Assembly (NCBI GenBank): GCA_030654395.1 | Contig: JAURXM010000132.1 | Location: 248,001-312,000, forward strand | Length of the DNA: 64,000 bases | Source of the DNA: Aquabacterium sp. | GTDB taxonomy: Bacteria > Pseudomonadota > Gammaproteobacteria > Burkholderiales > Burkholderiaceae_C | Direction: 5' to 3' | Part shown: piece after piece, positions 1 through 64,000 of the stretch | Numbering within the stretch: position 1 is the stretch's first letter | How the letters are laid out: each line of letters opens with the position of its first letter | Position numbers and translations under genes: made by a program | The notes under the pieces: generated by a model | The model's database searches: none | Told to the model about the DNA's origin: nothing | What the model saw: the letters and a program-made list of their open reading frames with translations, nothing else

Positions 1-1
1 G

Positions 2-778
2 TTCATGGTTGACGCCTTGAGGCAGCAAGCGGATTGGGCTGACCGTGTCATCGTGGCGATTGACTGGCGCGGTTTTGGTCTAACCGAGTCTCCCAAGACA
101 GACAGCTATTTTTTTGCAGACTATTTGGGTGATCTGGATGGCTTGCTGGATCAACTGGCGCCTGATCAAAAGGTAGACCTGCTGGGGCACAGCATGGGTG
201 GCAACGTCGTGATGCTGTATGCCGGTGTGCGTTCGGAGCGCATTCACCGCTTGATCAACCTGGAGGGGTTTGGCATGCCATCGAGCGATGCCCAGGAGGC
301 CCCGACGCGCTACGTCAAGTGGCTTGACGAGATCAAGGCACCCAGCAAACTCAAGGACTACGCCACGGTTGAAGACGTTGCACAGCGTTTGCAAGCGAAC
401 AACCCCCGTCTGCGTGAAACATTTGCATTGTGGTTGGCCCAACATTGGGCCCGCCAAGAGGGGGACCGCTGGGTGATCAACGCGGATGCAGCCCACAAAC
501 GGTCTCAACCCTTTTTGTACCGAGTTGAAGAGGTTCGTGTCTTCCTGTCGCGCATTGCGTGCCCGGTGCTGTTCGTCGAAGGGGCTCAAACGCTGTATTT
601 CATGTTCTTTAATACGAAGTACACACACGCGGAATTTCTTGATCGCGTGAAATGTGTCCCTCATTTCAGCCTAGAGACCATCGACGAAGCGGGTCACATG
701 CTGCACCATGATCAGCCCGAAGAACTGGCAATTCACATTGCACGCTTTTTGAAAGCGCCAGAACCCGCTGGCGCGTGA
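2..778 (+). CDS. alpha/beta hydrolase, 5'-truncated by window edge
   Basis: The frame is open to the first base, so the N-terminus, including the usual HG oxyanion-hole segment, lies outside the window. The visible part starts at the strand before the RGFGLTESP turn. It carries the nucleophile elbow GHSMGG (Ser at about residue 63 from the ATG at 5) and ends with the catalytic-His region DEAGHMLHHDQPEEL. This is the order expected of an alpha/beta hydrolase-fold esterase or epoxide-hydrolase-like enzyme. Substrate unknown. A terminator-like hairpin follows the stop codon, so it is probably the last gene of its transcript. Confidence 0.85.
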   Translation, partial: FMVDALRQQADWADRVIVAIDWRGFGLTESPKTDSYFFADYLGDLDGLLDQLAPDQKVDLLGHSMGGNVVMLYAGVRSERIHRLINLEGFGMPSSDAQEAPTRYVKWLDEIKAPSKLKDYATVEDVAQRLQANNPRLRETFALWLAQHWARQEGDRWVINADAAHKRSQPFLYRVEEVRVFLSRIACPVLFVEGAQTLYFMFFNTKYTHAEFLDRVKCVPHFSLETIDEAGHMLHHDQPEELAIHIARFLKAPEPAGA

Positions 779-797
779 GAAAATAAGCCCATCTGAC

Positions 798-828
798 AAG
801 GCTCCAGTCGCAGACTGCCGGGCCTTTT
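798..828 (+). terminator. Rho-independent terminator after hydrolase
   Basis: AAGGC (798-802) pairs with GCCTT (822-826), and AGTC (806-809) pairs with GACT (813-816) around a 3-nt loop, leaving an internal mismatched bulge. The 3' arm runs into TTTTC. It sits between the hydrolase stop and the prfB start, where a terminator is expected. Confidence 0.55.
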
Positions 829-866
829 CGCCTTGATTACCGAATAAAACCCTCTCAGGAACCCTC

Positions 867-1971
867 ATGGATATCGAACACATCAACGCCTTGGGCGCAC
901 AAATCGCTGATTTGGTCCAGCGGACCACTGAATTACGGAGGTATCTTTGACTGGGATGAAAAATCCCGCCGCTTGAGCGAAGTCAATGCTGAATTTGAAG
1001 ATCCTGCCGTCTGGAACGATTCCAAACGCGCTCAAGAATTAGGTCGAGAAAAAAAATCGCTAGAAAATGTGGTCGTGACGATTGCCGAGTTGGAGTCGGG
1101 CTTGGCTGACAACGCCGAGTTGTTTGACATGTCCAAGGCTGATGGTGACATCGATGGCCTCACGGCCATTGCGAACGATGTGGCCGCGCAGGCCGCCCGT
1201 GTGGGCGATTTGGAATTTCGCCGCATGTTCAACAACCCGGCCGACCCACTGCCAGCCTTCTTGGACATCCAAGCGGGCGCCGGTGGCACGGAAGCGTGTG
1301 ACTGGGCCAGCATGCTGCTGCGCCAGTACATCCGCTACGCTGAGCGCAAGGGCTTCACGGCAACAGTGGAAGACATCACCGATGGCGACACGGCTGGTAT
1401 CAAGAGCGCGACCATCAAAGTGGAGGGTGAGTACGCTTTTGGCTTGCTGCGCACAGAGACCGGCGTGCACCGTTTGGTGCGCAAATCGCCATTTGATTCA
1501 TCGGGTGGTCGCCACACCAGTTTTGCCAGCGTATTTGTGTACCCCGAGATCGACGACACGATCGAGATCGACATCAACCCATCCGATGTGCGCACAGATA
1601 CCTTCCGCGCCAGCGGTGCGGGTGGCCAGCACATCAACAAGACCGACTCGGCTGTGCGCTTGACACACATACCCACGGGTATCGTCGTGCAGTGCCAAGA
1701 CGGGCGCAGCCAACACGGCAACCGCGACGTGGCTTGGAAGCGCTTGCGCTCGCGTCTGTACGATCACGAATTGCGCAAGCAAAAAGAAGCCCAGCAAAAG
1801 CTGGAGGACACCAAGACCGATGTGGGCTGGGGTCACCAGATCCGCAGCTATGTGCTGGACAACAGCCGCATCAAAGACCTGCGTACCAACGTGGAAATCT
1901 CCAATACCCAGAAGGTGCTGGACGGTGATCTAGATCAGTTCATCGAAGCCAGCCTGAAACAGGGCATCTGA
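867..1971 (+). CDS. prfB: peptide chain release factor 2 (programmed +1 frameshift)
   Basis: RF2 recognises UGA/UAA and triggers peptidyl-tRNA hydrolysis. Zero-frame translation starts at ATG 867 (AGGAA six bases upstream), gives 27 residues ending LRRYL, and meets TGA at 948. A +1 shift at CTT TGA continues as DWDEKSRRL and gives about 367 aa in all, the usual RF2 length. The second part carries the SPF tripeptide that reads the stop codon ([10 protein letters not shown]) and the catalytic GGQ motif ([15 protein letters not shown]). pepN follows 11 bases after the stop, so the two are probably cotranscribed. A TTG at 973 opens the downstream frame but is not the real start. Confidence 0.97.
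936..951 (+). other. RF2 programmed frameshift signal
   Basis: CGGAGG, an internal Shine-Dalgarno-like element, lies just before TAT CTT TGA C, the slippery Leu codon followed by an in-frame UGA. This is the conserved RF2 autoregulatory arrangement: when RF2 is scarce, UGA at 948 is read slowly, the ribosome slips +1 on CTT, and full-length RF2 is made. Confidence 0.95.
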
Positions 1972-1982
1972 CAAGGATCGCT

Positions 1983-4634
1983 ATGCGTGACGGTACAGCC
2001 CCCATGATTCGCCGCGAAGACTACACGGCACCCGCTTTCTGGATCAAATCAGTTGACCTGAGCTTTGATCTGGACCCAGCTAAAACCCTCGTCATCAATA
2101 AAATGGTGATTGAGCCCAACCCAGCGCAAGCCGGTGCAGCGCTGCGCCTGGATGGCGAAGACATCACCTTGACGCGTGCCATGGTCAACGGTGAGCCCGT
2201 GTCTTTTAAATTCGAGGGGCAACAACTTGTCCTCGAGAATCTGCCCCAGGAGCCGTTCACGCTGGAGATACGCAACACCTGCGCGCCCGAGAAAAACACG
2301 CAGCTTTCTGGCTTGTATACCAGCAGTGGCGGCTTCTTCACGCAATGCGAGGCCTTGGGCTTTCGCCGCATCACGTACTTCTTGGATCGCCCGGACGTGA
2401 TGGCCACCTTCAAGGTGACGCTCAAAGCGGATAAGCGCAAGTACCCGGCTTTGCTGTCTAACGGCAACTTGGTTGAAGAGGGCGCGTTGGAGGGCGGGCG
2501 TCACTACGCTGTGTGGGTTGATCCGCACCCTAAGCCTAGCTACTTGTTTGCCTTGGTCGCAGCCGATTTGGTGCGGCGCGAGCAACGCATCCGTACCCGC
2601 GCTGGCAAGGATCACCTGTTGCAGATTTTTGTGCGTGCAGGTGATCTGGATAAAACCGAACATGCGATGAACTCGCTGATCGCGTCCATTGCTTGGGACG
2701 AAGCGCGCTTTGGTTTGAGTCTGGATTTGGAGCGCTTCATGATCGTCGCTGTAAGCGACTTCAACATGGGCGCGATGGAGAACAAAGGGTTGAATATTTT
2801 CAACACCAAATTCGTCCTGGCCAATCCTGCCACAGCGACCGATGTGGACTTCGGTAACGTTGAGAGCGTGGTCGCGCATGAGTACTTCCACAACTGGACG
2901 GGCAACCGCGTCACCTGTCGTGACTGGTTTCAGCTGTCGCTCAAAGAGGGGCTGACGGTTTTCCGTGATCAACAGTTCAGCCAAGACATGGCTGGCAGCC
3001 TGAGCGCCCGTGCCGTCAAGCGCATTGAAGACGTGCGTACCTTGCGCCAGTTGCAGTTCCCCGAGGATGCGGGCCCGATGGCCCATCCCGTGCGACCTGA
3101 TAGCTACATGGCGATTGATAATTTCTACACCGCCACTGTGTATGAAAAGGGCGCCGAAGTGGTGCGCATGATGCACACCTTGGTCGGCGAGGCTGGTTTT
3201 GCCAAAGGCATGGCGCTGTACTTCGAGCGCCATGACGGCCAAGCCGTGACCTGTGATGACTTCACTCAGGCCATTGCCGATGCCAATCCAGATAGCGAGT
3301 TGGCTAAGCGTCTGGACGCCTTTAAAAACTGGTACACCCAAGCGGGTACGCCGCGCGTTCAAGCGCGTGGGCAATACGATGCAGAGAACCGCATTTACAC
3401 CCTGACCTTGAGTCAAAGTGGTGTTGGTAAGCCTGCTGTCATCCCCGTGGCCATGGGTTTGGTGACCGCTGATGGCCGCAACTTGAACTTGCATCTTGAA
3501 GGCTATCTGAACGCGATTGGGCATGACACCGTTTTGGTCTTGTCAGAAGCAAGTCAAACCTTCACGTTTGTGCACGTGCCTGTAGAGCCTGTGCCTTCTT
3601 TGTTGCGCGGGTTCTCTGCGCCCGTGGTGCTGGATGCGGCGCTCAGCGACGACGAATTGTTCACGCTGCTTAGCCATGATTTGGACCCCTTCAACCGCTG
3701 GGAGGCTGCACAAACACTGGCCTTGCGCCGTTTGTTGGGTGGCGTGTCTGGCTCAGGTCATATTGAGTTGGACGACCGTTTTGTGGGTGCCCTGCGTGGC
3801 GTGCTGCGCCATCCCGAGTTGGATGCGGCTTTCAAGGATCTGGTGCTGACGTTGCCCAGTGAGGCTTATGTGGCTGAGCAGCTTGAGGTGGTTGATCCAC
3901 AGCGCATCCACAGCGTGCGTGAGAGCATGAAGCTGCAGTTGGCGCATGCCTTGCATGACGATTGGATTTGGGCTTATGAGCACCATCAGGATGAGGGTGG
4001 TTACTCGCCGGACGCGATCAGTGCTGGCCGACGAGCCTTGTGCAATCTGGCCCTGAGCATGTTGGTGCTGGACGGTGCCATTCGGCATAACCCAGTCTGG
4101 ACTGGCAAGGCCATGCAGCGCTTCAAAGACGCCACCAACATGACTGACAGACTGGGTGCCTTGTCCGCCTTGGTCAGCAGTCACGCTGATTTGGCCGATG
4201 CGGCGTTGGCGCGTTTTCACGAGCAGTATAAAAACGAGTCCTTGGTCATTGATAAATGGTTTGCTTTGCAGGCCACAGCCCCTGAGCAAGATGGTCAGGT
4301 TTTTGCCCGTGCCAAATTGTTGATGCAGCACCCCGACTTCACCCTGCGCACACCTAATCGGGCACGCAGTTTGTTGATGGCCTTGTGTCAAATGAATCCG
4401 GCGGCCTTCCACCGTGCTGATGGCGCAGGCTATGTATTTTGGGCTGACCGGGTTGTTGAGATCGACGGCATCAACCCGCAATTGGCAGCCCGCCTGGCTC
4501 GTTCGTTAGACCATTGGCGCCGCTTGGCTGAGCCGTATCGCACGGCGGCCCGATCGGCTATCGGCCGGGTCGCAGCCAAGGTTGACCTCTCGGACGATGT
4601 ACGCGAAATCGTCACGCGCGCGTTGCAGGATTGA
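1983..4634 (+). CDS. pepN: aminopeptidase N (M1 family)
   Basis: Zinc-dependent cytosolic aminopeptidase that removes N-terminal residues from peptides. It is 883 aa, close to E. coli PepN. The M1 exopeptidase motif GAMEN is at about residues 263-267. The zinc-binding HEYFH is at about 299-303, with the second glutamate in LKEGLTVFRD about 20 residues later. The C-terminal half is helical, as in the family's DUF3458 region. ATG at 1983 has AAGGA five bases upstream; the ATG at 2004 (MIRREDYTAP) is a possible shorter start. It lies between prfB and fbp on the same strand with short gaps, suggesting one transcript. Confidence 0.96.
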   Translation: MRDGTAPMIRREDYTAPAFWIKSVDLSFDLDPAKTLVINKMVIEPNPAQAGAALRLDGEDITLTRAMVNGEPVSFKFEGQQLVLENLPQEPFTLEIRNTCAPEKNTQLSGLYTSSGGFFTQCEALGFRRITYFLDRPDVMATFKVTLKADKRKYPALLSNGNLVEEGALEGGRHYAVWVDPHPKPSYLFALVAADLVRREQRIRTRAGKDHLLQIFVRAGDLDKTEHAMNSLIASIAWDEARFGLSLDLERFMIVAVSDFNMGAMENKGLNIFNTKFVLANPATATDVDFGNVESVVAHEYFHNWTGNRVTCRDWFQLSLKEGLTVFRDQQFSQDMAGSLSARAVKRIEDVRTLRQLQFPEDAGPMAHPVRPDSYMAIDNFYTATVYEKGAEVVRMMHTLVGEAGFAKGMALYFERHDGQAVTCDDFTQAIADANPDSELAKRLDAFKNWYTQAGTPRVQARGQYDAENRIYTLTLSQSGVGKPAVIPVAMGLVTADGRNLNLHLEGYLNAIGHDTVLVLSEASQTFTFVHVPVEPVPSLLRGFSAPVVLDAALSDDELFTLLSHDLDPFNRWEAAQTLALRRLLGGVSGSGHIELDDRFVGALRGVLRHPELDAAFKDLVLTLPSEAYVAEQLEVVDPQRIHSVRESMKLQLAHALHDDWIWAYEHHQDEGGYSPDAISAGRRALCNLALSMLVLDGAIRHNPVWTGKAMQRFKDATNMTDRLGALSALVSSHADLADAALARFHEQYKNESLVIDKWFALQATAPEQDGQVFARAKLLMQHPDFTLRTPNRARSLLMALCQMNPAAFHRADGAGYVFWADRVVEIDGINPQLAARLARSLDHWRRLAEPYRTAARSAIGRVAAKVDLSDDVREIVTRALQD

Positions 4635-4680
4635 GTCTGCACGTGGCCACAACACCTTCAACTTTTAACATTTGATCATC

Positions 4681-5685
4681 ATGTCAAAACGCATCAGCCT
4701 TACGCAGTATCTGATTGAGCAACAGCGCGGTCAGGCTCAGTTGCCACCCCAGTTGCGCCTGCTCATTGAAGTGGTCGCGCGTGCGTGCAAGAGCATCGCC
4801 ATCAGCGTCAACAAGGGCGCACTGGGTGATGTGCTGGGCACAGCCGGCAGCGAAAACGTGCAGGGCGAAGTACAAAAGAAGCTCGACATCATTGCCAACG
4901 AGGTCTTGATTGAGGCCAACGAGTGGGGTGGCCACTTGGCCGGTATGGCATCTGAAGAGATGGATGACATGCACGCCGTGCCCAACAGCTACCCACAGGG
5001 CGATTACCTGCTGCTGTTTGATCCTTTGGATGGCTCCAGCAACATCGATGTGAACGTGAGCATCGGTACCATTTTCTCGGTGCTCAAGCACCAGGGTGGT
5101 GATGTCACCAATGGCAGTTTTTTGCAAGCGGGCACCGATCAAGTTTGTGCAGGCTATTGCGTGTATGGGCCGCAAACCACTTTGGTGCTGACCGTGGGGC
5201 AGGGCGTGGTGATGTTCACGTTGGACCGTGAGCAGGGCGCTTGGGTGCTGACACAAGATAATGTGCAGATCCCTGCGGACACCAAAGAGTTCGCCATCAA
5301 CATGTCGAACATGCGCCATTGGGCGCCACCTGTGAAGCGCTACATCGATGAGTGCTTGGAAGGCAAGGATGGCGCTCGCGGTAAGGATTTCAACATGCGC
5401 TGGGTGGCGTCTATGGTGGCCGATGTGCACCGCATCCTGACCCGTGGCGGCGTCTTCATGTACCCGTGGGACAAGCGTGAGCCCAATAAGCCTGGCAAGT
5501 TGCGCCTGCTGTACGAGGCCAATCCGATGAGCTTTTTGGTCGAGCAAGCTGGCGGCGCGTCAACCAACGGCGTACAGCGCATCATGGAGCTGCAGCCTAT
5601 GCAATTGCATGAACGCGTGAGCGTGGTGCTGGGGTCGAAGAACGAAGTGGACCGCGTGACTGCCTACCACCGCGAAGCCTTGTGA
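4681..5685 (+). CDS. fbp: fructose-1,6-bisphosphatase class 1 (housekeeping copy)
   Basis: Hydrolyses fructose 1,6-bisphosphate to fructose 6-phosphate in gluconeogenesis. From ATG 4681 the protein is 334 aa. It has the metal/phosphate-binding [10 protein letters not shown] at about residues 114-123 and the substrate-binding [12 protein letters not shown] region near the C-terminus, both typical of class I enzymes. An upstream in-frame TTG at 4672 would add MII and is less likely. No strong ribosome-binding site is visible. A second, diverged class I enzyme sits in the Calvin-cycle operon at 25194, so this copy is probably the constitutive one. Confidence 0.95.
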
Positions 5686-5731
5686 GGCATGGGGCATGTT
5701 AAGTGGACATGCTAGAATTTAAGACTTGGAA

Positions 5732-5807
5732 GCCGGTGTAGCTCAGTCGGTAGAGCAGCTCATTCGTAATGAGAAGGTCGGGTGTTCGATTCATCTCTCC
5801 GGCACCA
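5732..5807 (+). tRNA. tRNA-Thr (anticodon CGT)
   Basis: A full cloverleaf of 76 nt with encoded CCA. The anticodon loop TTCGTAA presents CGT, which reads ACG (Thr). The D arm is GCTC/GAGC and the T loop is TTCGATT. The acceptor stem GCCGGTG/CTCCGGC pairs except for a U-U opposition at the sixth pair, and the T stem GGGTG/CATCT uses two G-U pairs. The G-A opposition at the top of the anticodon stem is also found in E. coli tRNA-Thr. A TAGAAT box at 5713-5718 is a plausible -10 element, and a terminator follows. Confidence 0.95.
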
Positions 5808-5823
5808 ATTAAATCAAGCACTT

Positions 5824-5856
5824 AGCCCAGTTCGCAAGACTGGGCTTTGTTGTTTT
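5824..5856 (+). terminator. Rho-independent terminator of tRNA-Thr
   Basis: Perfect 7-bp stem AGCCCAG (5824-5830) / CTGGGCT (5840-5846) around a 9-nt loop, followed by TTTGTTGTTTT. It ends the tRNA transcript before the convergent hydrolase gene. Confidence 0.85.
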
Positions 5857-5866
5857 CGGCGCAGCT

Positions 5867-6838
5867 TCACTGAGCTGGTTGAGAGGGCGGTTCAAGCCCG
5901 TTCCAAAACTGCTCCAAAGTGCTCGCCGTGGCCGAGGGTGCTTCCATCATCGGCAAATGTCCTATACCCGGCATGACCACCAAGCGCGAACCGGAAATGC
6001 CGCGGTGAAAGACATTGGCCATGGAGGTATGCAGCAGGTTGTCTTGATCGCCCCAGATCACTAAAACGGGCATGCGGAGTTGCCCTAGCCGCGTGTCTTC
6101 CAAGTCATGGTGATAAATCTGGGTAAATATCTCCTGGTGGTGTGCGTTCCTGGCAATGAATGTGGCTGCAAGTGCATCACGCACGGAGGTGGGCATCCAA
6201 GGCACCTTGTTCATACCTAAGTGCAGAAACGCTTCAAATTCGGCGGGGTGGTGAATGTCGAAGGCGTTTCGATCGCCTGCCAAAACGCGCTGGTCCTGTT
6301 CGGATGGTTGCGGTGAGGTCACGCCACCGGCATCCATCAGCACCAGGGACCGAATTCGGTATGGTGTGTCCAACGCCATGCGAAGCGCGATGTGGCCGCC
6401 CATCGATGATCCCACGAGATCAAACGCGCCTGTTGGGCGTACTGCAGACAACAATCGGTGCAGGCGTTGGGATTGGATGGGGATGCGGTAGGACAAGCCT
6501 GATGGGGTCTTGGTTTGGCCGAAGCCGGGGAGGTCCGCTACGATGAGGCAGCGGCCCTTATCCAGGCGCATCGCCATTCGGAACCAGTTTGACGCTTCGG
6601 CTGTAAAGCCATGGATCAATACAACACAAGGGCCGGGTTGTGTTTCATGTCTGGCGTAGTATCGCCAGCCTACGCCATCCATCTCCAATGTGTGCTCGCT
6701 CAATCCTGCCAACACGGCTTCTATGCGAGCGTTCTGGGCATACAGCCAACTGCCCACTGTGATTGGTGCGAACCACAGCGCCCAACTCACCAGTAGTCCG
6801 AGCAGGGCCGCTGTGTACAAACCGATGCGCACCATCAT
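5867..6838 (-). CDS. membrane-anchored alpha/beta hydrolase
   Basis: 323 aa from ATG 6838, which overlaps the upstream desaturase stop as ATGA. An N-terminal hydrophobic segment (residues 5-25) followed by WFAPITVGSWLYAQ suggests a membrane anchor or uncleaved signal. The hydrolase core has LIHGFTAEASNW (oxyanion-hole loop), GSSMGG (nucleophile elbow), WGDQDNLL (acid) and GIGHLPMMEAP (His), in the order of class I alpha/beta hydrolases such as meta-cleavage hydrolases or lipases. Coupling to a sterol-desaturase-family gene suggests a lipid substrate; that is inference. A longer frame reaches 6982 but lies inside the neighbour. Confidence 0.85.
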   Translation of the reverse strand: MMVRIGLYTAALLGLLVSWALWFAPITVGSWLYAQNARIEAVLAGLSEHTLEMDGVGWRYYARHETQPGPCVVLIHGFTAEASNWFRMAMRLDKGRCLIVADLPGFGQTKTPSGLSYRIPIQSQRLHRLLSAVRPTGAFDLVGSSMGGHIALRMALDTPYRIRSLVLMDAGGVTSPQPSEQDQRVLAGDRNAFDIHHPAEFEAFLHLGMNKVPWMPTSVRDALAATFIARNAHHQEIFTQIYHHDLEDTRLGQLRMPVLVIWGDQDNLLHTSMANVFHRGISGSRLVVMPGIGHLPMMEAPSATASTLEQFWNGLEPPSQPAQ

Positions 6839-8139
6839 GCAGCTGCCTTGGGTCTGGCAGGTGCTACGGATGCGTGTTGGCTGGACTTGCTCTCTCCTGT
6901 ATCGGCTCCATGGGCTTTGATCGCGAAATCGTGTGTCACAGGGGGGGACCAAGTGGAGGGGCCCGTCAAAATGCGCCACCACATGAGCAAGCCGCGGTTA
7001 TGCCACAACTCATGGGCTATCTGCGCAACGCCCGCAGTCAAGAGGCGAATTGGGTTGTGCACCAGCGGTGGTTGTCCGTGCAGACCTAGGCGAGGCGGCG
7101 TGGCGGTCAGTGGTTTGTAGGTGCCAAACAGGCGATCCCAGATAAAAAAGAAGCCTGGGCCAATGTTCACGGTGTTGTTGTTACTGACCCGCTCACAGTC
7201 AATCTCCGACGAGTGGTGCAACACGTGATGTAGCCCTTGGCTGTAAGCCAGCGATAGCCAACGAGCCCACGGTTTACGCACATATTCGGTATAGACAGCA
7301 GGGCTGTGGCCGAAGATTTCGGCGATGTAAGTCACCAGATGCAGCCCGATGATCTCCATGTACAGCGGTTCTGGATAGCACAGGCGAGACAAGGCGCCGA
7401 AGAGCAACAAATAGGGCGGAGCCAGCAAGATGAAGAGCGGGAAAGACATGAATACCGGCAGCGCGGTGGCGTAAGTCAAGTGCGGTGTCATGTGATGAGG
7501 GCGGTGCAGCACCAGCCATAGCGCACGGCGGGTGTGGCTGAGGCGGTGCAGCCAGTAATGCGCGAAGGACCATACCGTGATCGTGGCGACCGCTGCGGCC
7601 CAGCGCGGTAACGCCACGATGGTGGGAACCTGTTGAACCCACGTGGCGCAAAGCCCAACCAAGTGATCCATGGCTTGCAGTCCTGTCTCTGCGTTCAGTC
7701 CGCACAGCCATGCCAGCGCACCTAAAGCCATCAGTAAGGCAGGCGCGAACAGCATATTCAGCAGATTGAGTAAACCGAATGTGATGAGTTCTCGCATGGG
7801 CACGTCCGTGCCGAGCTGGCTTCGATATGAGGCATACCCCTTGAAGACGATGTAACCCCGGAAGGTGGCATTCAGCGTGATCAGTCCCAGCAGCAACATC
7901 AGCGGGATCGCATTGCGCTGATCCAAGGACCAATTTGCAACCGCATCAACCAATGCGGCCAGGTGTCTGAAAGTGAATTCATCACCCAGGCCGGGCCCCA
8001 GAAAAAGAAAATGAAAGCTGGTCAGCAATGCAAGGGGGTAGAGGATGGCGAACAAGGCCACATAGCCCGTGGCCACTGGCCTAAACCAGGCTGGGGGCTC
8101 GGGGATTTCCGCCGAGAACAAGCGGTGCAAGAGGGGCAT
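6835..8139 (-). CDS. sterol desaturase / fatty acid hydroxylase family protein
   Basis: Integral-membrane di-iron oxygenase of 434 aa. The histidine clusters expected of the family are present: HYWLHR (HX3H), HRPHH (HX2HH) and HHVLHHSSE (HX2HH), among four or more hydrophobic segments. The start at 8139 is chosen because GGAGA lies six bases upstream; a start at 8190 has no ribosome-binding site. The gene is translationally coupled to the hydrolase (ATGA) and divergent from a TetR gene, which is the natural candidate regulator. The exact substrate (sterol, hopanoid or fatty acyl chain) cannot be read from sequence. Confidence 0.9.
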   Translation of the reverse strand: MPLLHRLFSAEIPEPPAWFRPVATGYVALFAILYPLALLTSFHFLFLGPGLGDEFTFRHLAALVDAVANWSLDQRNAIPLMLLLGLITLNATFRGYIVFKGYASYRSQLGTDVPMRELITFGLLNLLNMLFAPALLMALGALAWLCGLNAETGLQAMDHLVGLCATWVQQVPTIVALPRWAAAVATITVWSFAHYWLHRLSHTRRALWLVLHRPHHMTPHLTYATALPVFMSFPLFILLAPPYLLLFGALSRLCYPEPLYMEIIGLHLVTYIAEIFGHSPAVYTEYVRKPWARWLSLAYSQGLHHVLHHSSEIDCERVSNNNTVNIGPGFFFIWDRLFGTYKPLTATPPRLGLHGQPPLVHNPIRLLTAGVAQIAHELWHNRGLLMWWRILTGPSTWSPPVTHDFAIKAHGADTGESKSSQHASVAPARPKAAA

Positions 8140-8224
8140 GTCAGTCTCCAGATGGCGTCGTCGACCTTGGATCCAAGAGAACTTGGGCATCCACAGTCAA
8201 TCTGGTCTGACTATAATTCGTAAA

Positions 8225-8246
8225 AATACTCGCATAATACTCGCAT
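8225..8246. repeat. tandem 11-bp repeat at TetR start, candidate operator
   Basis: AATACTCGCAT occurs twice head to tail (8225-8235 and 8236-8246), the second copy including the AT of the tetR start codon. A TATAAT box lies just upstream at 8212-8217. The position between divergent genes makes an operator plausible. The direct, non-palindromic repeat is unusual for TetR proteins, so this is a hypothesis. Confidence 0.4.
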
Positions 8247-8886
8247 GTCTGAGAGACACATACCCTTACCCACGCATGCACTGATCAAGATTCCCCGTCA
8301 GCCACGCTCCATCTTGATGGTGCACAGCATCTTGGATTCGGCGATCGAGGTGATTCAGGTAGAAGGTTTGGCGGCCATGTCCACCAACCGTGTGGCTGAA
8401 CGTGCGGGTGTCAGCATTGGCTCGTTGTATCAGTACTTTGCCAACCGGGACAGCATCCTCGCAGGCGTCATTGAGCGCTCGTTACTGGATGTTCAAAACA
8501 TGCTGTCCATGATGCACATGGATATGCTGAACACCCCCATGCAAGATGGGGTGCGCATCATGCTGATGGCGATGCTACGCTACTACGATCCTTGGATGGA
8601 GGTGCTGCGCAGGGTGTTTCGTGAGGCGCCACTACTTGCGGACAATGGTCTTATTCTGCTGGTCGAGCGCATGTTGTTGGATCAGTTTCGCGACTACCTG
8701 CTGCACAACAGCCACCGTTATCGCATCAAGGGTGGCAAGGCAGGGTTGCACACGGTGATCAGCGCGCTGGCTTTTCTCTATCTGCGTTGGTTGGTGCAGC
8801 CATTTCCGCATGTCACCGAGGAGGCCTTTGTGGAGGCCATGCTGCAACTGCTCATGGGTATGGTCGATGAACCCATTCAGGCTTGA
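8245..8886 (+). CDS. TetR/AcrR family transcriptional regulator
   Basis: 213 aa. The N-terminal helix-turn-helix (about residues 40-70) reads MSTNRVAERAGVSIGSLYQYFANRDSI, a standard TetR DNA-binding helix pair. The C-terminal ligand/dimer domain is not diagnostic. No Shine-Dalgarno sequence precedes ATG 8245; instead two 11-bp repeats abut it, so the message could be leaderless or the start could be the ATG at 8317. Divergent orientation to the sterol desaturase operon suggests it controls that operon and itself. Confidence 0.88.
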   Translation: MSERHIPLPTHALIKIPRQPRSILMVHSILDSAIEVIQVEGLAAMSTNRVAERAGVSIGSLYQYFANRDSILAGVIERSLLDVQNMLSMMHMDMLNTPMQDGVRIMLMAMLRYYDPWMEVLRRVFREAPLLADNGLILLVERMLLDQFRDYLLHNSHRYRIKGGKAGLHTVISALAFLYLRWLVQPFPHVTEEAFVEAMLQLLMGMVDEPIQA

Positions 8887-9004
8887 TGGCCTGATCCAAG
8901 GCGGCGCGATGGCGACTCAATGTGGATCTGGCACACACATGGGTTTTCATGCCGAAGTACCTCGGTTGCCCTTCTTGGTTTGGTGTAGCCGCTGACCTCC
9001 ATAT

Positions 9005-10183
9005 TCAACCCCGCCAAACAACCAGATACCCTTGGATAGGTTGGTGGTTTTCTGTGCGGATGGTCGCAGCCGTCATCTCCAGCGTGGTGAAGCCATTGGC
9101 CATGGCCAGGCGGTTGATGTAGCTGGGTGATTGCCGATAGCGGCCCGTGTTTTGAAGCTCATACCCGACTGACGCTGCTTGATTGTCGGGTGCAGGTTCA
9201 AGCGCCTCGATGGAGAAAGCAAAGATCCCACCTGGTCGCAGCAGTCTTTTGACCTCAGCGATGACCTCGTCCAGTTTGCCGATGTAGATAAACACATCCG
9301 CTGCAAAAGCCAGGTCGTAGCTCGCAGGTGCTTCGTTCTGCATCATCGTCAACAAATCAGAATGTACCAAGCGTTGATACAGGCCACGTGCTTTGGCCTT
9401 GTCCAGCATCTTGGCAGACAGGTCAACGCCTACAATCTGTGCAGCCAGTGACGATGCGGCCACACCTATGAGGCCTGTTCCGCAGCCTAGGTCCAGCGCG
9501 ACACGCTGGCTGGCAGAGGGGGATTCGGATGCGTGCTTGGACACCATGGTAACGAGCCGTTTGGGGGCATCGTACTGAAGCACGTTCTGCAAGTGGTTGT
9601 CGAACTTGTCGGCGTAGTTGTCGAAGACGCCTTCTACATACTTGTCTGGGGCTCGCTCTGTGGTGATGCCGCTGAGTGAGGCGACTTGGTGCAGTGCTTC
9701 GCTGTCTTGGGGTTTGAACTTGAGCTTTTGCTGGAAGCTGGCCAAGGCTTCTTTGAGTTTGCCCTGATCTCTGAGGGCATCGCCTAAGTTGCCGTAAGGC
9801 TCGGCAAAATCGGGTTTGAGCTCCAGTGCTCGGCGATAGCAGGCAATCGCTTGCTCAGTTTTACCTAATGCTTTGAGGGTGACGCCAAGGTTGTTGAATG
9901 CCTCATAGTCGGCTGGCATCAGTTGCACGGCCTTTTGCATGGGCTCTAACGATTCGTCGGTTCGCCCCAGTTGTCTCAACACTGCTCCCAAGACCTTCCA
10001 GCCCAAGCTTTCGCGGGGGTATTGTTTGGTCATGGTTTTGGCGCAGGCCTCCGCTTGGGTGAACTGACCTTGGCTGTACAAAGTGACCAGCCACTGCCGC
10101 TCAAAATCGCTGGGCTCTTTGCCACGTTTTGCCTTGGGCTCTTTGAGTTGGGGCGTGCGGAGGTGGTCAAACTGGTTTGTCAT
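9005..10183 (-). CDS. TPR-repeat methyltransferase
   Basis: 392 aa. The N-terminal half has about four tetratricopeptide repeats (for example AFNNLGVTLKALGKTEQAI and EPYGNLGDALRDQGKLKEAL). The C-terminal half is a class I SAM-dependent methyltransferase: motif I LDLGCGTGLIG, acidic residue in IVGVDLSAKML, and a later LLRPGG motif. The combination suggests a methyltransferase whose TPR domain docks a partner; the substrate is unknown. The start at 10183 (MTNQFDH) is preferred to a GTG at 10216, but neither has a clear ribosome-binding site. It is divergent from the exonuclease fusion gene. Confidence 0.88.
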   Translation of the reverse strand: MTNQFDHLRTPQLKEPKAKRGKEPSDFERQWLVTLYSQGQFTQAEACAKTMTKQYPRESLGWKVLGAVLRQLGRTDESLEPMQKAVQLMPADYEAFNNLGVTLKALGKTEQAIACYRRALELKPDFAEPYGNLGDALRDQGKLKEALASFQQKLKFKPQDSEALHQVASLSGITTERAPDKYVEGVFDNYADKFDNHLQNVLQYDAPKRLVTMVSKHASESPSASQRVALDLGCGTGLIGVAASSLAAQIVGVDLSAKMLDKAKARGLYQRLVHSDLLTMMQNEAPASYDLAFAADVFIYIGKLDEVIAEVKRLLRPGGIFAFSIEALEPAPDNQAASVGYELQNTGRYRQSPSYINRLAMANGFTTLEMTAATIRTENHQPIQGYLVVWRG

Positions 10184-10352
10184 GAGGTATCCGGAGTTTT
10201 TTATGAATAGATGCACGCTGTCGCGGAATTTTATCTGTGGATAGTGGCTCAGTCAGGTGTGCAAAACCCGGCATCCACAGGGGTGTGGCCTGGCGTGTCC
10301 TGTTAATCTTGGCCCATCTCTTCGCAGCTCACTGTGCTTTCCGCCTCTCGCT

Positions 10353-11759
10353 ATGACAGCCGCTTTATTTCAACCGATGGTCTTTGTTGACCTTGAAACC
10401 ACGGGCTCCAACGGCAATGTGGACCGCATCACCGAGTTGGGTGTGGTGGAGATCGACGAAAATGGCGAGGTGAGCGAGTGGTCCAGCTTGGTCAATCCCC
10501 AGGTGCCGATCCCTGCGTTCATTCAAGGCTTGACCGGTATCTCTGATGCCATGGTCGCTGGTGCGCCTGTATTTGCTGATTTGGCTGATGAGGTGTTCAG
10601 TCGGCTGCAGGGGCGGTTGTTCGTGGCCCACAACGCACGCTTTGATTATGGTTTTTTGAAGTGCGAGTTCAAACGCTTAGGTTTGGATTTCAAAGCGCCC
10701 GTTTTGTGTACGGTGAAGTTATCCCGTCACCTGTACCCGCAATTCAAGAAGCACAGCCTAGATGCCTTGATTGAGCGCCATCAACTCAGCATGCCAGCAA
10801 GGCATCGCGCTTTGGCTGATGCGGCCGCGCTGAGGCAGTTCTGGCATGTTTTGCAAATGCAGATACCGGCAGGGCAACTGGCCGATGCGGTATCGGCTTT
10901 GACTGGCCGCAGCACGTGGCCCGCACACTTGGATATGGCGCTGCTGGACGCGTTGCCCGAGTGCCATGGCGCCTACCTTTTCTTTGGTGAGGGAGATTCG
11001 CCGCTGTATATAGGCAAGTCGAACAATGTGCGTCAACAGGTCTTGGCGCACCTCCACGCGGGTGACAGTCTGGCCAAAGGTCTGCGGCTGGCAGAGCAGG
11101 TTCGCAGAGTCGAGTGGGTCGAGATGCCCGGTGAAATGGGCTCTTTGCTGAAAGAGGCCGAGTTGATCAAGCTGTGGCAGCCGTTGCATAACAAGCGCTT
11201 GCGTCGAACACCTGATTTGTGCACGTGGCGTCTTGTCTCTGTTGATCAAGCAGGGGAGGGCAGCCTCAAGCCTGAGTTGGCGTGGGCACGCGATGTGAAT
11301 TGGGGCGCTGCAGGCCCGGTCTACGGTTTATTCAGTGGCCAACGTGATGCCATCAAGACACTGCGCGAGATGGCAGAGACAGCCCAGCTTTGTTTGGCCA
11401 CGCTGGGCGTGGATGTGGTACCCATGGGGCAGCCTTGCGCGGGCTATCTTACGCAGCAGTGCAGTGGTGCGTGTGTGGGGAAAGAAACCTGGCTTGACCA
11501 CAGTCAGCGCCTGCGGACGGTCATGTCAGATTGGCAAGTCACTGTCTGGCCGTATGCAGGGCCGGTCAAAGTGAAGGAAGGCGTGTGCTGGCATGTGATC
11601 GATGCCTGGTGCTACCTCGGTACGGCAGAGGATGAGGCTGGCGTAGAGGCGTTGCGCAAGGGCGCTCGCCCCGTGTTTGACAAAGATACCTACAAAATTT
11701 TGGTCTCTTGGTTGCCTAAGATGACTGTAACGGCACTGAAATCGCTTTCAGATCAATGA
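10353..11759 (+). CDS. DnaQ-like 3'-5' exonuclease fused to UvrC/Cho-like GIY-YIG domain
   Basis: 468 aa. Residues about 8-175 are a DEDDh exonuclease of the Pol III epsilon type: VFVDLETTG (Exo I), HNARFDYGFL (Exo II) and HRALADAAAL (Exo III). Residues about 200-290 are a GIY-YIG nuclease module (GAYLFFGEGDSPLYIGKSNN). A cysteine cluster near residues 362-375 (PCAGYLTQQCSGACVG) matches the cluster in UvrC and Cho. ATG 10353 is chosen; an upstream ATG at 10257 adds 32 low-complexity residues. The role is probably DNA repair or processing. It overlaps the convergent lipoprotein gene by 7 bases. Confidence 0.88.
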   Translation: MTAALFQPMVFVDLETTGSNGNVDRITELGVVEIDENGEVSEWSSLVNPQVPIPAFIQGLTGISDAMVAGAPVFADLADEVFSRLQGRLFVAHNARFDYGFLKCEFKRLGLDFKAPVLCTVKLSRHLYPQFKKHSLDALIERHQLSMPARHRALADAAALRQFWHVLQMQIPAGQLADAVSALTGRSTWPAHLDMALLDALPECHGAYLFFGEGDSPLYIGKSNNVRQQVLAHLHAGDSLAKGLRLAEQVRRVEWVEMPGEMGSLLKEAELIKLWQPLHNKRLRRTPDLCTWRLVSVDQAGEGSLKPELAWARDVNWGAAGPVYGLFSGQRDAIKTLREMAETAQLCLATLGVDVVPMGQPCAGYLTQQCSGACVGKETWLDHSQRLRTVMSDWQVTVWPYAGPVKVKEGVCWHVIDAWCYLGTAEDEAGVEALRKGARPVFDKDTYKILVSWLPKMTVTALKSLSDQ

Positions 11760-12214
11760 CAGACTGTTTGGTCTGTTGTGATGAAAGCGGTCTGGTTGCG
11801 ATCTCGCGCTTGGGCTGACGCGCACCGGATGTTTTGGCCTTCAACGACGTTTTGCGCACTGACTCTGCAGGTGTCGACGCCATCGCATTGCCGATGTTCG
11901 TGTGCATGGTGCCAGTCGTTCCACCAACTTAGCCGCAAGCCCTCTACAGAACGGCGAGCACCATTGGTGGCGCAGGTGCCATCTGTGATCCAAGCTTCGC
12001 TGTGGGTGTCGCTGTAGATCACAAAGAATTTGTTGCTGTAGCGCAGGTGCAGGCAAAACGGCGTGGCCACGACACCTTGCGCCAGTTCCGGTGACAGGGC
12101 GACGCTGTCAATCATGCGCTCCTCCCCGCTCTGCGGTGGTCGCAAGGTGCAGGCGGTCAGCAAAATGGCCAGCGCTGCGATCAAGAGTACGGTAAGCGGC
12201 TTCATTGGGCTCAT
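11753..12214 (-). CDS. small lipoprotein of unknown function
   Basis: 153 aa (or 150 from the in-frame ATG three codons later). The N-terminus MKPLTVLLIAALAILLTAC is a lipoprotein signal peptide with a lipobox cysteine. The mature part has no domain I recognise; it contains several cysteines and a conserved-looking LHLRYSNKFFVIYSDTHSEAW. It was kept as real because the signal peptide is clear, the frame is uninterrupted and the gene fills the space between its neighbours. The likely location is the periplasmic face of a membrane. Confidence 0.7.
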   Translation of the reverse strand: MSPMKPLTVLLIAALAILLTACTLRPPQSGEERMIDSVALSPELAQGVVATPFCLHLRYSNKFFVIYSDTHSEAWITDGTCATNGARRSVEGLRLSWWNDWHHAHEHRQCDGVDTCRVSAQNVVEGQNIRCASAQARDRNQTAFITTDQTVCH

Positions 12215-12278
12215 GCTGCCATGCCGCTAACAACATGAAGCTTGTTGAAGTGGGGCAGGAGGGCGCTAATTCAGATCG

Positions 12279-13154
12279 TCAACGCAGCAAAAAATCGCGC
12301 ACTTGGTCAGCCGCTTGCACTGGGTTCTCCTGCATGAAGCAATGTCCACCTTCAACTTGTTGTTGATCAATGGCTTTGTTGTCGCGTTGCCAGCTTCTGG
12401 CTGATTCGCCCACGAAAGGGAACGTTTTTTTGCCGTGCAGCACCATCGTCGGGGTGCGTACCTTGTCCAAAAGAGACCAGAGCCTGTCAGGCATGGTGCC
12501 AAACACATCTGCCTCCAAGCTGGGTGTGCATTTCAAGCTCACGCCACCTTGTGGGTCATCTTTGAGTGCATGGTTGACGAAGGCACGCAAGGCCTCATCA
12601 GCCCAGCCTTTGTAGACGCCTCGCCCGTGGAGCAAGTCATAGGCCTCATCTCGGCTGGGCCATTGGTGGCGTCGTCCTCGGGCCTGTGTCGCCATGGGGG
12701 CGTGTTTGAGCATGCCCGTCATGCTGGCCATCGACATGCCCATCAGCATGGTTGGCGTGAACAGGACGGGGTCCAGCAGCACAGCACGGGCAAAGCGCGT
12801 GGGCGTCTCACCCAGCGTCAAGCTGGTGAGTACGCCACCGAAGCTGTGCCCCAGCGCGTAATGCGGGACATCCTTGAATGCCCTATTTTGCTGATCAAAG
12901 GCGGCCATTGCCAAGGCCGCGTTGCCGTTCCAGCCCAGAAAGCGCCCTCCTTGGTCGCTGTCGCCGTGGCCCTGCACATCGCACAACCACAGATCGAAGT
13001 CGATCGCCAGCTTTTGCAGCATGGGCTCATACATGCGGCCGCAAAAACCATTGCCATGCAAAAAATGCAGAAGAGGCTTGCCTGATGGGGTTGAATGCCA
13101 GCCACGGATGGTGAAATGCTCGGGGGCGGTGTATTGCCAAGGCGTTAACTGCAT
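12279..13154 (-). CDS. alpha/beta hydrolase
   Basis: 291 aa. It has FLHGNGFCGRMYEPM (oxyanion loop), DVQGHGDSD, the nucleophile elbow GHSFGG and a C-terminal VEGGHCFMQENP with the catalytic His. This is the standard order for a cytosolic alpha/beta hydrolase of the esterase/lipase type. No signal peptide. It is divergent from the RND efflux operon and follows the same strand as the small lipoprotein. Substrate unknown. Confidence 0.88.
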   Translation of the reverse strand: MQLTPWQYTAPEHFTIRGWHSTPSGKPLLHFLHGNGFCGRMYEPMLQKLAIDFDLWLCDVQGHGDSDQGGRFLGWNGNAALAMAAFDQQNRAFKDVPHYALGHSFGGVLTSLTLGETPTRFARAVLLDPVLFTPTMLMGMSMASMTGMLKHAPMATQARGRRHQWPSRDEAYDLLHGRGVYKGWADEALRAFVNHALKDDPQGGVSLKCTPSLEADVFGTMPDRLWSLLDKVRTPTMVLHGKKTFPFVGESARSWQRDNKAIDQQQVEGGHCFMQENPVQAADQVRDFLLR

Positions 13155-13315
13155 GGTCTGCTGGTAAATGAGGTCAGTTATACATTGTGCCTACATCGCA
13201 AGCGCTTTGTGTCCATTGGCTTGTTTAATGGGCGTGAACGGGAGTTCTTGGGATTCTGGTAGAAAGGATCCCGTGCGGTTCGCACAGCGTGGATAACGGT
13301 ATCGGGGAATTGGGT

Positions 13316-14419
13316 ATGTTGAGCGTGTTGAAGCAGCGTGGCTGTTGGTTTGTCTTGGCCGTCGCAGGCGTGTCTGGGGTGGTTTGGTCTCACGCTCATG
13401 CGGGTACGCCAGCTGTGGCTGTGAAGGCCGCGTTGACGGTTCAGGTGGTCAAGCCGCAATCGGGTTCATGGCCCACGTTGGTGACAGCCAATGGCGCCAT
13501 CGCTGCGTGGCAGGAAGCCATTGTGGGCGCTGAGTTGTCAGGCTTGAGGTTGCTTGATGTCATGGTCAACGTAGGCGATCGCGTCAAACGAGGCCAGGTA
13601 TTGGCCACTTTGCAAAGTGAGGCGGTCGCAGCCGATGTGAACACGGCACGCGCAGGGTTGTCAGAAGCTGAAGCGCTGTTCTCTGAAGCACACGCCAATG
13701 CCGCCCGTGCCAGATCCTTACAAGGCAGCGGTGTCTTGAGCAACCAAGACGCACAGCGTGCCTTGACAGCCGAGAAGACGGCCGCAGCACACGTCGATTC
13801 GGCCAAAGCTCAACTGGCAGCGCAGTCACTGCGCTTGCGTCAGACGCGTGTATTGGCACCTGATGATGGCGTGATATCGAACAGGTTGGCCACATTGGGC
13901 GGCGTCGTCCAGCCTGGACAAGAGTTGTTTCGCTTGATCCGGCAAGGGCGTTTGGAGTGGCGTGCTGAGTTGCCTGCGGGTGACTTGTCGCGCGTCAAAG
14001 TGGGCATGCTGGCTTGGGCCACGCCGCCCGGTGGCGTGGCGGTGCAAGGGCGGGTGCGCATGGTTGCACCCACAGTAGATGGGCAGAGCCGAAACGGCCT
14101 GATTTATGTCGATTTGCCTGCCGCTGCCGCCACCGCTGGTGCCCGCGCAGGCATGTTCGCTTCAGGGCGCATCGAGACAGGCCAGTCGCCAGGTTTGAGC
14201 CTGCCGCAAACGGCAGTGCTGCTGCGTGACGGGTTCAGCTACGTTTTCAAAGTCAATGCGAACAACACGGTGGCCCAAGTCAAGGTGGCGGTTGGGCGGC
14301 GTTTGGGCGACCGTGTTGAGGTCACACAAGGGCTAGATGCACAAGCTGATGTCGTGGTCTCAGGCGTGGGCTTTTTGAGCGATGGTGACACCGTGCGCAT
14401 CGTGAAGGGCCAGCCATGA
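13316..14419 (+). CDS. RND efflux periplasmic adaptor (membrane fusion protein)
   Basis: 367 aa from ATG 13316. A hydrophobic N-terminal signal (FVLAVAGVSGVVWSHAHA) is followed by a biotinyl-lipoyl-like half (VGAELSGLRLLDVMVNVGDRVKRGQVLATL), an alpha-helical hairpin rich in Ala and Glu, the second half-motif (ADDGVISNRLATLGGVVQPG) and a beta-barrel. This is the HlyD/AcrA layout. The stop overlaps the pump gene as ATGA. A GTG at 13289 is an alternative start. No outer-membrane channel gene is adjacent. Confidence 0.92.
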   Translation: MLSVLKQRGCWFVLAVAGVSGVVWSHAHAGTPAVAVKAALTVQVVKPQSGSWPTLVTANGAIAAWQEAIVGAELSGLRLLDVMVNVGDRVKRGQVLATLQSEAVAADVNTARAGLSEAEALFSEAHANAARARSLQGSGVLSNQDAQRALTAEKTAAAHVDSAKAQLAAQSLRLRQTRVLAPDDGVISNRLATLGGVVQPGQELFRLIRQGRLEWRAELPAGDLSRVKVGMLAWATPPGGVAVQGRVRMVAPTVDGQSRNGLIYVDLPAAAATAGARAGMFASGRIETGQSPGLSLPQTAVLLRDGFSYVFKVNANNTVAQVKVAVGRRLGDRVEVTQGLDAQADVVVSGVGFLSDGDTVRIVKGQP

Positions 14420-17400
14420 ACGTGTCGGCGTGGTCCATACGCAATCCGATCCCAGCCATCTTGCTCTTCATCTTGCTCACCCTGTTGGGCTTGAGGGGCT
14501 TCTCGGCGATGAAGATCCAGAACTTCCCGGACATCGACCTGCCTACCGTATCTGTGTCGGCTGCGATGCCCGGCGCCTCGCCAGCCCAGCTTGAAACAGA
14601 AGTCGCACGCAAGATCGAGAACGCCATTGCCACACTGCAAGGCGTCAAGCACATCTATACCAAGATACAAGATGGCAACGTGCTGGTCACAGCCGAGTTC
14701 CGGCTTGAGAAGCGCACGCAAGAGGCCGTTGATGATGTGCGCGATGCCCTCTCGCGTGTGCGTGCCGATTTGCCCGGTGACTTGCGTGACCCCGTGGTGT
14801 CGAAGATGGACTTGTCAGGCGCGCCTATCCTGACCTATACGGTGGCATCGCCCCGTCTTGATGACGAGGCCTTGTCTTGGTTTGTTGACCACACGGTGAC
14901 CAAGGCCATGCTGTCGGTCAAAGGCGTGGGTGCGGTTTCCCGCGTCGGCGGGGTGACCCGTGAAGTACGCATAGAGCTTGATCCTGCGCGCTTGCAGGCG
15001 CTCAACGTATCGGCAGCTGATGTATCGCGTCAGTTGCGCAGCACGCAGCAAGAAGCTTCCGGTGGCCGCGTGGATGTGGGCGGTGCAGAGCAATCGGTGC
15101 GAACCGTCGCGACGGTGCAGTCTGCCGCTGAGTTGGCGTTGATGGACATCACGCTGTCAGACGGACGCCATGTCAGACTCGATCAAATCGCCACCGTCAG
15201 TGATACCGTGGCTGAGCGACGCAGCGCGGCGCTGCTCAATGGTCAATCCGTGGTGGGCTTTGAGATCACACGCTCACGCACGGCCGGTGAGGTCGATGTG
15301 GCGCAAGGCGTCAGGGCTTCTTTGGCGCAAATGAAGGCGGCGCACCCGGACATGGTGATCACCGAAGCATTCAATTTTGTGGACCCGGTTGAGGAGAACT
15401 ACAGCGGCTCCATGCTCTTGCTGTACGAGGGCGCCGTGCTGGCCATCATTGTGGTGTGGCTGTTCTTGCGTGATTGGCGTGCAACCGTGGTTGCCGCTGC
15501 CGCATTGCCTTTGTCTGTGATCCCCGCTTTTGGGGTCATGCACTTGTTGGGCTTCACCGTCAACACGGTGACCTTGCTGTCGCTGTCATTGGTGGTGGGC
15601 ATTTTGGTGGACGACGCCATCGTCGAGATCGAGAACATCATGCGCCATCTGGCCATGGGTAAAACACCGCTGCAGGCCTCCCTGGAGGCTGCTGATGAAA
15701 TCGGCTTGGCGGTGATTGCGACTACCTTCACCTTGATCGCGGTGTTTTTGCCAACGGCATTCATGGCTGGCGTGCCGGGTAAATTCTTTGTGCAGTTTGG
15801 GTGGACGGCGGCGATCGCGGTGTTCTTTTCATTGGTGGTCGCGCGCATGTTGACACCCATGATGGCAGCCTACCTGCTCAAGCCGCCCAAGACGGTCCAT
15901 GCTGACCCTCTTTGGATGCGGACCTATCTGGTCTGGGTGCGGTGGTGCTTGAAGCACAGGGTACTGACTTTGCTCATGGTGGCGGCTTTTGTCGGGGGTT
16001 CAGTGGTGCTGGCAGGTCGTTTGCCCACCGGTTTCATACCGCCTGATGACCTGTCTCAAACACAGGTGTCCCTGTCTCTGCCGCCGGGCAGCACGTTGCA
16101 GCAAACGACGAAGTTGGCCGAAGATGCGCGCGTGATTGTCCAGCGCAACCAGTACGTTAAGTTGGTCTATACCGCCATAGGTGGCGGTGCTGCGGGCAGT
16201 GACCCCTTTATGCCTCAAGGCGCTGGTGAGGTGCGCAAGGCCACACTGACCATCAACATGACGCACCGCAATGACCGACCCGGCGTCAGCAAGCAAACCA
16301 TTGAAGGGCAGTTGCGCTTGGCACTCGAAGCCTTGCCCGGTGTGCGTGTGAACGTCGGGTTTGGTGGCTCAGCTGAGAAGTACGTGCTGGTGCTTGCAGG
16401 TGAAGATGGCCAAGCTTTGTCGGTGCATGCGGCACAGGTTGAGCGTGAGTTGCGAGGCATCCCTGGTATTGGCAATGTCACATCGACATCCAGCTTGGTC
16501 AGGCCAGAGCTGATTGTCCGGCCTGATTCAGCGCGGGCGGGCGACTTGGGTGTGACCACCGCGGCCATTGCTGATACTTTGCGCATTGCCACCTTGGGTG
16601 ACTACGAACAGGGCTTACCTAAGATGAACCTGTCGCAGCGGCAAGTGCCCGTGGTGGTACGCCTGCCTGCCGAGGCACGCACTGACTTGGCCTTGCTGTC
16701 ACGCCTGCCGGTGCCAGGTGCACGCGGTGCTGTGCCGCTTGGCAACGTGGCCACACTGACCATGGACAGCGGCCCAGCGCAGATCGACCGCTATGACCGA
16801 TTGCGCAACATCAACTTTGAGATCGCCTTGAACCAATTGCCTTTGGGCGAGGTTGAAAAGCTCGTACTGGCTTTGCCTAGCTTGCGGCACTTGCCGCCGG
16901 GCGTGACCCAGTCCACGGTAGGTGATGCAGAAGCCATGGCCGAGTTGTTCTCTAGCTTCAGTCTGGCGATGTTGACGGGCATCCTGTGCATCTACGTGGT
17001 GCTGGTCTTGTTGTTCAAGGGGTTTGTGCAACCAGCCACCATCTTGGGTGCTTTGGTGTTGTCGGTGCCCGGTGCCTTTGTGGCCTTGTTTGTGACGCAG
17101 ACAGCGCTGTCTATGCCATCCATGATTGGCTTGATCATGCTGATGGGCATTGCGACCAAGAACTCGATTTTGTTGGTGGACTATGTGCTGATCGCGCGCA
17201 ATGAGCACGGCTTGTCGCGCTGGGATGCCGTGGTGGATGGTTGCCACAAGCGAGCCAGACCGATCATCATGACCACCATCGCCATGGCGGCAGGCATGCT
17301 GCCTATCGCGATGGGTTGGGGCGTGGACCCGAGCTTTCGCGCGCCGATGGCCATCGTGGTCATTGGCGGCCTGATCACCTCCACCTTTCTGAGCCTGTTG

Positions 17401-17517
17401 GTGATCCCGGTGGTGTTCACCTATGTGGATGATTTGATTCAGATCGTCGGGCGAGTCAGTCGTCTTGGTCGTGATCCTGCTGGCGCAGCAAGGCCAGTGC
17501 AGCCGACGCTTGAATAG
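14416..17517 (+). CDS. RND efflux transporter permease
   Basis: 1033 aa inner-membrane proton-driven exporter. There are two large periplasmic loops and twelve expected membrane segments. The proton-relay aspartates are in GILVDDAIVEIENI, and the repeat-related segment GIATKNSILLVDY lies in the second half. Its length and motifs fit the HAE-1/AcrB class more than heavy-metal CusA types, but substrates cannot be inferred. It is coupled to the adaptor upstream. The last 62 bases overlap the convergent phosphopantetheinyl transferase gene. Confidence 0.95.
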   Translation: MNVSAWSIRNPIPAILLFILLTLLGLRGFSAMKIQNFPDIDLPTVSVSAAMPGASPAQLETEVARKIENAIATLQGVKHIYTKIQDGNVLVTAEFRLEKRTQEAVDDVRDALSRVRADLPGDLRDPVVSKMDLSGAPILTYTVASPRLDDEALSWFVDHTVTKAMLSVKGVGAVSRVGGVTREVRIELDPARLQALNVSAADVSRQLRSTQQEASGGRVDVGGAEQSVRTVATVQSAAELALMDITLSDGRHVRLDQIATVSDTVAERRSAALLNGQSVVGFEITRSRTAGEVDVAQGVRASLAQMKAAHPDMVITEAFNFVDPVEENYSGSMLLLYEGAVLAIIVVWLFLRDWRATVVAAAALPLSVIPAFGVMHLLGFTVNTVTLLSLSLVVGILVDDAIVEIENIMRHLAMGKTPLQASLEAADEIGLAVIATTFTLIAVFLPTAFMAGVPGKFFVQFGWTAAIAVFFSLVVARMLTPMMAAYLLKPPKTVHADPLWMRTYLVWVRWCLKHRVLTLLMVAAFVGGSVVLAGRLPTGFIPPDDLSQTQVSLSLPPGSTLQQTTKLAEDARVIVQRNQYVKLVYTAIGGGAAGSDPFMPQGAGEVRKATLTINMTHRNDRPGVSKQTIEGQLRLALEALPGVRVNVGFGGSAEKYVLVLAGEDGQALSVHAAQVERELRGIPGIGNVTSTSSLVRPELIVRPDSARAGDLGVTTAAIADTLRIATLGDYEQGLPKMNLSQRQVPVVVRLPAEARTDLALLSRLPVPGARGAVPLGNVATLTMDSGPAQIDRYDRLRNINFEIALNQLPLGEVEKLVLALPSLRHLPPGVTQSTVGDAEAMAELFSSFSLAMLTGILCIYVVLVLLFKGFVQPATILGALVLSVPGAFVALFVTQTALSMPSMIGLIMLMGIATKNSILLVDYVLIARNEHGLSRWDAVVDGCHKRARPIIMTTIAMAAGMLPIAMGWGVDPSFRAPMAIVVIGGLITSTFLSLLVIPVVFTYVDDLIQIVGRVSRLGRDPAGAARPVQPTLE

Positions 17518-18172
17518 GCAGGCACAGGCTTTGAACCGTCATGTGCCAGGGCTGGCCATCCACCGTCACAAGCGTGTCTTCGGCTTGTGACGTCACGCCG
17601 ACCTCAAAGCTGTTTGGCTCCACAGATAAGCCGCAGCCTGCGGCTTTGAGGCACGCTTCTTTGCGGCTCCAAATTTGGTAAAACAAATCGGCACGATCGC
17701 GGTTGGGCTCGTTACTGTCTGGTGGCCTAGGTAAGGCGGCCAATGAGGCTTGCTCATGTGCTGTGAAGTGTTGCAAGGCGATAGCGTCAATGGAGAGAGG
17801 GGCCTTGCCCCATTCCAAGTCGACGCCGATGGGGGCCTCGTTGCTGAGTCCCAGCAAGGCCCAGTCGGCACTGTGGCTCAGGTTGAAGTGCCACCCGGGA
17901 TGACCCATTAAATGGGGCTTGCCGTGTGCACCCACTTGCCAAGCGATGCTTTGTGCGTCTTGTTGTAAGGCTGCGGCCAGCAATTGACGCATCCCAGCAT
18001 GGGCCGCGCGGTAGCGCCGCGCGTCCCGATCGAAGCGAAACCGCGAGGCCCGGTCTTGTTCATCCTTGCTGCACACTAGCCAGTCAGCCTGCGAGGGCTC
18101 TTGGCTGAGGTCGATCAGCCAGAGTTGGCACCCCAACACAGCAGCGAGGGTTTGATGTTTGATGGCCGTCAC
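17456..18172 (-). CDS. 4'-phosphopantetheinyl transferase (Sfp type)
   Basis: 238 aa. It transfers phosphopantetheine from CoA to a serine of a carrier protein. The family signatures GVDLE (residues 116-120, Mg-binding) and WSRKEACLKA (168-177) are both present, preceded by HFNLSHSADWALL. GTG start at 18172 directly abuts the TAG of the upstream hydrolase, so the genes are translationally linked. Sfp-size PPTases usually serve secondary-metabolite or dedicated acyl carrier proteins. The neighbouring hydrolases suggest a carrier protein of an exosortase/polysaccharide-associated pathway, which would be encoded elsewhere. Confidence 0.92.
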   Translation of the reverse strand: MTAIKHQTLAAVLGCQLWLIDLSQEPSQADWLVCSKDEQDRASRFRFDRDARRYRAAHAGMRQLLAAALQQDAQSIAWQVGAHGKPHLMGHPGWHFNLSHSADWALLGLSNEAPIGVDLEWGKAPLSIDAIALQHFTAHEQASLAALPRPPDSNEPNRDRADLFYQIWSRKEACLKAAGCGLSVEPNSFEVGVTSQAEDTLVTVDGQPWHMTVQSLCLPIQASAALALLRQQDHDQDD

Positions 18173-19018
18173 CTAGACCTTGCCGTCGGGAAGGGCGGGG
18201 TGGGCCACTTGAGCCCATGCGCCGATCCGTGTCATGACATGAGCTTGGTTGGCCAATGTGGTTAAGGTGTGATCGGCTTGTGGCATGTATTCACAGGCGA
18301 TCACATCAACGAACCCATAGGCTTTGAAGGTATCTCGAAACTGGTTTTGGTAGCTGTACTGCCACAGCATGTCGGACGAATACATCATCAAAATCTTGAC
18401 GTTTCGGTCTACCAACTTCTGCAAGGCCACGGCGAACTGCTCCCGCGTAGGGCTTGGATTGTCCGTTTTCAGTCGATCCGACCGTTGCTTGGACTCCGGC
18501 GTGGCCTTCTTCCAAAATCGACACAGCCATGATCGCATGGTGGACACGAAGGCGTGCCTCAGTTGCATCCTGTAGCGCATCCACCTTGATTTGACTGTGC
18601 CGTAGACATGCCCGTCCATCATCCAGAGCCCAACGACGCGTGGGTCGTCTTGGGCGACCTTGAATCCCGCTACGGCACCCGAGCAAATACCGGCAATCAC
18701 AAAGCGGGTGATCCCTGTCGACAGGGTCATTTGGTCCATGGCCGCTTGCAAGTCGATGCTGGTTTGCTTTTCATATGGGCTTGACTGGGCGGCGTGCCCA
18801 CTGTCACCTTGCCCAGTTAAGTCAAAGCGCAGGCTGCAATAGCCTATTTGCCCCAAGTGGCGTGCCAGTTTGACATTGAAGCGGCGCGGGCCCATGCGTG
18901 AGATCACACCTGCGTTGAGCAGGATAAAGCCGACGCGATTGTGTTCAAGCTGTTGCGGCGTGCTGAGGGTGCCAACCAAGTGCTGACTCGACCCAAAGGT
19001 CACGATGCACTCACTCAT
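18173..19018 (-). CDS. alpha/beta hydrolase, exosortase-associated-like (type 1)
   Basis: 281 aa from ATG 19018, which overlaps the upstream gene's stop (ATGA). It starts MSECIVTFGSSQHLVGTL and has ILLNAGVISRMGPRRFNVKLARHL, SLRFDLTGQGDSG and IAGICSGAVAGF, where GICSG is the probable nucleophile elbow. This pattern resembles the S33-type hydrolases that accompany exosortase A/exopolysaccharide loci, so I infer that link. No signal peptide. A frame extending to 19117 runs inside the neighbour. Confidence 0.78.
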   Translation of the reverse strand: MSECIVTFGSSQHLVGTLSTPQQLEHNRVGFILLNAGVISRMGPRRFNVKLARHLGQIGYCSLRFDLTGQGDSGHAAQSSPYEKQTSIDLQAAMDQMTLSTGITRFVIAGICSGAVAGFKVAQDDPRVVGLWMMDGHVYGTVKSRWMRYRMQLRHAFVSTMRSWLCRFWKKATPESKQRSDRLKTDNPSPTREQFAVALQKLVDRNVKILMMYSSDMLWQYSYQNQFRDTFKAYGFVDVIACEYMPQADHTLTTLANQAHVMTRIGAWAQVAHPALPDGKV

Positions 19019-19827
19019 GCTGCGACCTGCTTTATGACCTGTGCTGTGGCTTTGATCAACAGTTTGAGGGCTGCAGCCGGCACCAGCGCGGTGTTCAGCG
19101 CCTCTTCGGAGGTCCAATCAAAGGGCTCAGCTAAGGGCATGAACACCGTGGCGTTGCCCATCTGCTGATGCACGGACAGCCAGTCTTGCGTCTCTGTATC
19201 ACTGGGTTTGGTGATGACGGTGATCGACGCAGTGCCACTGGTCATCAGCGATGCGTGGTCGATCTGGTCGATTTGTTGGATCAACAGATCGCTCATGCCA
19301 AAGCCTAGCGCCTCACCATCTGGCTTCTCGCTGAGGGTGGTGCGTGATGTTGGCCGGTAGGGTCGGCTGGTGGCGGTTTGATGGCATTGCGCCAAAGCCT
19401 TCAGGTAAGCGCGGCCATCAAGAACAGGCTCCCATAAGAGCAGTGATTGTGGCTGCGGGCCTGCTTGGCTGGCGGCCATCATGGCCAGCGTGCCACCCAG
19501 TCGGGTGCCAAGCCAAGCGATTTGCTGACAGTGGCTGCGTGCTTGTAGCGTTTCATGTGCCAAGCGTATGTCGGCGAACCACCGAGTCAAGTCACCATCT
19601 AGGTCTTCACCGTCGGATTCGCCCGTGCCGAAATAGTCAAACCTCAGGACGGCGATACCTGCCTTGGCCAGCCGATCGGCCAGAACGCGGTAAACACGGT
19701 GCGTTCTGATGGCCTCTTGGCCAAATGGATTGCACAACACAACACCGAGCTGAGCAGGCGCTCCCTCAGCGGGGTGGAACGCACCAAACAGCGCGCGATC
19801 AAGTGAGCCAAAGCGAAAAGGAATCAT
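19015..19827 (-). CDS. alpha/beta hydrolase, exosortase-associated-like (type 2)
   Basis: 270 aa. Features are VVLCNPFGQEAIRTHRVYRVLADRL, VLRFDYFGTGESDGE and WLGTRLGGTLAM. The CNPFGQE and RFDYFGTGES segments are characteristic of hydrolases annotated as exosortase A system-associated type 2; the nucleophile elbow GTRLGG lacks the usual serine (Arg-Leu instead), so catalytic competence is uncertain. First gene of a three-gene operon with the second hydrolase and the PPTase. PEP-CTERM proteins, the substrates of exosortase, occur in this window at 56.6-58.2 kb. Confidence 0.75.
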   Translation of the reverse strand: MIPFRFGSLDRALFGAFHPAEGAPAQLGVVLCNPFGQEAIRTHRVYRVLADRLAKAGIAVLRFDYFGTGESDGEDLDGDLTRWFADIRLAHETLQARSHCQQIAWLGTRLGGTLAMMAASQAGPQPQSLLLWEPVLDGRAYLKALAQCHQTATSRPYRPTSRTTLSEKPDGEALGFGMSDLLIQQIDQIDHASLMTSGTASITVITKPSDTETQDWLSVHQQMGNATVFMPLAEPFDWTSEEALNTALVPAAALKLLIKATAQVIKQVAA

Positions 19828-19872
19828 CGGTGAAGTGGGCGGGACGACAGCTGCCAGTTGGCAGAGGCAAGC

Positions 19873-19899
19873 ACCTCAGTGTGCCAAAGATACTGAGGT
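19873..19899. other. 8-bp inverted repeat upstream of hydrolase operon
   Basis: ACCTCAGT (19873-19880) and ACTGAGGT (19892-19899) form a perfect inverted repeat with an 11-base spacer, 46 bases upstream of the start at 19827. There is no T-run on either strand, so an operator is more likely than a terminator. The protein that would bind is unknown. Confidence 0.35.
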
Positions 19900-19917
19900 C
19901 ATGACCCTGTCTGTTGT

Positions 19918-19975
19918 CCCGCAGATCGGGGTTTTGTGACACAAAGTATCAACCCCTCACAACCTCATCTGCGGG
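19918..19975. other. nested palindrome between thiolase and hydrolase operon
   Basis: CCCGCAGAT (19918-19926) pairs with ATCTGCGGG (19967-19975). Inside it GGGGTT (19928-19933) pairs with AACCCC (19951-19956), and an inner TTTGTG/CACAAA closes the tip. The element lies in the 164-base gap just after the thiolase stop. It may end thiolase transcription, although the poly-T side (TTTGTCTTAG) is on the opposite strand. Confidence 0.5.
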
Positions 19976-19991
19976 TTTGTCTTAGCTTTGG

Positions 19992-21176
19992 TCAGATGCG
20001 CTCGATGATCAGCGCAATGCCTTGGCCACCACCAATGCACATGGTGATCAGCGCGTAGCGGCCACCTGTGCGTTGCAGTTCATACAATGCCTTGGTCACC
20101 AAAATGGCACCGGTGGCGCCAACAGGGTGACCCAGGGAGATCCCTGAGCCATTGGGGTTGACCTTCTCATTGTCCATGCCCAGCTCTTTGGCCACGGCGC
20201 AAGCTTGTGCGGCAAACGCTTCGTTGGCTTCGATCAGGTCCATGTCGGCGATCTTCAAGCCGGCTTTTTCAAGTGCGATGCGCGAAGCGGGCACTGGGCC
20301 AATGCCCATGTACTCGGGCTCGACACCAGCGTGGCCGTATGACACCAAGCGCGCCAGGGGCTTGAGGCCCAAGGCTTTGGCTTTGTCAGCCGACGCCATC
20401 ACCACGGCACCGGCGCCATCGTTCAGGCCCGATGCGTTGCCGGCGGTGACGGTGCCATCGTCCTTTTTGAACGCAGGCTTCATCTTGGACAAGGCCTCGA
20501 CGGTGGTGTCGCCCTTGACGTGCTCGTCGGTGTCAAACAGCACAACGCCCTTGCGGCTTTGCAACTCGACGGCCACGATTTGATCTTTGAACAAACCGGC
20601 TGCCACGGCTTTGGCCGCGCGTTGCTGGCTCTGCACCGCATAAGCATCTTGTTGTGCGCGGGTGATGTCGTAGCGAGCTGCGACGTTTTCAGCCGTGATA
20701 CCCATGTGGATGCCTTGCTTAGGGTCATGCAAAGCGCCCAGCACGTAGTCCAGCATCTTGACGTCGCCCATGCGCGCGCCCCAGCGGTTGCTGGTGACCA
20801 AATAGGCGCCACGGCTCATGGATTCGGCGCCAGCGCCAACGGCCACGTCGCAGTCACCCAGCATGATGGCTTGGGCAGCGGAGATGATGGCTTGCAAGCC
20901 AGAACCACACAAGCGGTTCACGTTGAAGGCGGGTGTCTCCTTGGGCACGCCAGCATCCAAAGCAGCAACACGGCTGATGTAAGCGTCTTGCGGCACAGAA
21001 GGGATCACGTTGCCCAAGACCACATGGCCCACGTCTTGAGGGGCGACACCAGCGCGTTCGATCGCGGTCTTGATGACCAATGCGCCCAGTTGAGCAGGTG
21101 GGATGTCTTTGAGGGAGCCACCGAAGGTGCCAATGGCGGTACGGGCGGCGCTCAGAAAAACGACTTCACGGGTCAT
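19992..21176 (-). CDS. acetyl-CoA C-acetyltransferase (beta-ketothiolase)
   Basis: 394 aa, the usual thiolase length. The acyl-accepting cysteine is in NRLCGSG (Cys90), the histidine is in GHPVGATG and the second active-site cysteine is in CIGGGQG near the C-terminus. It interconverts two acetyl-CoA with acetoacetyl-CoA, or cleaves longer 3-ketoacyl-CoA. The family overlaps PhaA, AtoB and BktB; no polyhydroxybutyrate genes are adjacent, so I leave the symbol open. Probably monocistronic, with a structured element downstream. Confidence 0.93.
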   Translation of the reverse strand: MTREVVFLSAARTAIGTFGGSLKDIPPAQLGALVIKTAIERAGVAPQDVGHVVLGNVIPSVPQDAYISRVAALDAGVPKETPAFNVNRLCGSGLQAIISAAQAIMLGDCDVAVGAGAESMSRGAYLVTSNRWGARMGDVKMLDYVLGALHDPKQGIHMGITAENVAARYDITRAQQDAYAVQSQQRAAKAVAAGLFKDQIVAVELQSRKGVVLFDTDEHVKGDTTVEALSKMKPAFKKDDGTVTAGNASGLNDGAGAVVMASADKAKALGLKPLARLVSYGHAGVEPEYMGIGPVPASRIALEKAGLKIADMDLIEANEAFAAQACAVAKELGMDNEKVNPNGSGISLGHPVGATGAILVTKALYELQRTGGRYALITMCIGGGQGIALIIERI

Positions 21177-21230
21177 GTCAGTTCCTAAATGGTGTGGGTT
21201 AGGGGGGATTTGGTCGATATTGTTGTCAGA

Positions 21231-23761
<2,531 letters not shown>

Positions 23762-23783
23762 GCCAAGCAGGAGCACCCACACC

Positions 23784-24224
23784 ATGATGAGCAACCCCAC
23801 CGGCCGCCTGACGCAAGGCCAGTTCAGCTTCTTGCCCGACCTGACGGACGACGAGATCACTCTGCAACTGGCCTATGGCCTCAAGAAGGGCTACGCATGG
23901 AGCATCGAATACACCGATGACCCGCATCCGCGCAACACCTATTGGGACATGTACGGCCACCCCATGTTTGACCTGGAAGACCCTGCAGGCGCGATGTTGG
24001 AGCTCAAGGCCTGCCGCAAGACCTTCCCCAGCCACTACATCCGTCTGCTGGCCTTTGACTCAACCCGTGGTGTCGAGACCGTGGCCATGAGCTTCATCGT
24101 TAACCGGCCAGCGCGTGAGCCGGGCTTCCAGCTTGAGCGCCAAGAAATTGACGGCCGCAGCGTGCGCTACAGCACCCGCTCGTACGCCACCAACTTGCCC
24201 GAAGGCGAGCGCTACAAAGACTGA
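23784..24224 (+). CDS. cbbS: RuBisCO small subunit, red-type form I
   Basis: 146 aa, with MRL-type core ([25 protein letters not shown]) and the long C-terminal extension (about 30 residues, ending [13 protein letters not shown]) that forms the beta-barrel at the holoenzyme pore in red-type enzymes. Lies 22 bases after cbbL and two bases before cbbX. Start is at 23784 or the next codon, both ATG; GGAG lies upstream. Confidence 0.97.
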
Positions 24225-24226
24225 TC

Positions 24227-25171
24227 ATGAGCACGCCCCTGTATCACCTCCCCGGTTCTATGCAGGCGCCTGTGCCTGCGCTTGACGAGGCACCTGCCTT
24301 GCGCTCAGTTGCTGATGTGTTGGCGTTGAGTCAAGTCGAGGAGGTGATGGACGAGTTGGGGCGTGACTTGATTGGCCTGGCACCAGTCAAGACCCGCATC
24401 CGCGACATCGCCGCCTTGCTGGTCATCGACAAGCTGCGTGCGGCACATGGGCTGACAGCGCAAAGCCCATCGCTGCACATGTGCTTCACGGGCAACCCCG
24501 GCACCGGTAAAACCACCGTGGCCATGCGCATGGCGCAGATCCTGCATCGCTTGGGCTATATCCGCAAAGGCCATTTGGTTGCTGTTACCCGTGATGACTT
24601 GGTGGGTCAGTACATTGGCCACACCGCGCCTAAAACCCGCGAGGTGCTCAAAAAAGCGATGGGCGGGGTGCTCTTTATTGATGAGGCTTACTACCTTTAT
24701 CGCCCCGAAAACGAGCGCGACTATGGGCAAGAGGCCATCGAGATCTTGCTGCAAGTCATGGAGAACCACCGTGATGACTTGGTTGTCATCTTGGCTGGCT
24801 ATGGCGACCGCATGGACACGTTTTTTCAGAGCAACCCTGGGCTGTCATCGCGTATCGCGCACCATTTGGCTTTTCCTGACTACGCCGTTGATGAGCTGTT
24901 GCACATCGGCGAGGGCATGTTGACGCAGCAGCAATACCGCTTTGGCGTTGGTGCGCGTGAGGCCTTTGATGACTACCTGCAGCGCCGCTTGCAACAGCCG
25001 CACTTTGCCAACGCCCGCAGCGTGCGCAACGCGCTAGACCGGGCCCGTTTGCGTCAAGCCACGCGCCTTTTTGCTGACCGCGATAAGGCGTGGTCTCGCG
25101 ACGAGTTGTGCACGATTGAAGTGCAGGACATCCGTGCCAGCCGCCTGTTCGCGGTGAACACATCCGAATAA
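24227..25171 (+). CDS. cbbX: RuBisCO activase CbbX (AAA+)
   Basis: 314 aa AAA+ ATPase that removes inhibitory sugar phosphates from red-type RuBisCO by pulling on the large-subunit C-terminus. Walker A GNPGTGKT is at residues 89-96, Walker [10 protein letters not shown] at 146-154, with YIGHTAPKT and the arginine-finger region [13 protein letters not shown] after them. It follows cbbS by two bases, so the holoenzyme and its activase are made together. Confidence 0.96.
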
Positions 25172-25193
25172 CAAATACATCAGGAAGACCGCC

Positions 25194-26282
25194 ATGCACG
25201 ACACAAGCACCTTGCAGCAGGCTCTAGCGCAAAACCTGTTTGACGCACCACCCGAATCGGCCAAAGCCTTGATTGAGACCTTGGGCGCCATTGCGCAGGC
25301 TTGCGCCCACATCAGTGACATCGCCGCGCAAGGGGTGCTGGTCGGTGCGCATGGCTTGGCAGAGAGCGCCAACTCGCAAGGCGAAGACCAGAAGAAGCTC
25401 GATGTCTTGTCGGACGAGTTGATGTCTCGCCATCTGGGCGCATGCCCACACGTGGCGGGCTGGGCCAGCGAGGAGCATGAGCGCCAACAGCAGTCGTGGG
25501 ACCATGAAAAGCAAGGCCGCTATTTGGTCGTCTATGACCCCTTGGATGGCTCGTCCAACATCGAAGCCAACATCTCGGTCGGCACGATATTTTCAGTCTT
25601 GCCCCATACCTATCGGGGTGCGCCACCCAGTGACTCCAGCTATATGCAGCCTGGCCATGCGCAATTGGCCGCAGGCTATGTGCTGTATGGCCCCGCCACG
25701 ATCATGGTGCTGACGTGTCGCCGTGGTGTGTTGGTGTTCACGCTGGACCGCAATAGCACACGAGGTGGTGCCCCTGCCGTGTGGGTGCTCACGCAAGACC
25801 AAGTCAGCATCCCTGTGCAGACACGCGAGTTCGCCATCAACATGTCTAACCAGCGCTTTTGGGAAAAGCCCGTTCAGCGCTATGTGGCTGAGTGTGTGGC
25901 AGGTGAGGGCGGCCCGCGCATGAAGGATTTCAACATGCGGTGGGTGGCCTCTATGGTGGCCGAGGTGCACCGCATCATGACGCGTGGTGGCGTCTTCATG
26001 TACCCGCGCGATACCCGCACGCCGCTCAAGCCCGGTCGCCTGAGGTTGATGTATGAGGCCGCGCCCATGGCATTGCTAATAGAGCAAGCAGGGGGCAGGG
26101 CTGTGACAGGTACCAGTGAGTTGCTGGACTTGGTGCCCGATACGCTGCATCAGCGCGTGCCCGTTATTTTGGGCTCGCATGAGGAGGTCTCGCGCATCGT
26201 TGGCTACCACGCTGATCCACATGAAAACGTGTCGTGGCAGCTCTTCAAAACGCGCTCTTTGTTCGTGCAACCGCAAGCCTGA
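25194..26282 (+). CDS. cbbF: fructose-1,6-bisphosphatase class 1 (Calvin-cycle copy)
   Basis: 362 aa, slightly longer than the housekeeping copy at 4681. It has [17 protein letters not shown] at about residues 115-131 and GGVFMYPRDTRTPLKPG near the C-terminus. The position between cbbX and cbbP assigns it to CO2 fixation, where it regenerates fructose 6-phosphate (some CbbF enzymes also act on sedoheptulose bisphosphate). The AGGAAG ribosome-binding site lies about 10 bases before ATG 25194. Confidence 0.95.
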   Translation: MHDTSTLQQALAQNLFDAPPESAKALIETLGAIAQACAHISDIAAQGVLVGAHGLAESANSQGEDQKKLDVLSDELMSRHLGACPHVAGWASEEHERQQQSWDHEKQGRYLVVYDPLDGSSNIEANISVGTIFSVLPHTYRGAPPSDSSYMQPGHAQLAAGYVLYGPATIMVLTCRRGVLVFTLDRNSTRGGAPAVWVLTQDQVSIPVQTREFAINMSNQRFWEKPVQRYVAECVAGEGGPRMKDFNMRWVASMVAEVHRIMTRGGVFMYPRDTRTPLKPGRLRLMYEAAPMALLIEQAGGRAVTGTSELLDLVPDTLHQRVPVILGSHEEVSRIVGYHADPHENVSWQLFKTRSLFVQPQA

Positions 26283-26298
26283 CGCACCCGATCACGCC

Positions 26299-27174
26299 AT
26301 GTCAAAACGCCATCCCATCATCGTGGTCACCGGCTCCAGCGGTGCGGGTACCAGCACGGTCAAAAACACCTTCGATGCCATTTTCAGGCGAGAGGGCGTC
26401 ACGGCTGCCGTCATCGAGGGCGATGCGTTTCACCGCTATACGCGTGTTGAGATGAAGGGCGCCTTGGCTCAAGCAGAGCGCGATAACCGCAACTTCAGCC
26501 ACTTCAGCCCTGATGCCAATGAGTGGGCTGAGTTGGGTCAACAGTTCAGATCCTACGGCGAAACAGGGCGATGCAAAACGCGCTTCTACCTGCACAACGA
26601 GGCGGAGGCTGCGCCCTACCATCAAGCCCCAGGTACCTTCACGCCATGGGTGGAGACACCGGTCGACACGGACTTGTTGTTCTACGAGGGCCTGCACGGT
26701 TGCGTCAAAACCCCCGATGTCGATTTAACCCGGCACGTGGACCTGAAGATCGGCGTTGTGCCCATCATCAACTTGGAGTGGATACAAAAAATCCACCGCG
26801 ATACCAAATCACGCGGGTACTCCAAAGAGGCCGTGTCTGACACCATCCTGCGGCGCATGCACGACTACGTGCACTACATCTGCCCCCAGTTCGGCGAGAC
26901 AGACATCAACTTCCAGCGCGTGCCCGTGGTGGACACATCCAATCCCTTCATCGCTAGGGATATCCCCACTGCCGGTGAGAGCATGACCGTGATCCGATTC
27001 AAGAACCCGCGCGGCATCGACTTCCCTTATTTGCTGTCGATGATCAGCGACTCGTTCATGTCGCGAGCCAACACCATCGTCGTGCCTGGGGGCAAGATGG
27101 ATTTGGCGATGCAACTGATTTTGACCCCGATGATTTTGCGTGTGATGGAAATGCGCCGCGCGCAGATGCAATAG
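26299..27174 (+). CDS. cbbP: phosphoribulokinase
   Basis: 291 aa, the proteobacterial class I size. Phosphorylates ribulose 5-phosphate to ribulose 1,5-bisphosphate. The P-loop GSSGAGTS is at residues 12-19, and the catalytic region contains EGDAFHRYTRVEMKG. ATG 26299 lies 16 bases after the cbbF stop; the same frame is open further upstream inside cbbF, which is not coding. Confidence 0.96.
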   Translation: MSKRHPIIVVTGSSGAGTSTVKNTFDAIFRREGVTAAVIEGDAFHRYTRVEMKGALAQAERDNRNFSHFSPDANEWAELGQQFRSYGETGRCKTRFYLHNEAEAAPYHQAPGTFTPWVETPVDTDLLFYEGLHGCVKTPDVDLTRHVDLKIGVVPIINLEWIQKIHRDTKSRGYSKEAVSDTILRRMHDYVHYICPQFGETDINFQRVPVVDTSNPFIARDIPTAGESMTVIRFKNPRGIDFPYLLSMISDSFMSRANTIVVPGGKMDLAMQLILTPMILRVMEMRRAQMQ

Positions 27175-27188
27175 CAAAGGAGAGCACC

Positions 27189-27782
27189 ATGGCCATGAGT
27201 ACCCCCGTCGCTGACATTGGCTGGAAGGCCATACCTTTTCGCCTCAAAGGGGCCGACAGCTACTTTCACGGTCTCAAACAGTTGGCGGGCCGTCGTGGCA
27301 CCGTGGTGGTGTTCATTTGCAACCATTGCCCCTATGTGAGGGCTGTGATGCCTCGCCTGATTCGGGACGCGCGTGCGTTGCAGGAGTTGGGCGTCAATGT
27401 TGTCGCCATCAATTCAAATGACGACCGTGCGTACCCAGAGGACAGCTTTTCAAATATGAAGCTGTTTGCGCGCGAATGGGACATGCCATTTCACTATTTG
27501 CACGATGACACGCAAGAGGTCGCGCGCGCCTATGACGCGGTGTGCACACCTGACTATTACGGCTTTGATGCCGATTTGCGCTTGCAATACCGTGGGCGGC
27601 TTGACCAAGGGCGCAAAGATCCCGCACCTGCCGATGCCCCAAGGGAGCTGTTCGATGCCATGCGTCTGATTGCGCTGTACGGCTACGGGCCGGGTGAGCA
27701 AGAGCCCAGCATGGGGTGCTCGATCAAATGGCGCTCGCCTCAAGAAGATGCTGATCTGAGCTGGGTTCAGCCAGCGATGTGA
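27189..27782 (+). CDS. thioredoxin-fold redox protein with CNHC motif
   Basis: 197 aa. It carries a thioredoxin-like active site ICNHCPYV (CXXC) after a strand TVVVFI, an INSNDD segment typical of redoxin/AhpC-TSA-like proteins and a likely cis-proline at CTPDYYGFD. The strong ribosome-binding site AAAGGAGAG lies 14 bases after cbbP. No signal peptide, so cytosolic. Being last in the core cbb operon, it may act on Calvin-cycle enzymes or in oxidative defence; this is inferred from position alone. Confidence 0.82.
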   Translation: MAMSTPVADIGWKAIPFRLKGADSYFHGLKQLAGRRGTVVVFICNHCPYVRAVMPRLIRDARALQELGVNVVAINSNDDRAYPEDSFSNMKLFAREWDMPFHYLHDDTQEVARAYDAVCTPDYYGFDADLRLQYRGRLDQGRKDPAPADAPRELFDAMRLIALYGYGPGEQEPSMGCSIKWRSPQEDADLSWVQPAM

Positions 27783-27891
27783 ATGTGGCCGTGGCACCCG
27801 ATGCCCCCGCTTTGTGGGGTGGGAAACTCCGTCTTGGGCATGGCGCAGTTGGGTGGGAAAATCCGCCATCTGTATAACAAGTGCCGTCATC

Positions 27892-28494
27892 ATGGAATTC
27901 GCCGCCCCCCTCGTATTCAAACTCCCTCACGCTTTTGCTTTTTGGGGGTTGCTGGCTTGGGCTTACACCATGGAGTGGGGGCAATTTAAGCGCAAAAAGG
28001 CGCACTCTGCAGGCCATGACGGTGCAGACAAGTATTCAGGTTTGGTGATCTCTATCGGTGCCAGCTTGCTGCAAGTGGCCGCATTTGTGGTGGCCTTCAT
28101 GGCCCAGTGGCGTGTGGCCGAATCGCTCGATGTGCCTCTGTATTACGCTGGCTTGGGCGTGATTTTGGCCGGTATGCTGTTGCGTATGCATTGCTGGCGT
28201 GTGCTGGGTGCGTTTTTCACGCACACCGTCACCATCGCCGATGACCACCGTGTGGTGGACAGCGGGGCCTATAAATGGCTGCGTCACCCATCCTACCTTG
28301 GTGCGCTGTTGACCATGGCTGGCATGGGTATGGCGCTGGGTAATGTGGGCAGCTTGCTGATGTTGATTTTGGGTTCATTGGCGATCTACATCTACCGCAT
28401 CGAGGTAGAAGAGTCCGCGCTCGAAATTGCGCTGGGTGATGCCTATACCCAGTTCAAACAAAGTCGCAAGCGCTTGATTCCGTTTGTTTATTGA
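27892..28494 (+). CDS. isoprenylcysteine methyltransferase (ICMT)-like membrane protein
   Basis: 200 aa with four to five hydrophobic segments. The C-terminal half has the ICMT/PEMT-type pattern VDSGAYKWLRHPSYLGALL followed by a helix hairpin and IEVEESALEIALGDAY, the SAM-binding membrane methyltransferase signature. Substrate unknown; bacterial members do not methylate prenylated proteins in any known way. It starts 109 bases after the thioredoxin-like gene and may be the last gene of the cbb transcript or have its own promoter. Convergent with the next gene. Confidence 0.8.
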   Translation: MEFAAPLVFKLPHAFAFWGLLAWAYTMEWGQFKRKKAHSAGHDGADKYSGLVISIGASLLQVAAFVVAFMAQWRVAESLDVPLYYAGLGVILAGMLLRMHCWRVLGAFFTHTVTIADDHRVVDSGAYKWLRHPSYLGALLTMAGMGMALGNVGSLLMLILGSLAIYIYRIEVEESALEIALGDAYTQFKQSRKRLIPFVY

Positions 28495-28538
28495 CTGCAC
28501 CTGAACGGCTTTGTTGCGGATCTTCGCCCTTGGCGTCA

Positions 28539-29444
28539 TCATTGAGTCGCATCAACACTGGCCCCGCCCCGCATGATCGACTGCCACAGTTGAGGCCAGT
28601 GCACCGACCAGCAGCATTGGTGATCAAAACCTGTCACTAGCACCACCACAGGGCGATGCTCCTGCGGAAATTTCGCCGCATAAGTGCGGACCATGTCGGG
28701 CGTGATATTGACGTCACGATCCCCAACCAAGTGATACTGCGGCACCCTTGCCAATGTGGCAATGTCATCTGCAGGATTGAGCGAACCGATCAAGGGTGTC
28801 AGTCGGTGATGGCTGGTCCAGGCACGATGGTCCAGGTTGCCGGCCACAGTGATCAGTGTCGAGATATCCTGACGGCGGCTGGCCAGCAAGGCCGCCATGG
28901 CTGCTCCACCTGAATATCCGATCAACACAAGTTGTTTAGCTCCATGGCGTTGCTTCAGCGCATCAAGCGCTTCGCTCATGGCTCGCAACAGGCGCGGGCT
29001 AAAGCGACCATCGAGCCAATCAGCGGGTATACACATGGTCGCACGCTGAGCTTCGCTCAAGTATTGGCAAGGGCGGGCCAAGTACACGGCTGTTTGGCTG
29101 GGATCACCTAAGGCCAGTTGCAGACCGACCGGATGGGTGGGGCTAGGGTCATCTGACGGATGATCCAAGCTCAGCCACGCAAGACCATCTCCTTCAATGT
29201 AGACGGTGAGCGCATCAACTTGCTTCAAGTCCTGCGGCGCCCAAGCCTGCAGCACCATGGACTGTGTCGGTATTTGCGAAGACTGCCAGGCTTTTTCAAC
29301 GGCAAGTTGCTGGGCATAAGCCATGCGCTCCAGGCCTGATGGCAGCGATGTGCAAGCACACAAGGCCAAGCAGAGCACGACACTGCAGCAAGCAAGCGCA
29401 AAGGCCGACCACGGCTGGCGTGGTCGGCCCCTTATGGTACACAC
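28539..29444 (-). CDS. lipoprotein alpha/beta hydrolase
   Basis: About 301 aa from a GTG at 29444. A signal with lipobox LALCACTS is followed by a hydrolase core with VYIEGDGLAW, GYSGGAAMAALLASR (nucleophile elbow GYSGG) and TGFDHQCCWS (possible catalytic His). The start is uncertain: the frame continues to 29573, but that part overlaps the autotransporter coding end, and a terminator-like hairpin (29403-29429) lies just after the GTG. Likely anchored to a membrane and facing the periplasm. Substrate unknown. Confidence 0.75.
   Translation of the reverse strand: MCTIRGRPRQPWSAFALACCSVVLCLALCACTSLPSGLERMAYAQQLAVEKAWQSSQIPTQSMVLQAWAPQDLKQVDALTVYIEGDGLAWLSLDHPSDDPSPTHPVGLQLALGDPSQTAVYLARPCQYLSEAQRATMCIPADWLDGRFSPRLLRAMSEALDALKQRHGAKQLVLIGYSGGAAMAALLASRRQDISTLITVAGNLDHRAWTSHHRLTPLIGSLNPADDIATLARVPQYHLVGDRDVNITPDMVRTYAAKFPQEHRPVVVLVTGFDHQCCWSVHWPQLWQSIMRGGASVDATQ
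29394..29429 (-). terminator. hairpin terminator after autotransporter
   Basis: A perfect 10-bp stem, GGCCGACCAC (29403-29412) and GTGGTCGGCC (29420-29429), with a 7-base loop. On the minus strand it is followed by TTTGCGCTT. It begins 20 bases after the autotransporter stop (29449), so termination of that gene is the simplest reading, but it also lies within the signal-peptide region of the downstream lipoprotein frame. Confidence 0.6.
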
Positions 29445-29448
29445 CGGG

Positions 29449-31950
29449 CTAGAAGGCCCAACGCACCTTGACCGAAGCGCTCTGGTTGTCGAAGCCACTG
29501 CGGTGCTCTGCATCGTAGGCAAACAAAATGTTGGTGCCAGTACTGGTCTTGTACTCGGCGCCGACGCCCGCATGCACGGTCAATGGCTTGGGCGCAATAC
29601 CCGAAGTCGTGAAAGATGCACTGGAAGCACCTGAATAGGCGGCATTGATCACGGCTTGATCATGATTGACGTCATAGGCCAGCGCTCCGGATGCCGACAA
29701 AGTTACTGCGCTATTGAGCTTGTAAGCCAGCTTGGCGCCCGTGCTCACCACCAAGGCCTGTGCGTTGCGACTGCCCACGATGAGGTTGAGGGCGCCCGCA
29801 CCGGTTTCTGTGTAGCCACTGTCTCGTATCCACGTGTAGTCTGCACGAACCGTCGGGAAGACCGTGATCTCGGCAGACAGCGGATAGCTGCGCGTCAAGC
29901 CCATTCCAGCGTGCGCCGAAGTGCTGTCATAGTCGGCAGATGCCACGCTGGATGCAAAGGTGATGGAGCGCGAGCTGCTGTTCGTGTTGCGCCCAAGATC
30001 GAACTGGAAATTGAGATCTGTGCGGTCGTCGATCGTGTGCGTGCCATAGCCAATCAGTTGCCATAGGGTCACGTCCGTCTTGTGATCCAAGACACTGGAT
30101 GCACTTTCCAGCTTGCTGGTGGCATACGCCACCCCACCACCCAAGCGCGTCGTGGATGAAACATTGGCGTCTACCCCAGCGACAAGGCCATAGGTGTCGG
30201 CCTCGTAACCCGTCACAGCACCTTGATCGCCTTGCTTAACCCAGGAGCCGAACGGTTTGACCCATACATGGCGATCTTGCGAGGCATCACCCGATGGCAT
30301 GCCTCGCAAACCATCCAGACGCCCCAGCACCACCTTGTTGATGTTCGTCAGCGTGGCTTGGGTTGCTTGAATGGATCCACCAATCAGTGAGGGCAAAGTC
30401 TGGCTCACGGCGTTGGACAGTGCTTGCTCCTGCCCTGTGGAAAACGTCATGAAATGCTGAGCTATTTCACCGGTAGATGATGCTGCCAGAATCTGATCCA
30501 GCACCTGGGAAGCCTCCGATGCCGGTGAATTGCCTTGTTCCGTGGTGGTTTGGTGAATGAGCGGCAGCACCGAGGCCACGGTGATGCTGACGTCCGTACT
30601 GGTGTAGACCGGGGCAAACGTGAACAGCAAGCTGTCCGTATCGGTGCTGGCAAACGTGCCGGAAATACTGCCCGCGCTGATGACCGAACCCAAGCTGCCA
30701 GAAACCAGGCCGCTCGCACTGGCCGCACTCACGTGCAAGGTGCCGCCCAAGGTAGCCGTACCGGTCACGGTCAGGCGACCAAAACTGCTCATCGAAGCCA
30801 CCGTTGTCGTGAACGTACCTGTATTGGTAAAGCTGGCGACCGTCAAATTCTTGCCTGCCCCGATGGCCAAGGTGCCACCGTTGGCAAGGTTGCCCGCTGC
30901 TGTGACCGTGGCCGCATTCAATGTCGAGCCGGCCAATAGCGAGATGCCACCGTTGATCTGGGCACTGTCAGTCAGAGTGATCGTGTCGCCGCCGTTGGTG
31001 GAACCGCTGGTGCTGACGATTGAGCCATTGGTGATCGACGTGGCTTGCAGAGTCAGGGTGTTACCCCCGCCAGACAGGCTCAAGGCGTTCCCCGAACTAC
31101 CCCCGGAAATCGTGCCCGAACTCGTGATGGTGGCGCCGCCGGTAGAAGTCACGCCTGCACCATCTGCGCCAGCCGTACCCGCATTGCCCGTCGTGTTGGG
31201 CGCACCTGCCGCACCACCGCTGCCGCCAGAGATGGTGCCTGTGTTGGTCAGCGTATAGCCAGAACCAGTGATGCCCGAGCCGCCTGTACCACCAGTGCCG
31301 CCAGCCCCATGGTTGGTGCCGCCGACCCCACCTGTACCACCACCACCGCCGGTGATCGCGCCGTCGTTGGTCAGGGTGAAGCCTGTGCCATCAAGCCCCG
31401 CGCCACCTGTGCCACCCGTGCCACCAACCCCACCTGACGACGCGCCGCCAGCGCCCACGCCGCCAGTACCGCCCAGCCCACCCACCAGCGAGCCACTGCC
31501 GCTGTTGGTCAGGGTGAACGTAGCGCCGGTCGCACCCGCACCACCCACGCCGCCAGGGCCACCACGAGGGCCAATGCCGAACACCCCGCCACCGGTCGTG
31601 TTGTTGCCGCCATTGCCACCTATGCCGCCAGTGGCGGTGGTGGAATTGGTCTGCGTGCCCGAGGCCGTGAGCGCGGCCCCACCGTTGCCGGCGGCCGACC
31701 CCGAAGGTACGACGCCGTAGCCATTGCCGCAAGGGCTGCCACCTATGCAGTTTACGAAGTTCGTGCCATTCGCACCGTTGGTGCCCGTCACCTGGGCGTC
31801 AGCATGGAAGCCAGAGACAGCTAACATCGCCAACATGGCTGCCTGAGCCAGCGCTGTAGGGCGATGCATGGGTCGTGCATGAGCACGCCTTGATGCTGTT
31901 ATAGATATGTGGGCCGGGTACTGCGTCAACCAAGAGGAATAGCTAGACAT
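29449..31950 (-). CDS. autotransporter with glycine-rich repeat passenger
   Basis: 833 aa. ATG 31950 is preceded by GGAGG at seven bases. A long extended signal peptide (about 53 residues, cleaving near HADAQ) leads to a Gly/Thr/Asn-rich passenger with GGTGG runs and FTLTN-type units, then a beta-helix-like stretch. The last 270 residues (from HVWVKPFGSW) form an autotransporter beta-barrel ending in VKVRWAF, with the terminal phenylalanine that directs outer-membrane insertion. Probably a surface-exposed adhesin or matrix protein; no protease motif is visible. Confidence 0.92.
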   Translation of the reverse strand: MSSYSSWLTQYPAHISITASRRAHARPMHRPTALAQAAMLAMLAVSGFHADAQVTGTNGANGTNFVNCIGGSPCGNGYGVVPSGSAAGNGGAALTASGTQTNSTTATGGIGGNGGNNTTGGGVFGIGPRGGPGGVGGAGATGATFTLTNSGSGSLVGGLGGTGGVGAGGASSGGVGGTGGTGGAGLDGTGFTLTNDGAITGGGGGTGGVGGTNHGAGGTGGTGGSGITGSGYTLTNTGTISGGSGGAAGAPNTTGNAGTAGADGAGVTSTGGATITSSGTISGGSSGNALSLSGGGNTLTLQATSITNGSIVSTSGSTNGGDTITLTDSAQINGGISLLAGSTLNAATVTAAGNLANGGTLAIGAGKNLTVASFTNTGTFTTTVASMSSFGRLTVTGTATLGGTLHVSAASASGLVSGSLGSVISAGSISGTFASTDTDSLLFTFAPVYTSTDVSITVASVLPLIHQTTTEQGNSPASEASQVLDQILAASSTGEIAQHFMTFSTGQEQALSNAVSQTLPSLIGGSIQATQATLTNINKVVLGRLDGLRGMPSGDASQDRHVWVKPFGSWVKQGDQGAVTGYEADTYGLVAGVDANVSSTTRLGGGVAYATSKLESASSVLDHKTDVTLWQLIGYGTHTIDDRTDLNFQFDLGRNTNSSSRSITFASSVASADYDSTSAHAGMGLTRSYPLSAEITVFPTVRADYTWIRDSGYTETGAGALNLIVGSRNAQALVVSTGAKLAYKLNSAVTLSASGALAYDVNHDQAVINAAYSGASSASFTTSGIAPKPLTVHAGVGAEYKTSTGTNILFAYDAEHRSGFDNQSASVKVRWAF
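31095..31540 (-). repeat. glycine-rich passenger repeats
   Basis: Inside the autotransporter, a unit beginning (F/Y)TLTN-x-G followed by GG(T/V/A)GG runs recurs at spacings of about 46, 41 and 41 residues, with the last unit degenerate (ATITSSGTISGG). The repeats give a PGRS-like composition and are the most likely site of length variation. Confidence 0.75.
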
Positions 31951-32139
31951 GGACACCTCCAAAAATTTATCAAAGGGAACTTAGGGTGAATGTTTGCGCT
32001 TCACTCGTTTTCAGCGCTCGGTGAGCATAGCTATGGCGCTGTCATGCTGAAGTGCCGATCTAGTCCGGTATAGCCATGCAATTCCTTCAGGCTGAACACC
32101 AGGGGTGTGGCAAGTCCTCTGTCGTTTCCTATATCACCA

Positions 32140-32300
32140 GGCTTTGTTGCGCGCTGCGGATGATGATTCTTGGGCGGCGGGATGATCGAGCAGAGACCTC
32201 TTGCGTTAGCGCACCGTTAGCAACCCTCGCGCCTTCAGCGATGCGTTGTACTCAGACCAGTTCGTCGTGCGGTAAGTCTTGCGCATCTTGTCTTGTTTGA
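32140..32300 (-). mobile_element. IS5-family element remnant
   Basis: The 386-base gap 31951-32336 contains a decayed insertion sequence. On the minus strand from ATG 32286 it reads MRKTYRTTNWSEYNASLKAR then GLLTVR and a stop at 32208-32206, the typical start of an IS5-family transposase. Almost all the rest of the gene is deleted. GGCTTTGTTGCG at 32140-32151 looks like the terminal inverted repeat of this family. The rest of the gap (31951-32139) holds the autotransporter promoter region and nothing else recognisable. Confidence 0.7.
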
Positions 32301-32336
32301 TCGGATCAGGCTACCGCCTAGACGCTGGCAGCGTTT

Positions 32337-34124
32337 TTAATTTTTCTTGCTGTTGAGTGCATTCAAAGCCGCCTTGCCAATGTCATATGACGCGATGTCA
32401 ACTGACTTGCCGATAGCTGGGGCTTGTATTCTGTACAGGCCCTCTTCTTTCCACGCGAAGAAATACCAGTGCGCATTATCGGCTGAGTCAGGTAGACGGA
32501 ATGACACGGTTTTAGGCGTCTTGTCGGCGGTGATGTCTTCGACAAGCACCGTGATGTCACCCATGCGTGCTGTGTCGCCCACTTTGAAGGGCTGAAGCCG
32601 GGTATCCCGTGCAATGGTGCCCCGAAAGCCCGTTGGCACGGACAGTCGAAGTGACACATCATCCAAACGTGTCATTGTCATCGCTTGGTTGTTGGGCCCC
32701 AATGCATGCATGCTGGTGGGGTTGCTCATGCCATGGTATTGACGCACCAAGGGAATGTAATAAATGCCTTCTGCTGAAGGTAAATTCATCAGTAAAAAAT
32801 GTTGCGTTTGATTTGGATCTGCATTGGGTATGGCCAGTGCCGCTTGTGCCTCGCCTGATACCACCAATGTTTTCATGATGGCCGATGAGCCTAGCTTCAC
32901 GATGGGGAATATAAACAGATGGATCGCGCCAATCAGCAGGATCAGGTTCTTGGCTGACCCCATCACCCAGCCGCGCAGTGTTTGACGTTGGTGCCACGCC
33001 ATCAGTATCATCACCGACAGCAGGCCGCTGGCACCGATATCCGAGTTAATGGTCAATCTATCAAACGGATACCCAGCGCAGGCAGGCGCCAAAGCCAAAA
33101 CAGAGCCTGTTGCATAGAATCGGGCGATGGCCGACTTGAAGCCGCCTACGCGGTAAACGGCATAGGTCAGCGCCAATAAGGCGATGGCGGCTGCGCCTGC
33201 GTAGATGGCTTGCGTTGCCCGGTCGAGTTGCTCAAACATCACCGATGACACGCCAAACCACTGCGCCAGCATCAAGGCCGGCAAACGAAGCACCAAGCTG
33301 ATGCCAAATTGGCCTAGGTTGGATGTGGGGTCGACATAACCAGGCGAGCCAAAGCTCCCGTAGCCCAAGTGGCCGTGCATGGCCTTCCAGGCCAGCACAA
33401 TCACGGCGAAGGGCAGCAGGGCTTTGAGTCTGATCCACAAAGGCTTGTTGGGCTCTAGAAACAAAGCGTAGGCCAGCAAATAGCCTGCGGTTTGAACCGA
33501 TGCCTCAGCACTGAATAAGCCTAATATCAGAAACAGGCCAGCCAAGTAACCATAAAGGGGTGACTGGCCGCTGCGCCAGCGGTGGTAAGCCAGCAGTGTC
33601 AATATGAGCAGCAGGCCGCAGAGCATTTGGTTTCGGCTGGCCAGCCATGCCACAGCAAATACATGCAACATGTTCCCAGCAAAAAGCATGGTGGCCATGC
33701 CACTTTGCTGCTTGTCAGTGTCGAGTTCGCTGAACAAGCGGCCAACCAACAAGATCATCAAACCGTACAGCAGCAGGTTATGCACATGCATCCATACAGG
33801 CGAGTCCGGCCACAATTGGTAGTCAAGCCATTGGCTCAATTCAGCCAATGGCCGCCAAAAAGCGATGCGCAAGTTGTCTGAGGCCCACCAAACCAATCGA
33901 CCTGAATCAATGAGCGACTGATTGGCAATGAGGTTGCCGTCAGCAAAGGTAAATAAGCCAAAAAGTGAGCCGGGTTGGGGGTTGGCTGATTGACCGATTA
34001 AAAGCGAGCGGTGTAAATAATCATCACCCATCAAGCCCATATTCGTGGCGGGGGCGATCAGCAACATACCGACCAGTGCGGCCACAGGGATGCACCACCG
34101 GCTAGAGAGAAATCTTCCCCACAT
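32337..34124 (-). CDS. polytopic membrane protein, GT-C-like, unknown function
   Basis: 595 aa with about ten to eleven hydrophobic segments in the first 420 residues, then a soluble C-terminal domain of about 170 residues predicted to face the periplasm. An acidic GDDYLHR motif sits in the first extracytoplasmic loop (about residues 32-38), where GT-C glycosyltransferases keep their catalytic acidic pair, followed by WRPLAELSQWLDYQLW. I infer a GT-C-type fold but cannot assign a substrate. The gene lies between the IS remnant and the divergent acyltransferases and may belong to the same function. Confidence 0.72.
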   Translation of the reverse strand: MWGRFLSSRWCIPVAALVGMLLIAPATNMGLMGDDYLHRSLLIGQSANPQPGSLFGLFTFADGNLIANQSLIDSGRLVWWASDNLRIAFWRPLAELSQWLDYQLWPDSPVWMHVHNLLLYGLMILLVGRLFSELDTDKQQSGMATMLFAGNMLHVFAVAWLASRNQMLCGLLLILTLLAYHRWRSGQSPLYGYLAGLFLILGLFSAEASVQTAGYLLAYALFLEPNKPLWIRLKALLPFAVIVLAWKAMHGHLGYGSFGSPGYVDPTSNLGQFGISLVLRLPALMLAQWFGVSSVMFEQLDRATQAIYAGAAAIALLALTYAVYRVGGFKSAIARFYATGSVLALAPACAGYPFDRLTINSDIGASGLLSVMILMAWHQRQTLRGWVMGSAKNLILLIGAIHLFIFPIVKLGSSAIMKTLVVSGEAQAALAIPNADPNQTQHFLLMNLPSAEGIYYIPLVRQYHGMSNPTSMHALGPNNQAMTMTRLDDVSLRLSVPTGFRGTIARDTRLQPFKVGDTARMGDITVLVEDITADKTPKTVSFRLPDSADNAHWYFFAWKEEGLYRIQAPAIGKSVDIASYDIGKAALNALNSKKN

Positions 34125-34241
34125 GACCCAAATCCTTGAAATGGCTTATTTTATCGGTTCAGCCGTGGCAACCCATTCATGTTTACCTTGATGGCTCGCC
34201 CGTTTGCGCCATTGGTTTGTGGGGTGGGGTGTGTGTTTGCT

Positions 34242-34254
34242 GGGGAAATTCCCC
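34242..34254. promoter_or_regulatory. palindrome upstream of acyltransferase genes
   Basis: GGGGAAATTCCCC is an odd palindrome with 6-base arms in the 184-base region between the divergent membrane protein and acyltransferase genes, 55 bases before the latter's start. It could be an operator for either gene; no cognate regulator is adjacent. Confidence 0.35.
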
Positions 34255-34308
34255 CTCGGGTGAGCGGGCATGGCTGCTACGCTACTGTCGATTGATTCCG
34301 GAAATATC

Positions 34309-35637
34309 ATGGCCAGGTTACGCAGTAAGTTGATTTTTGAAAAGCGGCTTCACGCGGGCGCGACGGCAGCCAAACAATATCTGACGGGTATAGACATCCT
34401 TCACGGGCATGTCGGCATCCCGCTTATCTTTGTGTATAAAAATGGGTTTGACTTGGCCTTGGCTGAGCGCGCGCTGATCGACACGCTCAAGCACTACCCC
34501 TTGGTCTCTGGGCGCTACAAAAAGGACGAACAGGGGCACGTCTATGCAGACTGCAACGATGGCGGCGTTGACTTCCGTGTGTTTCGCTGTGAGGGCGACA
34601 TGCCCTATGGCGAGCATCAGCCCTTGGGCGATGACATCAAGCAGTTTTACAAGCAGTTCATGCCTTGGCAAGTGATCAACAAGGATCAGCCGCTCTTTCA
34701 GGTCAATATCCACCAGTACGCAGACGATGGCATCGTGATGTGCATTTATATGGTGCACTCGGTGTTTGATGGCTCTAGCTTTTTTGGCTTCATGCTGGGT
34801 TGGTCCAAAGCTTGTCGTGGGCTGCAGATCAAGCCTCCATCGTTTGATCGCAGCGTGATGATCAAGGCGGGTCAGGCGGATATCGACACACGTGGTTTCG
34901 AGTTGATTCGGCAATGGCCCATCACCCAAGGCATCGGCATCATGGCCAAGTTGGGTTGGAGAGCGGTCACGGACATGAAGAAGGAGATCTTTCGCATCCC
35001 AACTGAGACCGTGCAAAAGTGGAAGGCCGATGCCCATGCGATGTTGCCCGATGCCAGCGGTGTCAACACAGGCAAGTTGGTCACGGCCTATGTGCTCAAG
35101 GCCTTGTCACCTGTGATGCCTGCTGGTGTGCCCCGCAGTGCGGGCATGGCGCTGGACATGCGCTACATCCGTGGTTTGACGCTGCCCCGAGATTATTTTG
35201 GCAATGCCCTGTGCTACGCCCAAGCCTATTACAGCGAGCAAGAATTGGCGCATGACAGCCTGTCGGTGTTGGCTGAGAAGTGCCGCCCGCAGCCTGATCA
35301 AGTCAGCGCGGAGAACGTGTCCAAGCTGTTGGCGGTGGCCGAGCGCTATCGGCAAAAACAGGCCATCTGGAAGCTGATATTCAAACCCGCTGTGGACACG
35401 CTGGCAGGGGGTATCGTGCAGAATAACTTATCCATGCTCCCGATCTATGAGATCGATATGGGGCGCGGTACGCCCGACTGGTACGAAACCTTCGCCATGA
35501 CCATCCGCATGATGGCGATGGTGTCCACACCGTCTAAAGATGGTGGCATTGATCTGCACATGGCGGCCAGCCGGGCTGAGCTCAAAGCGCTGCGTGATCA
35601 ATTGGCCGCTGATGGCATTGGCCGCCCATCTAAATGA
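34309..35637 (+). CDS. BAHD-type acyltransferase (first of tandem pair)
   Basis: 442 aa. BAHD enzymes transfer an acyl group from CoA to an alcohol or amine. All the hallmarks are here: HxxxDG as HSVFDG (His150, Asp154) followed by SSFFGFMLGWSKACRGL, the YFGN motif (LPRDYFGNA, 292-300), and DMGRG (383-387) in place of the usual DFGWG. ATG 34309 has GGA upstream; an ATG at 34270 is a weaker alternative. It is followed by a paralogue after 29 bases. No signal peptide, so cytosolic. The acyl donor and acceptor are unknown. BAHD proteins are mostly known from plants and fungi. Confidence 0.85.
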   Translation: MARLRSKLIFEKRLHAGATAAKQYLTGIDILHGHVGIPLIFVYKNGFDLALAERALIDTLKHYPLVSGRYKKDEQGHVYADCNDGGVDFRVFRCEGDMPYGEHQPLGDDIKQFYKQFMPWQVINKDQPLFQVNIHQYADDGIVMCIYMVHSVFDGSSFFGFMLGWSKACRGLQIKPPSFDRSVMIKAGQADIDTRGFELIRQWPITQGIGIMAKLGWRAVTDMKKEIFRIPTETVQKWKADAHAMLPDASGVNTGKLVTAYVLKALSPVMPAGVPRSAGMALDMRYIRGLTLPRDYFGNALCYAQAYYSEQELAHDSLSVLAEKCRPQPDQVSAENVSKLLAVAERYRQKQAIWKLIFKPAVDTLAGGIVQNNLSMLPIYEIDMGRGTPDWYETFAMTIRMMAMVSTPSKDGGIDLHMAASRAELKALRDQLAADGIGRPSK

Positions 35638-35666
35638 TTTTTTGTTGACTGACTGTTGAGGGCCAC

Positions 35667-36986
35667 ATGGCCAAGTTGCGATCTACATTGGTTCTGGCCA
35701 AACGCCTCCATGCGGGCGCCACGGCGCCACGTCAATATCTGACGGGGCTGGACATTTTTCATGCGCATGCGGGCATCCCCATCGTCTTGGTCTACAAAAA
35801 AGGCTTTGATGTGGCCGTGGTCGAGCGCGCCCTGGCTGAGACGCTCAAGCACTACCCACTCATCGCTGGTCGCTACAAAAAGGACGATCAAGGTCTCGTC
35901 TACATCGATGCCAATGACGCAGGTATTGATTGGCGCGTGACCCGTTGTGAGGGCCCCATGCCTTATGGCGAAGTCAACCCGGCTGGCAAGGACATCAACC
36001 AGTTCTACAAGCTGGTTTTGCCATGGCAGGTGGTCGACAAAGATGCGGCTTTGCTTCAGGTCAACGTTCACCAGTTTGCAGACGATGGCATCGTGATGTG
36101 CTGTTATGCACCGCACTCCTTGTTTGATGGATCGAGCTTTTGGGGCTTCATGGAGAACTGGTCGCGTGCCTGTCGTGGGCTGGAGATCAAGCCGCCATCC
36201 TTTGACCGCGCTGTGATGATCGATGCAGCGAAGGCAGAGTTCGATCCCGCCAGCTATGACTTGATGAGCGCCCCGCCGATGAGGGGGTTGATAGGCTTGT
36301 TCGCCAAGCTGGGCTGGCGTGCGGTGACAGATTTAAAGAGTGAGGTTGTGCGCATCCCGACGCAAACGGTGCAGCAGTGGAAGGCCCAAGCCAAGATTGA
36401 TTTGCCCGACTCTGCGGGCGTCAGTCCGGTTGAGTTGGCCACTGCGTATGTGATGCGGGCGTTTTCGCCCTGTATGCCGCGTGGCGTGGACCGCTGCGTG
36501 GGGCTGGTGCTGGACTTGCGCTACAAGCGCCGTTTGAAGCTGCCACGTGACTACTTTGGTAATGCGCTGTGTTACGGCGAGGCGCGTTACACCGAGCAGG
36601 ATCTGGCGCAGCACACCTTGTCTGCCTTGGCCGAGAAGTGCCGTCCCCACGGTGAACATGTCGGCACGGGTAGCCTGTTCAAGATGCTGGCTTTGATGGA
36701 GTCATACCGGCAAAAGAAGTCAGTCTGGCGCTTGATTTTCAAACCGACCATTGAGACCTTGCAAGGCGGTTTGATCCTCAATAATTTGGTTCAACTCCCG
36801 ATATACGAGATCGATTTGGGGAGGGGCACGCCTGATTGGTATGACATCTTCCCGATGACCATCCGCATGTTGATGGTGGTGCAGACGCCCACGCAAGATG
36901 GCGGGCTTGATTTGCACGTGACGGCACGCAAGGCGGAGTTGAAGGCGCTCAGGGCGCAGTTGTCTGCCGACGGGATATCAGCCTGA
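35667..36986 (+). CDS. BAHD-type acyltransferase (second of tandem pair)
   Basis: 439 aa, collinear with the first copy without gaps over at least the first 390 residues. HSLFDG (His150, Asp154), LPRDYFGNA (292-300) and DLGRG (383-387) occupy identical positions. The differences cluster around substrate-pocket positions (for example CCYAPHSLFDG against CIYMVHSVFDG), so the two probably act on different acceptors or donors. The last 38 bases overlap the convergent exported hydrolase gene. Confidence 0.85.
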   Translation: MAKLRSTLVLAKRLHAGATAPRQYLTGLDIFHAHAGIPIVLVYKKGFDVAVVERALAETLKHYPLIAGRYKKDDQGLVYIDANDAGIDWRVTRCEGPMPYGEVNPAGKDINQFYKLVLPWQVVDKDAALLQVNVHQFADDGIVMCCYAPHSLFDGSSFWGFMENWSRACRGLEIKPPSFDRAVMIDAAKAEFDPASYDLMSAPPMRGLIGLFAKLGWRAVTDLKSEVVRIPTQTVQQWKAQAKIDLPDSAGVSPVELATAYVMRAFSPCMPRGVDRCVGLVLDLRYKRRLKLPRDYFGNALCYGEARYTEQDLAQHTLSALAEKCRPHGEHVGTGSLFKMLALMESYRQKKSVWRLIFKPTIETLQGGLILNNLVQLPIYEIDLGRGTPDWYDIFPMTIRMLMVVQTPTQDGGLDLHVTARKAELKALRAQLSADGISA

Positions 36987-38373
36987 GTTGCTGTGCGTGG
37001 TCAATCGGCCGCAGGAAGCCCTTACTCAAGAGCTTGTCTGCGGCTTGTTTGTAAGTCTCTAGGTAGGCTTGGTCGCTGGGGTAGCGTGCGCGCAGATAGT
37101 CGGCTGACAAAGGCGTGGTGCTGCCACCGGCAATACAAGCAAAGCCTGCCCACATGCCAAGTGAGTTGGTGGGTGCGTTGTTGAACATGCCGTAGCGGGA
37201 CACCGGGGCATCAAGCTCTGGCAAGCGCAATCCGCCTAGGGCATTGCCCTGGTCATCATCTTGCACAAAGCCCCAGCTGCTGCGTTGCAACCTGGGTGCT
37301 TTGGGCGGGGTCGTGCCCGTGGTGACCCAGTTGCGCAGTGCATGCAGGGCCGCGTGGTCGATCAGGTGTGCGGGTAAATTGTTGGCTGGTTTCAGGCAGC
37401 GTGGCGTGGTCAATTGCAGCTCATCTTGGTTGGCTGCCAGGGTCTCGTTGCGCATGGCTTGGTCAAAGTGGGTCGCGCCAGCGATCTCCCAATACCTCAG
37501 CTTGTCTGTATCGGGCGTCTTGGACAGGGGCCAGCTGACGGCGACCTCCATCTCGGTTTGAACCTGCATCACCGGGGCTTTGAGATCTGACCGAATATGG
37601 GGTGCCACGATGTTGATGTGCCAGCCGTTGACTTGGATGGCCGCAGGCGTTGCACCTCGCAAATAAAAGCCGTCATAGGCTTGGCTACGAGGCTGAAAGG
37701 CGTTCATGAAAGTGAACAAAAAGGAGGCTGATTTAGAGTACCCCATGGCCAACAAACGGATGGGCTGCGTGTCAGCGGTGCCCCACTGAGCGGCCTCTTG
37801 CCTGATGAGCAGCCCAGCATGGTCGAAGATATCGAAAGACAAGTCGCTGTCGGTGATCTTGGCATGGGCATAACGCAGGGGGTTGATTTGCTGCAACGCC
37901 GCGATGCTGGGGGTTTCTGCACTCACGCCGACCCAAGCGTAGCCTTCTCGCACCATCTCGTCACGGGCGATCATCCATCCGCCATCTATGTCAAAGCCGA
38001 GTGATGAGTTCAGCCACTCCACCACGACGATGCCGTTGAAGCGGGCAGGCGATGTCGGGCGTCTCATCAGCAGACGGGTCTCATAGGGTTCTGGTACACC
38101 GCGCGGCTTGAGCTGCCAGTGGCCGTCATCACCCCAATCGCCATCGGTTGAGTAGGCTTGGGCATGGCCTTGTAAGCGCCATTCTTGCTCGGTGTACGCC
38201 ACAGCATTCAGTGCGCTTTGTCGGCTTGTGGCGGGTGAGCCAGCTGGAAACTCACTGAGTTTGGGTGGCTTGATGTCAAGGGGCGCTCGGGCATGGCAGG
38301 CCGTTGTGAGGGCCAAGCCCATCAACAATCCGCATAACAAGCCGCGTAACAATGCGCTGGTGTTGTACGGCAT
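36949..38373 (-). CDS. exported alpha/beta hydrolase-domain protein
   Basis: 474 aa from ATG 38373. An N-terminal signal (LLRGLLCGLLMGLALTTACHARA, possibly a lipobox at TAC) is followed by a large catalytic domain of the type called alpha/beta hydrolase domain (PF20091-like): VVVEWLNSSLGFDIDGGW, a nucleophile elbow AMGYSKSASF and ATHFDQAM with the candidate His. Last gene of the exporter operon, nine bases after the second permease. It may process the exported product at the cell surface. Confidence 0.8.
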   Translation of the reverse strand: MPYNTSALLRGLLCGLLMGLALTTACHARAPLDIKPPKLSEFPAGSPATSRQSALNAVAYTEQEWRLQGHAQAYSTDGDWGDDGHWQLKPRGVPEPYETRLLMRRPTSPARFNGIVVVEWLNSSLGFDIDGGWMIARDEMVREGYAWVGVSAETPSIAALQQINPLRYAHAKITDSDLSFDIFDHAGLLIRQEAAQWGTADTQPIRLLAMGYSKSASFLFTFMNAFQPRSQAYDGFYLRGATPAAIQVNGWHINIVAPHIRSDLKAPVMQVQTEMEVAVSWPLSKTPDTDKLRYWEIAGATHFDQAMRNETLAANQDELQLTTPRCLKPANNLPAHLIDHAALHALRNWVTTGTTPPKAPRLQRSSWGFVQDDDQGNALGGLRLPELDAPVSRYGMFNNAPTNSLGMWAGFACIAGGSTTPLSADYLRARYPSDQAYLETYKQAADKLLSKGFLRPIDHAQQLRLISRRQTTAP

Positions 38374-38381
38374 GGCGCTGA

Positions 38382-39551
38382 TCAGGCCTGACGCAGGCAC
38401 TCGATGATGCTCAATTGGCCGGCTCGCCACGCTGGGATGAACCCGCCCAAAAAGCCCATCAACAAGGAGAACGCCATGGTTTGTGCAGCGACGGCCCAAG
38501 TGAACTTGAACCGAAAGGCCATCTCGGCGAAGGTCTGGTAGTTCAGGGTGGAGATGTTGACGGTCTGCATCAGCGAGGCGGCGATCAAACCGACGATACC
38601 CCCGACCAATGCCAAGCCCAGGGACTCACCCAAGAAAGCGAGCAGCACGGCTTCTCGCCTGAAGCCCAACGCCCTCAGTGTGCCGATTTCACCGATGCGG
38701 GAGGCCACTGCCGCAAACATCGTGATCATGGCGCCGACGATGGCGCCGATTGAAAAAATCACGGACAGTGACAAACCCAACAGCTTGATGAACTTGGTCA
38801 TGCCTTCTGATTGATCAGCGTAGAAGCGCGCCTCTAGTTTGACATCAAGTTGAAGCTGAGGGTCGTTTGCAATGGCTTTGCGGATGCCGTTGAAGGCTTC
38901 GATATTGGCTAGCTTGAACACGATGCTGGCGTAGACGCTGCGTCGGAATGCCTGCATCACCTGATCCGTGTCGGCCCATATCTCAGAGTCAAAACCGCTG
39001 CGTTGCGCATCAAAAATACCCACCACAGTCCATTCTCGGCCAGCCATGGTCACCGTGTGGCCGAGGCTCATGTTGGCAAAGCCCTTGGCCACAGCGCGAC
39101 CGACGATGATCTCTGAGGTGCCGGCTCTGAACATGCGGCCCTGAACAACGCGCACTTGAGGGCGAATAGCCAAGCCGATGTCTGATGTGCCGCGCAGCGT
39201 GACGTTGGCCATGTCATCCGAGTCCCGCTTGGGCAGGTTATTGAGCACGGCGACTTCACGGGATACTTGGCGCCGCCCTAGGCTGTCGGTGGCGATACCA
39301 GGCAGCGCTTCTAAATTGCCCGCTTGGGAGCGCGAGATGGCTGAGTTGATTTCAGCACCCGCACCCTTGCGCAAAATGATGACATTGTCGGGCTGGCCTG
39401 TGGCCACCATGGTCTCGTTGATGCCTTCGCTCATCATCAAGACAGTGGCGAATACAAAAACCACCAAGGCCATGCCGCCAGCGGTCAGGATCGTCGTCAC
39501 GCGGCGCACCCAGAGGTTGCGCATCACGTAGGAGAGGGGGATGGCTTTCAT
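38382..39551 (-). CDS. ABC transporter permease (FtsX/MacB type)
   Basis: 389 aa. One N-terminal membrane segment, a large periplasmic MacB-like domain, then three C-terminal segments with the FtsX motif GEIGTLRALGFRREAVLLAFLGES. This topology fits mechanotransmission-type ABC transporters. It forms a heterodimer candidate with the permease at 39567; the ATPase and adaptor are upstream on the same strand. Substrate unknown. Confidence 0.9.
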   Translation of the reverse strand: MKAIPLSYVMRNLWVRRVTTILTAGGMALVVFVFATVLMMSEGINETMVATGQPDNVIILRKGAGAEINSAISRSQAGNLEALPGIATDSLGRRQVSREVAVLNNLPKRDSDDMANVTLRGTSDIGLAIRPQVRVVQGRMFRAGTSEIIVGRAVAKGFANMSLGHTVTMAGREWTVVGIFDAQRSGFDSEIWADTDQVMQAFRRSVYASIVFKLANIEAFNGIRKAIANDPQLQLDVKLEARFYADQSEGMTKFIKLLGLSLSVIFSIGAIVGAMITMFAAVASRIGEIGTLRALGFRREAVLLAFLGESLGLALVGGIVGLIAASLMQTVNISTLNYQTFAEMAFRFKFTWAVAAQTMAFSLLMGFLGGFIPAWRAGQLSIIECLRQA

Positions 39552-39566
39552 TGTGGTCTCACCCTA

Positions 39567-40727
39567 TCAGGCCACGTGGCGAAGGCCTTGGACGATGTCA
39601 ATATTGGACATCTTCCATGCTGGCCAGGCCGCCGAAAGCAAGCCGACCGCGATGGCGGCTATAGCTTGGTAAATCATCGTTGTTTGTGAGACCTCGAACA
39701 CCTTGAACAGGTTGTTAGTTTGGTGCAAGAAGCCGATCGCCAGGGGGAAGGTCATGGCAATGCCCAGAGCGCCTCCGATGATGGCGATCAGGAGGCTTTC
39801 TCCGAACAGCAGCTTGACCACAAACATGGGCGAAAAACCCAGCGCCTTCAGCGTGGCGTACTCAGACAGGCGCTCGCGTGCTGTCATGGTCATGGTGTTG
39901 GCCATCACGGCCATGATGATCAAGATCACCACGAAGCTCACGGCTCGCACGGCCATCAAGATGGATTGGCTCATCGAGACGATGCCCAGTTGGAATGCTT
40001 TTTCGGTTTCAGTTCGTGTCTCGGCAACCGAGTTTTTGAACAACTTGTCGATTTCTTGCGAGATGGCCGAGGCCCGCGCAGGGTCTTTGATGTTGACCAT
40101 GTAGAGGGCCACTTGGTTGGCAGCGTTGGAGCCCAACCTCTGGCGCACGCTCTCGGCGAGCAAGCCCCAGTGCATCATCATCAGCCCCTCATCTGCACGG
40201 GCATCGTTTGTCTTGTATATGCCGCGAATGGTGAAGTTCCAGTTGCCTGGGTAGGCCGTGCCGCTCAGCGGGATGGTGTCGCCCAGCTTCCAGCCAAATC
40301 GCTGTGCCAGCTTGCGACCCACGACCGCGCCTTGGCGGTCTGCCATGAACGCGGCTTTCTCGACTTCATCGAGGATGTACTCGGGGTACATCTGGAAGTA
40401 GCTGTTGCCGTCCACAGCAAAGCGCGCAAAGAAGTTGCGTCGGTCGATGTAGATGCCACCAAACCAATTGACCCACGTGACACCGCTGACACCTTCTATC
40501 TTTTTGATGCGGTCCGCGTAATACAGGGGCAAAGGGTAGCCCACCGATATCGCGCTGCGGGTGATCAAGCGGGTGTTGGATGTGCCATCGACGCCGGCAT
40601 ACCAAGCATCAACGACAGTGCGCAGCAGGCCGAATGCGCTGATGGCGACAATCAAGCCGACCATGGTCAGCATGGTGCGCAACTTGTGCCGAAAGGCGTT
40701 TTTCAGCAATAGCCTGAAGAGGAACAT
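39567..40727 (-). CDS. ABC transporter permease (FtsX/MacB type)
   Basis: 386 aa. The same layout as its neighbour (N-terminal membrane segment, periplasmic domain, C-terminal FtsX segment [24 protein letters not shown]), but the sequences have diverged widely. Having two different permeases instead of one, with a separate ATPase and adaptor, is reminiscent of DevBCA-type glycolipid exporters and lipoprotein transporters. It starts 18 bases after the ATPase stop. Confidence 0.9.
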
Positions 40728-40745
40728 GTACTGCTTGTCCTGTTA

Positions 40746-41459
40746 TCAGTGGCCGTTGGCGCCGGGGTCAGCCACCAGCACACCCTTTTCAAGGTGGATC
40801 ATTCTGCTGGCACGCGATGCGGCTTTGGGGTCATGGGTCACCATCACAATGGTTTTGCCCAAGTCGCGATGCAGCTCATCCATCAGTTTGAGGACTTCTT
40901 CGCCTGTTGCGCGGTCCAGATCCCCTGTGGGTTCATCGGCCACGATCAGCGTGGGGTCGGTCACCAGTGCGCGTGCAATCGCGACACGCTGCTGCTGTCC
41001 GCCTGATAGCTCGTTGGGGTAGTGATCCATGCGGTCGGCCAAGCCCACCATCTCCAGCGTGGACTCGACGTGGTACTTGCGCTCGCGTCGGCTCAGATTG
41101 GTCAACAGCAGTGGCAACTCGACGTTCTCGAACGCGGTCAACACGGGCATCAGGTTGTAGAACTGGAAGATGAAGCCCACGTTGGCAGCGCGCCAGTCGG
41201 CCAGTGCGCTTTCGTTCAAAGTGGCGATGTCCACACCATTGATTGAGATGGTGCCGGATGTCGGTTGGTCGATGCCTGCAATCAAGTTGAGCAGGGTGCT
41301 TTTGCCTGAACCGCTGGGGCCCATCAATGAGACGAACTCGGCACGCCCGACTTCCAAGTTGATGTCCATCAGCACAGGGATGGGCTGCCCACCTCGTGTG
41401 TAGGTTTTGGTCAGGCGGTCGATGCGGATGACCGGCTCGCTGGAGGCTATATCACTCAT
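40746..41459 (-). CDS. ABC transporter ATP-binding protein (LolD/MacB/DevA type)
   Basis: 237 aa. Walker [10 protein letters not shown]-loop in [11 protein letters not shown], signature LSGGQQQR, Walker [13 protein letters not shown] and H-loop VMVTHDP are all intact. The sequence is closest in style to the LolD/DevA/MacB group that powers FtsX-type permeases. Middle gene of the exporter operon. Confidence 0.95.
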
Positions 41460-41478
41460 GCTGGGCTCCGGGTGGGAT

Positions 41479-42711
41479 TCAAGGCGTGCCGATGTTGACG
41501 CGTGAGCCGTCTTTCAGCCTAGCCGGTGGCGTGGTGACCAGTTTGTCGCCCGCCTTGATGTTGCCTGCGATTTCGCGCAGGTCACCCAGTTTGCGACCAG
41601 GGCGAGCTGGCAGCTCTTCTGCGGTGTAGCTGCCGCCTTCACCTGCTTTGATTCTGTAGACCACGCTCTTGCCGTCTTTGTTGACAATGGCGGCGTTGGC
41701 CACGGCCATCACGGGTTGCTGATCGGCATCGCTGATGTCTTGCGACAGGAAGCTCACCTTGGCGCTCATTTCGGGCAGGATGCGCGGGTCGAGTTGGTCA
41801 AAGCGGATCTTGGTCATGACGGTGGCCTTGGCGCGGTCAACCGTGGGCACAATGCCCGATACGTGGCCACGAAAGCGCATGGTCGGCAGTGCATCTAGGG
41901 TGATCTCGACCGGTTGCCCTGTTTTGGTTTTGGACAAGTTGCCCTCTGACACGTCGGCTTCGACTTCCAGTGTGGTCATGTCTGCCATGGTGACCACGGC
42001 ACCTTGCGCACCCGCCGCGCTGGACATGGGGGTGATGATGTCGCCCACGTTGGCATTTTTAACCAGCACAACACCATCAAAGGGCGCACGGATTTCGGTG
42101 TACTCCAAGCCCACTTGTTGCGCTTTAACTTGGGCTTTGGTTTGCTCCAGTGCAGCTTTGGCGGCAGACACAGCGGCAAAGGCAGCCTTGTTGCGGCTCA
42201 CCGTGGTCTCAACGGATTGGGGGGAGAGAAAGCCTTGGGCTTCCAAACCACGGGCGCGGGCGGTTTCTGCTCGTGCGTTGATCAGCTGCACATTGGCTTG
42301 CTCCAAGTTGGCCTCTGCTTGGTGTACGGCAGCTTGTGCGCCAAGGAGGCCTGCTTTGACGTCACTGGCATCCAAACGGGCCAGCAGCTCGTCTTTCTTG
42401 ACGTGTGAGCCTTCTCTGACGTTGAGCTCAATCAGGCGGCCTGCAGCTTTGGATGCAACGGCTGAGCGGCGCTGTGCCACAACGTAGCCGGAGGCGGTTA
42501 GCTGGACGTACTGCTGTGAAGGGGTGCTCAGCACCACGGTTGTGGTGGTGACATCGGCTGCGCGTGGGACCAGAAAATACGCTGCAACGCCCAGGACAGC
42601 GCCACCCACCAGAACCCATGGGAGGATGCTGGCCTTCTTTTTCACGGAAGCTTGGACACCTCTGTCAATTTTGAGTTTGGACAGGGCCGAAGGAGTGGGT
42701 ACATCAGTCAT
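41479..42711 (-). CDS. ABC exporter membrane fusion protein (MacA/DevB type)
   Basis: 410 aa. A short cytosolic N-terminus, one membrane anchor (ILPWVLVGGAVLGVAAYFLV), lipoyl-like segments, a long Ala/Gln-rich helical hairpin (residues about 110-190) and a beta-barrel domain. First gene of the exporter operon, 20 bases before the ATPase. It would bridge the inner-membrane transporter to an outer-membrane channel that is not encoded nearby. Confidence 0.92.
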   Translation of the reverse strand: MTDVPTPSALSKLKIDRGVQASVKKKASILPWVLVGGAVLGVAAYFLVPRAADVTTTTVVLSTPSQQYVQLTASGYVVAQRRSAVASKAAGRLIELNVREGSHVKKDELLARLDASDVKAGLLGAQAAVHQAEANLEQANVQLINARAETARARGLEAQGFLSPQSVETTVSRNKAAFAAVSAAKAALEQTKAQVKAQQVGLEYTEIRAPFDGVVLVKNANVGDIITPMSSAAGAQGAVVTMADMTTLEVEADVSEGNLSKTKTGQPVEITLDALPTMRFRGHVSGIVPTVDRAKATVMTKIRFDQLDPRILPEMSAKVSFLSQDISDADQQPVMAVANAAIVNKDGKSVVYRIKAGEGGSYTAEELPARPGRKLGDLREIAGNIKAGDKLVTTPPARLKDGSRVNIGTP

Positions 42712-42906
42712 GGTGTTGCAAGGTGTAAAGATAGTGATTCTGCACTGCTGTTTGACCCTGAACGCTTATCGTTGTACCGACCCTTAAGTCGGTGGATGCT
42801 TCGGGTTTTCATGGGGGATATCGCAGCAGGGGTGTGTTGCGTCAAGGCTTGCGGCACCGGCGCCAAGAAGCAGGCGGCAGTCTAAGGCGACGTGCTCTTG
42901 ACGAGG

Positions 42907-42950
42907 CTAGGGGATTGCATGGGCATCCCTCTAGGTTAATAGGGGGGGGT
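42907..42950. other. hairpin and eight-G run between eda and exporter operon
   Basis: The 272-base gap 42712-42983 contains CTAGGGGAT (42907-42915) opposed by ATCCCTCTAG (42925-42934), with one unpaired base, followed by a run of eight G at 42942-42949. It may end eda transcription or be the exporter promoter region. No T-run is present. Confidence 0.3.
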
Positions 42951-42983
42951 ATTGGTCTACTTTGATCAGGTTGGATCATGCTC

Positions 42984-43616
42984 TCAGGCGCCACGCAAAC
43001 GGGTGGCGGCTTGAGCCAATGCCGTGATGGCAGGCCAGTCGCTGCCTTGGATCAGCTCAGCTGGTGCCAGCCACGAGCCCCCTACGCAGGCCACATTGGG
43101 CAGGCTCAGGAAGCTGGGTGCAGTTTGAGCCGTGATGCCCCCTGTGGGGCAAAACAAGGCGTCGGGAAAAGGCCCACCGAGTGCTTTCAGTAAAGCCACG
43201 CCGCCGGCCTGCTGTGCAGGGAAGAACTTGAAGCAAGTAAAGCCTGCGTCCATGGCCACCATCAATTCGGATGCAGTAGCCACGCCTGGCAGCAGGGCAA
43301 TGGGGCCGCCGTCGCGGGCTGCGTCAAGCAAACGGGGTGTCAAGCCGGGTGATACCGCAAACTGGGCGCCAGCTTTGGCGGCCGCATCCCACTGCTCTGG
43401 TGTGGTGATGGTGCCTGCTGCCAAGATGGCTTGGGGCACTTCTTTGGCCAGTACTTTGATGACATCCAGTGCGCGTGGTGTGCGCAGCGTGATCTCCAGC
43501 ACACGCACACCGCCTGCAATCAGGGCGCGCGCCAGCGGCACGGCATCGTCTGGGTTGTCTATCACCAGCACGGGGATAACCGGGCCTGTGGCCATGGCAT
43601 TTTTGACGATGTTCAT
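42984..43616 (-). CDS. eda: KDPG aldolase
   Basis: 210 aa. Cleaves 2-keto-3-deoxy-6-phosphogluconate to pyruvate and glyceraldehyde 3-phosphate, the last Entner-Doudoroff step. The catalytic glutamate is in LEITLRTP and the Schiff-base lysine in [11 protein letters not shown], with PTGGIT later. ATG 43616 overlaps the edd stop as ATGA, so translation is coupled; an ATG at 43634 is inside edd. Confidence 0.96.
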
Positions 43617-45451
43617 GGTGTGTCGTTGTCCCATCCAAAGCTGACGGCGCCTTGTTCAGCATGGCTGACGTTGCGCCTGAAGGTGGTAAAGAGCTCCCGT
43701 CCCATGCCTACTGTGTTGGCACTGAGGTCGGGGTGTGGCACGCTGCGTTCAGCCCAGTCGGTGTCGGACACCAAGGCTTGTAGGGTGCCTGCCAAGGCGT
43801 CTAGTCGAATCAAATCGCCATGCCGCACGCGGCCAAGTGGGCCGTCTGCGGCAGCCTCTGGGCTCACGTGGATGGCGGCGGGCACTTTGCCAGAGGCGCC
43901 AGACATGCGCCCATCCGTGACCAAGGCCACTTTGAAGCCCAAGTCTTGCAAGTTGGCCAAGGTGGGCGTCAGGGAATGCAGCTCAGGCATGCCATTGGCG
44001 CGTGGCCCCTGAAAGCGCACGATGGCCACAAAGTCTTTGTTCAGCTCGCCCCGCTGGTAGGCGTCGATCAGATCTTGTTGATCGTCGAAGACATGGGCTG
44101 GGGCTTGGACGACCATGTGATCGGCCTTCAGTGCGGAGACCTTGATCACGGCGCGGCCTAAATTGCCAGTCAACACCTTCAATCCGCCGTCGGGTGAGAA
44201 AGGCTGTGCTGTTGTGCGCAAGATGCTCAGGTCGCCGCTGATGGGGGGCGCTTCAACCCATGTGAGTTGACCGTCTATCAGCGTCGGCAGGCTGGTGTAG
44301 TGCCGCAAGCCATCAGGCCCCGCCACGGTTTTGACGTCAGGGTGAAGCAGTCCGGCTGTGAGCAGTTCGCGGATCAAAAACGCCATGCCGCCTGCTGCGT
44401 GGAACTGGTTCACATCGGCGCTGCCATTGGGGTAGATGCGGGTCAGGGCGGGCACGATGCGCGAGACCTCATCAAAGTCATCCCAGTTGATCAAGATGCC
44501 TGCCGCACGCGCCATGGCCACGAGGTGCAGCGTGTGGTTGGTGGATCCGCCCGTGGCCAGCAGGCCGACCAGACCGTTGACGATGGCTCGCTCGTCCACG
44601 ATGTGCCCGACTGGCGTGTAGCGCCCGCCTTGCCGTGTCAGCGAGGCCACCCGCCGGGCCGCTTCGCGTGTCAAGGCCTCACGCAAGGGCGTGCCGGGCG
44701 ATACAAAGGCCGATCCGGGCAGGTGCAGGCCCATGATCTCCATCAGCATTTGGTTGCTGTTGGCGGTGCCGTAGAAGGTGCAGGTGCCTGCGCCATGGTA
44801 GGAGGCTTCTTCGGCTGCCAGCAGGGTGGCTTGGTCTACCTCGCCTGCGGCGTAACGCTGGCGTACGCGGCTTTTTTCGTCGTTGCTCAAGCCTGTGCCC
44901 ATGGGGCCTGCGGGCACAAACACGGTGGGCAGGTGCCCGAAGCTCAAGGCGCCAATCAGCAGGCCGGGCACAATTTTGTCGCACACCCCCAAGCACAGCG
45001 TGGCGTCAAACATGTTGTGGGACAAGGCCACGGCGGTCGACATGGCGATCACGTCGCGCGAGAAAAGCGACAACTCCATGCCCGGCTGGCCTTGGGTCAC
45101 GCCATCGCACATGGCAGGGACGCCGCCTGCAAATTGGGCCGTGGCGCCGACTTCTCTGGCTGCTTGTTTGATCCAGTCGGGGTAGGCGCTCAAGGGCTGG
45201 TGGGCCGATAACATGTCGTTGTAGGCCGACACGATGGCGATATGGGGTGCACGCTGCGCCCTGAGCCAAATTTTGTCCTGCACTGGGGCTGCGGCATAGC
45301 CGTGGGCCAAATTGGTGCAACCCAAGCCTGCACGCCCGACGGGGTTGGCGCTGCCTGCGGCATCTATGCGCTTGAGATAGGCCGCGCGCGTGTTGGCGCT
45401 GCGCAGGCGAATCCGCTCGGTGATCGATTGCAGTTGAGGGTGAAGCATCAC
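43613..45451 (-). CDS. edd: phosphogluconate dehydratase
   Basis: 612 aa, the full length of the family. Dehydrates 6-phosphogluconate to KDPG using an iron-sulfur cluster. Features include [19 protein letters not shown], the [11 protein letters not shown] cysteine segment and [24 protein letters not shown], which identify an IlvD/Edd protein. Coupling to eda and divergence from pgl-glk place it firmly in the Entner-Doudoroff pathway rather than dihydroxyacid dehydration. Confidence 0.97.
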
Positions 45452-45525
45452 AGGGTCCAGGCCATGGCAACGTTGGGTTCATTATCATGTGCTTGTTTTG
45501 GCCATCAGGCCGATGATGAGCGGCC

Positions 45526-46239
45526 ATGCCCCATTTAACTCAGTTTCATCACGCATCTTCACGTTCAGAGCTGGCCCAGGCCCTCGCCTTGTTTGTGGGT
45601 GCACGTCTGCAAACCGGGTTGACGCAACGTGGGCAGGCCTTGTTGGTCGTGTCGGGCGGCAGCACACCGGTGCCTTTTTTGGAGGCCTTGGCGCAAATCG
45701 AGCTGGACTGGTCGCGCATCACGGTGACTTTGGCCGATGAGCGTTGGCTGGCCCCTGACCATGTCGACAGCAACGAGCGGCTGGTGAGGACGCACCTGCT
45801 GCACGGTCTCGCTCAAGCCGCACAGTTCGTGCCGCTGTACAGAGATGCACTCAGCCCTGAGTCGGTCCACAAACAGCTTGAGTCGGATCTGGCAGGCCTG
45901 CCTTGGCCCGCCGATGCCGTTGTGCTGGGCATGGGGGGCGATGGCCATACGGCCTCTTTGTTCCCTCATGCGCCTGAGTTGTCGCGCGGCTTGAGCCCGT
46001 CTCACACAGACAGGTGTATCGCTGTGGGCATCCCCGCACCGCCCAATGTGCCTGTGGCGCGCATCAGCTTGACGCGCCACGCTTTGCTCGACACCCGTGC
46101 CTTGATCATCCACATCACCGGGGGTGACAAGTGGGCCTTGCTGCAACAAGCCCTGCTAGCGGGATCGGAAGCAGACTTGCCGATACGGCTGGCTTTGCAT
46201 CAGCAATTGGCGCCTTGTGATGTCTTTCATGCCGACTGA
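45526..46239 (+). CDS. pgl: 6-phosphogluconolactonase
   Basis: 237 aa, DevB/SOL type. Hydrolyses 6-phosphogluconolactone to 6-phosphogluconate, the substrate of Edd. VVSGGSTPVPFLEAL (phosphate-binding), LADERWLAPDHVDSNE and VLGMGGDGHTASLFPHAPEL are the family motifs. It is divergent from edd with 74 bases between, and overlaps the start region of glk. Confidence 0.95.
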   Translation: MPHLTQFHHASSRSELAQALALFVGARLQTGLTQRGQALLVVSGGSTPVPFLEALAQIELDWSRITVTLADERWLAPDHVDSNERLVRTHLLHGLAQAAQFVPLYRDALSPESVHKQLESDLAGLPWPADAVVLGMGGDGHTASLFPHAPELSRGLSPSHTDRCIAVGIPAPPNVPVARISLTRHALLDTRALIIHITGGDKWALLQQALLAGSEADLPIRLALHQQLAPCDVFHAD

Positions 46240-47209
46240 AGCCATGCTCCAGCCCAGTTACCCCCGTCTGTTGGGCGACATTGGTGGCACCCATGCCCGC
46301 TTGGCCTTGCAGTTGACGCCCACCGCACCCATCGAGCACATCGTCACCTTGCCTGTGGCCGATCACGATGGTTTGCAGGCAGCTGTGGTGCATTACCTGT
46401 CGCTGGTTGGTGCGGACGAGGGGGCATCTCGACCACGCTCTGCGAGCATGGGCATTGCCGCACCCGTCTTGGGCGATCACATCCAAATGATCAATGCGCC
46501 GTGGGCTTTTTCAGTTCAAGCGGTCAAGCAAGCGATGGGTTGGGATGCATTCAACTTGTTGAACGACTTCACGGTGCTGGCCTTGTCGCTGCCCGCCTTG
46601 CCTGAGTCTGAGCTGAGGCAACTGGGCGGGGGGCAGCCTATGGCGGGCATGACCAAAGCTTTGATTGGCGCAGGCACAGGCCTTGGGGTGTCTGGCTTGG
46701 TGCCCATGGCAGGCGGGCTTTGGGCGCCCTTGGCAGGCGAGGGCGGGCACGTGACGCTGCCCCCATCCGATGACGCCGAACGCCGCCTTTTGGCTGAGTT
46801 GCACAAGCGTTATCCGCATGTGTCTGCGGAACGGGTGCTGTCCGGGTCAGGGCTGGCGGTGCTGTACGAGGCCCATGCGCGTATGGCTGGCGCAGAGCCT
46901 GTGCCCTTGATGCCTGCTGATGTCAGTCAGCGTGGCTTATCAGGCCAGTGCGCTCATTGCACTGCCGCGTTGCACAGTTTTTGCAACTTACTGGGTACGG
47001 TGGCGTCCAACTTGGCCGTGACGCTGGGCGCCCAAGGCGGGCTCTACATTGGCGGCGGCATCGTGCCCCGTTTGGGTGCGTTTTTTGAGCAGTCAGGCTT
47101 TCGTGCCCGTTTTGATGCCAAGGGACGCTACAGCGATTACATGGCCAGCATCCCTGTCTACATCATCCAAAGCGCCTACCCAGCTTTGGTAGGCGCCAGT
47201 CGGGCTTGA
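46229..47209 (+). CDS. glk: glucokinase
   Basis: About 326 aa. ATP-dependent phosphorylation of glucose, the entry to the pathway. The ATP-binding LLGDIGGTHARLAL and LIGAGTGLGVSGLVP, then PLAGEGGHVTLPP, are typical of bacterial glucokinases of the Glk type. Several starts are possible (GTG 46217, ATG 46220, 46229 and 46244), all overlapping or abutting the pgl stop; none has a strong ribosome-binding site. No zinc-type ROK cysteine cluster is present. Confidence 0.94.
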   Translation: MPTEAMLQPSYPRLLGDIGGTHARLALQLTPTAPIEHIVTLPVADHDGLQAAVVHYLSLVGADEGASRPRSASMGIAAPVLGDHIQMINAPWAFSVQAVKQAMGWDAFNLLNDFTVLALSLPALPESELRQLGGGQPMAGMTKALIGAGTGLGVSGLVPMAGGLWAPLAGEGGHVTLPPSDDAERRLLAELHKRYPHVSAERVLSGSGLAVLYEAHARMAGAEPVPLMPADVSQRGLSGQCAHCTAALHSFCNLLGTVASNLAVTLGAQGGLYIGGGIVPRLGAFFEQSGFRARFDAKGRYSDYMASIPVYIIQSAYPALVGASRA

Positions 47210-47214
47210 TCAGC

Positions 47215-48339
47215 TCAGCCATGCTTGGCTTGCATGTCCTCTGCCATGTGCTTGTGTGGGCTGCTGGGGAAGGAGTGACGCAAGATGCGCCACAGCACTT
47301 GGCCAAACTGCTTGGGCATCGAGCCCGTGTTGTAGATTTGGCCGTAGCGGGCGCAAAGTTCGCGCACCTGAGGGGCTAACTCTACGTAGCGGTTGGCAGG
47401 CAAATCGGGGAACAGGTGGTGTTCGATTTGGTGGCTCAAATTGCCCGTCATGACGTTGAGCAAAAAGCCGCCAGACAGATTGGCTGACCCGCGAACTTGG
47501 CGCAGACACCAGTGCCCACGAGATTCGCTCTTGATGACGCTCTTGGGGAAGGTCTCGACATCGGTCGTGAAGTGGCCGCAGAAAATCACCGAGTACGTCC
47601 ACACATTGCGGATCCCGTTGGCGACCAAGTTGCCTGTGAACACAGTCAAGAATCCAGGTCCAGCCATCAAGGGGAAGAACACATAGTCCTTCAAGATCTG
47701 GCGCTTCATCTTGCGACGTGTGGGCTCAAACTGCCGACCCAAGTCCTTGGTGGAAATGCGCCCTGCAAACCAACGGCCCAAGCGCAGGTCTTGTACAGCA
47801 ACGCCCCACTGGAAGAGCAACGCGAAGATGAGTGCGTAAAGCGGTTGACCTAAACGAGCGGGTGACCAAGGTTGCTCTGGGAATAAACGCAGCACGCCGT
47901 AGCCCAGGTCGTCATCCATGCCGTGCACATTGGTGTAAGTGTGGTGACGGAAGTTGTGCGTCTTGCGCCAGCTGTCACTGGTGCCAACAATGTCCCACTC
48001 GAAGGTTTTGCCGTTGAACTGTGGGTCTGACATCCAGTCAAATTGACCGTGGATGACGTTGTGCCCCAGCTCCATATTGTCCAAAATTTTAGCAATGGCC
48101 AAACACGCGGTTCCGGCCAACCATGCTGCCGCTAACCAAGGTGCAGGCATGAAGGCGCCGACCAGCAGCAAGCCGCGACCGAGCACTTCGCTAAAACGAA
48201 CAGCCTTGAGGATGTTGCGGATATAGCGCGCATCGCGGTCACCGAGATCGGCCACGGTGCGCGCACGCATGGCGTCAATTTCAGCACCGAAGTGTTGGAT
48301 CTCGTCGGCGCTGAGGTGGCGGTGTTTGGATGAAGTCAT
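47215..48339 (-). CDS. fatty acid desaturase (DesB-like)
   Basis: 374 aa integral-membrane di-iron desaturase. The three histidine boxes are GHNVIHGQFD, THNFRHHTYTN and NLSHQIEHHLFP, and two pairs of hydrophobic segments separate them. The pairing with a ferredoxin reductase gene and a divergent DesT/FabR-like repressor matches the Pseudomonas desB-desC/desT system for aerobic acyl-CoA delta-9 desaturation; this is by analogy, and the position of the double bond is not shown by sequence. Convergent with glk, five bases away. Confidence 0.92.
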   Translation of the reverse strand: MTSSKHRHLSADEIQHFGAEIDAMRARTVADLGDRDARYIRNILKAVRFSEVLGRGLLLVGAFMPAPWLAAAWLAGTACLAIAKILDNMELGHNVIHGQFDWMSDPQFNGKTFEWDIVGTSDSWRKTHNFRHHTYTNVHGMDDDLGYGVLRLFPEQPWSPARLGQPLYALIFALLFQWGVAVQDLRLGRWFAGRISTKDLGRQFEPTRRKMKRQILKDYVFFPLMAGPGFLTVFTGNLVANGIRNVWTYSVIFCGHFTTDVETFPKSVIKSESRGHWCLRQVRGSANLSGGFLLNVMTGNLSHQIEHHLFPDLPANRYVELAPQVRELCARYGQIYNTGSMPKQFGQVLWRILRHSFPSSPHKHMAEDMQAKHG

Positions 48340-48353
48340 AGGACGTGGCCTTT

Positions 48354-49472
48354 TCAGAGGTCTAAGCTGATGTCAGAGTTGGCACGGCTGACGCACAAGC
48401 GCACAGCGGTGCCGGCCTCGGTATCCAGCTCGCCGGTGTTGATGTCTTGTGTGATGCCGCTTTGTTTGGTGCAGACGCATGTTTGGCAAATACCCATGCG
48501 GCAACCAGAGGCTGGGCTCAGACCTTGTTGCTCTAATGCAGTCAGCAAGGACATGCCGGAGGGTACTTCCAGTGTCCGACCACTTTGGAGCAAGCTCACA
48601 CGGACTGTGGTGGCAGCGGCAGGGTCAAGTGACGCAGGTGCGGACGGCGTAAAACCTTCAGCCATGAAGCTTTTGGCTCGATCGGTGGTCAGCGCACGGG
48701 CCGTGTCCACAAAGCCGCCGGGGCCGCATGCAAAAACCTGCTTGCCTGCTAAATCACCCGCCAGCTTGGTCAGTTGCTCCGCGCTGATCATGCCCTGTGC
48801 CTCATCGCTCAGGCATTGGGCCTCGTGGGTCAGGATGACTTGCAGCTTAAATCGTGGATGGCTTCGCGCCAGCTCACGCAACTCACGCACAAAGCACAAC
48901 TCGCCGCGTGTTTTGGCCCAATACAGCAAGGTCAGGTCAACGGGCATGCCCCGAGCAGCCAAAGCGCGGGTCAAACTCACGAAAGGCGTGATGCCACTGC
49001 CTGCAGCCAAAAACAACCAGTCGCCTTGCGGGTGGGGCGGTAGTGTCATTTCGCCAAAACACAGGCCCAACTCAAGCGCATCACCCACACGCGTTTTTTT
49101 GCACAAATGGGTGCTCAGTTTGCCGTTGTCTACACGTTTGATGGTGATGTGGATACGGCCATCTGTACCTGGCACATTTGTGACACTGTAGCTGCGCGTG
49201 GTGCGCCGCCCGTTCACCTCGGCGCTGACGTTGATGTGCTGGCCGGGCTTGACTGGCCCACAGTGGCGATTTGGCTGGAGCACCAAAGTCACCGTGTCTA
49301 CCGCCTCAACGCGCCGCTCGATGACCCGTGCCAGTGGTCGAGCCCAAGACCAAGCAGGGTTGATCAGCCCAGCCCAGAAGTCGAAAACAGAGGGGTCGAT
49401 CAGAGGCGCAACCACGCGGGCCAAGGGGCCCATCGTGGGTGCGACAGCGGCGGAAGTACGGGTGGTGGACAC
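48354..49472 (-). CDS. ferredoxin-type NAD(P)H reductase, electron donor for desaturase (DesC-like)
   Basis: 372 aa from GTG 49472, preceded by GGAG. FAD-binding RSYSVTNVP, NAD(P)-binding AAGSGITPFVSL and ACGPGGFVDTA, then a C-terminal plant-type 2Fe-2S domain with GCRMGICQTCVC and a later RLCVS cysteine. It should pass electrons from NAD(P)H to the desaturase 14 bases downstream. The frame extends to 49523 but that part covers the divergent promoter; an ATG at 49433 is another possible start. Confidence 0.92.
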   Translation of the reverse strand: MSTTRTSAAVAPTMGPLARVVAPLIDPSVFDFWAGLINPAWSWARPLARVIERRVEAVDTVTLVLQPNRHCGPVKPGQHINVSAEVNGRRTTRSYSVTNVPGTDGRIHITIKRVDNGKLSTHLCKKTRVGDALELGLCFGEMTLPPHPQGDWLFLAAGSGITPFVSLTRALAARGMPVDLTLLYWAKTRGELCFVRELRELARSHPRFKLQVILTHEAQCLSDEAQGMISAEQLTKLAGDLAGKQVFACGPGGFVDTARALTTDRAKSFMAEGFTPSAPASLDPAAATTVRVSLLQSGRTLEVPSGMSLLTALEQQGLSPASGCRMGICQTCVCTKQSGITQDINTGELDTEAGTAVRLCVSRANSDISLDL

Positions 49473-49505
49473 TGAAAAGGCGCTCCAAAATCTAACTTGT
49501 ATGCA

Positions 49506-49535
49506 GTATACGCAACGGCGCACGTTTGTCTATAC
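49506..49535. promoter_or_regulatory. candidate DesT/FabR-like operator
   Basis: GTATACGCAA (49506-49515) and TTGTCTATAC (49526-49535) form an imperfect inverted repeat with half-site GTATAnnCAA. It lies in the divergent region between the reductase (start 49472) and the repressor (start 49588), where the operator should be. Confidence 0.45.
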
Positions 49536-49587
49536 AGTTGTGCATTAATTGGTGCAGCTATGATGGATCACCTTATGATTGGTATCA

Positions 49588-50241
49588 ATGAGCACTAACC
49601 TGTCCCCTGTTCAGGTGGCCACTGCTGGGCGCAAGCCAATGATCTCCCGCGAGGACATCATTGCTGCAGCACTCAAGTTGGTTGGGCCGCACCGAAGCGT
49701 CTCAAGTCTGAGCCTGCGAGAAGTCGCGCGCGAGGCAGGTATTGCACCCAACAGCTTTTACCGGCAGTTCAGGGACATGGATGAATTGGCCGTGGCCTTG
49801 ATCGATTTGGCGGGGCAGTCACTGAGGCAAATCATCGGCGAGGCACGGCAAAGGTCACGCACTGACCTCAGTGTGGTGCGAGGCTCCATCGAGGCTTTTA
49901 TGGCGCAATTGCGCGCCGATGATCGTTTGCTGCACATCTTGTTGCGTGAGGGCACGGTGGGATCTGACGCCTTTAAGCAAGCTGTGGACAGGCAATTGGT
50001 CTACTTCGAAGACGAGTTGCGTTTGGATCTGATCCGCTTGGCTGAGGCCAACCACACCGGGCTGTTTGAGCCCGCCTTGACCTCTAAGGCCATCACGCGC
50101 TTGGTGTTCACCATGGGGGCCACCGCCATGGACTTGCCTGATGACAAGTACGCCGAGATGACCGAGCAGGTGGTGACCATGGTGCGCATGATTGTCACAG
50201 GCACACAGGTGCTGGGCGAATCCACCAAGTCGGTGCGCTGA
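49588..50241 (+). CDS. TetR-family repressor of fatty acid desaturation (FabR/DesT-like)
   Basis: 217 aa. The HTH reads SVSSLSLREVAREAGIAPNS then FYRQFRDMDELAVALIDLAG, very close to FabR of enterobacteria, and the C-terminal domain has the same length. FabR and DesT sense the saturated/unsaturated acyl-CoA ratio. Divergent orientation to the desaturase operon makes that operon the obvious target. ATG 49588 is used; a TTG at 49579 would add three residues. Confidence 0.88.
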   Translation: MSTNLSPVQVATAGRKPMISREDIIAAALKLVGPHRSVSSLSLREVAREAGIAPNSFYRQFRDMDELAVALIDLAGQSLRQIIGEARQRSRTDLSVVRGSIEAFMAQLRADDRLLHILLREGTVGSDAFKQAVDRQLVYFEDELRLDLIRLAEANHTGLFEPALTSKAITRLVFTMGATAMDLPDDKYAEMTEQVVTMVRMIVTGTQVLGESTKSVR

Positions 50242-50371
50242 GTGTTGCGCACCAACACGGTGCAATAAAGCCATGCTGCAGCTCAACACACTAGGCGCAA
50301 GGTGCTGGCACACTCTGTGCTCACTGACAAGTGACGCCAGCGACTGAGATCACCCGCAACAGGGCACCAAT

Positions 50372-51805
50372 ATGCGATTTTTTGATGAAATGAACGCGAC
50401 AAGCACCGACTTGCGTGAGCACTACAAAACCTATGGCCGGTGGCTGGGGCAGCAAACGAGTGAGTTGATGCGATCTCGCCGGGATGAGGCGGAGATGATT
50501 TTCCGCCGCGTGGGCATCACCTTTGCGGTCTACGGTGACAAGGACGAAGATGGCGCGGGCACAGAGCGTCTGATCCCATTTGATCTGATTCCTCGGGTGA
50601 TACCTGCTGCTGAATGGCGCGAGATGGAGCGCGGGCTGAAGCAGCGTGTCACGGCCTTGAATCGCTTCTTGGAGGACGTCTATCACGGCCAAGACATCCT
50701 CAGGGCAGGCATCATTCCCGCCGAGCCAGTCTTGAACAATGCCCAGTTTCGCAAAGAAATGCTGGGCCTGAAGGTGCCGGGCGGCATCTACTCGATGATC
50801 GCCGGTATCGACATCGTCAGGGCTTGCAACCCAGACGGCTCAGGCACTTACTACGTGCTTGAAGATAACCTGCGTGTGCCCAGCGGCGTGAGCTACATGC
50901 TGGAGAACCGCAAGATGATGATGCGGCTCTTTCCAGAGTTGTTTGCCGAGCACCGTGTGGCACCCGTGGCGCACTACCCGGATCTGCTGCTCGATACCTT
51001 GCGTGCCATGGCGCCGACCAATGTGAATGAACCCACGGCCGTGGTGCTCACGCCAGGGTCAAGCAACGCGGCCTACTTTGAGCATGCGTTCTTGGCGCAG
51101 CAGATGGGCATTGAGCTGGTTGAAGGCCAGGACATGTTCGTCAAGGATGACTTTGTCTACATGCGTACCACGCGTGGCCCGCAGCGCGTGGACGTGATCT
51201 ACCGCAGGCTGGATGACGACTTCATGGACCCGGAGGCCTTTCGCAAAGACTCTACGCTGGGTGTGGCTGGCCTGTTGCGCGCCTACCGTGCGGGTAACGT
51301 GACGCTGGCCAACGCGTTTGGTACGGGCATTGCCGATGACAAGTCAATCTACCCGTATGTGCCCAAGATGATTGAGTTTTACTTGGGCGAAAAACCCATT
51401 TTGCAAAACGTACCCACACATGTCTGCCGAGACAAAGGTGATCTCAAGTACGTGCTGGATAACTTGTCTGAGCTGGTTGTCAAAGAGGTGCATGGTGCAG
51501 GTGGCTACGGTATGTTGGTTGGGCCTGCATCGACCAAGGCCGAGATTGAAAGCTTCCGCCAAGCCTTGCTGGCCAACCCAAGCAACTACATTGCCCAGCC
51601 CACGCTGTCGCTCTCGACGTGTCCCACCTTTGTGGAGTCCGGCATTGCGCCGCGTCACATTGATCTGCGGCCCTTTGTGCTGTCTGGCAAAACAGTGCAG
51701 ATGGTGCCAGGCGGCCTGACGCGCGTGGCCCTGAAAGAGGGCTCGCTGGTTGTCAACAGCTCACAAGGTGGTGGCACCAAAGACACCTGGGTGTTGGAAG
51801 CCTGA
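50372..51805 (+). CDS. circularly permuted ATP-grasp protein (DUF404/DUF407)
   Basis: 477 aa. Domain features include IPFDLIPRVIPAAEW, YYVLEDNLRVPSGVSYMLENR, ADDKSIYPYVPKMIEFYLGE and LVVKEVHGAGGYGM, the typical signature of circularly permuted ATP-grasp type 2 proteins. These are predicted to ligate a carboxylate to an amine, possibly on a peptide. The partner alpha-E protein follows 26 bases later. The transglutaminase-like and proteasome-like genes often found with this pair are absent from the window. Confidence 0.93.
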   Translation: MRFFDEMNATSTDLREHYKTYGRWLGQQTSELMRSRRDEAEMIFRRVGITFAVYGDKDEDGAGTERLIPFDLIPRVIPAAEWREMERGLKQRVTALNRFLEDVYHGQDILRAGIIPAEPVLNNAQFRKEMLGLKVPGGIYSMIAGIDIVRACNPDGSGTYYVLEDNLRVPSGVSYMLENRKMMMRLFPELFAEHRVAPVAHYPDLLLDTLRAMAPTNVNEPTAVVLTPGSSNAAYFEHAFLAQQMGIELVEGQDMFVKDDFVYMRTTRGPQRVDVIYRRLDDDFMDPEAFRKDSTLGVAGLLRAYRAGNVTLANAFGTGIADDKSIYPYVPKMIEFYLGEKPILQNVPTHVCRDKGDLKYVLDNLSELVVKEVHGAGGYGMLVGPASTKAEIESFRQALLANPSNYIAQPTLSLSTCPTFVESGIAPRHIDLRPFVLSGKTVQMVPGGLTRVALKEGSLVVNSSQGGGTKDTWVLEA

Positions 51806-51831
51806 CCTTTAAGAAACCGGAGATTGAACCC

Positions 51832-52788
51832 ATGTTGTCGCGTACTGCTGACCACCTTTTTTGGATGTCGCGCTATATGGAGCGTGCCGAAAACACCGCA
51901 CGTCTGCTCGATGTCAACTACCAAACATCGCTGCTGCCGCAGTCCAGCGAATCTGCCATGCAAGGCTGGCAAGGCTTGTTGAGTATCAGCGAGTTGATGA
52001 ATGAATACCTGGCCAAGTATGACAACATCAACGCACGTGACGTGATGGCGTTCATGGTCACTGACGCCAGCAACCCGTCCAGCATCCTGAATTGTTTGCG
52101 TGCTGCCCGTGAAAATGCACGTGCTGTACGTGGCGCCTTGACCACCGAGGTCTGGGAGACCATGAACCAGACGTGGTTGGAGTACACCCGGTTGATCAAG
52201 ATCGGGGCGTGGGTCAAGGACCCTGCTGATTTGTTCGAGTGGGTGAAGTTTCGCTCGCACCTGTCACGTGGCGTGACACTGGGCACGATGCTGCAAGACG
52301 AGTCGTTTCACTTCCAACGGATAGGCACGTTTCTGGAGCGGGCCGACAACACAGCACGTTTGTTGGACGTGAAGTTCCATGCGCGTAATACCGAGTTTTT
52401 TGGCTCAGGCGTGGGCAACGAAACCAAAGAGGTCGACTTTTACCACTGGTCTGCCGTGCTGCGCAGCGTATCGGCCTTTGAGGTCTATCGCAAGGTATAC
52501 CGCAATGTCATCCGACCAGAGAAGGTGGCCGAGCTGTTGATACTGCGGGCCGAAATGCCGCGCTCACTGGTCTATTGCATGGCCGAGGTGGTGAACAACC
52601 TGCGAGCCGTGGCCAATGACCAAAGCCATGAAACGCTGCGCCGCGCAGGGCGGCTGAGTGCTGACTTGCAGTTCAGCCGCATTGATGAAATCACGGCCAC
52701 GGGCTTGCATGCTTATTTGACGCAATTCTTGGACAGGGTCGGTGACTTGGGTTATGGCATCAGCCGTGACTTTTTGATGCGTGCTTGA
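51832..52788 (+). CDS. alpha-E domain protein (DUF403)
   Basis: 318 aa, all-helical. It begins MLSRTADHLFWMSRYMERAENTARLLD, the DUF403/alpha-E signature, with an internal repeat of the same motif (FHFQRIGTFLERADNTARLLD). Conserved partner of the preceding ATP-grasp protein, thought to act with it in peptide synthesis or modification. The last 29 bases overlap the convergent DUF599 gene. Confidence 0.92.
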   Translation: MLSRTADHLFWMSRYMERAENTARLLDVNYQTSLLPQSSESAMQGWQGLLSISELMNEYLAKYDNINARDVMAFMVTDASNPSSILNCLRAARENARAVRGALTTEVWETMNQTWLEYTRLIKIGAWVKDPADLFEWVKFRSHLSRGVTLGTMLQDESFHFQRIGTFLERADNTARLLDVKFHARNTEFFGSGVGNETKEVDFYHWSAVLRSVSAFEVYRKVYRNVIRPEKVAELLILRAEMPRSLVYCMAEVVNNLRAVANDQSHETLRRAGRLSADLQFSRIDEITATGLHAYLTQFLDRVGDLGYGISRDFLMRA

Positions 52789-53440
52789 GTGGGGTAACCC
52801 GGTCCATCTGCCACAGCACGATCACCAAGCCGACGGAGGCCATTGGGCCGATCAAGGGGTGCACGATCGACACAACAACAGGTGCCACCATCAGCAAAGC
52901 ACGCAGCCCAAAGCTGTAAAGCACGCCAGCTTGCCTGACATGGGCGACGCCCACAGGCAGCCATTGCCGGCGTGCGGCTGAGCCCACAGGCATGGCGCTG
53001 ATGAAGCTGGCGTGGCTGAAGTAGCGCACAGCCATGGTCGAGCAGACCAGCGCAGCAAACAAGGTCGACATCAGCAGCAGTTCCATCACCAAGCGCGGGC
53101 TGATCGTGGGCCACTGCACGTCGTTAGGGCCAAAGGTGGCGTGCAGTTGGGTGGCTGTCAGTGTGATGGCCCCCATCAAGCCCAAAGTGGCTGTGGTGGC
53201 GGTGAGTGTGGCGGACATCATCGCATTGCGCAGTGTTTGCACAGCGACAATCTCTGCGCCGGGGTGTTCACTGCTGGCGAGCATCCACGCCTCACGCAGG
53301 TCGGCGTGTGCAGAGCGTGCGAACTGCTCAGGCTTGCCTTGGTATCGCCTGCGTTGGATCAGTTCATACGCCAGAACAATGAGCAAGGTGGCGGCCTCAG
53401 CCAACCAGACCATGATGTCTGTAGGCAGCATGCTGTTCAT
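52760..53440 (-). CDS. DUF599 membrane protein
   Basis: 226 aa with four hydrophobic segments and the typical DUF599 features QTLRNAMMSATLTATTATLGLMG and YFSHASFISAMPVGS. Function unknown. It is coupled by ATGA to the YeeE/YedE gene upstream and so belongs to the bigR operon, suggesting a role near sulfur transport or stress. Confidence 0.85.
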   Translation of the reverse strand: MNSMLPTDIMVWLAEAATLLIVLAYELIQRRRYQGKPEQFARSAHADLREAWMLASSEHPGAEIVAVQTLRNAMMSATLTATTATLGLMGAITLTATQLHATFGPNDVQWPTISPRLVMELLLMSTLFAALVCSTMAVRYFSHASFISAMPVGSAARRQWLPVGVAHVRQAGVLYSFGLRALLMVAPVVVSIVHPLIGPMASVGLVIVLWQMDRVTPLKHASKSHG

Positions 53441-53850
53441 TTGTGCTTCTCCAGTTGATCAAAGATGACCATGCCCAGCAGCATGGCACCGATGAACAGC
53501 ATGGCTGGGCGTTGTCCGTTCCCAAGTGCCACCAAGGCTGGGCCGGGGCAATAACCAGCCAAGCCCCAGCCGATGCCAAACATGATGTTGCCCACGACAA
53601 GGCGGCGGTCAATATGTGACGCTGTCGGCATTTTTAAGGGTAGACCCAGCAGTGATGTCTGGCGCTTTTTGATGCCATGAAACCCGATCAACCCGACTGC
53701 GATGGCGCCAGCCATGACCAAGGCCAGAGACGGATCCCATTGACCAAAAAGATCCAAGTAGCCCAGTACCTTGGCCGGGTTGGTCATGCCAGACAAAATC
53801 AAGCCTAGGCCAAAAACCAGCCCCGAGATGAGTGCGGTGAATATCGACAT
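53437..53850 (-). CDS. YeeE/YedE-family half-transporter (PmpB-like)
   Basis: 137 aa, four membrane segments. GLVFGLGLILSGMTNPAKVLGYLDLFG and NIMFGIGWGLAGYCPGPALVALG carry the conserved cysteine/GxxxxGxCPGP segment of this sulfur-transport family (thiosulfate-type TsuA relatives). It pairs with the preceding 144-residue half, together making one eight-segment transporter. Probably moves a reduced sulfur compound. Confidence 0.9.
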   Translation of the reverse strand: MSIFTALISGLVFGLGLILSGMTNPAKVLGYLDLFGQWDPSLALVMAGAIAVGLIGFHGIKKRQTSLLGLPLKMPTASHIDRRLVVGNIMFGIGWGLAGYCPGPALVALGNGQRPAMLFIGAMLLGMVIFDQLEKHK

Positions 53851-53860
53851 GTTGACCCCT

Positions 53861-54295
53861 TTAGATGTTGATCAGGTGGCGTATCACGTAGACGGTGGCA
53901 AAGCCCGAGCCCATGAAGATCAGCGTGGCCACAAGTGAGCGCGTCGATAGCCTAGACAGGCCGCAGACGCCGTGCCCACTGGTGCAGCCTGATCCATAGC
54001 GCGTGCCCAGCCCGACTGTCAAGCCGGCGATGATCAGCGTGCTGTCGCTGGCCATGACCTGCACGCTGGGCATCGGGGCGACCCATGCGTAGAGCCATGA
54101 TGAGACCAGCAGCCCACCGATGAAGGCTGCACGCCAAGCGATATCACCCTGAGTCGGTTTGAGCAATCCGCCCAAGATGCCGCTGATGCCCGCAATGCGG
54201 CCATTGAGCCACGCCAGCTTCACGGCGGTTAAACCAATCAGCAGGCCACCTGCTAGGGCTGGCCATGGGGTAAATGCAGTCCAGTCGATCGTCAT
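53861..54295 (-). CDS. YeeE/YedE-family half-transporter (PmpA-like)
   Basis: 144 aa, four membrane segments. GLLIGLTAVKLAWLNGRIAGISGIL and GTRYGSGCTSGHGVCGLSRL are the hallmarks, with the two cysteines likely handling sulfur. GGAG in the 3' end of bigR serves as ribosome-binding site for ATG 54295. Its partner gene follows after 10 bases. Confidence 0.92.
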   Translation of the reverse strand: MTIDWTAFTPWPALAGGLLIGLTAVKLAWLNGRIAGISGILGGLLKPTQGDIAWRAAFIGGLLVSSWLYAWVAPMPSVQVMASDSTLIIAGLTVGLGTRYGSGCTSGHGVCGLSRLSTRSLVATLIFMGSGFATVYVIRHLINI

Positions 54296-54297
54296 AC

Positions 54298-54624
54298 TCA
54301 GTCTCCTTTGGGGCAGTACAGCTGATAGAGCAATTGCAAGATAGCCAGTGTGTTGGCATCCGCCACGCTGTAGAAAATGTGCTTGCCTTGTCGGCGTGTG
54401 TTGACCAAACCCTCTTGCCGCAGCACGCTCAGTTGTTGCGACAGGGTCGGTTGTCGGATGTTGAGCAAAGCTTCCAACTCACTGACGCAATGCTCGCCTT
54501 GTGTCAGTTGGCACAGCAGCAGCAAGCGGTCTTCGTTGGCGAGCAGCTTCAGGGTGCTGACAGCACTTGATGCGGCGGCGCGAAGTTGCACGGGGTTGGT
54601 GCTGATCAATGTGTCGTCATTCAT
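54298..54624 (-). CDS. ArsR-family sulfide/persulfide-sensing repressor (BigR/SqrR-like)
   Basis: 108 aa winged-helix protein with the DNA-reading segment CVSELEALLNIRQPTLSQQLS. Cysteines at 38 and 104 are 66 residues apart, the spacing of the sensing pair in BigR and SqrR; an extra Cys46 lies beside them. No metal-site ELCVCDL motif is present. It heads the transporter operon and is divergent from the persulfide-dioxygenase-like gene, matching known bigR loci. Confidence 0.92.
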   Translation of the reverse strand: MNDDTLISTNPVQLRAAASSAVSTLKLLANEDRLLLLCQLTQGEHCVSELEALLNIRQPTLSQQLSVLRQEGLVNTRRQGKHIFYSVADANTLAILQLLYQLYCPKGD

Positions 54625-54663
54625 GTTGACATTAGTTTATAAAAAGATATATTATTTGTCAAC
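54625..54663. promoter_or_regulatory. overlapping divergent bigR/persulfide dioxygenase promoters
   Basis: GTTGACA (54625-54631) and TGTCAAC (54657-54663) are perfect inverted copies that provide -35 boxes on both strands. On the plus strand TTGACA (54626-54631) is 16 bases from TATATT (54648-54653). On the minus strand TTGACA (54662-54657) is 15 bases from TATAAA. The two core promoters occupy the same DNA. Confidence 0.6.
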
Positions 54664-54673
54664 ATATTATTTG
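54649..54673. repeat. direct repeat, candidate BigR box
   Basis: ATATTATTTG occurs at 54649-54658 and 54664-54673, a 15-base period, in an AT-rich region overlapping the divergent promoters. BigR boxes are AT-rich, so a bound repressor would block both promoters. Confidence 0.5.
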
Positions 54674-54695
54674 AATCTCACCAAGGACACGCACC

Positions 54696-55574
54696 ATGAG
54701 TCTGCACACGACACCCCACGGCACGGTTGAGGCGTTCTTTGACCCCGCCACATGGACGGTCAGCTATTTGGTGGTCGATCCCGAGACGCGTCAAGCGGCC
54801 ATCGTCGACCCCGTGCTTGACTTTGATGTCAAAGCGGGGCGCACCAGCACCACCTCGGCGGATCAGATTTTGGCGCGGGTGGCTGAACAGGGCTTGAGCA
54901 TCAGCTGGATTTTGGAGACCCATGCCCACGCCGATCACCTGTCTGCGGCTGCCTACATCAAGGCCAAGGTGGGCGGTCAAATCGCCATAGGTAGACGTAT
55001 CCAACAGGTGCAAAAAACCTTCAAAGCGCTGTTCAATATGGAGAGTGATTTCGTGCCTGATGGGCGGCAATTTGATCACCTGTTTGATGACGATGAGGCA
55101 TTCAACATTGGCTCGCTCAAAGCCCAAGCACTGGCCGTGCCGGGCCACACACCTGCGGACATGGCCTACATGGTTGATGGCGTGGTGCTGGTGGGGGACA
55201 CCTTGTTCATGCCGGACGTGGGCACAGCGCGGGCCGACTTCCCTGGCGGTGATGTGCGGGCGCTGTACAGGTCGATCCGGCGTTTGTTGGCTTTGCCTGG
55301 GGACACGGCCTTGTTCGTTTGCCACGACTACCCGCCAGCAGGGCGTGAGCCGCGCTGGCTCACCACGGTGGCCGATCAGCGTGCCCACAACATCCACGTG
55401 CACGATGGCGTGAGCGAGGACGCTTTTGTGGCCATGCGTCAGGCCCGCGATGCCAGCTTGGAGATGCCCACGTTGATCTTCCCGTCTGTGCAAGTCAACG
55501 TGCGAGCAGGCGAGATGCCGCCACCTGAGGATAATGGTCTGCGCTACCTCAAAATACCCCTGAATGCGCTGTGA
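54696..55574 (+). CDS. MBL-fold persulfide dioxygenase-like protein (Blh)
   Basis: 292 aa. THAHADH (metal-binding HXHXDH), the second His in AVPGHTPADM and VGDTLFMPDVGTARADFPGG follow the pattern of Blh and ETHE1, which oxidise glutathione persulfide to sulfite. AAGGA lies about eight bases before ATG 54696. The divergent bigR-like gene would repress it until sulfide or persulfide appears. No rhodanese domain is fused. Confidence 0.93.
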   Translation: MSLHTTPHGTVEAFFDPATWTVSYLVVDPETRQAAIVDPVLDFDVKAGRTSTTSADQILARVAEQGLSISWILETHAHADHLSAAAYIKAKVGGQIAIGRRIQQVQKTFKALFNMESDFVPDGRQFDHLFDDDEAFNIGSLKAQALAVPGHTPADMAYMVDGVVLVGDTLFMPDVGTARADFPGGDVRALYRSIRRLLALPGDTALFVCHDYPPAGREPRWLTTVADQRAHNIHVHDGVSEDAFVAMRQARDASLEMPTLIFPSVQVNVRAGEMPPPEDNGLRYLKIPLNAL

Positions 55575-55585
55575 ACGCGCTTTGA

Positions 55586-56221
55586 ATGCAGCCCCACATG
55601 ACCACACTACATCGTCAATTCGCCCTGTTGATCCTCACCTGCGCCTTGCTGGCACTGTCCAGTTGGCATGCTTTTGATCTGGGCGTTTGGGCCATGGAGG
55701 TGGCGCCTGTCTTTGTCGCTTTGCCTTTGTTGGTGATCAGCCATCGGCGCTTTGAATTCACCCCTTTGGTGATCACCTTGATCTTTATCCATGCTTGCAT
55801 TTTGATGCTGGGTGGGCACTACACCTATGCGCGTGTCCCTTTGGGTTTTTGGATGCAAGATTTGTTTGATTTGCATCGCAATCACTACGATCGCATTGGT
55901 CATTTGGCGCAAGGTTTTGTGCCCGCCATGGTGGCGCGCGAACTCTTGCTCAGGCACGGGGTGCTCAAGCGTGGCGCCTGGTTGTTCACTTTGATCACTT
56001 TGAGCTGTTTGGGCATCAGCGCCCTGTACGAACTGCTTGAATGGGGTGCCGCGGTATCTCTGGGTTCGGGTGCGGATGAGTTTTTGGCCACGCAGGGTGA
56101 TCAGTGGGACACGCAAAGTGACATGTTCATGGCGTGGATGGGTGCCATGTTGGCGCAGACCCTGCTGAGCCGCTGGCATGACCGGCAGCTGGCTGTGAAA
56201 TCACCCTCACACCTTGCTTAG
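55586..56221 (+). CDS. DUF2238 membrane protein (YjdF-like)
   Basis: 211 aa (207 from the ATG at 55598). Six hydrophobic segments, with the family pattern HYTYARVPLG, RNHYDRIGHLAQGFVPA and YELLEWGAAVSLGSGADEFLATQGDQWDTQSDM. Function unknown. It starts 11 bases after the dioxygenase-like gene and may share its transcript. Confidence 0.85.
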   Translation: MQPHMTTLHRQFALLILTCALLALSSWHAFDLGVWAMEVAPVFVALPLLVISHRRFEFTPLVITLIFIHACILMLGGHYTYARVPLGFWMQDLFDLHRNHYDRIGHLAQGFVPAMVARELLLRHGVLKRGAWLFTLITLSCLGISALYELLEWGAAVSLGSGADEFLATQGDQWDTQSDMFMAWMGAMLAQTLLSRWHDRQLAVKSPSHLA

Positions 56222-56257
56222 GGTGTGGACTGGTTGACGGTGGGCTATACAATCGCG

Positions 56258-56452
56258 CCTGCTTCAGGTGTCTTTGGCAACGCAAGTTGGCAAAGGTGAA
56301 ACGGGAAGCCGGTGTGATTCCGGCGCTGCCCCCGCAACGGTAAGCGAGTCAAGGCAATTTACACAGCCAATGTGGACCACTGTGCGCAAGCATGGGAAGG
56401 TGAATTGTTCGCGTCATACGCACTCGCCAGCCCGGAGACCGGCCTGAGGACA
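56258..56452 (+). promoter_or_regulatory. cobalamin riboswitch
   Basis: The leader contains the core GGTGAAACGGGAAGCCGGTG, the GCTGCCCCCGCAACGGTAAG loop and, 80 bases on, the B12 box AGCCCGGAGACCGGCC. These are in the order of the class I cobalamin riboswitch aptamer. It occupies most of the 362-base gap 56222-56583. A hairpin (GGCGGGATTTGCCG) close to the following ribosome-binding site suggests control of translation. It should repress the downstream operon when B12 is plentiful. Confidence 0.95.
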
Positions 56453-56583
56453 CAATCCCGATTACTGCGGTGGGCAGTGAGGCGGCGGCACATTTTTGGT
56501 CGCATGCCTTCATCCCCCTTGCTTTGATCGGCCACCTTGAACCTGGCTTGCGGCGGGATTTGCCGTCAGCCCCGGGAGGCGTC

Positions 56584-57384
56584 ATGCGACACACACTATC
56601 TTTGCCCTTTGTTGCCGGGGCCTTGGCCTTTGGCCTTATCAGCACAGCCTATGCAGGCCCGTATGCGCCAGCGGCAGGTAAAGCAGGCTCTACAGCCCTC
56701 AGCATGGACAGCGCCAGCATCGTCCAGTGGGCCACGTCTTATCAAGATTACCTACCTGGCACCGGTGTCGATGCCACTTGGATGACGCCTGAGAAGGCGC
56801 TGGGCCACGCAGTGGGTGATTCTTATGACGTGGTCACGCTGGGCAATGGCGGGCGCATCACCTTGGGCTTTGACGGCTTCATCGCGAACGGCGCTGGCGC
56901 CGACTTTGCTGTGTTCGAGAACAGCTTCAGCGACACCTTTTTAGAGCTGGCTTGGGTTGAGGTGTCATCCAATGGCGCAGACTTCTTCCGCTTGCCTAAC
57001 GCCTCGCTCACACCTGCTGCTGTCGGCGGTTTTGGCAACATCAATCCAACCAATATCGATGGCTTGGCTGGTAAATACCGTCAAGGCTTTGGCACGCAGT
57101 TTGACCTCGATCCCTTGGCTGGCACAGCAGGTTTGGACGTCAACAAGGTCAAGTACGTGCGCATTGTCGACGTGATCGGCAACGGCCAGTCGGTCGACAC
57201 CGCAGGGCGCGTCATTTATGACCCGTACCCCAGCACAGGCTCTGCAGGCTTTGATCTGGACGCCATTGGCGTCATCAACGTGGCCGTCGCGCCCGTGCCT
57301 GAGCCTGCGACTTGGCTTTTGACTGCGTTGGGTTTGGCTTTGCTCGGTTATGCCGCCCGCAAAAACAGCCGCCAAAACGCCTGA
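56584..57384 (+). CDS. PEP-CTERM surface protein, B12-riboswitch regulated
   Basis: 266 aa from ATG 56584, with GGGAGG six bases upstream. A signal peptide (to about residue 24, cleaving near STAYA) is followed by a beta-rich domain with [20 protein letters not shown] and [13 protein letters not shown]. The C-terminus [20 protein letters not shown] then Arg/Lys is a PEP-CTERM signal for exosortase processing and surface anchoring. The ligand is unknown, but the cobalamin riboswitch and downstream BtuB-like receptor point to cobalamin or a precursor. The same frame is open from 56470 but no ribosome-binding site supports that. Confidence 0.88.
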
Positions 57385-57421
57385 TCTGCCCCACACCGCA
57401 TATTATTTTTTGGATACCGTC

Positions 57422-58216
57422 ATGAAAAAACACATCTTGTTTGTGCTGGTCGCAACACTCGTTGGCGCTGCACAAGCGGCCACCACGGCCACCACGGTCA
57501 GCACATTGGACGACCTGACACTGGCGCCTGAGAGCTATTACTTCCCTGAGGCCAGCACAACCTTCACCAGTGGCGCAGCGTCGTTCAGCCACAACTACAC
57601 CGACTACGGCTTTCCAGGTTGCTGCGCCAGTGGTTGGACTTACTCCAACCAAACAGACACGACCACGGCTGGTTACACCAACCAGTACAGCGCCTTGACG
57701 GGTGGCGGCGTCAATGGCTCAGCCAACTATGGCGTGTCGTTTGAGTTGTCAGAGATCACCTTCAGCGCACCAAGCCAAGTCCTGAGCACCTACGTCACCA
57801 ACACCACCTACGCTGGGCTGTCGATGCAGCAAGGCGATGATTTCGCTAAGAAATTTGGCGGCGCCACGGGCAACGATGCAGACTTTTTCATGTTGACGAT
57901 CACAGGACTGAACGGCGCTGGCTCCAGCATCGGCTCGGTTGATGTGTATTTGGCTGACTTCCGTTTTGCTGACAACAGCCAAGACTACATCCTCAACCAG
58001 TGGAGGTTGGTTGACTTGTCCTCACTGGGTACGGTGTCTGCCTTGAAGTTCTCATTGACATCATCCGATGTCGGCAGCTACGGCATCAAGACACCAGCGT
58101 ACTTTGCGCTAGACAACTTGGCTGTGACAACGCCCGTGCCTGAAACCGGCACACTGCTGATGATGGCGGCCGGCTTGGGTCTGCTGGCGCTGCAGCGACG
58201 TAGCACGCGCGCTTAA
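57422..58216 (+). CDS. DUF4465-like surface protein with PEP-CTERM variant
   Basis: 264 aa. Signal peptide MKKHILFVLVATLVGAAQA, then a beta-rich domain with YGFPGCCASGWTYSNQTD, FELSEITFSAPSQVLSTYVTN and DFRFADNSQDYILNQWRLVDLSSLG, which I recognise as DUF4465-like. The C-terminus PVPETGTLLMMAAGLGLLAL then QRR fits a PEP-CTERM signal with Thr in place of the second Pro. Domains of this type also occur in B12-regulated loci of Bacteroidetes to my recollection, so a cobalamin-binding role is a reasonable hypothesis. It lies 37 bases after the first surface protein. Confidence 0.82.
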   Translation: MKKHILFVLVATLVGAAQAATTATTVSTLDDLTLAPESYYFPEASTTFTSGAASFSHNYTDYGFPGCCASGWTYSNQTDTTTAGYTNQYSALTGGGVNGSANYGVSFELSEITFSAPSQVLSTYVTNTTYAGLSMQQGDDFAKKFGGATGNDADFFMLTITGLNGAGSSIGSVDVYLADFRFADNSQDYILNQWRLVDLSSLGTVSALKFSLTSSDVGSYGIKTPAYFALDNLAVTTPVPETGTLLMMAAGLGLLALQRRSTRA

Positions 58217-58229
58217 AAGGGGATTGGAC

Positions 58230-60221
58230 GTGGTGCGCGCAGGCCTAGCGGCTTTATGGATGGCCGCTTGGGCCTTGCCTAGTTTGGCTCAGCAACAGCT
58301 TGAACGGCAGCAAGCCGAGCAGCCATCGGATCAGGCTGAGTTGCCACCTGTGACGGTCTCGGCCAAACGCGCGCCACGTTCTGAGCCACACCATGTCACG
58401 GTCCTCACGGCTGAGGACATTGCCCGCAGCACGGCCACATCGGTCGGTGAGTTGCTCAGCACCGAGGCCAACCTCAATCTGCAAAGCTTGTTTGGCCACG
58501 ACAAAAACGCCACGATTGACATGCGCGGCATGGGCGCCACCGCCGGCAGCAACGTGCTGGTGATACTTGATGGCGTGCGCTTGAACGAGAACGACATGAC
58601 TGGCGCAGACATGTCTGCTGTCACGCTGTCGCAAATCCAGAAGATCGAGGTGCTGCGTGGCGGCGGGGCTGTGCGTTACGGCAATGGCGCAGTCGGCGGC
58701 GTGATCCGCATCACCACCCGAGCTGCCCGATCTGGCCCACCTGAGGCCGAGCTGTCGGTGCAATATGGCAGTTACAACAGCAGCAGTACACGCGTAACCG
58801 CACGCGCCAGCATGGGTGCAGTCAACGGCTTGGTCCAGCTAGGCAAGTCTGACAGTGAGGGCTTTCGTGACAACGGGGGCATGCACACGCATGACCATGG
58901 GCTTGAGCTGCGCATGGCGCCTCAGCTCAATAGCCCCTTGCTTGATTTGTACGTGCGCGCCAATCACCACGATGCTCGTTATGGTTTGCCGGGGCCGCTG
59001 TCAGTTCATGCGCCGTTGGGCACCACCCGGGATCGTCAAGCCACAGTCAGTCCGTTGACAGATGGCGGGCGCACCAACGACGAGAGCATCGCCATGGGCA
59101 TGGTGTGGGCGTTGCCTTTAGGGTCGATTGATCTGCAATGGACACAACGTGATCGCGTCAATCACAGTGAGCTTTCGAGCACCCCATTTCTGACCACATC
59201 AAACAGCCACACCATGGCACTGCAATACAGCGTCAACCAAGAGGTCGGTGGTTTGACGCAAACCCTGCACTTGGGTGTTGAAGGCGTTCAAGGCACCTAC
59301 GCCCGATATAAAGGCGCACCTGACAGTTATGGCTCGGAGCTTCTAGCTGGTCAAGCCAAGTCGCGCAGCATGTATGGTGAAGCGGTGCTGGCACCTGCAC
59401 AAAACCTGAGCTTCAAATTGGGTGCGCGGGCAGAGCAGGCACAGTCGAACCAGACAAAGGGGTTCAACTGGTCAGACGGCTATGAGCAAGACAGCGCACG
59501 AGCCCACCGTTGGTTCAGCCGCAGCTATGAAAGCGGCGTGACGTGGCAAATGAACCCCAAGCTCAGCACCTTCATGAGCTGGAGTCAGCACTTTCGCAGT
59601 CCTAATTTTGATGAGTTGGGGCAGGCCAGCGATTTTCTGCATCCACAAAAAGGGCGCACGATCGAGTGGGGCATGCAAGGGCAACCAGAGCCTACTTTGA
59701 ACTGGTCAGCCACCGCCTTTCACATCCGGATTCAGGATGAAATTTACTACGGTGAGGATGGCCCCGGTCCTGCCGTCAACCGCAATTACACACAAGCGAC
59801 ATTGCGCGACGGCATCGAGCTAAGCGGCAAATGGACGTTCGCCCCCGGCTGGCAAATCGCACCCCAATGGACTGAGTTGCAACCCCGTTTTGAAGGCACG
59901 GGCTTGGACATCCCACTGGTGCCCCGTCGCACGATCAGTGCCCAACTGCGGTGGGATCCCCGGGATGACTTGGGGTGGACGCTGAGCGCAAGGCATGTGG
60001 GCACACGCCAAGATGGCAACAACAGCTTAAACAACCGCTTCCAAAGCCTGGACAGCTACAAAGTGGTGGACACATCCCTGCGCATGGGGTGGGGCGCGGC
60101 CATGTTCACTTTGGGCATCAACAACCTCTTTGGTGAGGTGTACGCGACCCAAAGCTACAGCGACAATATCTACCTGATGCCTGAACGCACCGCCTACTTG
60201 TCGATGCGGCTCAAACTGTAG
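58230..60221 (+). CDS. TonB-dependent outer-membrane receptor, BtuB-like
   Basis: 663 aa from GTG 58230, seven bases after AAGGGG. Signal peptide, a TonB-box-like region (LPPVTVSAKR), a plug domain (TSVGELLSTEANLN, DMRGMGATAGSNVLVILDGV, IEVLRGGGAVRYGNGAVGGVI) and a 22-strand barrel. The length is close to BtuB and the riboswitch leader supports cobalamin import, but some other corrinoid or a tetrapyrrole cannot be excluded. Other possible starts are TTG 58224 and GTG 58233. It is 13 bases after the DUF4465-like gene. Confidence 0.92.
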   Translation: MVRAGLAALWMAAWALPSLAQQQLERQQAEQPSDQAELPPVTVSAKRAPRSEPHHVTVLTAEDIARSTATSVGELLSTEANLNLQSLFGHDKNATIDMRGMGATAGSNVLVILDGVRLNENDMTGADMSAVTLSQIQKIEVLRGGGAVRYGNGAVGGVIRITTRAARSGPPEAELSVQYGSYNSSSTRVTARASMGAVNGLVQLGKSDSEGFRDNGGMHTHDHGLELRMAPQLNSPLLDLYVRANHHDARYGLPGPLSVHAPLGTTRDRQATVSPLTDGGRTNDESIAMGMVWALPLGSIDLQWTQRDRVNHSELSSTPFLTTSNSHTMALQYSVNQEVGGLTQTLHLGVEGVQGTYARYKGAPDSYGSELLAGQAKSRSMYGEAVLAPAQNLSFKLGARAEQAQSNQTKGFNWSDGYEQDSARAHRWFSRSYESGVTWQMNPKLSTFMSWSQHFRSPNFDELGQASDFLHPQKGRTIEWGMQGQPEPTLNWSATAFHIRIQDEIYYGEDGPGPAVNRNYTQATLRDGIELSGKWTFAPGWQIAPQWTELQPRFEGTGLDIPLVPRRTISAQLRWDPRDDLGWTLSARHVGTRQDGNNSLNNRFQSLDSYKVVDTSLRMGWGAAMFTLGINNLFGEVYATQSYSDNIYLMPERTAYLSMRLKL

Positions 60222-60313
60222 TGTGCAGGCTGTGTATTTTTTGATCTAAAGGGGTGGACGCAGCGCGTTGCAAGCAGTAGGCTGAGCTCAACGATTTAAC
60301 TTGAGATCAAGAC

Positions 60314-60796
60314 ATGAAGATGCTGCATTTGGGGGCGCTCGCGGGGGCCTTGTTATCCTTGTTGTTGGCCGGTTGCGCGGTGGAGTGGCAAAACCGCGAG
60401 GCGCAACAAGAAATGGCCGCCTTGTCCAAACCGCCCGGATCGGTCTACACCGGCTGGCGCGTGTTCCAAGACAAGTGCGCTGCATGCCATACCCCAAATG
60501 CCACGGGTGGTAGCCAAGCACCCAACTTGCTGCTGGCGGTGCGTGAGATGGGCCCCAACCAGTTCGTCAGTGTGGTGCTCAAGCGCTATGACTGGGGTAT
60601 GCCCAATGCACGCACTGGCGCGCAGCTTGCCCCGACAAGCCCTTTGGTTGAGGCTATGGTGCAACGCCAAGATGGCGCGTTGACCATGCCCGCGTGGGAG
60701 GGCGAGCCTCGCGTCAGCGCGCATATCGTTGATTTGTATGCTTACTTGTTGGCCCGCGCCGAAGGCACGCAAGGCCCAGGGCGTCCGGCCAAATAG
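60314..60796 (+). CDS. lipoprotein c-type cytochrome
   Basis: 160 aa. Lipobox LLLAGC places the lipid on Cys21. A single heme-binding CAACH (residues 55-59) and a probable axial methionine in LTMPAWEGEP make it a mono-heme cytochrome c. It lies 92 bases after the receptor and may belong to the same operon. An electron-transfer role at the outer face of the inner membrane or the inner face of the outer membrane is likely; a connection with cobalamin (reduction of the cobalt ligand) is only a guess. Confidence 0.85.
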   Translation: MKMLHLGALAGALLSLLLAGCAVEWQNREAQQEMAALSKPPGSVYTGWRVFQDKCAACHTPNATGGSQAPNLLLAVREMGPNQFVSVVLKRYDWGMPNARTGAQLAPTSPLVEAMVQRQDGALTMPAWEGEPRVSAHIVDLYAYLLARAEGTQGPGRPAK

Positions 60797-60884
60797 CACC
60801 AAGTTGGGGTTGCTTGGAGCCCGCGCAGTGTGGGCTCAAGTGCCAGCCTGTCCTGACCGATAACGGGGTGGACAGGATCACGCC

Positions 60885-62606
60885 ATGCTCAACGCCCCTA
60901 TTCCTCTTGACGAATCAGAACGCCTAGCCGCACTGCAGCGCTACTGCGTGCTCGACACCGCGCCTGAGCCTGCGTTTGATCGGCTGACCCACATCCTTGC
61001 GCACATCCTAGGGGTGCCTACGGTGTTGGTGTCCCTCATTGACACCGATCGACAGTGGTTCAAGTCACACCATGGCTTGGATGCGACCGAGACACCCCGT
61101 GATATTTCATTTTGTGGCCACGCGGTGTATCTGCGCGAGACGCTGATCGTCCCGGACGCTACCCAAGATCCCCGTTTTGCTGATAACCCCTTAGTTAGTG
61201 GGGATTTGGGTTTGCGCTTTTACGCTGGCACCCCGCTCATCACGTCTGATGGTTTTGCTTTGGGCACGCTGTGTGCCATTGACTATGTGCCGAGGGCGGC
61301 GCCGACGCCAGACCAAATCGACATCATGGCCAAATTGGCAGATGCGGTCGTCGCCGCCTTAGAGCTGCGCCGTTTTGCGCAACATCAGGCCGAGCAGGCC
61401 ATGTTGGCCACCATATTGGGGCAAGTTGCGGTCAGCGCCAACCAAGCGCCTGACCTGAGGAGTGCCCTGTCCGGCTTGTTACCCCACTTAGCGCTTTACA
61501 TGGGCTGCGACGTTTGTCATGTCTATTGGCAAGACGCCAATGCCCCAGATACCTTTGTATCGTCAGGGCTGTGGCATGTGGCGCAAGGCAAAGACTACAG
61601 CGGCTTGGTCGAGCGGCCCGCAGCGATTGGCCCCTCGGGTTTGGGTGATCTGCCTGGGCGTGTGAGTTTGAACGGCAAGCCACAGGTGATCAGCAAGTTG
61701 GCGAATGAGACAGGCTCGCGAGTCAAGCTGGCGGCTTCGCTGGGCCTGCATGTGGGCTTCTTCTTCACGATTCAGGCTGAAGGGAAAACGCAATGCATCA
61801 TTGAATGCTACGGGCAAGCTTGCACATTGGCTCACAACGACCTGTTGGCGGTGGCCAATGCGGTGGACATGCAGCTGGGGCGCTTGGCTGAGCGCGAGCG
61901 ATTTGAGGCACTTAAGGATGATTTTGTATCCACCGTGAGCCATGAGTTGCGCACCCCACTGACCTCCATTTCAGTGGCATTGGATCTTTTGGATGCGGGG
62001 CACGCAGGTGAGTTGCCGCCTAAAGCAAGCAAGATGGTTCGCATTGCGCAGCGTAATACCTCGCGACTCAACCGGCTGGTGAACGACATTTTGGACATCG
62101 GCAAGATCGAGTCTGGCCGGGTCTCTTTGGACTTGCTTGATCAACCCTTGGCAGGGCTGATTGAGCGCGCGGTCACTGACACGGCAGCCTTTGCCTTGTC
62201 TTTGGATGTGCGACTTGAACTCGATGCGCCGGATGCCAGTTTGATGGCTTTGGTTGATGCCGATCGGTTCATACAAGTGATCACCAACCTGTTGTCCAAT
62301 GCGGCCAAATTCTCCCCAACGAACGGGATTGTTGAGGTGAAGTTGGGGCCTTATCAAGGCGGAATCCGCGTTTCAGTGGTTGACCATGGGCCGGGGATTC
62401 CGGAGGCCTTTCAGCCTCAGATTTTCCAGAAATTTGCGCAGGCTGCGGGGGGCGATCAAAAGCACTGTGCCAGCACGGGCTTGGGCTTGGCCATTGTTAA
62501 AAAACTGACGGTGCTGATGGGGGGCTCGGTGGGTTTTGATACCAGCGCGACCACAGGGACGGCCTTCCATGTCGATTTGCCTGAAAGCCTACCCACCACT
62601 GCATAG
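60885..62606 (+). CDS. GAF-domain sensor histidine kinase
   Basis: 573 aa, no membrane segments. Two GAF-type regions (residues about 25-165 with SLIDTDRQWFKSHHGLD, and about 185-330), then HisKA with VSHELRTPLTSIS (phosphorylated His353), and a HATPase domain with NLLSNAAKFSP (N box), DHGPGIP (G1) and TGLGLAIVKKL (G2). No response regulator is adjacent, so the partner is unknown. Its first GAF is of the type seen in proteins that sense small molecules or light, but no chromophore cysteine is obvious. Confidence 0.93.
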   Translation: MLNAPIPLDESERLAALQRYCVLDTAPEPAFDRLTHILAHILGVPTVLVSLIDTDRQWFKSHHGLDATETPRDISFCGHAVYLRETLIVPDATQDPRFADNPLVSGDLGLRFYAGTPLITSDGFALGTLCAIDYVPRAAPTPDQIDIMAKLADAVVAALELRRFAQHQAEQAMLATILGQVAVSANQAPDLRSALSGLLPHLALYMGCDVCHVYWQDANAPDTFVSSGLWHVAQGKDYSGLVERPAAIGPSGLGDLPGRVSLNGKPQVISKLANETGSRVKLAASLGLHVGFFFTIQAEGKTQCIIECYGQACTLAHNDLLAVANAVDMQLGRLAERERFEALKDDFVSTVSHELRTPLTSISVALDLLDAGHAGELPPKASKMVRIAQRNTSRLNRLVNDILDIGKIESGRVSLDLLDQPLAGLIERAVTDTAAFALSLDVRLELDAPDASLMALVDADRFIQVITNLLSNAAKFSPTNGIVEVKLGPYQGGIRVSVVDHGPGIPEAFQPQIFQKFAQAAGGDQKHCASTGLGLAIVKKLTVLMGGSVGFDTSATTGTAFHVDLPESLPTTA

Positions 62607-62620
62607 TGCATCAGCGCAGA

Positions 62621-62905
62621 TCACTTAGGCTCAGTAGCGGCAGGGGGCACGTAGCCCTGCACAGCGTCACCGCCGCTGCCAAAGAAGAACTGGTCCATTT
62701 GGCGAGCCAAGTATTGGCGTGCGCGGGCATCGGCCAGATTCAGTCGGTTCTCGTTGACCAGCATGGTTTGGTGCTTGAGCCAAAGCTGCCAAGCCTCTTT
62801 GCTGACCTCGTTGTAAATGCGTCGTCCCAAGTCACCAGGGTAGGGTGCAAAGTCCAAGCCCTCGCCTTCTTTGTTGAGGTGCTTGCATTGAATGGTGCGT
62901 GCCAT
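62621..62905 (-). CDS. yggX: oxidative damage protection / Fe(II)-trafficking protein YggX
   Basis: 94 aa. [20 protein letters not shown] and [19 protein letters not shown] with [18 protein letters not shown] are diagnostic. The conserved Cys7 is present. Protects iron-sulfur proteins from oxidation. The start at 62905 is fixed by similarity; the frame extends to 63022 inside argA. It lies 22 bases after argA on the same strand. Confidence 0.96.
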
Positions 62906-62927
62906 GGTCTTCAGTCCAGAGAGAAAA

Positions 62928-64000
62928 TTATTTGAGGTTCTTGACCAGCACAACAGAGCGCCGATCCCATTTGTAGCTGCGTTTGCGGGCTTCGGGTAGC
63001 CATTCCAGCTCGACCTGTGCAAAGCCGCGTTTGATAAACCAGTGCATGGTACGCGTGGTTAATACAAACAGTGTGGACAGGCCCATTGCCCTTGCCCGTT
63101 GCTCGATCCGCTTGAGGATGCGCTCACCATCGCCTTGGCCCTGCACGCTCGGTGAAATCGTCAGCGCGGCCATCTCGCCGGTGCTCGCTTCCGGGAAGGG
63201 GTAGAGCGCGGCGCAACCAAAAATCACGCCGTCGTGCTCGATGATGGTGTATTGATCCACATCGCGTTCGATTTCAGTGCGGCTGCGCTTGACCAAGCTG
63301 CCATCTTGCTCAAAAGGCTCGATCAGCTGCAGGATGCCGCCCACGTCGTCGGAGTTGGCCTCGCGCAGGCTCTCCAGCTTCTCGTCCACGATCATGGTGC
63401 CCACGCCATCGTGCGTGAACACCTCCATCAGCAAGGCGCCGTCCACATTGAACGGGATGATGTGCACACGCTCGACGCCACCATCGCTGGCCTTGACCGC
63501 GTGCTGCAGGTAAAAGCCGGTGTCGGTGGGCTGCAAGGGGTTGGGGAGGGCGGCCAGCAGGCGCTTGGCGTCCAGCAAGGCCAACTCTTGGTCGATTTCA
63601 ACCTCGGTGTCATGCTGCTTGGCTTCCAATGCGGCGGCTTGTGCAGGGTCTTGCACGATGCTTTGCAAGATGCCCCGTACCTCGGTCACGAAGATCAGCT
63701 TGTCGGCCTGCAAGGCGATGGCCGCACTGGTGGCCACGTCTTCCATGCTCAGGTTGAACGCCTCACCGGTATGTGAAAAACCAAACGGTGACAACATCAC
63801 CAAAGCGCCTGTATCGATGGCGCGCCGCACGGCCATGGCATCAATTTTGCGCACAAGGCCTGTGTGCATGAAATCCACGCCATCAACGATGCCAACCGGA
63901 CGCGCGGTCACAAAATTGCCCGAGATCACACTGACCGATGCGCCCGCCATCGGCGTATTGGGCAAGCCCAGCGAAAACGCCGCCTCGATCTCATAGCGCA
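62928..64000 (-). CDS. argA: N-acetylglutamate synthase, 5'-truncated by window edge
   Basis: First step of arginine synthesis. The N-terminal part (amino-acid-kinase fold) is cut by the window; the frame stays open to base 64000, with [20 protein letters not shown] at the edge. The C-terminal half is a GNAT acetyltransferase with the acetyl-CoA loop [15 protein letters not shown] and [17 protein letters not shown], as in ArgA of E. coli type. The TTG at 63965 is not the true start. Paired with yggX downstream. Confidence 0.94.

Follow-up and report, generated by a model that had tools for sequence, protein, structure and literature searches.

The window (the whole 64,000-nucleotide stretch of Aquabacterium sp. 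DNA that was analysed) carries a cobalamin riboswitch followed by genes for two exported proteins, here called P1 and P2, a TonB-dependent receptor and a c-type cytochrome (Table 1). A first-pass annotation, made from the sequence, had described a riboswitch leader ahead of two exported proteins and a TonB-dependent receptor, and this is confirmed by a covariance-model search and by Pfam domains. The RF00174 match is full length, against a gathering score of 31.5 bits, and is the only one in the window and one of three in the whole genome. Our own riboswitch model R1, which was built partly from this sequence, gives the leader 110.5 bits. The predicted fold of positions 56249-56610 is no better than that of shuffled sequences (z-score -0.88), and neither the promoter scan (one match) nor the terminator scan (nine matches versus 5.9 expected) is telling. 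The P1 gene starts with an ATG preceded by GGGAGG (56574-56579), and 37 nt separate it from the P2 gene. The receptor ORF opens at TTG 58224, after the P2 end at 58216; an in-frame GTG at 58230 is better placed after AGGGG than this TTG. The cytochrome gene begins 92 nt beyond the receptor ORF.

Table 1. Features of the riboswitch-led gene cluster in the window.
Feature	Position	Strand	Remarks
Cobalamin riboswitch aptamer RF00174, operon leader	56249..56461	+	111.4 bits, E 4.4e-27, model positions 1-189
P1: exported, 266 aa, unnamed family, possibly BtuH-like, PEP-CTERM tail	56584..57384	+	
P2: exported, 264 aa, DUF4465 (BtuJ-type, B12-binding family), PEP-CTERM-like tail	57422..58216	+	
TonB-dependent receptor, BtuB-like	58224..60221	+	plug and barrel domains; start may be GTG 58230
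c-type cytochrome, lipobox-like start; neighbour, probably outside the module	60314..60796	+	

By sequence, P2 is a member of the BtuJ/DUF4465 family. It matches PF14717 with 181.7 bits (Pfam cut-off 25; E 2.2e-53), and it also matches the solved structures 9hmu, 9qpm, 9fct, 4jqr, 4e9k and 9i2l. The three corrin-contacting tyrosines of BtuJ1 (Tyr97, Tyr146 and Tyr245) are all kept in P2, as Y85, Y130 and Y227. The TPxY of the HI loop is kept as well, with Thr242 of BtuJ1 corresponding to T224, and the hydrogen-bonding Asn241 is replaced by Lys. B12 binding by DUF4465 proteins has been shown in papers of 2025-2026 (PMC13398666, PMC12751083), the first of which, in the portion covered here, reports binding by eight distantly related members.

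The body of P1 gives nothing above the Pfam or TIGR cut-offs, the tail alone scoring, and a Pfam search with its relatives (n=68) gave no family better than E 0.013. The predicted structure of P1 (mean pLDDT 96.6) was compared with the PDB by Foldseek, and the best match, the sole one at E ≤0.001, is BtuG1 (8blw, E 2e-4). This match is partial (TM 0.50, rmsd 10.7; Foldseek gives no aligned region of 8blw), and muskelin discoidin domains come close behind (E 1.1e-3). BtuH2 (7biz) is neither among the best 50 PDB fold matches listed for P1 nor among the P1 profile matches up to E 10. In whole-genome searches the P1 profile matched two of five BtuH proteins (E 1.8e-4 and 8.3e-4) and left the other three loci unmatched, and hhalign aligned P1 with BtuH at E 3.9e-5 and a probability of 70.5 % over 47 columns, which are part of the domain. 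Four Bacteroides-type stretches, a small set, contain four BtuH-domain proteins; the profile matched two of these (E 2e-6 and 7e-5) and, up to E 1, nothing else among the ORFs. Assignment of P1 to BtuL or BtuK was rejected, since the profile matched BtuH-domain proteins alone in these stretches. A significant sequence match over the whole BtuH domain was not obtained for P1. Because the similarity is short and two of five BtuH proteins were matched, we name P1 BtuH-like and not BtuH. Profile and predicted fold both point weakly to the B12-binding BtuH domain of Bacteroides, to which P1 is probably related at a distance. BtuH contacts B12 through Tyr510, Trp511, Trp577, His476, Asn399 and Gln333.

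Both proteins had been read as ending in PEP-CTERM-type tails. This holds for P1, the tail of which scores 29 bits against a Pfam cut-off of 20.7, whereas that of P2 is PEP-CTERM-like and stays below the cut-offs (16.6 versus 20.7 for Pfam; 12.8 versus 16 for TIGR02595). The exosortase part of the first-pass reading is supported by four exosortase homologues (PF09721, above cut-off) in the genome itself. Our tail set A5 comprises 89 of 113 listed tails; the 24 tails outside it come mostly from long multidomain proteins, and also outside are those of L080, L099, L109, L112, L114, L116, L118 and L119. We take the signature IPR013424 to be that of PEP-CTERM. It is reported for 88 of 824 DUF4465/IPR027828 family members in the portion of PMC12751083 covered here.

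Among proteins of solved structure, those closest to the receptor are BtuB (E 1.6e-17, in the plug region). On the BtuB equivalog model TIGR01779 it scores 145 bits, far under the cut-off of 599.7, and it is therefore termed weakly BtuB-like. A siderophore-receptor model gives 156 bits, slightly above the 145 bits on the B12 model, both being below cut-off. This might be seen as a sign that the operon handles another ligand, such as a cobalt complex, haem or an iron chelate, and that B12 merely regulates it; B12 riboswitches also control cobalt genes. However, the relatedness to BtuB, the membership of P2 in a family with experimentally shown B12 binding and the kept tyrosines all argue against such a ligand, which we regard as very improbable.

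A lipoprotein cytochrome had also been placed in the operon. The gene is present and has a lipobox-like start, but it is not conserved with the module: phmmer at E 1e-5 found no match to the cytochrome in any of the 80 P1 loci listed in the survey described below. Strong relatives (E <1e-50) occur in four of 24 other genomes of the same genus, where the available flanks gave no match to the neighbouring proteins of the window. The cytochrome was thus rejected as a member of the module and is not counted in the unit. Elsewhere, the genome carries a separate btuB-btuFCD operon under its own riboswitch. It also has CbiC, a gene of corrin-ring synthesis, suggesting that the cell may make corrins itself.

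The mature domain of P1 was used as the query for relatives, because the full-length protein, which gave matches in 36 of 200 family genomes, was rejected as a query: beyond its own genome and G186, these matches are to the PEP-CTERM tail or weak. The survey kept 80 P1 loci of at least 234 relatives, found by similarity to P1 in several phyla, Planctomycetes and Verrucomicrobia among them. For Bacteroidia, 18 of 44 strong P1 genomes were taken in. Besides the window, two genomes had contributed query sequences, and these are the sources of L070 and L072. Set A3 consists of the window together with 67 of the 80 listed loci. Of the 80, 55 were searched with Rfam itself, and R1 drew in part on eight listed loci (L055, L062, L063, L064, L069, L078, L096 and L104) and on L041 and L042, which coincide with L072 and L070.

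A cobalamin riboswitch lies upstream of P1 on the same strand in 66 of the 80 listed loci, and Rfam confirms it in 41. Over the remaining sequence of the surveyed loci, four hits were obtained in about 2.14 Mb of strand, a density that predicts about 0.6 hits for the 318 kb scored. The count excludes two loci, L098 and L121, whose weak R1 hits Rfam did not confirm. No riboswitch was detected in 14 listed loci, six of which have at least 8.6 kb of upstream DNA. A DUF4465 partner is present in 56 listed loci, fused to P1 in 22 and adjacent in 34; none was detected in 24, two of which (L070 and L123) have a contig end no more than 170 nt away. Of the betaproteobacterial-type loci, all 23 listed have a riboswitch beginning at most 400 nt from the P1 ORF start, and 22 have both DUF4465 and a receptor, the remaining one stopping at a contig edge. 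The first-pass reading would have been contradicted by homologues generally lying away from B12 riboswitches or receptors; the linkage of P1 homologues to the riboswitch and to DUF4465 supports it instead.

The fusions would suit a helper domain. P2 might then be the sole corrinoid binder, with P1 serving as a dock or lid that links it to the receptor, in the manner of the non-binding Bacteroides partners. BtuK2 and BtuL of B. thetaiotaomicron lie in B12 operons yet bound no cobalamin, according to the portion of PMC12751083 covered here, and the similarity between P1 and BtuH spans part of the domain alone. However, P1 occurs in the 24 listed loci without a detected DUF4465, and in the Bacteroides-type stretches its profile singled out two of the four BtuH-domain proteins; a helper role for P1 is conceivable, though we would not favour it.

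In three deltaproteobacterial-type loci (L064, L066 and L069), Rfam finds the cobalamin aptamer followed by a cyclic-dinucleotide aptamer ahead of the module genes, and a fourth tandem of this type (L237) was found by our own models. Such tandem aptamers ahead of these genes suggest joint control. They would fit biofilm control, and with it a matrix store, in which P1 and P2 would be set free into exopolysaccharide or fixed within it and would hoard corrinoids around the cells or keep them from competitors, passing them to a receptor only secondarily. PEP-CTERM sorting is linked with exopolysaccharide (PMC12530212, portion covered), and by a search that can miss receptors, one was seen near P1 in at least 41 of the 80 listed loci and none beside it in 39. 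On the other hand, in each of the 22 betaproteobacterial-type loci of sufficient length, at most 300 nt lie between the DUF4465 gene and the start of the receptor gene, which fits uptake, and we consider such a store unlikely.

Our preferred reading, which we hold to be likely, is that riboswitch, P1, P2 and receptor constitute a B12-repressed corrinoid-scavenging operon with P1 and P2 at the surface. Riboswitches of the RF00174 family usually act as OFF switches, and this one would permit gene expression when B12 is scarce. P1 and P2 would be exported and passed at their tails to an exosortase, and the tails predict a final place on the surface of the cell or within its matrix. The DUF4465 jelly roll of P2 would bind corrinoid tightly in its loop pocket, as the function of its family suggests; P1, probably a BtuH-like beta-sandwich, would bind corrinoid too or help to pass the P2 ligand to the receptor. 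Powered by TonB, the receptor would then carry the corrinoid through the outer membrane; the periplasmic and inner-membrane steps would fall to the separate btuB-btuFCD operon. The surface corrinoid-capture module proposed by the first-pass annotation is thus well supported as an inference from riboswitch, DUF4465 and receptor linkage, less the cytochrome. The description of it as undescribed is right in part: DUF4465 B12 binding and members with IPR013424 have been published, while P1, its pairing or fusion with DUF4465 and the betaproteobacterial operon are not described in the portions of the DUF4465 surveys covered.

A broader proposal is more speculative, and we offer it with reservation: P1 and DUF4465 may form a B12-capture module of several phyla that has moved between anchors (PEP-CTERM, VPLPA-type, type IX secretion and lipoprotein), P1 may add a new, corrinoid-binding branch to the BtuH superfamily, and the deltaproteobacterial-type loci may be expressed only at low B12 and high cyclic dinucleotide. 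The findings suggest that a B12-capture trait travels between surface-anchoring systems. Whole surface B12-capture systems have been characterised in detail in gut Bacteroides, and single DUF4465 binders more widely. The present locus offers a compact, testable operon of the Bacteroides-like sort for Proteobacteria; its relatives extend to Planctomycetes and Verrucomicrobia, and P1 is an unnamed protein family now open to assay.

Tandem AdoCbl/c-di-GMP-I riboswitches have been described in Desulfobacca acetoxidans, where their purpose was left open and conductive pili were guessed at (PMC9481103). The aptamer order there is the same as in L064, L066, L069 and L237; compared with the published description, the genes that follow in our four loci encode DUF4465 and P1 surface proteins. 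The module offers a testable reason for such tandems, and expression at low B12 and high cyclic dinucleotide, if true, would account for them. P2 resembles the published DUF4465/IPR027828 proteins with IPR013424 (PMC12751083, portion covered) in domain and tail type, but its own tail is below the PEP-CTERM cut-offs. The link of P1 with the BtuH domain (7BIZ, and 8BLW for the H domain of BtuG1) consists of a best, though partial, fold match to 8blw and of weak, repeated profile matches; the similarity is confined to a portion of this domain, and 7biz was not recovered among the listed matches. BtuH is known from gut Bacteroidetes and three Firmicutes, according to the portion of PMC8941943 covered, whereas P1 is spread across several phyla.

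The closest known counterparts are the B12 loci of B. thetaiotaomicron, with which the present operon shares a cobalamin riboswitch, a TonB-dependent receptor, a predicted surface protein of the BtuJ (DUF4465) family and, probably, one of the BtuH superfamily. The parallel with Bacteroidetes drawn at first is more than an analogy, because P2 is in the BtuJ/DUF4465 family and P1 is probably related, distantly, to BtuH. However, the present operon has neither a BtuG propeller nor btuFCD, its host is betaproteobacterial-type, and P1 is not BtuH proper. Moreover, BtuH, BtuJ, BtuK and BtuL of B. thetaiotaomicron are lipid-anchored surface lipoproteins that accompany BtuB-BtuG, whereas the proteins described here carry exosortase-type tails instead.

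The cobalamin riboswitch predicted by the first-pass annotation was recovered at full length in a covariance search (111.4 bits). It is followed after 122 nt by P1, a 266-aa exported protein of an unnamed family, then after 37 nt by P2, a 264-aa exported DUF4465 protein, and after another 7-13 nt by a BtuB-like receptor. By eye, the N-termini of P1 and P2 resemble ordinary signal peptides. The PEP-CTERM-type tails proposed for both proteins hold for P1, which scores above the Pfam cut-off, whereas that of P2 is only PEP-CTERM-like and below the cut-offs. The cytochrome c gene suggested as the last member is present, but it was matched in none of the best 80 of at least 234 loci holding P1 relatives (phmmer, E 1e-5). 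The window also carries a sulfide-type locus.

Features of the window and of related loci
Feature	Position	Strand	Remark
Sulfide-type locus	window 53437-55574		DUF6691 protein and neighbour, ArsR-like regulator (named by eye), sulfur-dioxygenase-like protein
Cobalamin riboswitch	window 56249-56461		full-length
P1	window 56584-57384	+	first gene after riboswitch leader
P2	window 57422-58216	+	second gene; DUF4465 protein
TonB-dependent receptor	window 58224-60221	+	third gene; plug and barrel domains found
Cytochrome c	window 60314-60796		
CobN-like protein and TolQ/ExbB-like gene	L041 9501-14281	-	Methylobacillus; by reading
Three cobalamin riboswitches	L071 5211-8727		Zavarzinella; two back to back on opposite strands
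Tandem aptamers	L064 6862-7487	both same	Rfam
Tandem aptamers	L066 9219-9706	both same	Rfam
Tandem aptamers	L069 3228-3615	both same	Rfam
Tandem aptamers	L237 6951-9033	both same	own models alone

GTDB genomes were searched with a three-sequence P1 profile, and the best 80 of at least 234 relatives were kept by similarity to P1, not by their neighbours; the two genomes behind L070 and L072 also contributed sequences to the query. By their titles, the 80 loci belong to beta-, gamma- and deltaproteobacteria, Planctomycetes, Verrucomicrobia, Spirochaetes and Bacteroidales, among others. R1, our own riboswitch model built from 13 riboswitches, to which eight of the 80 loci contributed, matched upstream of P1 on the same strand in 68 of these best 80, at most 4.5 kb away. 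An Rfam rescan confirmed 41 of 43 R1-positive loci and found no match in 12 R1-negative ones; the R1 matches in L098 and L121 failed and were not counted, leaving 66 of the best 80. Elsewhere in the 80 loci R1 matched four times, so that by density about 0.6 matches would be expected in the scored zone. Six of the 14 riboswitch-less loci among the best 80 have at least 8.6 kb of upstream DNA. Of the same best 80 of at least 234, 22 carry P1 and DUF4465 as one fused protein, 34 have the two genes side by side, and at least 41 have a receptor beside P1. In nine planctomycete-titled loci (L075, L083, L084, L087, L090, L091, L094, L097 and L103), P1 shares a single long ORF with two or three DUF4465 domains. 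The visible length of these ORFs is 1063 to 2033 aa, some being truncated at contig ends, and each is preceded by an R1 match that starts about 1.1 to 1.3 kb ahead of it. A Zavarzinella locus contains three cobalamin riboswitches.

The arrangement is most regular in the 23 betaproteobacterial-type loci among the best 80 of at least 234, assigned by title (one reads 'Proteobacteria' alone): the riboswitch starts less than 400 nt from the P1 ORF start in all 23, and DUF4465 (seven times fused) and a receptor each occur in 22, the odd locus, L070, being on a contig that ends 167 nt past P1. In Bacteroidia, P1 was found in 44 of 149 genomes (E 2e-51 or better), and 18 loci fetched from them gave 12 with a same-strand upstream riboswitch and eight with DUF4465. 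Among 395 genomes from the phylum to which one deltaproteobacterial-type genome belongs, 19 have P1 at E <=1e-20, including three known ones; R1 matched upstream in 12 of the other 16, one of these 12 being truncated at a contig end. Of 398 genomes sampled from the window's own phylum, the same two, one being the window's own, have DUF4465 and a clear P1, and two more have marginal P1 matches. This patchy occurrence suggests horizontal spread.

The window's own genome, which the tool rates as 95.6 % complete with 8.3 % contamination, has two further cobalamin riboswitches: the first lies at a bluB-cobT cluster, the second ahead of a btuB-cobU-btuF-btuC-btuD-cob operon on the same contig as the window; genes in both clusters were named by reading the ORFs. 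Since CbiC was also found, the host may be able to produce its own corrins, and a simple argument from need loses some of its force. The module of Methylobacillus arboreus (L041, L072) is embedded in a cobalamin cluster with cobU, btuF-like, bluB, cobN-like, cobB and btuR-type genes; beside the module in L041, a CobN-like protein adjoins a TolQ/ExbB-like gene. Another B12 gene, receptors and ABC ATPases excluded, was seen in 10 of the best 80 of at least 234 loci and in three of the 23 betaproteobacterial-type ones.

Mature P1 matched no Pfam family at E 0.1, and the whole protein has no Pfam domain above cut-off besides its tail; the best Pfam match among 68 aligned members (the window and 67 of the 80 loci) had E 0.013. 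Tail models aside, P1 matched one NCBIfam model, the LIC_13355 lipoprotein, weakly (17.7 bits, where the cut-off is 120). With an AlphaFold2 model of P1 (mean pLDDT 96.6), Foldseek matched one PDB chain at E <=0.001, namely 8blw_B (E 2e-4, TM 0.50, rmsd 10.7). This chain is the BtuG1 lipoprotein of B. thetaiotaomicron, and the Foldseek output does not say which residues of it are aligned. Muskelin discoidin domains came next (E 1.1e-3), and BtuH2 (7biz) was absent among the 50 matches listed. Independently, the P1 profile had its best PDB sequence match in 8blw_B too (residues 388-472, E 0.046), in a stretch that the alignment of 7biz places in the BtuH domain; the P1 profile did not match 7biz itself at any E up to 10. 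Five BtuH proteins were located in Bacteroidia genomes with an 85-residue BtuH query, and the P1 profile matched two of them (whole-genome E 1.8e-4 and 8.3e-4); hhalign of P1 against five BtuH domains gave E 3.9e-5, yet over 47 columns only (probability 70.5 %). P1 is thus likely, though not proven, to be distantly related to BtuH, and we call it BtuH-like. Four Bacteroidia genomes (G590, G637, G674, G707) hold 16 to 20 P1-profile matches each; most of these cover residues 25-120, often several times within one long ORF, and they may represent a broader domain family that serves a different purpose.

P2 belongs to DUF4465 (E 2.2e-53); among solved structures it matches 9hmu best, followed by 9qpm, 9fct, 4jqr, 4e9k and 9i2l. 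IPR013424 is taken here to be the PEP-CTERM signature. In P2, Y85, Y130 and Y227 are the equivalents of Tyr97, Tyr146 and Tyr245, T224 that of Thr242, and a Lys stands at the position of Asn241. According to one report, these three tyrosines, common to BtuJ1 and BtuJ2, ring the corrin, and 88 of 824 DUF4465 members carry IPR013424 (PMC12751083). Another gives 9HMU (D5EK51), 9FCT (BtuJ1) and 9I2L (BtuJ2) as B12 complexes and eight distantly related members as binding B12, the six newly reported ones being those that expressed well (PMC13398666). The prediction that P2 is a B12-binding surface protein therefore largely follows from published work. Among the open-access papers listed, judged by titles and abstract starts, we found no description of P1 or of a betaproteobacterial module; since PMC13398666 remarks that DUF4465 genes often lie beside further DUFs that look like accessory proteins of B. 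theta, others may already have noticed P1.

Among 89 of 113 tails, scanned at E 0.01 rather than at curated cut-offs and with overlaps between models possible, 48 matched PEP-CTERM TIGR02595, 19 VPLPA-CTERM, 14 MYXO-CTERM and two type IX sorting. The Bacteroides relatives are published as lipoproteins, and the P1 and DUF4465 domains thus appear, from these sequences, to occur on several anchor types. Four exosortase homologues were found in the window's own genome; one of them lies on the window's contig, about 6.7 kb ahead of the point where the window begins.

In three of 55 Rfam-scanned loci (L064, L066 and L069), a c-di-GMP-I-type aptamer lies between the cobalamin aptamer and the P1/P2 genes; their genomes have three, one and two such aptamers, respectively. 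A model of these three aptamers, which may miss some, found no further tandem in the other 77 of the 80 loci and one in 16 further loci, L237, where by our own models three R1 matches precede a c-di-GMP-I-type aptamer, then DUF4465 and P1. The DUF4465/P1 genes just after all four tandems encode VPxP-type tails. For these four loci corrinoid capture would be a simpler reading than pili, the purpose guessed for the AdoCbl/c-di-GMP tandems of Desulfobacca acetoxidans in a review (PMC9481103).
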